42,075 bases of DNA from an uncultured Bacteroidales bacterium (GTDB lineage: Bacteria > Bacteroidota > Bacteroidia > Bacteroidales > UBA932): positions 1 through 42,075 of the forward strand of contig CAJODQ010000015.1 of NCBI GenBank assembly GCA_905233345.1, read 5' to 3'. The notes below the pieces were generated by a model. The model did no database searches and was not told the DNA's origin. It saw nothing but the letters and a program-made list of their open reading frames with translations. Of the stretch, positions 1-42,075 are shown piece after piece (the stretch's first letter is position 1; each line of letters begins with the position of its first letter). The translations under genes were made by a program, and so were the position numbers.

Positions 1-106
1 TTATCGAAATGAATCCTTCATCCAGTCGCTCTTTCGCAGGGCTGGCAGCATGGAAACCGTTTTCGTGTACATCGCCCACCCGGTTTTTCCGCTGAGCCCC
101 AAACAA

Positions 107-143
107 GTCCGGCCAGGAAATCTTCGTCATTTCCTGGCCGGAC
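107..143 (-). terminator. Hairpin terminator downstream of the GH3 gene
   Basis: A perfect 15-bp inverted repeat (107-121 with 129-143) encloses a 7-nt loop. It lies 29 nt past the stop of the minus-strand GH3 gene. Read on the minus strand, the hairpin is followed by TTGTTTGG, only a modest T tract, so termination is inferred mainly from the very stable stem and its position. No gene is supported between base 1 and this hairpin. Confidence 0.75.
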
Positions 144-172
144 AGCGTATAGATGCCGGGATAAGTCCGGGA

Positions 173-2524
173 TTATTTCACGACGATCTCCTTCACAGGC
201 TCAGCGGGGAGCAGGACGCGGTGGACGGGCCAGCTCTGCGGTTTGGCGAGCTTGAAGGGTACATCGCAGCGGATGTCGGCAGAAGAAGCGCAGAAGTGGG
301 CGGTGTAGTTGCCGGCAGCCGTTTCCCAGGCGGAAACGTTCTCGTTGAACGAAGCGAGCGTGTACGGATCGATGGTGATGGTCAGCGTCTCGGACTTGCC
401 GGGTTTCAGCTCTTTCGTCTTGGCGAAGCCCTTGAGCTCGTAGACCGGTTTCACGAGGCCGCCGTCGGGAGCGGTCACGTAGAGTTCGACAATCTCCTTG
501 CCGGCCACCTTGCCCGTATTGGTCACGGTGACAGTCGCCTTGACCGTGCCGTCCTTCTCCACTTTCACGACCGGCTTGGTGTAGCTGAAGCTGGTATAAC
601 TCAGACCGTAGCCGAACGGATAGGACACCGGCTTGCCGGCGGTGGCGAAGTAGCGGTAGCCCACCCAGATGCCTTCTGCATAATCGGTATAGGTCACGTC
701 CTTGATCGGACGACGGCTGACGGTGCCGCCCATGAGGGCTGCCAGGTCGATGCTGTTGCCGCCGCGGTAGTTGTGCGGGAAGTTGAACGAAGACGGGATG
801 TCGAAATAGCTGATCGGGAAGGTCATAGGGAGCTTGCCAGAAGGATTGGCAGCACCGCAGAGCACGTCGGCCACGGCCAGACCACCTTCCTGACCCGGCG
901 TCCAGGCCAGCAGGATGGCGTCGGGAATGTGCTTCCAGGAAGCCGTCTCAATGACGCCACCGATGTTGAGCACCACAACGAACTGCTTGCCGGCTGCGTG
1001 GTACACGTCGGCCAGCGTCTGCATCAGTTCACGCTCCTGGCCCGTCAGGGTCCAGTCGCCGTCGGCGGCCTTGCGGTCGTCGCCCTCACCGGCGTTGCGG
1101 GAGATGGTCAGCACGGCCACGTCGGTCACGGGGAGTTTCTTCTCGATGAAGGCGCGGGAAATCTCCATCTCAGGCACCACGGGGTCACCGAGCAGGATGC
1201 CCAGGCCATTGTCAGCGCCATTGTTGCGGAGCTGCGTCTTGGTGAAGGTGATGTACTGCTCATACCAGGTCTGAATGTCGGCATCCACTTCGACGCCATT
1301 GGCCTGGAAGCCCTCGGCGATGTTGCGGACATAAGCCTTGTTCACGTTGCCCGAGCCCGTACCGCCGGCGATGAAATCGTAGGAACCGGTACCGTAGAGG
1401 GCCACTTTCTTCACATTGGCGAAAGGCAGGACGCCGTTGTTCTCGAGGAGCACGAGGCCTTCGGAGGTCGCCTCGCGAACGAGTTTGGCGTGGGCTTTCA
1501 GATCGGGCTTGTTGGAATATTTGTAGTGCTGGAAACGCGGGGTGCGGACGATGTATTCGAGCATGCGGCGCACATTGGCGTCGAGCTGCTCCTGCGAGAT
1601 GCGGCCGTCCTTGACACCGGCGATGATGCGCTCGATCTCGTTCTCCATGCCGGGCTCCATCAGGTCGTTGCCGGCGTTGACGGCGGCCACAGTGCCTTCC
1701 TTGTTGCCCCAGTCGGTCATGACGATGCCGCCGAAGCCCCATTCGTCACGGAGCACGGTCGTCAGCAGTTCATGGCTCTGCTGGGTGAAAGTGCCGTTGA
1801 GCTTGTTGTACGAAGACATGACCGTCCAGGGATCGGATTCCTTGACAGCAATCTCAAAGCCTTTGAGATAGAGTTCGCGCAGTGCCCGGGGATTGATGCG
1901 GGCATCGTTCTGCTGACGGTTCACTTCCTGGCTGTTGGCGGCGAAGTGTTTGATACTCACGCCCACGCCATTGCTCTGGACACCGCGGACATAGGCGGCA
2001 GAGGTCTTACCGGAGAGCAGCGGGTCTTCGGAGAAATACTCGAAGTTACGGCCGCAAAGCGGATTGCGGTGAAGGTTCTGGCCCGGAGCGAGGAGCACGT
2101 CCACGCCGTATTCCTTGACTTCGTTACCCATGGCCGTGGTCAGCTGCTCCACGAGCGGCATGTTCCAGGTCGATGCGAGCACGGTGCCCACAGGGAAGCC
2201 GGTGCAATAGAAGGTCTTGTCGGTACCCGGACGGGTCGGGTTGATGCGGAGGCCGGCAGGGCCGTCGGCCACGACGGTCACGGGAACACCAAGACGGTCG
2301 ACCGGGCGGGTCGTACCGGCAGCGCCGGAAACGAGCGTTTCGCTCGAAGCGGTCATCGAACCGGCGGTCATCGAGCCCCAGCCACCGCCGACCAGCAGCG
2401 TGGCTTTTTCCTCGAGGGTCATCGCCTTGAGGACTTCATCGATGTTGTCGGCGCGCAGCTTCGGCTGGGCGGACAGGGAAATCGTGCAGAGCACGGCAGT
2501 CATGATCAAAAAGATTTTTTTCAT
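173..2524 (-). CDS. Secreted glycoside hydrolase family 3 beta-glycosidase
   Basis: A 783-aa GH3 enzyme, probably a beta-glucosidase or beta-xylosidase acting on short oligosaccharides in the periplasm. The N-terminus is a typical signal peptide (MKKIFLIMTAVLCTISLSAQ). The GH3 N-terminal barrel follows, with the KHFAAN substrate-binding motif and the nucleophile segment GGIVMTDWG; the predicted nucleophile is Asp271. The GH3 C-terminal sandwich domain comes next, then a fibronectin III-like domain (VTVTNTGKVAGKEIVELYV) typical of three-domain GH3 proteins. It is transcribed alone, divergent from metY, with its own promoter and a strong terminator. No SusC/D genes are visible nearby, although the left edge is close. 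The substrate cannot be read from sequence. A long antisense open frame over this gene is a composition artefact. Confidence 0.93.
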   Translation of the reverse strand: MKKIFLIMTAVLCTISLSAQPKLRADNIDEVLKAMTLEEKATLLVGGGWGSMTAGSMTASSETLVSGAAGTTRPVDRLGVPVTVVADGPAGLRINPTRPGTDKTFYCTGFPVGTVLASTWNMPLVEQLTTAMGNEVKEYGVDVLLAPGQNLHRNPLCGRNFEYFSEDPLLSGKTSAAYVRGVQSNGVGVSIKHFAANSQEVNRQQNDARINPRALRELYLKGFEIAVKESDPWTVMSSYNKLNGTFTQQSHELLTTVLRDEWGFGGIVMTDWGNKEGTVAAVNAGNDLMEPGMENEIERIIAGVKDGRISQEQLDANVRRMLEYIVRTPRFQHYKYSNKPDLKAHAKLVREATSEGLVLLENNGVLPFANVKKVALYGTGSYDFIAGGTGSGNVNKAYVRNIAEGFQANGVEVDADIQTWYEQYITFTKTQLRNNGADNGLGILLGDPVVPEMEISRAFIEKKLPVTDVAVLTISRNAGEGDDRKAADGDWTLTGQERELMQTLADVYHAAGKQFVVVLNIGGVIETASWKHIPDAILLAWTPGQEGGLAVADVLCGAANPSGKLPMTFPISYFDIPSSFNFPHNYRGGNSIDLAALMGGTVSRRPIKDVTYTDYAEGIWVGYRYFATAGKPVSYPFGYGLSYTSFSYTKPVVKVEKDGTVKATVTVTNTGKVAGKEIVELYVTAPDGGLVKPVYELKGFAKTKELKPGKSETLTITIDPYTLASFNENVSAWETAAGNYTAHFCASSADIRCDVPFKLAKPQSWPVHRVLLPAEPVKEIVVK

Positions 2525-2560
2525 ATGGATTGAATATTGGATTTTTCGTTTTCCGCTCTA

Positions 2561-2591
2561 CAAACTTACAGATAAAAAACCAGAATCCAAA
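2561..2591 (-). promoter_or_regulatory. Bacteroidota-type promoter for the GH3 gene
   Basis: On the minus strand TAAGTTTG (2568-2561) matches the -7 box TAnnTTTG. A TTTG (2591-2588) lies 19 bp upstream as the -33 box. This predicts a leader of about 30 nt before the ATG at 2524. The motif match is seen directly; activity is inferred. Confidence 0.6.
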
Positions 2592-2749
2592 CACGGCTTT
2601 CGGATTTGAACAAGGAGCAAAAACAATTGAACAAACGACAAAAAGCACAGCCGTTTTTTCTGCCGCTCCTCCCCTTTCCGGCCGAAAATTCTCGTTTGTT
2701 CCATTGTTTCGTCAATTTATAGATGAATATTCTTATTTTTCGAAGAATC

Positions 2750-2780
2750 TTGTCCGAAAAATCCATTCTCCCTAATTTTG
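2750..2780 (+). promoter_or_regulatory. Bacteroidota-type promoter for metY
   Basis: TAATTTTG (2773-2780) is followed by C. TTG at 2750-2752 is 20 bp upstream. The start codon at 2802 is only 21 nt past the -7 box, leaving no room for a SAM riboswitch in the leader. The position also argues against the in-frame TTG at 2778 as the start, because it lies inside the promoter box. Confidence 0.65.
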
Positions 2781-2801
2781 CAACCAAAATCATTACGAAA
2801 A

Positions 2802-4088
2802 ATGGACTTCAGCAGACTCCACTTTGAAACGCGCCAGCTCCATGTCGGGCAGGAAAATGCGGACCCCGTGACGGACGCCCGCGCCGTACCTTTGTATCTT
2901 ACCACCGCGTATCTGTTCCCCAATGCGGAAGATGCCGCGGCCCGCTTCGACCTGAGCAAGGAGGGCAACATCTACAGTCGCATCACCAACCCCACGCAGC
3001 GGGTCTTCGAGCAGCGCATCGCCGCGCTCGAAGGCGGTGTCGACGCGCTGGCCGTCGCCACGGGTGCGGCAGCGGTCTCCTACGCCATCCTCAACCTAGC
3101 AGGATCAGGCGACCATATCGTCGCGGCCCAGACCATCTATGGCGGTACTTTCGACCTGCTGGAGCACACGCTCGTGCCCTATGGCATCCGCACCACCTTC
3201 GTGGATCCTTCGGACCTGGACAATTTTGAAAAGGCCATCCAACCGAACACCAAAGCGCTCTACATTGAGACGCTGGGAAATCCCAACAGCAATCTCATCG
3301 ACATCGACGCGGTGGCAGCCATCGCGCACCGGCATGGGATTCCGCTGGTGGTGGACAATACTTTCGGCACGCCCTATCTGATCCGGCCCATCGAACACGG
3401 CGCCGACATTGTCGTCCATTCCGCTACGAAATTCATCTGCGGCCACGGCACGGTGCTGGGCGGCGTGATCGTCGACGGCGGACATTTCGACTGGCGCGCT
3501 TCGGGCAAGTTCCCGCAGTTCACCGAGCCGGAGAGCGGCTACTACGGCGTGGTCTTTGCCGACCTGGCAGGCCCCGCGGCCTTCGTGACGCGTGCCCGTT
3601 GCGTGCTGCTGCGCGACACGGGCGCCAGCATCAGCCCGGTCACGGCCTTCATCCTGCTGCAGGGGCTCGAGACCTTGTCGCTGCGCGTGGAGCGGCAGGT
3701 GGACAACGCCCTGAAGATCGTCGATTTCCTGGCGCATCATCCCAAGGTAGCCAAAGTCAACCATCCGTCACTGCCCGGTCATCCGGACCATGCCACATAT
3801 GAACGCTATTTCCCGAACGGGGGCGGCTCGATCTTCACCTTCGAGGTCAAAGGCGGCCAGGCCGAAGCTTTCCGCTTCATCAACGGTTTGCAGATCTTCT
3901 CGCTACTGGCCAACGTGGCCGACGTCAAGTCGCTGGTCATCCATCCGGGCACAACCACTCACTCGCAGCTGACCGAGGAAGAAAAGCGTCAGCAGGGCAT
4001 CTTCCCGGGCACCATCCGCCTCTCCATCGGCACCGAGCACATCGACGACCTCCTCGCCGACCTCAAACAAGCATTAGATAAAATATAG
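2802..4088 (+). CDS. metY: O-acetylhomoserine sulfhydrylase (PLP-dependent)
   Basis: A 428-aa member of the Cys/Met metabolism PLP family, in the long O-acetylhomoserine aminocarboxypropyltransferase branch. It joins sulfide to O-acetylhomoserine to give homocysteine. The opening [10 protein letters not shown] and the [16 protein letters not shown] segment are characteristic. The PLP lysine is Lys210 in [11 protein letters not shown], and the C-terminal [12 protein letters not shown] loop is present. ATG 2802 was chosen over an in-frame TTG at 2778 because the TTG overlaps the promoter and the family starts at [12 protein letters not shown]. It is followed directly by metH and metF, making a homocysteine-to-methionine module. 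An O-succinylhomoserine or cystathionine enzyme is less likely given length and motif set. Confidence 0.93.
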
Positions 4089-4096
4089 TAATTTTG
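4089..4096 (+). promoter_or_regulatory. Candidate -7 box giving a near-leaderless metH transcript
   Basis: TAATTTTG begins immediately after the metY stop codon and ends 4 nt before the metH ATG, followed by CGGC as in other promoters here. If used, transcription would start at or next to the ATG. No clear TTG -33 box is present, so metH may instead be read through from metY. Confidence 0.4.
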
Positions 4097-4100
4097 CGGC

Positions 4101-7540
<3,440 letters not shown>

Positions 7541-7544
<4 letters not shown>

Positions 7545-8467
7545 AAATCTCCGACATGCTCCGCAGCGGCGCCCAGCCGTTCCCGTCCCTCGAAATCGTG
7601 CCGCCGATGAGCGGCATCCGCAAGGAAGAACTCCTTGAGAGCATCGCGCCGCTCATGGAATTCGCGCCGCGCTATATCAACGTGACCACCCACCGCGACG
7701 AATTTCGCTTCGAGCCGCAGCCCGACGGGAGCTTCGTGCGCCGCGTTGTCCGCAACCGCGTCAGCGCCGTGGCTGTCTGCGCGGCCATCCAGAGCCGCTA
7801 CGACGTCGAGGTGGTGCCGCACCTGATCTGTGGCGGCACACCCGCCTATGAGACGGAAGCCCTGCTGCAGGACTTCAAGTTCATGGGCATTGAAAATGTG
7901 ATGGCCCTGCGCGGCGACTCCCTCACGGGCGAAAAGCGCTTCACGCCCGATCCAGCCGGCTACGCCCATGCCAATGAGCTGGTGGCGGCCATCCGGGCCT
8001 TCGAGCGGGAGAACGGCGGAGATTTCTGCATCGGCGTGGGCGGCTATCCGGAGAAACATTTCGAGGCGGCGAACCTCGAGACCGATATCGAGAACCTGAA
8101 ACGAAAAGTCGACGCCGGCGCCGACGTGATCATCACGCAGATGTTCTTCGACAATGAAGCGTTCTACCGCTTCGTGGAGCACTGCCGGGCCGCCGGTATC
8201 ACCGTGCCCATCATCCCGGGCCTGAAACCCATCTCCACGGCCAAACAAATCGCCCTGCTGCCCGAATCCTTCTCCATCGATATTCCGGTGGAACTCACCG
8301 AGGCCATCCGCCGCGCGGGCGAGGACAAGGAAGCCGTCTACCACATCGGCACGGAGTGGTGCATCGCGCAGTGCCGCGACCTCCTCAGCCACGGCGCCCC
8401 CGCCGTCCATTTCTACACCATGGGCAAATCCCGCAACATCGTCGAGATCTTGCGTGCCTGCTTTTAA
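7541..8467 (+). CDS. metF: 5,10-methylenetetrahydrofolate reductase
   Basis: A 308-aa flavoprotein of the MTHFR family. It reduces 5,10-methylene-THF to 5-methyl-THF, the methyl donor for MetH. Family hallmarks are PSLEIVPPM near the N-terminus, YINVTTHRDE, MALRGDS, the IGVGGYPEKH segment, and DVIITQMFFDNEAFYRFVE. The length is normal for the bacterial single-domain enzyme. The start ATG overlaps the metH stop in an ATGA arrangement, which fixes the start and implies co-expression. The next gene, a thioredoxin-like lipoprotein, begins 9 nt downstream and may share the transcript although it has no known role in methionine synthesis. Confidence 0.95.
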
Positions 8468-8476
8468 TTACGCCTT

Positions 8477-9457
8477 ATGAAACGATTCTTTTTCCTCCTG
8501 TTGCTGCCGGTGCTGATGGTTGCCTGCACGGACCGGCATTATCAGATCAACGGCATCTTTACGACGGACGACGGCACGCCGGTCTGGCTGATCGACGCCG
8601 CTGTCAAGGACACCCTGGCTCAAACGACGGTCCAGGACGGACATTTTTCTTTCGAAGGTACGGTACAAGAACCTTTCTACGCCTACGTCGGCCGTGATAA
8701 ACAGCGCGTCCACGTGATCCTGGAGCCGGGTACCGTAGCGGTGGATATCGATGAGCGGACCGTGGCGGGTACACCGCTGCAAGATCGTTACATGGACTTC
8801 CACAAGCGTTTCTACGGATACCGCCGCGACCAGCGGGGAGAGAAGGCAACGTTGGCCGACTCGGTCGTACGGGCCAACCGCGACAACCTGGTCGGCGCAT
8901 TGGCGCTGGAGGATCTCGCCCATGTCGACACCTCCCGTTTCCTGGCCCTCCATGCGGAGGTATCCGATGAAGTCCGGGACTTCTACCTGGTGAAAGCAGC
9001 CTACGATGCCATCCAGGTCCAGAATCGCACCGCCCCGGGCCAGCCCTTTACGGACTACACGATCGCAGGCGGCAATCCGGACGGTTCCGACGTGAAATTA
9101 TCAGACTATGTGGGCCAAGGGAAGTATATCCTGCTTGACCATTGGGCTTCCTGGTGCGGTCCCTGCAAGGCCGAAATCCCCAATATCAAGAAGACATGGG
9201 AAGCCTTCCACGGCGACCGCTTCGACGTGGTCAGCATCGCGGTGAGCGACAAGCGGGCAGATACCGAAGCGGCACTCGCGCAACTCGACATGCCCTGGCC
9301 CCAGATCCTGGATGCGCAGCGCATTCCCCTGGAGCTCTACGGCGTAAATGCCATCCCCCACCTCATCCTCTTCGCTCCCGACGGCACCATCCTCCAACGC
9401 GGCCTCCGCGGAGAGCAGATTTACGACGCAGTTGAAGCCGCCTTGTCGATAAAATAG
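8477..9457 (+). CDS. TlpA-like thioredoxin-family lipoprotein with N-terminal DUF4369-like domain
   Basis: A 326-aa extracytoplasmic thiol-disulfide protein. A lipoprotein signal ends in LMVAC (lipid Cys16). A beta-rich N-terminal region of about 20-190 resembles the DUF4369 domain that often precedes thioredoxin folds in Bacteroidota. A TlpA/AhpC-type thioredoxin domain follows, with the WASWCGPC active site (Cys227 and Cys230) and the cis-Pro segment AIPHLIL. It is likely periplasm-facing and either reduces or resolves disulfides; its partner is unknown. It sits 9 nt after metF and ends 2 nt before the stop of a convergent gene, with no terminator between them. Direction of redox activity cannot be told from sequence. 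Confidence 0.88.
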   Translation: MKRFFFLLLLPVLMVACTDRHYQINGIFTTDDGTPVWLIDAAVKDTLAQTTVQDGHFSFEGTVQEPFYAYVGRDKQRVHVILEPGTVAVDIDERTVAGTPLQDRYMDFHKRFYGYRRDQRGEKATLADSVVRANRDNLVGALALEDLAHVDTSRFLALHAEVSDEVRDFYLVKAAYDAIQVQNRTAPGQPFTDYTIAGGNPDGSDVKLSDYVGQGKYILLDHWASWCGPCKAEIPNIKKTWEAFHGDRFDVVSIAVSDKRADTEAALAQLDMPWPQILDAQRIPLELYGVNAIPHLILFAPDGTILQRGLRGEQIYDAVEAALSIK

Positions 9458-9459
9458 CC

Positions 9460-9828
9460 TTACTTCAGAAAGACGAAAAATACGGCGAGGACCAGGCAGG
9501 CGAAGGCAGCCAGGTGATTCCACTGGAGCGGCTGTCCCTTGAAGACGAACATCACGATGATGGAGAAGACGGTCAGGGAGATGACTTCCTGAATGACCTT
9601 CAGTTGCATGAGATTGAACGGACCACCGTTGCCGCTGAAGCCGATGCGGTTGGCCGGGACGGTGAGGCAGTACTCGAAGAAGGCGATGCCCCATGAGAAG
9701 AGAATCACGCCGATCAACGGCCAGCTGGTCGAGATTTTCATTTCCTGCAATTTAAGATGCCCGTACCAGGCAAAAGTCATGAAGATGTTGGAGCAGACCA
9801 GCATCAGAATGGTCCAGATGGCTTGCAT
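9460..9828 (-). CDS. Small four-helix membrane protein, DUF486 family
   Basis: A 122-aa protein of the DUF486 (COG3169) family, related to small DMT-type transporters. The sequence holds about four hydrophobic helices (IWTILMLVCSNIFMTFAWYG; SWPLIGVILFSWGIAFFEYCL; VISLTVFSIIVMFVF; HLAAFACLVLAVFFVFL) with the conserved VPANRIG segment between helices two and three. Members are widespread and uncharacterised; a dimeric small-multidrug-resistance-like fold is plausible but unproven. It is monocistronic, divergent from purF, with its own -7 box at 9854-9861, and its 3' end abuts the TlpA-like gene with only 2 nt between the two stops. Confidence 0.88.
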   Translation of the reverse strand: MQAIWTILMLVCSNIFMTFAWYGHLKLQEMKISTSWPLIGVILFSWGIAFFEYCLTVPANRIGFSGNGGPFNLMQLKVIQEVISLTVFSIIVMFVFKGQPLQWNHLAAFACLVLAVFFVFLK

Positions 9829-9853
9829 GCGATTCAGCGTTTATTTCGGGGCG

Positions 9854-9861
9854 CAAAGATA
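9854..9861 (-). promoter_or_regulatory. -7 box for the DUF486 gene
   Basis: TATCTTTG followed by CGCC on the minus strand matches TAnnTTTG. No clear TTG -33 box is visible at the expected distance. It lies 26 nt upstream of the ATG, back to back with the purF promoter. Confidence 0.5.
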
Positions 9862-9869
9862 GCATAAAC

Positions 9870-9902
9870 TTGTGCAGATTCTCCATCTTTTGATTATCTT
9901 TG
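9870..9902 (+). promoter_or_regulatory. Promoter for purF-purC
   Basis: TATCTTTG (9895-9902) followed by CGCC. A TTG at 9870-9872 is 22 bp upstream. The leader to the ATG at 9922 would be about 15 nt, so no purine riboswitch can be accommodated. Confidence 0.55.
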
Positions 9903-9921
9903 CGCCTTGCAATCTCATCCG

Positions 9922-11706
9922 ATGGAACCGATCAAGCACGAATGCGGCATCGCCATGATCCGGCTGCTCAAGCCGCTTCAGTATTACAAGGAAAAATACG
10001 GTACGGAACTCTATGCGCTGAACAAGCTCTATCTCATGATGGAGAAGCAGCACAACCGCGGGCAGGAAGGCGCCGGCATCGCCAGCGTCAAGATCGTAAC
10101 CGCCCCCGGCCAGGAATTCATGTTCCGTGAGAAATCACTCGGCAAGGACGCCATCACCAACGTCTTTTCCGACGTTCACCGGCAGATCGAAGACACGCCG
10201 GCGAGCGAACAGCCTCCTTTCATCGGTGAGCTCTACATGGGCCACCTCCGCTATTCGACCACGGGCCGGAGCGGCATCAAGTACGTGCATCCGTTCCTGC
10301 GGCGCAACAACTGGAAAGCCAAGAACCTGTGCATCTGCGGCAACTTCAACATGACCAACATCGAAGACGTGTTCCAGATGCTGGCCGAACAGGGACAGTA
10401 CCCGCGCATCAACGCCGACGCCTACATCCTGCTGGAGCTGATGGGACACCGCCTCGACCGCGAGGTGGAGCGCAACTACGTGGAGGCCAAGAAACTGGAA
10501 TTGGAAGGAAAAGACATCACCCACTATATCGACGAACATGTGGAACTGGCCAACGTGCTGCAAACCACCATGCCCCATTTCGACGGTGGCTACGTGATCT
10601 GCGGTCTGACCGGCAGCGGCGAAATGTTCGCCATGCGCGACCCCAACGGCATCCGCCCTGCCTTCTGGTATGCGGACGACGAACTGGTGGCCGTCGCCAG
10701 CGAGCGCCCCGTGCTCCAGACCACTTTCGCCGCCGAAATCGACCAGATCCACGAAGTGCAGCCCGGCCAGGCCTTGATCATCAACGGGCGTCGCGAGCTG
10801 ATGCTCAAGCAGATCATCCAGCCGCGCCGCATGGCCGCCTGCAGCTTCGAACGCATCTACTTCAGCCGCGGCAACGACCGCGACATCCACCGCGAGCGCA
10901 AGCAGCTCGGCTTCCAGCTCCGCGACAGCATCCTCCGGGCCATCGGCCACGACATCGAGCACACCGTATTCTCTTATATTCCGAATACGGCGGAAGTGGC
11001 GTACTACGGCATGGTCGAAGGCATCCGCAGCTTGTATCCGGGCGTACGCGCCGACAAGGTCGTGTCGAAAGACATCAAGCTCCGCACCTTCATCACCGAA
11101 GGCAGCGCCCGCAACGATCTGGCCGGACACGTGTACGACATCACCTACGGGACGCTGACGCCCTATGTCGACAACCTGGTGGTGATCGACGACAGCATCG
11201 TCCGCGGCACCACCCTGCGCGAGAGCATCATCCGCATTCTCGACCGGCTCCACCCGAAGAAGATCGTGATCGTGAGCTCCAGCCCGCAAGTGCGCTACCC
11301 CGACTGCTACGGCATCGACATGTCGCACATGAAAGAGTTCATCGCCTTCCACGCCGCCATAGCACTGCTCAAGGAGAAAGGGATGAACAGCCTGATCGAC
11401 GTGGTCTACCAACAGTGCAAGCAGCAGGAGGACCTGCCGGCCACCAGCTGCCTCAACTATGTCAAGCGGATCTACGACGCATTCACCGACGACCAGATCA
11501 GCCGGAAGATCGTCGAGCTCCTGCGGCCCGACGACATCGGAGCCGAGGTGGAGATTGTCTACCAGTCGCTCGAAGGCCTGCACTACGCCTGCCCGAACCA
11601 TCCGGGAGACTGGTATTTCAGCGGCGACTACCCCACGCCCGGCGGCTACAAGCTGCTGAACCGCGCCTACATTGATTATTACGAGAACGAATATCTGAAA
11701 AAGTGA
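9922..11706 (+). CDS. purF: Amidophosphoribosyltransferase, long Bacteroidota form
   Basis: A 594-aa glutamine PRPP amidotransferase, the committed step of purine synthesis. The N-terminal Ntn glutaminase domain starts after a short propeptide, with Cys8 (EHECGIAM context) as the predicted nucleophile. NRGQEGAGI and the GHLRYSTTG segment form the glutamine site. The PRTase domain contains [13 protein letters not shown] and the PRPP loop [12 protein letters not shown] (residues 420-431). It is about 100 aa longer than the E. coli and B. subtilis enzymes, with extra sequence in the glutaminase domain and a C-terminal extension. The ATG at 9922 was chosen rather than TTG 9907 because it leaves the usual short propeptide and sits downstream of the promoter. 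It overlaps purC by one base (TGATG). Confidence 0.93.
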
Positions 11707-12647
11707 TGAAAGCCATTACCCGCACTGATTTCCATTTCCCGGGACAGACCGGCAAATATGTCGGCAAGGTCCGGGACGTCTACTTCATCGGCGGAAAGTA
11801 CATCGTGCTGGTCGCCACCGACCGCATCTCCGCCTTCGACGTGGTCCTGCCCAAGGGCATCCCCTGCAAAGGACAGGTTCTCAACCAGATTGCATCCAGT
11901 TTCCTCGACAAGACCGCCGACATCGTCCCGAACTGGAAGGTCGCCGAGGTCGACCCCATGGCCACCGTCGGCATTCTCTGTGAGCCCTTCAAGGTGGAAA
12001 TGGTGGTCCGCGGTTACCTGGCCGGACACGCCTGGCGCGAGTACAAGGCCGGAAAGCGCACGCTCTGTGGCGAAGTGCTGCCCGAGGGCATGCGGGAAAA
12101 TGAGAAACTGCCCCACCCCATCATCACTCCGACCACCAAAGCCGCCGAAGGACATGACGAGGACATCAGCCGCGACGAGATCATCGCCCAGGGCCTGGTT
12201 TCCGCCGAAGATTACGCCCAGCTCGAGCAATACACGCTGGCCCTCTTCCAGCGCGGCCAGGAGCTCGCAGCGGAACGCGGCCTGATCCTGATGGACACCA
12301 AATACGAATTCGGCAAGCGTGACGGCAAGATCTATCTGATGGACGAGATCCACACGCCCGACTCTTCGCGCTATATCTATAAGGAAGGCTATGAAGAGCG
12401 CCTCGCCCGCGACGAGCGCCAGAAGCAGCTCTCGAAGGAATTCGTGCGGGAGTGGCTCATGGCCAACAACTTCCAGGGCAAGGAAGGCCAGGTCGTGCCG
12501 CCCATGACCGAAAAAGTTGTCGCCGGCATCACCGACCGCTACATCGAACTCTACGAGCACATCACGGGCGAAAAGTTCGTCAAGCACGAAGACGAAGACA
12601 TCGAAGGCCGTATTGAGAAGAACATCAACAAATTCTTGTCGGCTTAA
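11706..12647 (+). CDS. purC: Phosphoribosylaminoimidazole-succinocarboxamide synthase
   Basis: A 313-aa SAICAR synthetase. It condenses CAIR with aspartate using ATP in purine biosynthesis. Visible hallmarks are [20 protein letters not shown] with [15 protein letters not shown] near the N-terminus, the [13 protein letters not shown] segment, and DTKYEFG...[13 protein letters not shown] in the C-terminal half. The length is that of the longer SAICAR synthetase type rather than the ~240-aa short form. The ATG shares its A with the purF stop (TGATG), so the two genes are translationally coupled. The tRNA-Ser promoter starts inside its last codons. Confidence 0.95.
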
Positions 12648-12665
12648 AAATTTTTGTTACCTTTG
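12636..12665 (+). promoter_or_regulatory. Promoter of the tRNA-Ser gene
   Basis: TTG at 12636-12638 and TACCTTTG at 12658-12665 are separated by 19 bp, a full match to the Bacteroidota consensus. The -33 box lies within the 3' end of purC. The tRNA starts 20 nt after the -7 box. Confidence 0.65.
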
Positions 12666-12684
12666 CGGTCCCACAAGGGACCCT

Positions 12685-12772
12685 GGAGAGATGCTCGAGT
12701 GGCTTAAGAGGCACGCCTGGAAAGCGTGTATACCCCAAAAGGGTATCTCGGGTTCGAATCCCGATCTCTCCG
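12685..12772 (+). tRNA. tRNA-Ser (anticodon GGA)
   Basis: An 88-nt class II tRNA. The 7-bp acceptor stem pairs GGAGAGA (12685-12691) with TCTCTCC (12765-12771), and G12772 is the discriminator. The anticodon loop reads CTGGAAA, giving GGA for UCC/UCU serine codons. A long variable arm (GTATACCCC/GGGTAT region) and the T-loop GGTTCGAATCC are present, all diagnostic of tRNA-Ser. The 3' CCA is not encoded in register (CCCA follows), so it must be added enzymatically. Confidence 0.96.
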
Positions 12773-12796
12773 CCCAACTTTTTTAAACATACTGTT

Positions 12797-13018
12797 ATGA
12801 AGAAAGTATTATTTACCCTGATGATCGCCGCCGGTATCTTCACCCTCGCCAGCTGCTCGAAGAGCTGCGATTGCTCGGCCAGCTGGAATGGCGAAGTCGT
12901 GTACGAAGAATCCATCCAGATGGAAGAAGGTGACAAGTGCTCCGATTTCAACAAGATGGTGAACATTCCCGCCCTCGGTATCAGCGCAGAGCTGAAGTGC
13001 ACGCCGCAGCTTTTCTAA
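12797..13018 (+). CDS. Small Cys-rich lipoprotein, unknown function
   Basis: A 73-aa protein with a clear lipoprotein signal ending LASC (lipid Cys20). The mature ~54-residue part is acidic and contains four further cysteines (Cys24, Cys26, Cys48, Cys68), enough for two disulfides or a small metal site; Cys24 and Cys26 form a CxC. I do not recognise a characterised family. It begins 24 nt after the tRNA and ends 1 nt before the TTG start of a membrane/thioredoxin fusion protein, so the two are almost certainly co-translated. That pairing suggests a redox or disulfide relationship, which is inference. Confidence 0.72.
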   Translation: MKKVLFTLMIAAGIFTLASCSKSCDCSASWNGEVVYEESIQMEEGDKCSDFNKMVNIPALGISAELKCTPQLF

Positions 13019-13019
13019 T

Positions 13020-13907
13020 TTGAAAACAACGCAAATCGTCAAGTATGTATTCCGGGCTCTGCTCGGAATACTTTTTTTATTGTCGGCCACGTCCAAGCTG
13101 ATCGGGATCGATGATTTCGAAATGTACCTGTTCAGTTTCGGCTGGTTCCGGCTTGGCAGCTGCTACCTGCTGGCCCGCCTGGTGATTGCGGCGGAGTATA
13201 CCCTCGGCCTGCTGCTGATTGGCAATCTCCATCCCAAGTTGGCTTTCTGGGGCAGCCTGGCGATGCTGGGTGGTTTCTCGCTCTTCCTGCTGGGGCTGCT
13301 GGTCGCGGGGCGCAACGACAACTGCCACTGCTTCGGCGAATGGGTCGACCTCAACCCCACCCAATCCCTGCTCAAGAACGCCGGGATGCTGGTCCTGCTG
13401 TTGCTGAGCGCAGGTTTGGAGGCTTTCCGCGCGAAGCACAAAGGCCTGTGGCTGTCCCTGGCCTGCATCGTGCCGCTGGCCACGGTGCTGATCGTCTCGC
13501 CGCCCGACAACTGGCGCTACGACAGCTACGCCCGGCATGCGCTGGTCAACGAGCAGGCGCTGCAGGAAGCCCGCGAAGCGGAGATCCTGCCGGCCTCCGT
13601 GGCGGAGGGCGACAAGGTGGTATGCTTCTACAGTCTCAAGTGCCACTTCTGCAAGATGTCAGCCCAGAAGCTGGCGACGCTGCGCCAGCGGGGCGAATTC
13701 GCACAGGCGCCCGTCATCGTGATCTTCGGGCGCGGACAGGATACCAACACGGAGGCTTTCTTCGCTGAGACCGGCCTGGCACCCGACGAAGTGCATTTCA
13801 TCGAGCCCAACGATTTCCTCCGCATCACCAACGGCAGCTTTCCCGTCATCCTCGAGCTGCATGACGGTGCCGTCCTAAAAGCCTACAACTACAGAAATTT
13901 GCACTGA
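13020..13907 (+). CDS. DoxX/MauE-like membrane protein fused to a thioredoxin-like domain (TTG start)
   Basis: A 295-aa fusion protein. Residues 1-145 form about four membrane helices of the DoxX/MauE type and include the pair Cys102-x-Cys104 in NCHCFGEW. A further hydrophobic segment (LWLSLACIVPLATVLIV) precedes a C-terminal thioredoxin-like domain with a CxxC at Cys208/Cys211 (KCHFCKM). This architecture resembles systems in which a membrane quinone-linked protein supplies oxidising or reducing equivalents to a soluble thiol protein. Start: TTG at 13020, 1 nt after the previous stop. The next in-frame ATG (around residue 36) would delete the first helix, and no ATG or GTG lies upstream. The upstream neighbour is a Cys-rich lipoprotein and the downstream genes are an rSAM/lipoprotein pair. 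Confidence 0.82.
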   Translation: MKTTQIVKYVFRALLGILFLLSATSKLIGIDDFEMYLFSFGWFRLGSCYLLARLVIAAEYTLGLLLIGNLHPKLAFWGSLAMLGGFSLFLLGLLVAGRNDNCHCFGEWVDLNPTQSLLKNAGMLVLLLLSAGLEAFRAKHKGLWLSLACIVPLATVLIVSPPDNWRYDSYARHALVNEQALQEAREAEILPASVAEGDKVVCFYSLKCHFCKMSAQKLATLRQRGEFAQAPVIVIFGRGQDTNTEAFFAETGLAPDEVHFIEPNDFLRITNGSFPVILELHDGAVLKAYNYRNLH

Positions 13908-13959
13908 GCGACGCAATATTCCGCACTTTTTTGCATCTTTATAGTGTAAAAAGAAAATT

Positions 13960-14451
13960 ATGCCCCTCCACAAACCCAAACGCATCGGCTTTTTCGCCAT
14001 GCTGCTCGCCCTGCTGGGCATCGGCGGCTGCGGCGAAATCAACTCGGATCCTGAAGGTCTCAATAACATGTGCATGTACGGTACACCCACGGCCCATTAT
14101 TCCGTAAAGGGCCAGGTGACTGATACACAGGGAAATCCGATACCCAACATCAACGTTTCCTTCTATGGCATCTACTACGGAAGCCCCGGTACCCAAGCCG
14201 GCGTTGATCCGTTCGGGGTCAATCTCAAGACCGACAGCAAGGGCGTGTATGAATGGGACAGCCAGCATTTCCCCTATCCACAGGTACGGGTCTTGTTTGA
14301 CGACACGGACGGCCCGGCGAACGGCGGTGAATTCGAAAGCGAGAACACCCTCGTGAACATCACCTTCGTCAAAGACAAGAAAGACAAAAATGTCTGGAAC
14401 TCCGGGAATGCCAAGATCGACATCCCGACCATCAAACTGAGAAAGAAATGA
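13960..14451 (+). CDS. Putative lipoprotein of the rSAM/lipoprotein system
   Basis: A 163-aa predicted lipoprotein (signal with basic n-region KPKR, lipid Cys24 in GIGGC). The conserved segment CMYGTPTAHY (residues 38-47) follows, then a carboxypeptidase-regulatory-like beta sandwich (VKGQVTDTQGNPIPNINVSFYG) ending with a basic tail. I recognise this as the Bacteroidota family that pairs with a dedicated radical SAM enzyme (TIGR04134 as I recall it). The partner is the next gene, overlapping by 4 nt (ATGA). The function and the nature of any modification are unknown. Candidate modified residues lie in the conserved MCMYGTPTAHY stretch, which is inference. Confidence 0.88.
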   Translation: MPLHKPKRIGFFAMLLALLGIGGCGEINSDPEGLNNMCMYGTPTAHYSVKGQVTDTQGNPIPNINVSFYGIYYGSPGTQAGVDPFGVNLKTDSKGVYEWDSQHFPYPQVRVLFDDTDGPANGGEFESENTLVNITFVKDKKDKNVWNSGNAKIDIPTIKLRKK

Positions 14452-15524
14452 CGGGTAAGCACGTCGGCCCCGTCAAGCGCGCGAAACTCGAACTTTTCGC
14501 GAAACTGCAGGACAAGCGCATCGAAGCGCACCAGCTCCGGCAGCTTTTCTGGGAGTGTACGCTGCGCTGCAACGCGGCGTGCCTGCATTGCGGCAGTGAC
14601 TGCCGGGTAAGTTCCGAATTCAAGGACATGCCCGCCGCCGATTTCCTGCGGGTCATCGATTCCCTCACCCCGCACGTCGATCCACACACCACTTTCATCA
14701 TCTTCACGGGCGGCGAGCCGCTCATGCGGCGAGACCTCGAAAAGGTGGGCCGGGCGCTCTACGACCGCGAGTATCCCTGGGGCATGGTGACCAACGGCGT
14801 GCTGCTCGACCGCCGGCGTTTCGACGCGCTCCTGGCCAGCGGCATCCACACCGCCACGGTCAGCCTCGACGGTTTCAAAGAGGAACACACCTGGCTTCGC
14901 GGCCATCCGCAGGCCTTCGAGAACGCCTCGAACGCCATCCGGATGATGGCGCAGGAGCCCGGTTTCATCTTCGACGTGGTGACCTGCGTCAACCAGCGCA
15001 GTCTCCCCCGCCTCGCTGAATTCAAGGAGTATCTCATTTCGCTCGGTGTCCGCGCTTGGCGCATCTTCACCATCTTCCCGGTGGGGCGTGCGAAGCAATA
15101 TCCGGAGCTCCAGCTCAGCAACGAGCAGTTTACGCAAGTCATGGATTTCATCGTGGCTACGCGCAAGGAGGGTCGCATCGCGCTGAACTTTGCCTGCGAG
15201 GGCTTCCTGGGTGGCTTCGAAAACGAAGTCCGGGACTCGTTCTACCACTGCGAGGCCGGCGTATCGGTGGCCTCGGTCCTGGCCGACGGCTCTATCTCCG
15301 CCTGCCCGAGCATCCGCTCGAAATTCTACCAGGGCAACATCTACCAGGATGATTTCTGGACGGTCTGGAACAATCGTTTCGAGATGTACCGCGACCGCAA
15401 CTGGGCCCGCCAGGGCCTCTGCGCCGACTGCAAGATGTTCCGCTACTGCCGCGGCAACGGCATGCATCTCCACGACGAGGAAGGCAAACTCCTTGTCTGT
15501 CATTACAACCGCTTGGTCAAATAA
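14448..15524 (+). CDS. Radical SAM/SPASM-type enzyme of the rSAM/lipoprotein system
   Basis: A 358-aa radical SAM protein. The [4Fe-4S] motif CNAACLHC gives Cys41, Cys45 and Cys48, and TGGEP (87-91) is the SAM amino-group site. The C-terminal part matches the SPASM pattern: Cys268-x12-Gly281-x4-Cys286, then Cys325-x2-Cys328-x5-Cys334 and Cys351. The Cys normally four residues after Cys334 is glycine (Gly338), so one auxiliary-cluster ligand differs from the textbook pattern. It belongs to the family I know as TIGR04133, always next to the lipoprotein encoded just upstream. It acts in the cytosol, so any modification would precede export of the lipoprotein. Substrate and reaction are undescribed as far as I know. 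Confidence 0.9.
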   Translation: MTGKHVGPVKRAKLELFAKLQDKRIEAHQLRQLFWECTLRCNAACLHCGSDCRVSSEFKDMPAADFLRVIDSLTPHVDPHTTFIIFTGGEPLMRRDLEKVGRALYDREYPWGMVTNGVLLDRRRFDALLASGIHTATVSLDGFKEEHTWLRGHPQAFENASNAIRMMAQEPGFIFDVVTCVNQRSLPRLAEFKEYLISLGVRAWRIFTIFPVGRAKQYPELQLSNEQFTQVMDFIVATRKEGRIALNFACEGFLGGFENEVRDSFYHCEAGVSVASVLADGSISACPSIRSKFYQGNIYQDDFWTVWNNRFEMYRDRNWARQGLCADCKMFRYCRGNGMHLHDEEGKLLVCHYNRLVK

Positions 15525-15533
15525 CGCCCGTAG

Positions 15534-15686
15534 CGGCTTGTACGACCAGGCGCGGGTGGTGATTTGCTTGGAGGAACCTAAGCACCCGCGCTTGATAGCG
15601 GGAGGGGCCCATGCATGGCATGGGAGGGAGACGAGCGGAGCGAGTCGGTCCGACAAGCAAACACCAGAGCGCCCAAGTACAAGCCG
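15534..15686 (-). repeat. Intergenic structured repeat, copy A (minus orientation)
   Basis: A 153-bp element bounded by a perfect 10-bp terminal inverted repeat CGGCTTGTAC/GTACAAGCCG (15534-15543, 15677-15686). Inside are a 9-bp stem (15550-15558 with 15583-15591) and a 7-bp stem (15608-15614 with 15618-15624). Its reverse complement aligns along almost its whole length with the element at 18261-18402, including identical blocks of 16 and over 20 bp. No open frame is credible. It fills most of the gap between the rSAM gene and the lysA promoter. Confidence 0.8.
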
Positions 15687-15708
15687 ATCGTATTTACATG
15701 AATTTTTG

Positions 15709-15716
15709 TATCTTTG
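15709..15716 (+). promoter_or_regulatory. -7 box for lysA
   Basis: TATCTTTG followed by CCGG, 28 nt upstream of the lysA ATG. No obvious TTG is found about 20 bp upstream, so support is from the -7 box and position only. Confidence 0.5.
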
Positions 15717-15744
15717 CCGGATATATTAAAAATATTAGGACGGC

Positions 15745-16902
15745 ATGATTACAAAACAGCAGGTTGAAGCCTTCGGTTCGATCGAGACTCCCTTCTATTT
15801 TTACGACATGGATCTCCTGCGCCAGACACTTGACACCTATAAGGCGCAGATCGACAAGTATGGTTACAACGCACACTATGCGCTGAAAGCCAACGCCAAC
15901 GACCGCATCCTCGACACCATCCGCAGCTACGGCCTCGGCGCCGACTGCGTGAGCGGCAACGAGGTGAAGCTCGCCGTGCGCTCCGGTTTCGACCCGCAGA
16001 AAGTCGTGTTCGCCGGTGTCGGCAAATCCGACAAGGAGATCAAGGCCGCCCTGCGTGCCGGCATCTTCAGTTTCAACTGCGAGAGCGTGCCCGAAATCAA
16101 GATCATCAACGACCTGGCGGCCGGTATGGGCAAAAAAGCCCGCATCTCGATCCGCGTCAACCCCGACATCGACGCCCACACCCACAAATACATCAGCACC
16201 GGCCTGAAAGAGAACAAGTTCGGCATCAGCCCCTGGGCCTTCCAGGAAGTCGCCAGGCTGCTGAGCTGCTGCAAAAACATCGAGTTCCTCGGCCTGCACT
16301 TCCACGTGGGTTCGCAGATCACCGAACTGCCGGTGTTCGCGCTCCTGTGCCGTCGCATCGAAGAGCTGCAGAAGTGGTTCATCGAGCACGAGATTCCCAT
16401 CCGCAACCTCAACCTCGGCGGCGGCCTGGGCATCAATTACCAGGACCCGAACGGCGACCCGGTCGCGCATTTCGAAGATTATTTCAACATCATCCACAAG
16501 CACCTCGTGGTCCGTCCCGGACAGAACGTCCACTTCGAGCCGGGCCGCGCCCTCGTAGGCCAGTGCGGCCACCTCATCAGCCGCGTGCTCTACGTGAAGG
16601 TGGGCCGCGAGAAGAAATTCGCCATCCTCGATGCCGGCATGAACGACCTCATCCGCCCCGCCCTTTACCAGGCATACCACGACATTGAAAACCTCACGTC
16701 AACGGGCCGGAAACTGCGCTACGACGTGGTGGGCCCCGTGTGTGAATCGAGCGACTGTTGGGGCACCCGGCGCATGATCAGCGCCTGCAAGCGCGGCGAC
16801 CTCTTCGCCATCCACTCCGCCGGCGCCTACGGCCAGGTGATGGCCATGAAATACAACCAGCGGGATCTGGCGAAGGCCGTGTATTCCGACGATTTGAAGT
16901 AG
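15745..16902 (+). CDS. lysA: Diaminopimelate decarboxylase
   Basis: A 385-aa fold-type III PLP enzyme. It decarboxylates meso-diaminopimelate to lysine, the last step of lysine synthesis. PLP lysine is Lys48 in HYALKANAN. Other hallmarks are the HVGSQI segment, the phosphate-binding NLGGGLGINY loop, EPGRALVG, and the GPVCESSDCWG motif supplied across the dimer. The length matches the Bacteroidota enzyme. An arginine or carboxynorspermidine decarboxylase is possible in this superfamily, but the CESSD motif context and compact length favour LysA. It is preceded by repeat copy A and its own -7 box; ffh follows after 21 nt and may be co-transcribed. Confidence 0.93.
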   Translation: MITKQQVEAFGSIETPFYFYDMDLLRQTLDTYKAQIDKYGYNAHYALKANANDRILDTIRSYGLGADCVSGNEVKLAVRSGFDPQKVVFAGVGKSDKEIKAALRAGIFSFNCESVPEIKIINDLAAGMGKKARISIRVNPDIDAHTHKYISTGLKENKFGISPWAFQEVARLLSCCKNIEFLGLHFHVGSQITELPVFALLCRRIEELQKWFIEHEIPIRNLNLGGGLGINYQDPNGDPVAHFEDYFNIIHKHLVVRPGQNVHFEPGRALVGQCGHLISRVLYVKVGREKKFAILDAGMNDLIRPALYQAYHDIENLTSTGRKLRYDVVGPVCESSDCWGTRRMISACKRGDLFAIHSAGAYGQVMAMKYNQRDLAKAVYSDDLK

Positions 16903-16923
16903 AAGAAAAAGCAAGGAAAAGAT

Positions 16924-18255
16924 ATGTTTGAGAACCTGACAGACAGGCTGGAAAAATCGTTCCGCCTCATCAAAGGACAAGGCCGTATCACGGAGGTCAA
17001 CATCTCCGAGACCATGAAGGACGTGCGCAAGGCACTCCTCGACGCCGATGTCAGCTATAAGATTGCCAAGAATTTCTGCGACGAGGTCAAACAGAAGGCC
17101 ATCGGCCAGGACGTGCTCAAGGCCGTCCGACCGGAGCAGATGATGGTCAAGATCGTCCACGACGAACTCGTGGACCTCATGGGCAGCGAGGCCTCCGACA
17201 TCAACGTTAAAGGCAATCCGGGCATCGTGCTGGTGGCTGGTCTGAACGGTTCCGGTAAGACCACCTTCTGCGGCAAGCTGGCACTCTATCTCAAGAGCAA
17301 GCGCAACATGAAGGTCCTGGTGGCCGCCTGTGATACCTTCCGTCCGGCCGCCATTGAGCAGTTGAAGACGCTCTGCGGGCAGATCCAGGTCGATTGCTAC
17401 ACGGAAGATGGGGTCAAGGACCCGATCCAGATTGCACAGAACGCCATCAAGAAAGCCAAGGCTGAAGGTTATTCGGTGGTCATCATCGATACCGCCGGCC
17501 GTCTGGCCGTGGACCAGGAGCTCATGGACGAGATCTCCGCCCTGCACAAGGCGGTCAACCCCACCGAGACGCTGTTCGTGGTGGATGCCATGACCGGTCA
17601 GGATGCTGTAGAGACGGCGAAGACCTTCAACGATTATCTCGATTTCGACGGCGTGGTGCTCACCAAGATGGACGGTGACACACGCGGTGGTGCGGCACTC
17701 TCGATCAAAGCGGTCGTGGGCAAGCCCATCAAATTCGTCTCCTCGGGCGAGAAGATGGAAGCGCTCGACGTATTCTATCCGAAGCGTATCGCCGACCGCA
17801 TCCTGGGCATGGGCGACGTGGTCACGCTCGTCGAGAAGGCACAGGAGCAGTTCGACGAGGAAGAGGCGCGCAAGCTGCACAAAAAGATTGCCCGCGACCA
17901 GTTTACGCTGCAGGATTTCTACGATCAGATCCAGCAGATCAAGAAGATGGGCAACATCAAGGATCTGGCTTCGATGATTCCGGGCGTCGGCAAGGCGCTG
18001 CGCGACGTGGACATCGACAACGACTCGTTCAAGCAGACCGAAGCCATCATCCTGTCGATGACGCCTTTCGAACGGGAGAATCCGACCTACCTCAACGGCA
18101 GCCGCCGCAAGCGCGTCGCCGCCGGCAGCGGCACGACGATCGCTGACGTCAACCGTCTCCTGAAGCAGTTCGAAAGCACCCGCACGGTCATGAAGAAGAT
18201 GACGACCACCAATCCGATGGCCGCCCGTCTCATGAAGAAAAAGAAACGCCGCTAG
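16924..18255 (+). CDS. ffh: Signal recognition particle GTPase
   Basis: A 443-aa SRP54/Ffh protein. It binds 4.5S RNA and signal sequences and targets nascent membrane proteins to FtsY and SecYEG. The N domain is at the start (FENLTDRLEKSFRLIKG). The G domain has the P-loop GLNGSGKTT (106-114), DTFRPAA, DTAGRLAVD, TKMDGDTRGGAAL and the closing GEKM segment. The Met-rich M domain includes GNIKDLASMIPG and the RNA-binding RRKRVAAGSGTTIADVNRLLKQF. The protein ends in a basic tail. The sequence is complete and normal in length. It ends just before repeat copy B, facing convergent pdxB. Confidence 0.97.
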   Translation: MFENLTDRLEKSFRLIKGQGRITEVNISETMKDVRKALLDADVSYKIAKNFCDEVKQKAIGQDVLKAVRPEQMMVKIVHDELVDLMGSEASDINVKGNPGIVLVAGLNGSGKTTFCGKLALYLKSKRNMKVLVAACDTFRPAAIEQLKTLCGQIQVDCYTEDGVKDPIQIAQNAIKKAKAEGYSVVIIDTAGRLAVDQELMDEISALHKAVNPTETLFVVDAMTGQDAVETAKTFNDYLDFDGVVLTKMDGDTRGGAALSIKAVVGKPIKFVSSGEKMEALDVFYPKRIADRILGMGDVVTLVEKAQEQFDEEEARKLHKKIARDQFTLQDFYDQIQQIKKMGNIKDLASMIPGVGKALRDVDIDNDSFKQTEAIILSMTPFERENPTYLNGSRRKRVAAGSGTTIADVNRLLKQFESTRTVMKKMTTTNPMAARLMKKKKRR

Positions 18256-18260
18256 CGTTG

Positions 18261-18402
18261 CTTGCGCTTGGCGCTCTGGGCATTGCTTCTCGGACCGACG
18301 CTTCGCGTCTCCCTCCCATGCTGCGCATGGGCCCCTCCCGCTATCAACCGCGGGTGGTTAGGGTCCTCGAAGCAATATCCCACCCGCGCCTAAAAGCGCA
18401 AG
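18261..18402 (+). repeat. Intergenic structured repeat, copy B (plus orientation)
   Basis: A 142-bp element, the inverted counterpart of 15534-15686. Its own terminal inverted repeat is CTTGCGCTT/AAGCGCAAG (18261-18269, 18394-18402), different in sequence from that of copy A although the cores align. It also carries the stem CGCGGGTGG with CCACCCGCG and the CCCATGC/GCATGGG stem. It occupies the whole gap between the convergent ends of ffh and pdxB, so it may serve as a bidirectional terminator, though no T tract is evident. Confidence 0.78.
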
Positions 18403-19368
18403 TTATAACATATCATTGCGATAGGAATATTTGCTGCGCAGTTGTTCGAAGTTTTCCGGATGGCTGCGCAGTGCGGCATCATCACGCCAGATGTCGTAAG
18501 GGACTGTCGGGAGGGTGACGCCGGTGACGCAGAAGGTTTTCAGGGCGTCGATGCCGAAGGCCTCGCCGAGGGCGCGGACAACGGCGGTGGTGCCGTTCAT
18601 CTTGCCCTGGATGGAGTAGCCGGCGATGTGGGGTGTGGCGATGTCGGTGGCGGCGAGCAAGTCCCGGTTGATATTCGGTTCGTTTTTCCAGACGTCAATC
18701 ACGAGTTTGTCAAGTTTAGGTCGGGCGGCCAGCAGGGCGGCCTCGTCGACAACTTCGCCACGGGAGGCGTTGATGAAACTGGCGCCGGGCTTCAGGGCCG
18801 CAAAGAAGGCGGCATCCGCAAAGTCCCGGTTTTCAGGCCATAACGGAATATGCAGCGTCACCACGTCGGATTGAGCCAGCAGTTCGGGCAGCGGGGTGAA
18901 ACCGGCAGGTCCTTCCATGGCTTCGCGCGGCGGGTCGTTCAGGAGGACGTGCATACCAAGGCGCTGGCCAGCCTCTGCCACCAGCTTGCCCACATGCCCC
19001 ACTCCGATGACGCCCAGCGTGGCGCCGGGGCGGTCGAGGCTGAGTGTGTGCAGGGCAACGCGCACATATTGCGCGACGGCAGCAGCGTTACAGCCAGGCG
19101 CACTGGCGACGGTGATTCCGTGAGAGTCACAATAATCCCTGTCGATATGATCGGTGCCGATCGTCGCCGTGGCTACAAATCGGACGGCGGAGCCATCCAG
19201 CAGCGCCGCGTCGCAGCGGGTGCGCGTGCGGACGAGCAAAGCGACGGCATCATGCACGTCGGCGACGCCGATAGTTTTGCCTGGCAAAGCCCGGACCTCA
19301 AACCACGGGTCCAACACCCCTTCCAGGAAGGGAATGTCACGATCGACTACCAGGACAGGCCGTTGCAT
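18403..19368 (-). CDS. pdxB: 4-phosphoerythronate dehydrogenase
   Basis: A 321-aa D-2-hydroxyacid dehydrogenase of the PdxB branch. It oxidises 4-phosphoerythronate in DXP-dependent pyridoxal phosphate synthesis. The PdxB-type GCNAAAVAQYV motif follows TIGTDHID, and GVIGVGHVGKLV is the NAD-binding glycine loop. The catalytic triad is predicted as Arg203 (NASRGE), Glu230 (KNEPN) and His247 (TPHIAGYS). The C-terminal dimerisation region is shorter than in E. coli PdxB (about 378 aa), as is common in Bacteroidota. Its ATG directly abuts the stop of the DUF721 gene, so it is the third gene of a recF operon. A generic hydroxyacid dehydrogenase is the alternative. Confidence 0.88.
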   Translation of the reverse strand: MQRPVLVVDRDIPFLEGVLDPWFEVRALPGKTIGVADVHDAVALLVRTRTRCDAALLDGSAVRFVATATIGTDHIDRDYCDSHGITVASAPGCNAAAVAQYVRVALHTLSLDRPGATLGVIGVGHVGKLVAEAGQRLGMHVLLNDPPREAMEGPAGFTPLPELLAQSDVVTLHIPLWPENRDFADAAFFAALKPGASFINASRGEVVDEAALLAARPKLDKLVIDVWKNEPNINRDLLAATDIATPHIAGYSIQGKMNGTTAVVRALGEAFGIDALKTFCVTGVTLPTVPYDIWRDDAALRSHPENFEQLRSKYSYRNDML

Positions 19369-19665
19369 CTAGCTGAGTATGATCTGTTGGATATAGTCAC
19401 TCCCCAACTGCTTGTTCAGCTGGGTGCGGATGTCTTCGAGCTGGAACTGCAGGTGCGCGCGGACGACGGAAGACTTCATCTTGCAGGAAAGCACACCCGC
19501 GCGAAACGTGCGGCGGGAAGTATACTCCCCCAGCCGCAACTGGCCGATGGTCAGGGCGTCCCACATTCCGCAGATGCGGGCCTGCATGAGTCCCTCGCCC
19601 AGGTTGGATTCCTGCACGTAGGCGCTAATCGCCTCGCCGATGCTCTTGGTCTTCTCGCGTTTCAT
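19369..19665 (-). CDS. DUF721 (DciA-like) protein
   Basis: A 98-aa protein with a DUF721 domain: an N-terminal basic stretch MKREKTKSIGEAISAYV, a central WDALTIGQLRLGEYTSRRTFRAGVL, and C-terminal SSVVRAHLQFQLEDIRTQLNKQLG. Longer members of this family (DciA) load or regulate the replicative helicase DnaB, and DUF721 genes are commonly found beside recF. The start overlaps the recF stop by 4 nt (ATGA), and its stop abuts the pdxB start. A role in replication or helicase handling is inferred from family and neighbourhood; this short form has little beyond the core domain. Confidence 0.85.
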   Translation of the reverse strand: MKREKTKSIGEAISAYVQESNLGEGLMQARICGMWDALTIGQLRLGEYTSRRTFRAGVLSCKMKSSVVRAHLQFQLEDIRTQLNKQLGSDYIQQIILS

Positions 19666-20756
19666 TCGGCCATGACCCTCCCCGCTTCCACGTGATAGCT
19701 GCGGACGTCGGCATCGATGCCGCGCGACACACTTTCCAAGCGCACTTTATTGCTGTCGGTCAGGAAAATCTGGCCAAAATCGAGGGTCGACACCAGTTTC
19801 AGCAGGTTCTCCACGCGCTGCATGTCGAGCTTGTCGAACACGTCATCGAGCAGGAGGATGGGCGTTTGCCCGCAACTCTCCTGCACGAAACGGAACTGCG
19901 CCATCTTCATGGCCAGGAGGAAACTCTTCTGCTGCCCCTGCGAGCCGCAGCGCCGCAGCGGATGGCCGTCGATCCGGAAGAGCAGGTCGTCGCGCTGGAT
20001 GCCTGCCGTAGTATAGCGCAGCACGCGCTCCTTCTCCGCTTCGCGGGCGAACACGACGTCGAGCGGATCTTCGTCCAAATCAGAACGATACGCCACATCC
20101 ACCGCCTCACGTCCTTCGGAGAGCTGTGCGTAAAAACCCTGGATGAGCGGGCGGAGCCGGTCGCAGAGATTTTTGCGGGCGGCGTGCACATAGTCCGCAT
20201 GGGGCACCATGCGCTCGGAGATCGTGTCCAGCAGGGCCGGTGCGGTCAGTTCGGCTTTGAGCAGCTTGTTGCGCTGCAGAAGCAACTGGTTGTAAGCCTG
20301 GATATGCTGGAGATACGGACGGTCGATCTGCGAAAGGATGAAATTGAGGTATTTGCGCCGGTCCTCCCCGGCGTCGTTGATCAGCGCACTGTCGAGCGGC
20401 GACACCATCACGATGGGCAGCAGCCCGATGTGCTCCGAGAAACGCGCGTAGTTCTTGGCCCCGCGGCGGAATACCTTCTCCCCGCCCCGGCGCACCGACG
20501 CCGCGATTTTCTCTTCCGTACCGCCCTCCATCCGGTAGAAGCCGCAGAGCGTGGCTTCCTCCGCGCCATAGGCATAAACGTACTGGTCGGACGTCGAGAA
20601 ATAGCTCTTGGTCATTGACAAATAATACACTGCGTCGAGCAGATTGGTCTTGCCGGCGCCGTTGCTGCCATAGATATAGTTGACCTTGGGCGAGAAGCTC
20701 ACGTCCGCCTCGGCAATATTCTTGAAATCGTGCAGGATGATTCTGTTTAAAAACAT
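19662..20756 (-). CDS. recF: DNA replication and repair protein RecF
   Basis: A 364-aa SMC-like ATPase. It acts in single-strand gap repair, helping to load RecA with RecO and RecR. The N-terminus MFLNRIILHDFKNI is typical of RecF; Walker A is GSNGAGKT (30-37), and the signature and Walker B region reads QKSFLLAMKMAQF...ILLLDDVFDKLD. Start choice: an in-frame ATG at 20804 would add 16 residues, but the only -7 box (20773-20780) lies inside that extension and the family starts at MFLN, so ATG 20756 is preferred. It overlaps the DUF721 gene by 4 nt. It is divergent from the TPR gene. Confidence 0.94.
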   Translation of the reverse strand: MFLNRIILHDFKNIAEADVSFSPKVNYIYGSNGAGKTNLLDAVYYLSMTKSYFSTSDQYVYAYGAEEATLCGFYRMEGGTEEKIAASVRRGGEKVFRRGAKNYARFSEHIGLLPIVMVSPLDSALINDAGEDRRKYLNFILSQIDRPYLQHIQAYNQLLLQRNKLLKAELTAPALLDTISERMVPHADYVHAARKNLCDRLRPLIQGFYAQLSEGREAVDVAYRSDLDEDPLDVVFAREAEKERVLRYTTAGIQRDDLLFRIDGHPLRRCGSQGQQKSFLLAMKMAQFRFVQESCGQTPILLLDDVFDKLDMQRVENLLKLVSTLDFGQIFLTDSNKVRLESVSRGIDADVRSYHVEAGRVMAE

Positions 20757-20772
20757 GTGTAAATCTTCTGCA

Positions 20773-20780
20773 CAAATATA
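20773..20780 (-). promoter_or_regulatory. -7 box for the recF operon
   Basis: TATATTTG on the minus strand matches TAnnTTTG and lies 16 nt before the preferred recF start at 20756. It supports that start and rules out the longer frame. No clear -33 TTG is seen. Confidence 0.5.
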
Positions 20781-20790
20781 CAAATTAATA

Positions 20791-20820
20791 TTGGCGTTTC
20801 CCATTTTTGTTGTAAATTTG
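20791..20820 (+). promoter_or_regulatory. Promoter for the TPR-yebC-mmd run
   Basis: TTG (20791-20793) and TAAATTTG (20813-20820) are spaced by 19 bp and followed by CGG. The leader to the ATG at 20911 is about 85 nt, longer than most here. It is A-rich towards the start codon and I see no riboswitch in it. Confidence 0.62.
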
Positions 20821-20910
20821 CGGATTGCGTGTAATATCGCAAAAACGCGCCCAAATTGCTGTTTGAGCGGATTTTAACGGAAACAAAATACAAAAACAAT
20901 AAAAAGTAAA

Positions 20911-21585
20911 ATGGCACAGAACAAACAACCTGAAGCTCAGCAGGAGCAGGTCGCGACGACCGTCTCCGGTGTTGAGGAATTTTTCAAGAACAATCAGAAA
21001 TGGATTGAATGGGCGCTCATCGCCCTCGTGGTGGTAATTTTCGGCATTTTCGCCTATAATCGCTGGGTCGTGGCTCCGGCCCGCCAGGAAGCACAGCAGC
21101 AGATGTATCAGGCAGAGCAGAGCTTCCGCAACAACGATTTCGAGACCGCCCTCAACGGTGACGGCAACGTGCTCGGATTCAAAGACATTATCGATACCTA
21201 CGGCCGACGCGCCGGCAAGAGCGCCACGCTCTACGCCGGTCTCTGCAACCTGCAGCTCGGCAACAACGATGAGGCCGTCCACTATCTGAAGAACTATTCG
21301 ACCAAGGACAAGCTCATGCAGGGCCGCGCCTGGTGCGCACTGGGCGACGCCTACTCCAACATGCAGGACTACGCCAACGCCCTGACCTGGTACAAGAAAG
21401 CCGCCGCGCTGGAAGAGAACGCCTACACGGCCACCTACCTCTTCAAGGCAGCCCTCGTCTCCGAGGAACTCGGCGACAAGGCCGGCGCCCTGAAGCTCTA
21501 CAAGGAAATTGAGGACAAATATCCCCAGACCCTGGAAGGATATGACATCCAGAAGTATATCTCCCGTATTGAAAACCAGCAATAA
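20911..21585 (+). CDS. Membrane-anchored tetratricopeptide repeat protein
   Basis: A 224-aa protein with a polar, Gln-rich N-terminus, one transmembrane helix at about residues 31-51 (WIEWALIALVVVIFGIFAYN), and a C-terminal domain of TPR units (AGLCNLQLGNNDEAVHYL; GDAYSNMQDYANALTWYKKAA; ALVSEELGDKAGALKLYKEI). The topology suggests a periplasmic TPR domain anchored in the inner membrane, as in YfgM-like proteins, but the orthology is uncertain. A protein-protein scaffold or chaperone role is inference. It is first in a same-strand run with yebC 8 nt downstream. Confidence 0.85.
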   Translation: MAQNKQPEAQQEQVATTVSGVEEFFKNNQKWIEWALIALVVVIFGIFAYNRWVVAPARQEAQQQMYQAEQSFRNNDFETALNGDGNVLGFKDIIDTYGRRAGKSATLYAGLCNLQLGNNDEAVHYLKNYSTKDKLMQGRAWCALGDAYSNMQDYANALTWYKKAAALEENAYTATYLFKAALVSEELGDKAGALKLYKEIEDKYPQTLEGYDIQKYISRIENQQ

Positions 21586-21593
21586 TCCGGACC

Positions 21594-22340
21594 ATGGGAA
21601 GAGCATTTGAATTCCGCAAGGAGAGAAAGTTCAAACGTTGGGGCCACATGGCCAAGACGTTCACCAAGATTGGCAAGGAAATCACCATCGCCGTCAAAAA
21701 CGGCGGACCGGACGTGACCGGCAACCCGCGCCTCCGCGCCCTGCTGCAGACCGCCCGCAGTGAGAACATGCCGAAGGAAAACATCGAACGCGCCATCAAG
21801 AAGGCCACCGACAAGGACCAGGCCGATTACAAGGAAGTGGTGTACGAGGGCTACGGCCCGCACGGCGTGGCCATCCTCGTGGAGACCGCAACCGACAACA
21901 CCAACCGCACCGTGGCCAACATCCGCAGCTACTTCAACAAGTTCGGCGGCAACCTCGGCACCAGCGGCAGCGTGGCCTTCATGTTCGACCACAAATGCGT
22001 GTTCAAGATCAAGAACAGCCCCGACATCGACATCGAGGAACTGGAGCTTGAACTCATCGACTTCGGCGCCGACGAAGTTTTCGTCGACGAATTCGAGAAC
22101 AAGGACGGCGACACCGAAGAGGTGATCACCATCTACGGCGAGTACACCGCGTTCAACAACATCCAGAAATACATCGAGGACAAGGGCTACGAACTCGTTT
22201 CGGCCGGGTTCGACCGCTTCCCCAACGGCGAGATGAAACACCTCACCGCCGAAGAGCGCGCCGAGCTCGACAAACTTCTTGAGAAAATCGAGGAAGACGA
22301 CGACGTGCAGAACGTCTTCCACAACCTGGCTGAAGAATAA
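21594..22340 (+). CDS. yebC: YebC/PmpR family protein (transcriptional regulator or translation factor)
   Basis: A 248-aa YebC-family protein. Diagnostic features are the opening MGRAFEFRKERKFKRWGHMAKTF, IGKEITIAVKNGGPD, NPRLRALLQTARSENMPKENIERAIKKA, and the EGYGPHGVAILVE segment. Members were first described as DNA-binding regulators and more recently, for related proteins, as factors that relieve ribosome stalling. It is 8 nt downstream of the TPR gene and 20 nt before the epimerase gene. Full length, nothing odd. Confidence 0.93.
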   Translation: MGRAFEFRKERKFKRWGHMAKTFTKIGKEITIAVKNGGPDVTGNPRLRALLQTARSENMPKENIERAIKKATDKDQADYKEVVYEGYGPHGVAILVETATDNTNRTVANIRSYFNKFGGNLGTSGSVAFMFDHKCVFKIKNSPDIDIEELELELIDFGADEVFVDEFENKDGDTEEVITIYGEYTAFNNIQKYIEDKGYELVSAGFDRFPNGEMKHLTAEERAELDKLLEKIEEDDDVQNVFHNLAEE

Positions 22341-22360
22341 TTTCATAAATATCCTATACT

Positions 22361-22774
22361 ATGAATCTCACACACATTGAGCACCTCGGAATCGCGGTCA
22401 AGTCGCTGGAAGAGGCCATTCCTTACTATGAAAACGTACTGGGTCTGAAATGCTACGCCATTGAAGAAGTTGCGGACCAGAAAGTGAAGACCGCATTCTT
22501 CAAGATCGGCCAGACCAAACTCGAGCTCCTCGAGCCCACCAGCCCGGAGAGCACCATCGCCGGTTTCATCGAGAAACGCGGTGAGGGTATCCACCACCTG
22601 GCCTTTGCCACCGACGACGTGGCCGCCTGCCTCGCCGAAGCCGAGGAGAAAGGCGTCCGCTTGATCGACAAGGCCCCGCGTCCGGGCGCCGAGCAGATGA
22701 TGATCGCTTTCGTCCACCCGAAGTCCACCAAGGGTGTGCTCACCGAATTCTGCATGAAGAAGCCGCAGGAATAA
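22361..22774 (+). CDS. mce: Methylmalonyl-CoA epimerase
   Basis: A 137-aa vicinal-oxygen-chelate protein. It interconverts (R)- and (S)-methylmalonyl-CoA between the mutase and decarboxylase steps of propionate formation. The first beta-alpha-beta unit begins [10 protein letters not shown] (His8 a likely metal ligand). KLELLEP, the second unit [11 protein letters not shown], and the closing [12 protein letters not shown] supply the remaining ligand positions. The length is normal. It lies immediately upstream of the decarboxylase genes (34-nt gap), which fits the pathway. Mutase genes are not in this window. Confidence 0.93.
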
Positions 22775-22808
22775 ACCGAACCCGACAAACAAACCAAAGC
22801 ATACTATA

Positions 22809-24371
<1,563 letters not shown>

Positions 24372-24386
24372 TCAAACCTGCAACGT

Positions 24387-25313
24387 ATGAAACATCTGAA
24401 ACTGTTTTTGGCGGTTGTCGGTTTGACCCTGTGCTTCACGGCAGGAGCCCAGAGCCAGAATGCCATGCGCCTGAACGAATACCTGATCGTCAACACTGCT
24501 GACTATCAGGACGATTTCGGGCAGCAGAACGCATGGATCGAGCTCTACAACTCCTCCTACGGCACGGTGGACATCGCAGGATGCTTCCTCTCCGACGACC
24601 CCGACAACCTGACGAAATATGCCATTCCGGGCGGTGACCTGGCCACCAAGGTCAAACCGCGCCAGCATGTCATTTTCTGGGCTGACAACCTGCCGGACCG
24701 CGGCACATTCCACTTGTGTTTCGATCTGGCAAATGCCAAGGAAATCATCTTCACCAAGGGTGATGGCAAGACCATCATCGACCGCATCCCTGTCCGCCAC
24801 GACCTGGGCGAGAATGTCTCGTTCGGCCGTACGACCGACGGCATCGGTTCCACAGACGGAAGCGGCGAAGGCTGGGAAGTGCGCACTTCCACCTCCCCTG
24901 CGCATTACAACAGCAAGGAGCTCATCAACAAGGGATCCAAGGCATCCCGCATGAAGGAGATCGACCCCTACGGCTGGGTCCTCGCCCTGACGGCCATGTC
25001 CGTGGTCTTCGTCGCCCTGATCCTCCTCTACTTCATCTTTAAGGCCATCGGAAACGCCAACATTCGCGCCGGCAAGAAACGCTCTGCCGCCGTAGCTGGC
25101 ACCGATGTGAATAAATCGGCCTACGGTGAAGTTCCCGGCGAGGTCTATGCCGCCATCGCGACGGCCATGCACCTGTACCAGGAAGATGATGAGAACCACG
25201 ATGAAGAAAGTTTCGTCGTGACGCTCCATCACACCGACCGGACCTACTCCCCGTGGAGCTCGAAGATCTACACGCTTCGCGAAACGCCGCAGGTCAACAA
25301 AAGAAGAAGATAA
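24387..25313 (+). CDS. OadG-like decarboxylase subunit fused to a periplasmic lamin-tail domain
   Basis: A 308-aa protein in the position of the gamma/delta subunit of the decarboxylase. A signal peptide (residues 1 to about 21) is followed by a lamin-tail-like beta domain at about 27-170 (MRLNEYLIVN, NAWIELYNSSYGTVDIAGCFLSDD, GTFHLCFDL, GENVSFGRTTDG, TSTSPAHYN). One membrane helix at about 196-219 (LALTAMSVVFVALILLYFIF) precedes an OadG-like cytoplasmic tail. Ordinary OadG subunits are only about 80-130 aa with one helix, so the extracytoplasmic domain is an addition. OadG anchors the soluble subunits to the Na+ channel; the lamin-tail role is unknown. Gaps of 15 and 21 nt to its neighbours put it inside the operon. 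Confidence 0.82.
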   Translation: MKHLKLFLAVVGLTLCFTAGAQSQNAMRLNEYLIVNTADYQDDFGQQNAWIELYNSSYGTVDIAGCFLSDDPDNLTKYAIPGGDLATKVKPRQHVIFWADNLPDRGTFHLCFDLANAKEIIFTKGDGKTIIDRIPVRHDLGENVSFGRTTDGIGSTDGSGEGWEVRTSTSPAHYNSKELINKGSKASRMKEIDPYGWVLALTAMSVVFVALILLYFIFKAIGNANIRAGKKRSAAVAGTDVNKSAYGEVPGEVYAAIATAMHLYQEDDENHDEESFVVTLHHTDRTYSPWSSKIYTLRETPQVNKRRR

Positions 25314-25334
25314 ACCCTTAAGCCAGAAAAGACA

Positions 25335-25775
25335 ATGAAAGAGTATAAAATCAAGATCAACGGTAACGACTACAATGTTACCATCGACGAGGTAGAGGGC
25401 AATGCGGCCAAAGTCGAAGTGAACGGCACGCCTTACAACGTCGAATTCGAGAAACCCCTCTCGAAGAAGCCCAAGACCATCAGCGTGGTCAACAAGCCCG
25501 CCGCCGCTCCGGCAGCCGGCCCCGCTCCGGCCAACAAACCGGCCGCAGCGCCCGCCGCAGCCGGTGGCGCCACCGTCAACTCCCCGCTTCCGGGCGTCGT
25601 GCTCGAAGTCAAGGTCAAGGACGGTGACAAGGTGACCAAGGGCCAGGTGATCATGGTGCTCGAAGCCATGAAGATGGAGAACGCCATCGAGGCTCCTTGC
25701 GACGGTACCGTCACGATCAAGGCCCAGAAGGGCGACTCCGTCCTCGAGGGCGCTCCGTTAGCAATCATCGCATAG
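25335..25775 (+). CDS. mmdC: Biotin carboxyl carrier subunit of methylmalonyl-CoA decarboxylase
   Basis: A 146-aa carrier protein. A short N-terminal beta region (KEYKIKINGNDYNVTIDEVEG) precedes a flexible Pro/Ala-rich linker at about residues 52-78. The C-terminal biotinyl domain holds the biotinylation motif EAMKMEN, with Lys113 as the biotin attachment site, about 34 residues from the C-terminus as expected. It carries CO2 from the carboxyltransferase to the membrane decarboxylase. The context, between the OadG-like and OadB-like genes, makes it the gamma (MmdC) subunit rather than a carboxylase carrier. Confidence 0.94.
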   Translation: MKEYKIKINGNDYNVTIDEVEGNAAKVEVNGTPYNVEFEKPLSKKPKTISVVNKPAAAPAAGPAPANKPAAAPAAAGGATVNSPLPGVVLEVKVKDGDKVTKGQVIMVLEAMKMENAIEAPCDGTVTIKAQKGDSVLEGAPLAIIA

Positions 25776-25785
25776 TACACGCCGT

Positions 25786-26928
25786 ATGGGACATATCATT
25801 GAAAACCTGAGACAATTCTGGCAGTTCACCGGCTTTGCCAACTTCCAGATCGGCTACCTGGTGATGATCATCATCGGATGCATCTTCATCTATCTGGCCA
25901 TCAAGAAGGACTGGGAACCGATGCTGCTGGTCCCGATCGGATTCGGTATCCTGATCGGCAACATTCCCCTCTTCGCCGGATTGAATGTCGGCGTGTATGA
26001 GGAGGGATCGGTGCTCAACATCTTGTACCAGGGCGTGCAGCGCGGCTTCTATCCGCCGCTGATCTTCCTGGGTATTGGTGCCATGACAGACTTCTCGGCC
26101 CTGATCGCCAACCCGAAACTGCTGCTGATCGGCGCCGCCGCCCAGTTCGGTATTTTCGGTGCCTACGCCATCTCGCTGGCGCTCGGCTTTGACGCTTCGC
26201 AGGCTGGTGCCATCGGTATCATCGGTGGTGCCGACGGCCCGACGGCCATCTTCCTGTCATCCCGTTTGGCTCCGACGCTGATGGGTGCCATCGCCGTATC
26301 TGCCTACTCCTACATGGCCCTCGTGCCGGTGATCCAGCCGCCGATCATGCGTCTGCTCACCACCAAGAAGGAGCGCCTGATCCGCATGAAACCGCCGCGT
26401 CCGGTGTCCCCGACCGAGAAGAAACTTTTCCCGATCATCGGCTTCCTGCTCACGGCCTTCATCGTGCCGTCGGGTATTCCGTTGCTCGGTATGCTGTTCT
26501 TCGGTAACCTGCTGAAGGAAAGCGGTGTGACCAAGCGTCTGGCCAACACGGCCAGCGGTCCGCTGGTGGATATCGTCACCATCCTGATCGGCGTCACCGT
26601 GGGTGCCTCCACACAGGCCGACCAGTTCCTCCGCTGGGAGTCGGTGAAGATCTTCATCATCGGTGCCTGCTCCTTCGTGATCGCCACCTTCGCCGGTGTG
26701 CTCTTCGTGAAGTTCTTCAACCTGTTCCTCAAGGAAGGCAACAAGATCAACCCGCTCATCGGCAACTCCGGTGTGTCGGCCGTGCCTGATGCCGCCCGCG
26801 TGTCGAACAACGTCGGTCTGGAGTACGACCCGAAGAACTACCTGTTGATGCATGCCATGGGCCCGAACGTCGCCGGTGTGATCGGCTCCGCCGTCGCAGC
26901 TGGTATGCTACTGGGATTCCTTGGATAA
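25786..26928 (+). CDS. mmdB: Na+-translocating decarboxylase beta subunit
   Basis: A 380-aa integral membrane protein of the OadB/GcdB/MmdB family. It decarboxylates carboxybiotin and couples this to Na+ export. The conserved membrane-embedded loop IGIIGGADGPTAIFLSSRLAP contains the essential Asp. The C-terminal NNVGLEYDPKNYLLMHAMGPNVAGVIGSAVAAG carries the second conserved set of polar residues. About nine to eleven helices are visible. It is the last gene of the operon. A GGGGC-TCT-GCCCC hairpin starts 3 nt after the stop but has no T tract. Confidence 0.95.
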   Translation: MGHIIENLRQFWQFTGFANFQIGYLVMIIIGCIFIYLAIKKDWEPMLLVPIGFGILIGNIPLFAGLNVGVYEEGSVLNILYQGVQRGFYPPLIFLGIGAMTDFSALIANPKLLLIGAAAQFGIFGAYAISLALGFDASQAGAIGIIGGADGPTAIFLSSRLAPTLMGAIAVSAYSYMALVPVIQPPIMRLLTTKKERLIRMKPPRPVSPTEKKLFPIIGFLLTAFIVPSGIPLLGMLFFGNLLKESGVTKRLANTASGPLVDIVTILIGVTVGASTQADQFLRWESVKIFIIGACSFVIATFAGVLFVKFFNLFLKEGNKINPLIGNSGVSAVPDAARVSNNVGLEYDPKNYLLMHAMGPNVAGVIGSAVAAGMLLGFLG

Positions 26929-26930
26929 CT

Positions 26931-26943
26931 GGGGCTCTGCCCC
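26931..26943 (+). terminator. Weak hairpin after mmdB
   Basis: A 5-bp GC stem (26931-26935 with 26939-26943) with a TCT loop directly follows the mmdB stop. It is followed by AAAACCC rather than T residues, so it may mark or stabilise the mRNA 3' end rather than terminate by the classical route. Confidence 0.35.
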
Positions 26944-26954
26944 AAAACCCGCGC

Positions 26955-27048
26955 CTCCCGGCCTTAGTATCTTGCTAATGCCGGGAGACGTGCATTCATG
27001 AGCATGGTTTAGCAAGATACCGGCCTCCGGCGGTCCGCTGATGCGGAC
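26955..27048 (+). repeat. Structured intergenic element with overlapping inverted repeats (possible pseudoknot)
   Basis: Two long pairings interleave. CTCCCGGC (26955-26962) pairs with GCCGGGAG (26980-26987). GTATCTTGCTAA (26967-26978), located in the loop of the first, pairs perfectly over 12 bp with TTAGCAAGATAC (27009-27020). As drawn this is an H-type pseudoknot. A third hairpin, GTCCGC-TGAT-GCGGAC (27033-27048), follows. There is no credible open frame. It lies between mmdB and the promoter of the VanX-like gene. It could be an RNA structure or a decayed repeat. Confidence 0.6.
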
Positions 27049-27083
27049 TTGTTAGCGAACTTCTATTATTGCTGTTTTTTTCT

Positions 27084-27091
27084 TATTTTTG
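27084..27091 (+). promoter_or_regulatory. -7 box for the VanX-like gene
   Basis: TATTTTTG 18 nt upstream of the ATG at 27110, matching TAnnTTTG. The region upstream is T-rich, so a chance match is possible, and no well-spaced -33 TTG is seen. Confidence 0.42.
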
Positions 27092-27109
27092 TAAGAATCA
27101 ATACAAGCC

Positions 27110-27850
27110 ATGAAACACAGATCCTTCTTTTCGTTATTCGTTTTTGTTCTATCAATAATCATTGTTTCTTGCGGTACGCAACAGAAAACGGCGGCCAGCG
27201 GTAACGGCCGGTCCATGGGTCCTGACGATCCCACTGGTTTCGTCGTGCTGACCGACGTCGTTCCCGACGTCCTCCTGGAGATTCGCTACTACAGCACCTT
27301 CAACTTCGTGGGAACCCGTGTAGATGGATATCAGGAACCCATTGCGCTGATGACCCGCGAAGCCGCCGAGGCGCTCAAGGCCGTCAGCGACGAAGCCATG
27401 TCGCTCGGCTACCGCCTCAAGATCTGGGACACCTATCGCCCGCAGATGGCTGTCGACCACTTCTGCCGCTGGGGCGAGAATGTCACGGACACCCTCACCA
27501 AACGCTTTTTCTATCCTTATCTCGAGAAGGATGTGGTCTTCGACCGGGGTTACATCGCCCGTCGCAGCGGCCACTCCCGCGGTTCTGTCGCCGACCTGAC
27601 CCTCGTCGACATGAAGACCGGCCGTGACATCGACATGGGCTACGGCTTCGACTGGTTCGGCGAAGAGTCGCACCCCGACTTCAAGGGCATCACCCAGGAA
27701 CAATACAACAACCGCATGCTCCTCCGCGCGCTGATGCTCAAACACGGCTTCCTCCCCATTGAGGAAGAATGGTGGCACTTCGTCCTCAAAGACGAGCCCT
27801 ACCCCGACACTTATTTCACCTTCCCCATCCGGGATCTGAAGAAGAAATAG
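27110..27850 (+). CDS. Lipoprotein D-alanyl-D-alanine dipeptidase (VanX/M15D family)
   Basis: A 246-aa zinc peptidase. A lipoprotein signal ends IVSC (Cys21). The M15D domain contains KIWDTYRPQMAV, the zinc motif SGHSRGSVADL with His155 and Asp162, and EEWWHF with catalytic Glu220 and zinc ligand His223. It hydrolyses D-Ala-D-Ala. Because it is exported and lipid-anchored, a role in recycling periplasmic D-Ala-D-Ala is more likely than glycopeptide resistance; no vanHA or two-component genes are present. A MATE transporter gene follows after 15 nt. Confidence 0.9.
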   Translation: MKHRSFFSLFVFVLSIIIVSCGTQQKTAASGNGRSMGPDDPTGFVVLTDVVPDVLLEIRYYSTFNFVGTRVDGYQEPIALMTREAAEALKAVSDEAMSLGYRLKIWDTYRPQMAVDHFCRWGENVTDTLTKRFFYPYLEKDVVFDRGYIARRSGHSRGSVADLTLVDMKTGRDIDMGYGFDWFGEESHPDFKGITQEQYNNRMLLRALMLKHGFLPIEEEWWHFVLKDEPYPDTYFTFPIRDLKKK

Positions 27851-27865
27851 CGCCCAGCTGAAACC

Positions 27866-29242
27866 ATGCCCAAGACCGCCCAAAGAGCCCTGGAGCAGGA
27901 TGCCAAATTCGTCCGGATGACGACGCAGCCGGTCGGCCGGCTGGTCACGGCCATGGCGATCCCCTCCATCGTGAGCATGCTGGTCTCGGGTATCTACAAT
28001 CTGGCCGATACCTTCTTTATCGGTCAGATCAACACCCCGTCGGTGGCTGCCATGGGCATCGTGTACGCCTACATGGTGCTGATCCAATCGCTGGCCATCT
28101 TTTTCGGACAGGGTTCGGGCAACTACATTTCCCGGGCACTGGGCCGGCGCGAGACGGTGGACGCCGAGGAAATGGCCGCCGTCGGGCTCGGCTCCTCCAT
28201 TCTGACCGGCATCATCCTGGCAGGTGCCAGTTTCCTGGCCATGCGGCCGCTCCTCGCGCTGCTGGGATCGACGGAAACCATCATGCCCTACGCCGTCGAC
28301 TACTTCCAGTTCATCCTGATCGGAACGCCCTTCATCATGGGCACCTTCACGCTCAACAACCAGATGCGGCACCAGGGCAACGCGACGCTCTCGATGATCG
28401 GCATCGTGTCGGGTGCGGTGCTCAACATTATTCTCGACCCGATTTTTATCTTTGGCCTCGGTTTGGGCATCCGCGGCGCGGGCATGGCAACGGCCATCTC
28501 GCAGGTTTTGGGCTTCGTCGTAATCCTGGGCATGATCGGCAAACGCGGTTCGCTGCCCATCCGGCCCCACCACTTCAAGCCCACGCTGCGACGCTACCGC
28601 GACATCGCCGCCGGCGGTCTCCCCTCGCTGGCCCGCCAGGCCCTGATGAGCATTTCGGCCATCTGCCTGAACCAGATGGCATCGAACTACGGCGACGAGG
28701 CCATTGCGGCTTTTTCCATCGTCAACCGCATCATGATGCTGGCCTGCGCCGCGATGATCGGTTACGGGCAGGGCTTCCAGCCCGTGTGCGGCTTCAACTA
28801 CGGGGCCGGCCTGTTCGACCGTGTCCGCAAGGCCTACTGGCACAGCTGCAGTGTATCAACGGTTTACTGCACGGTGCTGGCCCTGCTGGGCTGGTTCTTT
28901 GCCGGGCCGCTGGTCGCGCTCTTCCGGGCCGACGATCCCGAAGTGATCCGCATCGGCAGCGAGGTGCTCCGCTATCAGTGCTACAGCTTCCCGCTGACCG
29001 GCTTCATCGTGCTGGCAAACATGTACCTGCAGAATATCCGTAGGACCATACCGGCCATCATCATGGCTTCTGCCCGCCAGGGCATCTTCTTCCTGCCCGC
29101 CCTCTTCATCGGACACGCCCTCTGGGGCTTTACGGGCATCGAGATTTCCCAGGCGCTGGCGGATATCTGCTCTTTCCTTTTCGCCGTTCCCGTCGTTCTT
29201 CACACGCTGAAGACGATGGACCAGCAACCCATTGCGCGATGA
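27866..29242 (+). CDS. MATE family efflux transporter
   Basis: A 458-aa transporter with about 12 predicted membrane helices in two homologous halves. MATE hallmarks include PSIVSMLVSGIYNLADTFFIGQI near the N-terminus, GQGSGNYISRALGRR, LNNQMRHQGNATLSMIG with LDPIFIFGLGLGIRGAGMATAISQ, and in the second half YGQGFQPVCGFNYGA. It exports cationic compounds using Na+ or H+. The substrate and coupling ion are not readable. The next gene starts within its stop (ATGA overlap). Confidence 0.94.
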   Translation: MPKTAQRALEQDAKFVRMTTQPVGRLVTAMAIPSIVSMLVSGIYNLADTFFIGQINTPSVAAMGIVYAYMVLIQSLAIFFGQGSGNYISRALGRRETVDAEEMAAVGLGSSILTGIILAGASFLAMRPLLALLGSTETIMPYAVDYFQFILIGTPFIMGTFTLNNQMRHQGNATLSMIGIVSGAVLNIILDPIFIFGLGLGIRGAGMATAISQVLGFVVILGMIGKRGSLPIRPHHFKPTLRRYRDIAAGGLPSLARQALMSISAICLNQMASNYGDEAIAAFSIVNRIMMLACAAMIGYGQGFQPVCGFNYGAGLFDRVRKAYWHSCSVSTVYCTVLALLGWFFAGPLVALFRADDPEVIRIGSEVLRYQCYSFPLTGFIVLANMYLQNIRRTIPAIIMASARQGIFFLPALFIGHALWGFTGIEISQALADICSFLFAVPVVLHTLKTMDQQPIAR

Positions 29243-29991
29243 ATCCCGTCCGTCCCATCGATTCGCCTGAGGCGATGATCGCGGCCATCCTGCATTTCGG
29301 CATCCTGCCTTTCTTCAAGTGCGGCGTTCCTGGCTGGTCCGTCGAAGAACTGACGGCACCCGGCTGCTGGATCTTCGAAGACGATGATGCCGTGCTCGGT
29401 CCCTGGGACTGGAAGATCGATGCGGTCCGCGAGGGCGACATTGCCTACGGCAAATTCCTCGGCGGCAAGGCGGCTTTTGCCACGGTGGAATGGTACCGCG
29501 AGTTGATGAACTGGCGCCGCAGCCAGCCACGCTGGCGGATGGCCGTGGGAGGCCGATACCGCGCCACTACCGCACACGACAAGCTCATGAAGCGTCTCGC
29601 TCCCGTCGCGCTGGATGCGATCCGGAAAGCCGGCGCTCTTGAAGCCCGGGAGCTCCGGCTCATCTGCTCAGCCCACGAGCAGGCACCCGTCAAGAAAAAT
29701 GTGATGGACAGCATTGTCCAGTTCCTGCAAATGGGGACCTGGACCGTCATCGGCGATTTTGAGCGCGTCTACCGCGGTCCCGACCTCACGTACAACGGCT
29801 GGCAGCGCGCCTCCAACACCACGCCCGATGAGCTCTTCGCCGTCCCGGACCTTCCCGTCGCCACGGCCAGTACCCGGAAGGACCCCCTCGCCACGAGTCT
29901 CACGCCCGCCGCCTCCCGCGCCCGGCTCATCGCCCACATCCGCGACTTCTTCCCGGATGCGGATCAGAAGGTGCTGGAGAAATTAGTGTAA
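29239..29991 (+). CDS. AlkZ-related protein, unknown function
   Basis: A 250-aa cytosolic protein resembling the AlkZ-related family, distant relatives of the winged-helix DNA glycosylase YcaQ/AlkZ. Features: ILHFGILPFFKCGVPGWSVEEL, the aromatic GPWDWKIDAVREGDIAYGKFLGGKAAF block, a predicted helical middle (HDKLMKRLAPVALDAIRKAGALEARELRLIC), and FLQMGTWTVIGDFERVY. The QxQ/QxD catalytic motif of true AlkZ is not obvious, so glycosylase activity should not be assumed. The start overlaps the MATE stop by 4 nt, fixing it. The family assignment rests on my recall of the pattern. Confidence 0.65.
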   Translation: MNPVRPIDSPEAMIAAILHFGILPFFKCGVPGWSVEELTAPGCWIFEDDDAVLGPWDWKIDAVREGDIAYGKFLGGKAAFATVEWYRELMNWRRSQPRWRMAVGGRYRATTAHDKLMKRLAPVALDAIRKAGALEARELRLICSAHEQAPVKKNVMDSIVQFLQMGTWTVIGDFERVYRGPDLTYNGWQRASNTTPDELFAVPDLPVATASTRKDPLATSLTPAASRARLIAHIRDFFPDADQKVLEKLV

Positions 29992-30003
29992 GCAATTATA
30001 AAA

Positions 30004-30034
30004 TTGCTTATCTCTCTTTTTCTTCGTATTTTTG
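30004..30034 (+). promoter_or_regulatory. Promoter of the V-type ATPase operon
   Basis: TTG at 30004-30006 and TATTTTTG at 30027-30034 are separated by 20 bp and followed by CTGG. The leader to the subunit E ATG (30071) is about 30 nt. The promoter also shows that an upstream in-frame start at 30032 cannot be used. Confidence 0.65.
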
Positions 30035-30070
30035 CTGGATAGATACGAACACAATTATTACAGACATACT

Positions 30071-30685
30071 ATGCAGGATAAATTGCAAGAATTGACGGAC
30101 CGGCTGTACGAGGAAGGTTTGTCGAAGGGCCGTCAGGAGGCGGAAGAATTGCTCGCCAAAGCCAGGGCCGAGGCGAAGGAAATCGTCGAAAAGGCCCATG
30201 CCGAAGCCGATGCCATTGTCCGGGAAGCCGAGAAGAAGGCTGCCGAGACCCGCACCACGGTCGAGGGTGACCTCAAGATGGCTTCCACGCAGACCATCTC
30301 CGCCGTGCAGCAGCAGGTGGAGAACATGGTCGTCACCGAGGCCGTGGCCAAACCGGTCGGCGCCGCCCTTTCCGATCAGAAATTCGTCAAGGAGCTGATC
30401 GCCACTGTCGTCAAGGCTTTCAACGCCGCCAATCCCGACGGCCAGGGACTCGAAGTCATCCTGCCGGCCCAGGCGCAGAACGAACTCGAACAGGCCTTCA
30501 ACAACGAAGTGGTCAAAGACCTGGCGAAAGGCCTCGAAGTCAAGAACGTGAAAGGCCTGGCCAACGGCTTCAAGATCGGTCCCAAGGACGGCGGCTACCA
30601 GATCAGTTTCACGGCCGACGACTTCACCGGCCTGATCGGTGAATATCTCCGTCCCGCTTCCAAGAAGATCCTCTTCGGCAAATAA
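30071..30685 (+). CDS. atpE: V-type ATP synthase subunit E (peripheral stalk)
   Basis: A 204-aa stalk subunit. An N-terminal charged coiled coil of about residues 5-75 (LQELTDRLYEEGLSKGRQEAEELLAKARAEAKEIVEKAHAEA region) is followed by a globular C-terminal domain, the classic subunit E layout. ATG 30071 is preferred because a longer frame starting at 30032 overlaps the promoter. It is the first gene of the operon. No separate subunit G/H gene, the usual coiled-coil partner of E, is seen, so E may pair with itself or with an unlinked partner. It overlaps the next gene by one base (TAATG). Confidence 0.85.
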   Translation: MQDKLQELTDRLYEEGLSKGRQEAEELLAKARAEAKEIVEKAHAEADAIVREAEKKAAETRTTVEGDLKMASTQTISAVQQQVENMVVTEAVAKPVGAALSDQKFVKELIATVVKAFNAANPDGQGLEVILPAQAQNELEQAFNNEVVKDLAKGLEVKNVKGLANGFKIGPKDGGYQISFTADDFTGLIGEYLRPASKKILFGK

Positions 30686-31248
30686 TGGCGAATTACCCCT
30701 ACATCATCGCCAGCTTCCCCGACATGGTGCTCGACTACGAGCGGCATCCTGTCGACGAGCAGCATGTGATCGCCGAAGTGAAGGGCCTGCTGTCCGAAAA
30801 GGACGGCAAACTGGTGGACTGGCTGGAATTCGGGCTGGAAGGGACACACCTCAAGCCCCATTTCTACCGGAATATCCGGCAGACCGGCTGCCGCTTCCTC
30901 ATCGACTGGTTCGCCTTCGACCGCCTGCTGCGGCAGGCCAAGGTGGCCTATCTGGAGGCCCAGCCCTTCCCGGAAGACTTTCCTGAAGCCGAAAAGGCCG
31001 AGATCATCTTCAAGGTGGACAACCTCGCCCAACGGGAGAAACTGCTCGACCGGCTGGCCTGGGACAAGGCCGCCGAACTGGTGGAATTCGATGTCTTCAC
31101 CATCGACACCATCCTGTCGCTGCTGGTGCGGCTCCACATTGCCGCCCGCTGGAACAAACTCGACCCCAGGACCGGCGCGGAACTCTTCCAGCGCTTTGTC
31201 GATGAAGTCAGGGGAACATTCAAGGGAATCAACGCTGAACAATTCTAA
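30685..31248 (+). CDS. DUF2764 protein of the V-ATPase operon (possible subunit C equivalent)
   Basis: A 187-aa, largely helical, acidic protein. DUF2764 genes are found in Bacteroidota V-ATPase operons between subunits E and A. The sequence YPYIIASFPDMVLDYE at the N-terminus, LKPHFYRNIRQTGCRFLIDWFAFDRLLRQAKVAYLE in the middle and KLDPRTGAELFQRFVDEVRGTF at the end recall the helical repeats of subunit C (the d-type socket between rotor ring and stalk). No standard subunit C gene is present, so substitution is plausible but unproven. The start shares an A with the atpE stop. Confidence 0.78.
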   Translation: MANYPYIIASFPDMVLDYERHPVDEQHVIAEVKGLLSEKDGKLVDWLEFGLEGTHLKPHFYRNIRQTGCRFLIDWFAFDRLLRQAKVAYLEAQPFPEDFPEAEKAEIIFKVDNLAQREKLLDRLAWDKAAELVEFDVFTIDTILSLLVRLHIAARWNKLDPRTGAELFQRFVDEVRGTFKGINAEQF

Positions 31249-31257
31249 AGTAGATAT

Positions 31258-33009
31258 ATGAAAGCAACAGGTATAGTTACCGGTATCATCTCCAACCTGG
31301 TGACGGTGCGTTTCGAAGGCGACGTGGCGCAGAATGAGATCTGCTACATCGGCCTGGGCGGCACTAAACTGATGGCCGAGGTCATCAAGGTGTCGGGCAA
31401 GAACGCCTTCGTTCAGGTGTACGAGAGCACGCGCGGCCTGCGTCAGGGCGACAAGGTGGAGTTCGAAGGGCACATGCTCGAAGTACAGCTCGGCCCCGGC
31501 CTGCTCTCCAGCAGCTACGACGGCCTGCAGAACAACCTCGCCACGATGGATGGCGTATTTCTCAAACGCGGGGAATACACCGAGCCGCTGGACCACGACA
31601 AGGTCTGGCACTTCACGCCGCTGGCCCAGCCGGGCGACACCGTCTACGCCGCCGACTGGCTGGGCGAAGTGAAGGAAGGCTGGCTGCCCCACAAAATCAT
31701 GGTCCCCTTCTCCTTCAAGGGTGCGTTCAAGGTCAAGTCCGTCACGCCGGAAGGCGACTACAAGATCGACGACACGATGGCGGTGCTCACCGACGACCAG
31801 GGCGAAGACCACAAGGTGACGATGGTCCAGAAATGGCCCGTCAAAGTAGCCGTTGGCGGCTATGTGGAGAAACCCCGCCCCTACCGCATCATGGAGACGG
31901 GCGTCCGTTGCATCGATACGCTCAACCCGATCGCAGAAGGCGGTACCGGTTTCATTCCGGGCCCGTTCGGTTGCGGCAAGACCGTGCTGCAGCACGCCAT
32001 CGCCAAGCAGGGTGACGCCGAAGTCATCGTGATGGCTGCCTGCGGTGAGCGCGCCAACGAGGTGGTGGAGATCTTCGCAGAGTTCCCGGAACTGATCGAC
32101 CCGCACACAGGCCGTCACCTGATGGAGCGCACCACCATCATCTGCAATACCTCGAACATGCCGGTCGCCGCGCGTGAGGCCTCGGTCTACACGGCGATGA
32201 CTATCTGTGAATACTACCGCGCCATGGGCATGAAGGCCCTCTTGCTGGCCGACTCCACCTCCCGCTGGGCACAGGCCCTGCGCGAGATGTCGAACCGCAT
32301 GGAGGAACTGCCGGGACAGGATGCCTTCCCGGTAGACCTGAGTGCCATTATCTCGAACTTCTACGCCCGCGCGGGCATCGTGAAACTCCGGAACGGCCAG
32401 ACCGGCGCCGTGACCGTCATCGGCACCGTCTCCCCTGCCGGCGGTAACCTCAAGGAGCCCGTGACCGAATCGACGAAGAAAGCGGCCCGCTGCTTCTACT
32501 CGCTGGCCCAGGCCCGCGCCGACAAGAAGCGCTACCCCGCCGTCGACCCCATCGAATCCTACTCCAAGTACCTCGAATATCCCGAAGTGGTGGAATACCT
32601 CAAGGAGCGCGTGGGAAAGGACTGGGTCGAAAAGGTGCACCGCGCCAAGAACCTGGTCCTCCGTGGCAAGGAGATCGCCGAACAAATCAACATCCTCGGC
32701 GACGACGGTGTGCCCATCAACTACCACGAACAGTTCTGGAAGAGCGAGCTCATTGATTTCGTGATCCTGCAGCAGGACGCCTTCGACTCCATCGACGCCC
32801 TCTGCCCCATGGATCGTCAGGAATTCATGCTCACGCTCGTCCTGCAGATCTGCGACGTGCCGTTCCAGTTCGACAACTACGAGCAATGCGCCGCCAAATA
32901 CAAGGAGATCATCAACCTGCTCCGTCAGATGAACTATTCGGAATTCAAGAGCGAACAGTTCAACAAGTATCTTGAAGCGATTAATACCCTTACGTCCCAT
33001 GAGCAATAA
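31258..33009 (+). CDS. atpA: V-type ATP synthase catalytic subunit A
   Basis: A 583-aa catalytic subunit. The N-terminal barrel (TGIVTGIISNLVTVRFEG) is followed by the non-homologous insert characteristic of A subunits, then the nucleotide domain with P-loop GPFGCGKT (235-242, Lys241). ALLLADSTSRWAQALREMSNRMEELPGQDAFP is the Walker B and arginine-containing region, and a helical C-terminal domain follows. It works in hexamer with subunit B. The subunit B gene begins 11 bp before its stop in another frame, suggesting translational coupling. Confidence 0.97.
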   Translation: MKATGIVTGIISNLVTVRFEGDVAQNEICYIGLGGTKLMAEVIKVSGKNAFVQVYESTRGLRQGDKVEFEGHMLEVQLGPGLLSSSYDGLQNNLATMDGVFLKRGEYTEPLDHDKVWHFTPLAQPGDTVYAADWLGEVKEGWLPHKIMVPFSFKGAFKVKSVTPEGDYKIDDTMAVLTDDQGEDHKVTMVQKWPVKVAVGGYVEKPRPYRIMETGVRCIDTLNPIAEGGTGFIPGPFGCGKTVLQHAIAKQGDAEVIVMAACGERANEVVEIFAEFPELIDPHTGRHLMERTTIICNTSNMPVAAREASVYTAMTICEYYRAMGMKALLLADSTSRWAQALREMSNRMEELPGQDAFPVDLSAIISNFYARAGIVKLRNGQTGAVTVIGTVSPAGGNLKEPVTESTKKAARCFYSLAQARADKKRYPAVDPIESYSKYLEYPEVVEYLKERVGKDWVEKVHRAKNLVLRGKEIAEQINILGDDGVPINYHEQFWKSELIDFVILQQDAFDSIDALCPMDRQEFMLTLVLQICDVPFQFDNYEQCAAKYKEIINLLRQMNYSEFKSEQFNKYLEAINTLTSHEQ

Positions 33010-34321
33010 AGCATTCCAGCGAACCTATACCCGGCTCGAAGCCATCACCAAAGCGACGGTGACCCTGCATGCCCAGGGTGTCAGCAACGACGAGTTGGCC
33101 ACCGTGGCCGGCCGCCTGGCGCAGGTTGTGAAGATCAAGGGCGACCTGGTCACCCTGCAGGTATTCCAAGGCACGGAGGGTATCCCCACCAATGCCGAAG
33201 TGCTCTTCCACGGCGAACCGCCGACGCTCGAAGTGAGCGACGAGCTCGCCGGCCGCTTCTTCAACGCCTATGGCGCTCCCATCGACGGCGGCCCGAAAGT
33301 GGAAGGCGAACGCCGGCAGATCGGCGGCCCGTCGGTGAACCCGTACAAGCGCAAGCAGCCTTCGCAGCTCATCCCGACCGGTATCGCCGGCATCGACCTG
33401 AACAACACCCTGGTCTCCGGCCAGAAGATTCCTTTCTTCGCCGACCCGGACCAGCCTTATAACGCCGTGATGGCCCTGGTGGCCCTCCGTGCCGACGTCG
33501 ACAAGATCATCCTCGGCGGTATGGGTCTCTCGAACGACGACTATCTTTTCTTCCGGCACGAATTCGAAAGCGCCGGCGCCCTCAACAAGATCATCAGCTT
33601 CGTCAACACCACCGACCAGCCGCCGGTGGAACGCCTGCTGATCCCCGACATGGCCCTGACGGCTGCGGAATATTTCGCTGTCGACAAGAATGAGAAAGTG
33701 CTGGTGCTGCTCACCGACATGACCCTCTACGCCGACGCCCTCTCCATCGTGAGCAACCGCATGGACCAGATCCCGTCGAAAGACTCGATGCCGGGCTCGC
33801 TCTACTCCGACCTGGCCAAGATCTACGAGAAGGCTGTGCAACTGCCCAGCGGCGGCTCCATCACCATCATCGCCGTCACCACGCTCAACGACGGTGACAT
33901 TACCCACGCCATACCGGACAACACGGGCTACATCACGGAAGGACAGCTCTACCTGCGTGCCGATACCGACACCGGCAAGGTCATCATCGACCCGTTCCGT
34001 TCCCTCTCCCGCCTGAAACAGCTCGTGCAGGGCAAGCAGACCCGCGAGGACCACTCCCAGGTGATGAACGCCTCGGTGCGCCTGTATTCCGACGCCCAGA
34101 ACGCCAAGACCAAGCTGGAGAACGGTTTCGACCTGAGTGACTACGACGGCCGTTGCCTGGAATATGCGAAGGACTATGCCACCGAAATTCTCTCAATCGA
34201 CGTGAACATCGGCCTGACCGAGATGCTCGACACCTGCTGGAAACTTTTCAAGAAATATTTCAGCCAGGCCGAAACCGGCATCAAGCAGGCCCTGATCGAC
34301 AAATACTGGCCGGCCGATTAA
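32999..34321 (+). CDS. atpB: V-type ATP synthase subunit B
   Basis: A 440-aa non-catalytic subunit. N-terminus MSNKAFQRTYTRLEAITKATVTL. The central domain retains the fold but not a P-loop (IPTGIAGIDLNNTLVSGQKIPFFAD), as expected for B. VLVLLTDMTLYADALSIVSNRMDQIPSKDSMPGSLYSDLAKIYE is the strongly conserved region at the interface with A. ATG 32999 is preferred over an upstream in-frame ATG at 32972 because B subunits begin close to this point; it overlaps atpA by 11 bp. The sequence is complete. Confidence 0.95.
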   Translation: MSNKAFQRTYTRLEAITKATVTLHAQGVSNDELATVAGRLAQVVKIKGDLVTLQVFQGTEGIPTNAEVLFHGEPPTLEVSDELAGRFFNAYGAPIDGGPKVEGERRQIGGPSVNPYKRKQPSQLIPTGIAGIDLNNTLVSGQKIPFFADPDQPYNAVMALVALRADVDKIILGGMGLSNDDYLFFRHEFESAGALNKIISFVNTTDQPPVERLLIPDMALTAAEYFAVDKNEKVLVLLTDMTLYADALSIVSNRMDQIPSKDSMPGSLYSDLAKIYEKAVQLPSGGSITIIAVTTLNDGDITHAIPDNTGYITEGQLYLRADTDTGKVIIDPFRSLSRLKQLVQGKQTREDHSQVMNASVRLYSDAQNAKTKLENGFDLSDYDGRCLEYAKDYATEILSIDVNIGLTEMLDTCWKLFKKYFSQAETGIKQALIDKYWPAD

Positions 34322-34324
34322 CGT

Positions 34325-34933
34325 ATGGCGATCAAGTTCCAATATAACAAGACTTCCCTGAACAACCTCGGCAAACAGCTGAAGGTGCGTCAGCGGGCTT
34401 TGCCGACCCTCAAGAACAAGGAATCGGCGCTGCGCGCGAGCGTACTGGTGGCCAAGACCGAATCGGATCGGCTCCAGCACGAGCTGGAACAGGCCCTCCA
34501 GACCTACGATTACATGGCCGGGCTCTGGAACGAGTTCGAGCCCGGGCTGATCTCCGTCAAGGACGTGGAACTGACCACCGTCAAGGTGGCCGGCGTCCGC
34601 ACCCCGGAGCTCAAGCAGGTCATCTACGAGGTCAAGCCCTTCGATGCCTTTGCCAAGCCGATGTGGTACACGGACGGCGTGGCGATCCTCAAGAAACTCG
34701 CCCAGCTCGGCATCGAGAGCGAAGTCTTCGCCGAAAAGAGCCGCATCCTGGAATTCCAGCGCAAGAAGACCACCCAGAAGGTGAACCTCTACGAGAAGGT
34801 CCAGATTCCCGGCTATCAGGAGGCCATCCGCAAGATCAAGCGCTTCATGGAAGACGAGGAGAACCTGTCCAAAGCCTCCCAGAAGATCGTCAAGAACCGC
34901 CACCAGCAAGAAGAAGAGGAGGAAGAGGCATGA
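34325..34933 (+). CDS. atpD: V-type ATP synthase subunit D (central shaft)
   Basis: A 202-aa helical shaft subunit. The N-terminus FQYNKTSLNNLGKQLKVRQRALPTLKNKESALRASV and the C-terminal KVNLYEKVQIPGYQEAIRKIKRFMEDEENLSKASQKIVKNR are typical of the antiparallel coiled coil that rotates in the A3B3 head. It ends in an acidic Glu run. It starts 3 nt after atpB and overlaps the subunit I gene by 4 nt (ATGA). Subunit F, which usually binds D, is not recognisable in this operon. Confidence 0.93.
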   Translation: MAIKFQYNKTSLNNLGKQLKVRQRALPTLKNKESALRASVLVAKTESDRLQHELEQALQTYDYMAGLWNEFEPGLISVKDVELTTVKVAGVRTPELKQVIYEVKPFDAFAKPMWYTDGVAILKKLAQLGIESEVFAEKSRILEFQRKKTTQKVNLYEKVQIPGYQEAIRKIKRFMEDEENLSKASQKIVKNRHQQEEEEEEA

Positions 34934-36717
34934 TCACCAAAATGACCAAGTACACGTTCCTGCTCCTGAGCAGCGACACGGAGGCCTTCCTGCGTGAAAT
35001 TCAGGAGCTCGGCGTGCTCGACATCACCCGCTCCCGCAAGCCGGTCGATGCCACCTCCGGCAAGCTGTATAAGGAAGCGGAAGCCCTCCGCAAGGAGATT
35101 GAGACCGTGCAGCGCTGCGACTATTCGCGCGACGAGGAGCATCGCAGCCTCAGCGCGAAACTCAACGCGGCCGAAGAAGCCTATGCAGAAAAACTGCACT
35201 GGGGCGACGTTGACCCGGTCAAATTGAAAGCCCTGCGCGAAGCAGGCTGCCAACTGCATTGCTATACCGTCCCTGCCAGGAAATTCAATCCCGCCTGGGC
35301 GGAGCAGTATCCCCTCGTCGAGATCGACCGCGACGAAAAGAACGTCCGTTTCGCCATCTACACACGGGGGACGGAAGGTGCCAACAATTTCCAGTTGCCC
35401 GAGACGCTCCTGGCCGCAGAATCCCTCGAGGATCTGGCCACAAACGTATCTGCGCTGAAAGAAACGCTCGCCCGCCGGGAAGAGGCCATGCATGCCCGCA
35501 AGGAAGAAATTCCCCAATTGGAGAAGCTCCACGCTGAAAAGGCACAGGAGCTCCAGCGTTACCTCGCCCAGAACGGATCCACGCTGGCCGCGGAAGATTA
35601 TATCACCGTCATGACGGGCTTTGCACCCACGGAGGAAGACGCGCGCCTGCAAGCCGAACTCGACCGGAAGAACATTTACTACCTCAGCGAGCCCGCCACC
35701 GCAGCGGACAACCCGCCTATCCAGCTGAAGAACAATTGGTTCGCCCGCAATTTTGAGACCCTGACCGGCATGTACGGCATGCCCGTCTACGACGAGTTCG
35801 ACCCGACCCCGGTCCTGGCGCCTTTCTTCCTGTTGTTCTGGTCGTTCTGCATGGGCGACGCGGGCTACGGCCTGCTGCTCATCGCGCTCGGCCTGCTGCT
35901 GCGTTACAAGGAAGGCTTCGACCTGCTCGGGCTGAAGAAGCACTGGCGGCTGGTCACCACGCTGGGCGTCGGTACGTTCTTCATCGGCATCCTGCTGGGC
36001 ACTTTCTTCGGCATCAACCTGCAGGAGGTGTCCTGGATTCCGGAGGGACTGCGCAAGTATATGTTGGTGGGCAAGGTTGAAATCGGCGGCGCTTCCTACG
36101 ACATCGCCATGGTGGCAGCCATCGCCGTCGGTGTCTTCCACATCTGCCTGGCCATGGTCATCAAGGCCATCGGCATCACGAAACGCGCCGGCTTCAAGGC
36201 GGCCATCTCCACCTGGGGATGGGTCATCCTCATCGTCGGCGGCCTCATCGTCGCCGGGTTGGCGCTGACCCAGGTACTCGACGCATCTGCCACGAAGATC
36301 GCGATCATCGCAATCGGTATCCTCTCGGTGCTGAGCATCTTCATCTTCAACAAGCCGGGGCGCAACCCGCTGCTGAATATCGGAGCCGGCCTGTGGGACA
36401 CCTATCAGATGGCCACAGGGCTCCTGGGCGACGTGCTGAGCTACATCCGCCTCTATGCCCTCGGCCTGGCCGGCGGCATGCTGGGCGCGGCCTTTAACAA
36501 CCTGGGACAGATGGTGCTGGGCGACAACCCGACCTGGCAATGGCCCTTCTTCCTGCTGATCGTCATCATCGGTCACGCATTGAACTTTGCCATGAGTTGC
36601 CTGGGCGCCTTCGTCCACCCGCTCCGTCTGACCTTCGTGGAATATTTCAAGAACAGCGGCTACGAAGGAAAAGGCCAGGAATACAGTCCATTAAGCAATC
36701 AAATAGAAAACAAATAA
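34930..36717 (+). CDS. atpI: V-type ATP synthase subunit I (membrane a-type stator)
   Basis: A 595-aa stator subunit. The cytoplasmic N-terminal part (about 1-270) starts MITKMTKYTFLLLSSDTEAFLREIQELGVLDI and includes coiled-coil segments. The membrane part begins at FFLLFWSFCMGDAGYGLLL and contains about seven helices. The conserved SYIRLYALGLAGG segment places the essential ion-path arginine at Arg507, equivalent to Arg735 of yeast subunit a. The start was chosen at the ATGA overlap with atpD; a longer frame from 34663 merely runs through atpD in another frame. Subunit K follows 19 nt later. Confidence 0.95.
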   Translation: MITKMTKYTFLLLSSDTEAFLREIQELGVLDITRSRKPVDATSGKLYKEAEALRKEIETVQRCDYSRDEEHRSLSAKLNAAEEAYAEKLHWGDVDPVKLKALREAGCQLHCYTVPARKFNPAWAEQYPLVEIDRDEKNVRFAIYTRGTEGANNFQLPETLLAAESLEDLATNVSALKETLARREEAMHARKEEIPQLEKLHAEKAQELQRYLAQNGSTLAAEDYITVMTGFAPTEEDARLQAELDRKNIYYLSEPATAADNPPIQLKNNWFARNFETLTGMYGMPVYDEFDPTPVLAPFFLLFWSFCMGDAGYGLLLIALGLLLRYKEGFDLLGLKKHWRLVTTLGVGTFFIGILLGTFFGINLQEVSWIPEGLRKYMLVGKVEIGGASYDIAMVAAIAVGVFHICLAMVIKAIGITKRAGFKAAISTWGWVILIVGGLIVAGLALTQVLDASATKIAIIAIGILSVLSIFIFNKPGRNPLLNIGAGLWDTYQMATGLLGDVLSYIRLYALGLAGGMLGAAFNNLGQMVLGDNPTWQWPFFLLIVIIGHALNFAMSCLGAFVHPLRLTFVEYFKNSGYEGKGQEYSPLSNQIENK

Positions 36718-36724
36718 ATATTAA

Positions 36725-37165
<441 letters not shown>

Positions 37166-37194
37166 CGAACGGAGCAAGCGAAGTGAGCAATAAT

Positions 37195-37234
37195 CGTCTC
37201 GTGAAAAAAGTTCACGGGACGTTTTTCTTTTTTT
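37195..37234 (+). terminator. Rho-independent terminator of the V-ATPase operon
   Basis: An 11-bp stem (37195-37205 with 37211-37221, one T-G wobble) with an AAAAG loop is followed by TTTTTCTTTTTTT. It lies 29 nt after the atpK stop. Confidence 0.92.
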
Positions 37235-37267
37235 ATTAACTTTATGGGATAATAACCAGTTGTATTT

Positions 37268-38926
37268 ATGCGACGACTCTTCCTGACCTTGCTGCTGGCC
37301 CTGTCCGTAACGGCAGGCTACGCCTGTACCAACCTGATCGTGACCAAGGGAGCCTCCGTGGACGGCTCCGTGATGGTGACCTATGCAGCCGATTCCTATA
37401 CACGCTACGGCACACTGGTCCACTACCCTGCCGGGAAACACAAGGCCGGCGAGATGCGCCGCATCCTGCAGTGGGGTCAGGACCACTACCTGGGCGAAAT
37501 CCCCGAGGCGCCGTATACCTACAACGTGATCGGCAACATGAACGAGCACCAGCTCGTCATCGGCGAAACCACCTGGGGCGGCCGTCCCGAACTGCGCGAC
37601 CCGCAGGGCATCGTGGACTACGGCTCGCTGGAATACATCTGCCTGCAACGATGCACGAAGGCCCGTGAGGCGATCGAGTTGTTTGTCAAACTGGCCAATG
37701 AATACGGCTATGCCTCCTCCGGCGAGTCACTGAGCTTTGCCGACACCGAAGAAGCCTGGATTCTGGAAGTCATCGCCAAGAAACCCGACGTGGTGGATGG
37801 CGTGAACCGCAACAAGGGCGTCGTCTGGGTGGCCGTCCGCATCCCGGACGGCTACATCTCCGCCCACGCCAATTGCGCCCGCATCACCACCTTCCCGAAA
37901 AACGACCCCGCCAATTGCATCTACGCGCCCGATGTCATCTCTCACGCCCGGGAAATCGGCATCTACGAGGGTTCAGACGAAGATTTCAGCTTCGCCGACA
38001 CCTATTGCCCGCTGTCCTTCTCGCTGATGCGCAACTGCGAAGCCCGCGTCTGGAGCTTCTTCAACCGCTGGGGCGACCTCGACATGAACCAGTACCTCGA
38101 TTTCGCGATGGCCGACAATCCCAAAAACCGGATGCCCCTCTATGTGAAACCGAAAGCCAAACTCTCGATGCTCGACCTGTCCGCGATGATGCGCGACCAC
38201 TACGAAGGCACGCCCTTCGACATGACAAAGGATATCGGTGCCGGCAGCAACGAGACCCCCTACCGCTGGAAACAGAACGACTGGACAGTCGACGGCGTGA
38301 AATATTCCAATGCCCGGCCCATCTGCACCCAGCAGACCGGCTTCTGGTTCGTAGCCCAGTGCCGCGGCTGGCTGCCCGACGACGTGGGCGGCCTGTTCTG
38401 GTTTGCCGTCGATGATGCCGGCACTTCGGCCCTGACGCCCGTCTATTCGGCATCCCGCGCCGTATCCTGGCACTACGCATTGGGGAACGGTTCCATGGTC
38501 GAATACTCTCCTACCTCGATGTTCTGGCTCAACAACCGCATCGCCCAGTTTGCCTATTTGCGCTACAATCCGGTGGGACTGGAAGTCCAGGAGCGGATTG
38601 CGGAGCATGAACGAGACATGGTAGCCATTGTGGCAGAGGCCGATCAGATTGCCCTGTCCATCAAATCGGAGAAAAAGCGATTGAAATTCCTGACAGATTT
38701 CTCGGTCCGTGAGGCAGACGCCCTCTTCGAGAAATGGGCCCTGCTCGACCAGTATCTGCTGTTAAAATACATGGACGGTACGGTGAAACGCCAGAATGAA
38801 GACGGCTCGTTCAAGACCAACGGCAGCGTCGACTACATTCCGGTGTCGCCCGACTGGCCCGGTTACAGTGAGAAATTCAAACGTGCCATCGTCAATGACA
38901 ATGGCGATCTCCTCAAAGTTCGATAG
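37268..38926 (+). CDS. Secreted C69-family dipeptidase
   Basis: A 552-aa N-terminal-nucleophile peptidase (peptidase C69/U34). The signal peptide ends GYA and is followed directly by Cys20, so cleavage would expose the catalytic N-terminal cysteine (CTNLIVTKGASVDGSVMVTY). Other family blocks: GNMNEHQLVIGETTWGG, DTEEAWILEVIAKKP, YISAHANCARITTF and ETPYRWKQNDW. It cleaves dipeptides in the periplasm. A -7-like box TAACTTTA (37237-37244) lies just after the preceding terminator. nhaA starts 2 nt after its stop, so the two are co-transcribed, an unusual pairing with no evident functional logic. Confidence 0.92.
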   Translation: MRRLFLTLLLALSVTAGYACTNLIVTKGASVDGSVMVTYAADSYTRYGTLVHYPAGKHKAGEMRRILQWGQDHYLGEIPEAPYTYNVIGNMNEHQLVIGETTWGGRPELRDPQGIVDYGSLEYICLQRCTKAREAIELFVKLANEYGYASSGESLSFADTEEAWILEVIAKKPDVVDGVNRNKGVVWVAVRIPDGYISAHANCARITTFPKNDPANCIYAPDVISHAREIGIYEGSDEDFSFADTYCPLSFSLMRNCEARVWSFFNRWGDLDMNQYLDFAMADNPKNRMPLYVKPKAKLSMLDLSAMMRDHYEGTPFDMTKDIGAGSNETPYRWKQNDWTVDGVKYSNARPICTQQTGFWFVAQCRGWLPDDVGGLFWFAVDDAGTSALTPVYSASRAVSWHYALGNGSMVEYSPTSMFWLNNRIAQFAYLRYNPVGLEVQERIAEHERDMVAIVAEADQIALSIKSEKKRLKFLTDFSVREADALFEKWALLDQYLLLKYMDGTVKRQNEDGSFKTNGSVDYIPVSPDWPGYSEKFKRAIVNDNGDLLKVR

Positions 38927-38928
38927 TT

Positions 38929-40344
38929 ATGTCAAGTCCTGTCTATAAATGGAAAAAGGCACAGGTCCTTCTCTCGACCCGACGCCGGAAACTGACCAAC
39001 CTTCCCTGGACGCAAGGTGTCATTCTGCTGGTCTGCGTCGTGATAGCGATGTTGCTGGCCAATCTGCCCGCTACGCGCGACCTGTATTTTGAACTCCTCG
39101 AGACCCACTTGAGTATTAACGTGATGATGCCCGACGGCCATGGATTCATCTTCCCGGCCGGGATGACGGTCGAGAAATTCATCAATGACATCCTGATGGT
39201 GGTATTCTTCTTTACCGTGGGCCTGGAAATCAAGCGGGAAGTCGTATGCGGTGAACTGAGTACGCCACAGAAGGCCATCATGCCGGTCATTGCAGCTTTT
39301 GGTGGCGTGTTGGTACCGGCTCTCATCTATGCCTTGATCAACCACGGAACAGCCGCTTCTTCTGGATGGGGCATCCCGACAGCCACCGATATCGCCTTTG
39401 CGGTAGCTATCCTGGCCGTGCTGGGCAAACGTGTACCCGTATCGCTGAAGGTTTTCCTGACCGCGCTGGCCATCGCCGACGACCTGATAGCCATCCTGGT
39501 GGTTGCACTTTTCTATGGCGGCGACATCAATTTCCCCTGCCTCGGCATCGCAGCGCTTCTCATCATCTTCGTGGTCTGGCTGAACATCACGGGAGAAAAA
39601 CGCCCCTGGTTCTATTTCATACCGGCCATCTGCATCTGGATCCTCTTCTACTACTCAGGCATCCATGCCACGATGTCTGGCGTGGTCATGGCACTGCTGA
39701 TCCCGATGAAACCCCGCTATTCCAAAGAGTATTTCTTCAAAAAAGGCGGTATTTACTGGTCACGTCTGAATGAGAGTGGCAAGTTGACAAAAGCAGACGA
39801 GTTCCCCAATGAGACACAGCGGCTCATCCTGCACCGGCTGAGCAGCACGGCAAACGACAGTATCGGCATGAGCTACCGGCTTGAAAACATTCTCAATCCC
39901 TGGGTCAGTTTCGTCATCATGCCGATCTTTGCCCTGGCCAATGCCGGGGTACGCGTCAGCGATCCCGCATTTTTCAACATGTTCCGTTATTCACCCGAAC
40001 TGGGCAGTGTCAGCATGGGCATTTTCCTGGGCCTGCTGCTTGGCAAGCCGATCGGCATCACCCTGGCCAGTTTCATCGCGGTCAAGGCCAAAGTGGGCCA
40101 GATGCCGGCGCATGCCACTTGGAAAACACTTGCAGCAGTGGCCTGTCTGGGAGGTATCGGATTTACGATGTCCATCTTCGTGGACACGCTCTCCTTTGCC
40201 GACCAGCCTCTACCGGTGATGGACAGACTGCAGGATATGGGAAAGGTTGCCGTCCTGATGGGCTCGCTCTGTTCAGCAATCCTGGGATCCCTGTTGATTC
40301 TCTTTGAAACGAAGAAGAAACCTAATTCTGCTTCGTTCCAATAA
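38929..40344 (+). CDS. nhaA: Na+/H+ antiporter NhaA
   Basis: A 471-aa NhaA-family electrogenic antiporter that exchanges cytoplasmic Na+ for external H+. It has about 12 helices. The TATDIAFAVAILAVLGKRVPVSLK segment and ALAIADDLIAILV with the Na+-binding Asp184/Asp185 pair (Asp163/Asp164 in E. coli) are clear, as are FALANAGV and GIGFTMSIFVDTLSF near the end. It is longer than E. coli NhaA (388 aa), with an N-terminal extension and a charged loop around residues 265-310. The start is 2 nt after the dipeptidase stop. Its 3' end overlaps the convergent serpin gene by 23 bp. Confidence 0.95.
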   Translation: MSSPVYKWKKAQVLLSTRRRKLTNLPWTQGVILLVCVVIAMLLANLPATRDLYFELLETHLSINVMMPDGHGFIFPAGMTVEKFINDILMVVFFFTVGLEIKREVVCGELSTPQKAIMPVIAAFGGVLVPALIYALINHGTAASSGWGIPTATDIAFAVAILAVLGKRVPVSLKVFLTALAIADDLIAILVVALFYGGDINFPCLGIAALLIIFVVWLNITGEKRPWFYFIPAICIWILFYYSGIHATMSGVVMALLIPMKPRYSKEYFFKKGGIYWSRLNESGKLTKADEFPNETQRLILHRLSSTANDSIGMSYRLENILNPWVSFVIMPIFALANAGVRVSDPAFFNMFRYSPELGSVSMGIFLGLLLGKPIGITLASFIAVKAKVGQMPAHATWKTLAAVACLGGIGFTMSIFVDTLSFADQPLPVMDRLQDMGKVAVLMGSLCSAILGSLLILFETKKKPNSASFQ

Positions 40345-41548
40345 AGAGAATCGATCCCGTGCTCTTCTCCCGGATCAGGTAGACGAAAGGCCGGTTGAAC
40401 AGCATCGCAGGAACGCTGGCAGTTGCGTTTTTCCGCAATTCCGCCTCCGTAACGGCAGCAGCCTCCGTACCTTCTTCATCTACAGAAACGTATGCTTTCT
40501 GCCGCATGTTGCTGACATAGAGCGGCGTATTGGATATTTTCCTAAATTGAGCGAGGGCCGGGGAAAAAGCTTTTTTTACACCCAGCGTCTGCATGATCGC
40601 AACCAGTTGCTCTTCCGTGTCGAATTCTGCCTTGAATTTGGGAAGATGAATCTCCATTTTCTGCAGGGTATTCTGATCCCAGCTCGCCAGTTTTTCGGGC
40701 GTCAGGCTTGCCAAAAAGGCGTTGAAATCCTTTTCGGCGGGCATGATGACTTCCATATAGAAAGCGCCGTTTCCGTAAGGCAGACGAGCGACCGATACAT
40801 GGTCATCGCGGTAGCCGGCAAAGGCATCGCTGGCTGCCACCATATAGTCGGCCGAAGTTTGACTACCTGACGAAGCATAGAAATCGCCCCTTGCCGTCTG
40901 GTTCTTGGGGAACTGGACTTTCCAATTCCCTTTGAAATACAGGGCATTGATCAGGATCAGCTGGATCTGGGGGTCCAGTTCCTCGAACATTTTCGGAATC
41001 AATCCTTTCGTCTTTTCGCTGCACCAGCCATTGATACGCGTGAGCGTACTGCCTTGTCCAAAATCAACCACGTATGCATCGGCGTCATAAACGCTTGTCA
41101 GTTGCTTCTTGTAGGAAGCAAGCAGCTCCAGGCCATTTGCAATCCACATGGAATTGGCGAGCGAGAGCGAAACGCTCCGGTCGGCCTTCAGCAGGGCGGA
41201 CACCAACGTGGCATAGCAGTCGTTGACCTGGTCGAGGGTAAAGCCGTCCATGCCGATGGCTTTGACAATCTCCGCATAGGTCTCATTTTCGGCACCATTG
41301 GCCAGCATGCAGCAAAGCATGGAGGCGCTCATCGGCGAAAGAAAAACATTGCTGCCGGGGAATGCCTGCGAAGTAACCCGCAGGAAATCGAGTGCAAAAG
41401 CATCGCCCTTCGCCGCTACAGCTTGCTGGCTTTTCGTCAGGACAATCGGCGTATATTCCACATTCCCTTCTTCCTGCTCGATCTTCTCGCAGGAGCCCGC
41501 TGCCAGGCAAATCAGCGAAATGTATAGAAAAACAAATATCCGTTTCAT
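40322..41548 (-). CDS. Serpin-family protease inhibitor, lipoprotein
   Basis: A 408-aa serpin, which traps serine or cysteine proteases by loop insertion. A lipoprotein signal ends AAGSC (Cys20), followed by the acidic EKIEQEEG, compatible with a surface-export signal. The serpin fold is clear: NVFLSPMSASMLCCMLANGA, ILINALYFKGNWKVQF, VSVDEEGTEAAAVT and FNRPFVYLI. The hinge EEGTEAAAVT (residues 358-367) has the small residues of inhibitory serpins. The reactive-site P1 is Asn374 by hinge counting or Thr376 by counting back from FNRPF. ATG 41548 is preferred over 41563 because it leaves a normal basic n-region. Tail-to-tail overlap with nhaA leaves no terminator space. Confidence 0.92.
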   Translation of the reverse strand: MKRIFVFLYISLICLAAGSCEKIEQEEGNVEYTPIVLTKSQQAVAAKGDAFALDFLRVTSQAFPGSNVFLSPMSASMLCCMLANGAENETYAEIVKAIGMDGFTLDQVNDCYATLVSALLKADRSVSLSLANSMWIANGLELLASYKKQLTSVYDADAYVVDFGQGSTLTRINGWCSEKTKGLIPKMFEELDPQIQLILINALYFKGNWKVQFPKNQTARGDFYASSGSQTSADYMVAASDAFAGYRDDHVSVARLPYGNGAFYMEVIMPAEKDFNAFLASLTPEKLASWDQNTLQKMEIHLPKFKAEFDTEEQLVAIMQTLGVKKAFSPALAQFRKISNTPLYVSNMRQKAYVSVDEEGTEAAAVTEAELRKNATASVPAMLFNRPFVYLIREKSTGSILFIGTKQN

Positions 41549-41642
41549 ATCATTAAGATGCACGTCACCTTAAAATGTTGCGTAAAGTTACAAAAAAATA
41601 CTAAGATGCCCGGTCAAGCCCGGCATGACGGAATCCTCCTTA

Positions 41643-41759
41643 TTTCGCTGCAATGTACACACCTATCAATCAACAACATACGAAAACTCCTCCCCATATC
41701 AAAACCGGGGAGGATATTTCATAACCATCTATTAATCAGCTGCGTACATTGCAGCGAAA
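41643..41759. repeat. MITE-like 117-bp element with 16-bp terminal inverted repeats
   Basis: TTTCGCTGCAATGTAC (41643-41658) and GTACATTGCAGCGAAA (41744-41759) are perfect 16-bp inverted repeats. Between them is a second hairpin, TCCTCCCC (41688-41695) with GGGGAGGA (41707-41714). It has no open frame of note. The layout resembles a miniature inverted-repeat element; no target-site duplication is evident, and a transcription-termination role for either flank is also possible. Confidence 0.6.
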
Positions 41760-41774
41760 ATGGAATGGATTGAC

Positions 41775-41824
41775 GCACCGAAGGTGCAAGTGCGCAGCGC
41801 CGGGCCTTTCCGCACCGAAGGTGC
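41775..41824. repeat. Two copies of a 13-bp palindrome
   Basis: GCACCGAAGGTGC occurs at 41775-41787 and again at 41812-41824, each a 5-bp stem with a GAA loop, 24 bp apart. The function is unknown. Confidence 0.55.
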
Positions 41825-41860
41825 GAGGGGGTCTCGGGGGGCTGTGCCACCCGTAAAAAT

Positions 41861-41880
41861 CGGCAACCGCCAGGTTGCCG
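41861..41880. repeat. Short perfect hairpin
   Basis: CGGCAACC (41861-41868) pairs with GGTTGCCG (41873-41880) around a GCCA loop. Its right arm is part of the inverted 5S-like copy at 41872-41895. Confidence 0.5.
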
Positions 41881-41895
41881 GCACCTTTGAGAGCC
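41872..41895 (+). repeat. Inverted 24-nt copy of the 5S rRNA 3' end
   Basis: On the plus strand this 24-mer is the inverted counterpart of 41965-41988 with 23 of 24 positions identical. The matching segment covers the last bases of the 5S gene and the first part of the terminator stem. It therefore looks like a fragment of an oppositely oriented rRNA operon end. Confidence 0.65.
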
Positions 41896-41934
41896 CCGCT
41901 TTAAAGCACCGGTCATTCGCATCTCGCAGAAGCA

Positions 41935-41970
41935 CAAAAAAAGAGCCGTAAGGTATAACCCTACGGCTCT
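41935..41970 (-). terminator. Rho-independent terminator of the rRNA operon
   Basis: AGAGCCGTA (41942-41950) pairs with TACGGCTCT (41962-41970). On the minus strand the stem is followed by seven T residues (complement of the A run at 41935-41941). It directly follows the 5S 3' end. Confidence 0.92.

Positions 41971-42075
<105 letters not shown>

Follow-up and report, generated by a model that had tools for sequence, protein, structure and literature searches.

A SPASM radical SAM enzyme and its XYGxP lipoproteins in Bacteroidales: a candidate lipoprotein splicease

The gene pair and its family

The window, a stretch of 42,075 nucleotides on contig 15 of an uncultured Bacteroidales genome (CAJODQ010000015.1, assembly GCA_905233345.1), carries a lipoprotein gene followed by a gene for a radical SAM enzyme, both on the forward strand. 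As had been predicted from the sequence, the two ORFs overlap by 4 nt, at the ATGA of positions 14448-14451. The features of the pair are as follows.

13960-14451, + strand: lipoprotein, the proposed substrate, TIGR04134, 163 aa (profile match)
13960-14031, + strand: signal peptide and lipobox with Cys24 (IGGC), read from the sequence
14074-14088, + strand: proposed modification site M39-Y40-G41-T42-P43 (XYGxP), from motif enrichment in relatives and its presence in 19 of 21 unlinked copies
14089-14439, + strand: predicted beta-sandwich domain, residues 44-160 (AlphaFold model and Foldseek)
14448-15524, + strand: radical SAM/SPASM enzyme, TIGR04133, 358 aa (profile match, AlphaFold and Foldseek)
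14568-14591, + strand: radical SAM cluster motif C41-x3-C45-x2-C48, the three Cys present in 53 of 53 enzymes
15195-15197, + strand: Cys250, invariant in TIGR04133 (53 of 53) and absent in six of seven TIGR04103-like relatives
15249-15500, + strand: SPASM region C268..C286..C325-x2-C328-x5-C334..C351 (Pfam and 53-row alignment)
15459-15467, + strand: G338-M339-H340, a small residue replacing the Cys of CX3C, then an invariant His (alignment)

Profile searches bore out the original prediction that these genes belong to the Bacteroidota rSAM/lipoprotein system: the lipoprotein scored 91 bits against TIGR04134 (curated cut-off 39.8) and the enzyme 590.4 bits against TIGR04133 (curated cut-off 425). 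The same gene order is annotated in Parabacteroides distasonis and Treponema saccharophilum, the pair also occurs in records of P. distasonis and Phocaeicola massiliensis, and TIGR04133 members from rumen and faecal MAGs are among the matches listed. Both models (rSAM_w_lipo and lipo_with_rSAM) are of the ‘hypoth_equivalog’ type, and NCBI names the pair and assigns it no function. Family scores together with the co-occurrence described below rule out a chance pairing and confirm TIGR04133/TIGR04134 as a genuine gene pair. In Pfam, the enzyme matches Radical_SAM and SPASM (34.1 bits for SPASM, above the cut-off of 21.5), and the lipoprotein gives matches to CarboxypepD_reg and Big_1 alone, both below cut-off. 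The AlphaFold model of the enzyme (mean pLDDT 93.9) begins with a helix, with no signal peptide apparent, and BlsE, SkfB, SuiB and PqqE are among its best Foldseek matches.

The window's genome (2.3 Mb in 68 contigs, 89.4% complete) holds another TIGR04133 enzyme (contig 19) and two more TIGR04134 lipoproteins (contigs 11 and 12). The second enzyme (contig 19:34318-35364; L064 3035-4377) is diverged, at 458.6 bits, and adjoins a tiny lipoprotein, ...FVFQACYGTPPGYP, in which YGTP directly follows the lipid Cys; this parallel subfamily of CYGTP type is present in many related genomes. Upstream of the pair in the window lie a small lipoprotein containing Cys (12797-13018) and, next to it, a MauE/DoxX-thioredoxin-like protein (13020-13907). 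Both were ruled out as parts of the system. Across L064-L103, a set of 40 loci of which 38 come from the window's genus, 13 hold ORFs similar to those of 12797-13907 (phmmer, E ≤ 1e-5); none of 57 further loci does. At 9907-11706 the window also encodes a PurF-like protein of 599 aa that scores merely 136.2 bits against PurF (cut-off 350).

A Tyr-Gly motif shared by the neighbouring lipoproteins

We scanned 97 loci, a sample in that the named relatives among them are the best 80 of 480; a recognisable enzyme was present in 94 (62 after thinning at 75% identity) and an ORF similar to the window lipoprotein in only 28 (phmmer), so many of the neighbours are not obvious homologues of that protein. 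Enrichment was analysed in same-strand lipobox ORFs ending at most 700 nt upstream of the enzyme (48 thinned loci gave 62 such lipoproteins), covering every dipeptide with no motif preset and using 300 shuffles. YG proved to be the top enriched dipeptide, observed 52 times against 15.2 expected and a shuffle maximum of 25 in these 62 neighbouring lipoproteins, which still include relatives, up to several per locus. The top gapped pair was Tyr three residues ahead of Pro (47 against 10.9 expected in the same 62). When loci were left unthinned for relatedness, YG.P was present in 79 of 118 near lipobox ORFs against 9 of 158 far ones; among the 118 near ORFs, FG.P and WG.P did not occur and HG.P occurred in three.

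Scored by rule in the thinned loci of this sample (best 80 of 480 included), a lipobox ORF within 2.5 kb carried YG in 49 of 62 cases and YG.{1,2}P in 48 of 62. Inspection by eye added nine loci with an XYG protein (L105, L124, L135, L143, L144, L145, L155, L158 and L162), a contig edge cuts the locus L075, and four of the 62 (L092, L103, L132 and L146) had no motif protein nearby.

In 74 instances of YG.{1,2}P, the residue before Tyr (X) was Met in 20, Glu in 19, Cys in 13, Lys in seven, Leu in six, Val in three, Ile in two and one of four other residues once each. Position +2 from Tyr was similarly mixed (T25, V19, P9, C7, G5, M3, S2, A2, H1, Q1). Pro stood at +3 in 64 of the 74 and at +4 in the rest, the instances having been selected for Pro at one or other position, and cases such as YGPVQ and YGVREP show that Pro at +3 is not universal. 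The distance of Tyr from the lipid Cys ranged from 1 to 97 residues, and no constant Cys or other crosslink donor was found around the motif in the 74 instances. The shared unit is X-Tyr-Gly-x-Pro, represented in the window lipoprotein by M39-Y40-G41-T42-P43. The conserved segment originally proposed, MCMYGTPTAHY, is indeed present at residues 37-47, but what is conserved is XYGxP and not the full 11 residues. The proposal that the enzyme acts on this segment after the lipid anchor gains from the enrichment, which leaves Tyr-Gly well supported as the target. An alignment in which Y40, G41 and P43 are invariant provides no evidence here, because its rows were chosen to contain YG.P.

Some motif proteins have fewer than 70 residues and an acidic tail (those at L133, L153 and L159 among them) and others contain repeats (L117, L142, L144 and L148), which means that the common element does not include the beta-sandwich. 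In the AlphaFold model of the window lipoprotein, residues 21-40 are placed with low confidence (block means 53 and 54), residue 44 opens the first strand and the sandwich has a mean pLDDT of 83.2. The proposed site M39-P43 thus sits at the edge of the low-confidence stretch, which fits an accessible site. Foldseek matched the sandwich to intradiol-dioxygenase-type beta-sandwiches with TM-scores below 0.5, a predicted likeness that we read as one of fold alone. Six loci (L084, L085, L087, L089, L095 and L098) have upstream lipoproteins lacking XYGxP after the lipid Cys, with starts such as GDIVLP, GNLVFMD, GEVVLLD and GNIVLPD; these are perhaps unmodified partners.

The motif composition bears on what the enzyme might do. 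Triceptide and cyclophane maturases form a three-residue link between an aromatic residue and a side-chain-bearing residue at +2; a family-wide cyclophane of this kind is ruled out here by Gly at +2 in five of 74 instances, the window's own +2 residue being Thr. Sactipeptide and ranthipeptide maturases form thioethers from a conserved donor Cys in the substrate core. A crosslink to a conserved Cys, such as C38 of CMYGTP, is likewise ruled out, since X is Cys in 13 of 74 instances and +2 in seven of 74, and C38 precedes X. A looser version is that the enzyme crosslinks YGxP without loss of tyramine, through a cyclophane or ether loop that ties Tyr, by its ring or its phenol oxygen, to Gly, Pro or the +2 residue. 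SPASM enzymes often form such crosslinks, the maturases SkfB and SuiB are among the Foldseek neighbours, and Tyr and the frequent Pro, as the top enriched gapped pair, could be the partners. We nevertheless consider this unlikely: the variable +2 position, with its five Gly, means that a side-chain link there cannot be general, Pro at +3 is missing from some of even these chosen instances, the conserved Gly has no obvious need in a Tyr-Pro link and the precursors of the nearest relatives also contain XYG, as described below.

Linkage and distribution

The genome set comprised 61 genomes, the window's own and 60 relatives. TIGR04133 was found at E ≤ 1e-90 in 38 of these, 36 of them over the cut-off, and TIGR04134 gave 49 matches over cut-off, in 23 genomes. 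All 23 also carry the enzyme (Fisher p 4e-7, which is not a true probability because the genomes are related), and among the 23 genomes without an enzyme match none has a TIGR04134 lipoprotein over cut-off. The enzyme is rare across the phylum, present in three of 395 genomes including the window's own (E ≤ 1e-80).

Strict linkage of the two genes, whose absence had been named as grounds for abandoning the original prediction, does not hold: 28 of the 49 lipoproteins lie within 2 kb of a same-strand enzyme gene and 21 do not. Of the 21 unlinked lipoproteins, 19 keep XYG[TSVC]P, the two without YG being G033:C1 and G036:C7a. This fits modification in trans, although the 19 of 21 is weaker than an independent test would be, since the TIGR04134 model used to find the proteins may itself favour the motif. 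XYGxP goes beyond the TIGR04134 description, occurring both in unlinked lipoproteins and in neighbours unlike the window lipoprotein. Nine of the 23 below-cut-off matches were inspected. Those from enzyme-bearing genomes have XYGxP after the lipobox in one of seven cases; of the two from genomes without an enzyme match, one (G025) lacks YG and the other (G057) has CYGTP and, on contig 80 (L227), adjoins a broken enzyme remnant near the contig end.

These data also speak to the idea that the motif serves in sorting or docking of the lipoproteins and that the enzyme modifies something else, such as another residue, a lipid or a sugar. Lipoprotein sorting signals sit just after the lipidated Cys, as the motif often nearly does and, in the CYGTP subfamily, does exactly. 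We regard this reading as very improbable given the range of 1 to 97 residues between Tyr and Cys, the repetition of the motif within several proteins and the absence of over-cut-off lipoproteins from all 23 enzyme-less genomes.

Relationship to splicease-type enzymes

An X-Tyr-Gly motif beside a SPASM enzyme recalls the PlpX-type spliceases, whose family we take to be TIGR04103. The window enzyme scores 113.7 bits against this model, below the cut-off of 725, and TIGR04103 is not singled out by that score, AhbD reaching 121 and NirJ2 114.4. Its identity to seven TIGR04103-like enzymes is 24-29%. In the reverse direction, five TIGR04103-like proteins were scanned. With four of them (L193, L195, L196 and L199) only TIGR04103 and TIGR03913 score above TIGR04133, which comes fourth with the remaining one (L198) and ninth or eleventh with three AhbD proteins.

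Two trees were built, with rows chosen by searches with these families and with PlpX itself not among the sequences. In the first (64 enzymes), a branch with 100/99 support separates TIGR04133 (21) and TIGR04103-like enzymes (7) from 36 others. The second (53 enzymes) included MftC, TIGR04053, TIGR04347, NirJ and plasmid enzymes and again placed TIGR04133 with the TIGR04103/TIGR03913-type enzymes, 26 against 27 across a 100/99 branch, with TIGR04133 as its own clade (100/99). An AU test on this tree rejected (p 8e-27) a clade restricted to the 24 named rows, since enzymes from Agathobacter and Tropicibacter fall inside it.

A ranking of plasmid enzymes, which unlike the tree rows were not picked by family searches, gave the same picture. 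By tblastn of the window enzyme against 72,556 plasmid records (E ≤ 1e-8), 39 records match: three of TIGR04133 type come first, followed by seven (97 to 127 bits) identical with the seven found by a TIGR03913/TIGR04103-type query. The next match is a Paenibacillus enzyme (95 bits) from the other side of the second tree, and the remainder, at no more than 84 bits, comprise TIGR04347, MftC, TIGR04053, NirJ and others. Together, these sequence comparisons show that TIGR04133 is related to the TIGR04103 and TIGR03913 enzymes.

In published accounts, the PlpXY splicease excises tyramine at X-Tyr-Gly and leaves a ketoamide; its natural sites are MYG and LYG, and tags derived from PlpA2 read PIRPLYGLPI or PIRPGYGLPI (PMC10533398, PMC11002830). 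PlpX is assigned there to IPR026482 (PMC11002830) and works with PlpY (PMC11002830, PMC10373908). Most placements of the tags in FtsZ were left unmodified by PlpXY, according to PMC10533398, so YG alone was insufficient there. This literature also attributes protease inhibition to the resulting beta-residues (PMC10373908, citing Scott 2022; PMC11117315) and credits Scott 2022 with 939 predicted systems (PMC10533398).

The window system resembles PlpXY in having X-Tyr-Gly in the lipoprotein (M39-Y40-G41), a SPASM radical SAM enzyme and a family placed on the same side of the 100/99 branch as the TIGR04103-type enzymes. It differs in its proposed substrate, a lipoprotein with signal peptide and beta-sandwich rather than a Nif11/NHLP-type precursor, and in its SPASM region, where TIGR04133 lacks Cys at 338 and has invariant Cys250 and His340. 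It differs too in the partner: in contrast to PlpX with PlpY, neither the window enzyme (contig 15) nor the second enzyme (contig 19) has a PqqD-type gene nearby as judged by PF05402 only, the two PF05402 matches in the genome being on contigs 1 and 25.

Substrates beside the sister-group enzymes

Several relatives also have an XYG protein next door. A Nostoc precursor, ...RGSIALYGLPPELF (ending LYGLPPELF), adjoins an enzyme annotated ‘nif11-class peptide radical SAM maturase 3’, presumably the family of PlpX. At L198, in a genome of the same order as the window's, a 214-aa ORF (6415-7059) in which five KYGYPC repeats precede a last KYGYPGC, making six KYGYP, lies beside a TIGR04103-like enzyme. 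LYGTPP adjoins the L196 enzyme, MYGTG ends an unannotated ORF beside the Agathobacter enzyme, and PYG or LYG occurs in DUF1843 mini-proteins of L193, L194, Azospirillum and Aureibacter. No clear XYG neighbour was seen at L195, L197 or L199, and no clear precursor beside the Tropicibacter enzyme. On the Tropicibacter oceani plasmid (L234), the gene row of the related enzyme also includes another radical SAM protein, a phosphotransferase and two peptidases, one trypsin-like and one M23.

The pairing of a TIGR03913 GDL-motif maturase with DUF1843 proteins is thus close to the window system in that the enzymes share a clade with TIGR04133 and several mini-proteins start with PYG or LYG. Unlike the window lipoprotein, the mini-proteins have no lipobox, and some copies have YA (two of three in Aureibacter) or lack the N-terminal motif (one of two in Azospirillum). 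No activity for this pair was found in the literature consulted. The mycofactocin enzyme MftC, which acts on the Val-Tyr at the C-terminus of its peptide, is more distant, at no more than 79 bits against the window enzyme in the plasmid search and on the other side of the second tree. The likeness is that it is a radical SAM enzyme acting on tyrosine, as stated in PMC8326336.

An altered SPASM region

The original prediction had drawn attention to Cys41, Cys45 and Cys48, to most of the SPASM cysteines and to Gly338 in place of Cys. These residues are as described (C268, C286, C325, C328, C334, C351 and G338), and an alignment of 53 TIGR04133 enzymes, compared with seven TIGR04103-like relatives, shows that the substitution is family-wide. 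C41, C45, C48, C250, C268, C286, C325, C328, C334, G336 and H340 are invariant in all 53, and C351 is present in 51, with two gaps. Position 338, where we would assume the last Cys of the SPASM CX3C, is Gly in 43, Ala in seven, Ser in two, Pro in one and Cys in none of the 53. In the seven relatives position 338 is always Cys and position 340 never His; Cys250 occurs in one of them (L111). C37, C52 and C180 are kept in 49, 52 and 52 of the 53 enzymes.

A SPASM domain with two full auxiliary clusters carries a seven-Cys motif; the window enzyme has six, with Gly at 338. From the alignment, one ligand Cys appears to have been lost in step with the gain of two invariant potential ligands, Cys250 and His340. 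Of the two possibilities raised originally, an unusual ligand or an open coordination site, a swapped ligand set built on these residues is no worse a fit than an open site.

The same changes suggest a further alternative, in which an enzyme of splicease ancestry acts on the Tyr-Gly motif by other chemistry, such as another C-C or C-N cleavage or a backbone oxidation, and yields a different product because its SPASM residues have changed. The lack of Cys338, which seven of seven relatives have, and the presence of Cys250 and His340 in 53 of 53 members would suit this, as would the separate TIGR04133 clade (100/99). Changes in auxiliary clusters need not alter the reaction, and the sister group has the same motif, down to YGxP in the Nostoc precursor; we rate this alternative as doubtful, a shade below the crosslink.

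A proposed mechanism

On balance we lean towards a reaction in which the lipoprotein loses tyramine before it is exported and keeps, near the anchor, a ketoamide that perhaps serves as a tethered protease inhibitor. The chemistry left open by the original prediction would thereby acquire a specific candidate. In detail, the TIGR04133 enzyme would be a splicease-like radical SAM protein acting in the cytoplasm, ahead of export and lipidation, on the flexible stretch between lipobox and beta-sandwich, and would remove tyramine at Tyr40. The product would be a lipid-anchored lipoprotein that holds an electrophilic ketoamide near the membrane. Its most plausible role would be that of a tethered inhibitor of serine or cysteine proteases, with P1 preference depending on the identity of X (Met, Glu, Cys, Lys, Leu and others). 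Lipoproteins whose genes lie elsewhere would be further substrates of this enzyme, in trans. The protease-inhibitor role is the least supported of these steps.

The variability of X across the 74 instances, as in XYG, counts in favour of the splicease reading. Against it we count the 24-29% identity, the TIGR04103 score of 113.7 bits, the loss of Cys at 338 and the lack of a PqqD-type neighbour, along with the loci and the TIGR04134 lipoproteins without a motif, the sister-group neighbours without XYG, HG.P in three of 118 near ORFs and the failed FtsZ tags. A more extended version, to which we would give slightly less than an even chance, is that TIGR04133 is a lipoprotein-dedicated splicease of Bacteroidales and some members of other phyla. 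Needing no PqqD-type partner, and with a Cys250/His340 set in place of one SPASM ligand Cys, it would cut tyramine from the XYGxP of numerous lipoproteins, both in cis and in trans, and the ketoamide lipoproteins would be displayed on the envelope as protease inhibitors or covalent traps.

Novelty and implications

In the open literature, outside which most subscription papers including Scott 2022 fall, we found no paper on the TIGR04133/TIGR04134 family and none joining at least three of the terms splicease, spliceotide, lipoprotein and Bacteroid. The YG enrichment and XYGxP unit, the link to the splicease motif, the tree grouping and the family-wide Cys-less position 338 with Cys250 and His340 appear to be new, with the reservation that the Scott 2022 survey may already cover them.

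A family listed as a hypothetical equivalog now has a hypothesis that one experiment could address, a loss of approximately 135.07 Da at a named tyrosine. If it is true, backbone tyramine excision is not confined to peptide natural products and is used on Bacteroidales lipoproteins, and the family could yield partner-free spliceases for protein labelling. The enzyme may arm surface proteins with a reactive group; if the reading is correct, this would point to a covalent weapon or shield on the surface of the bacterium.
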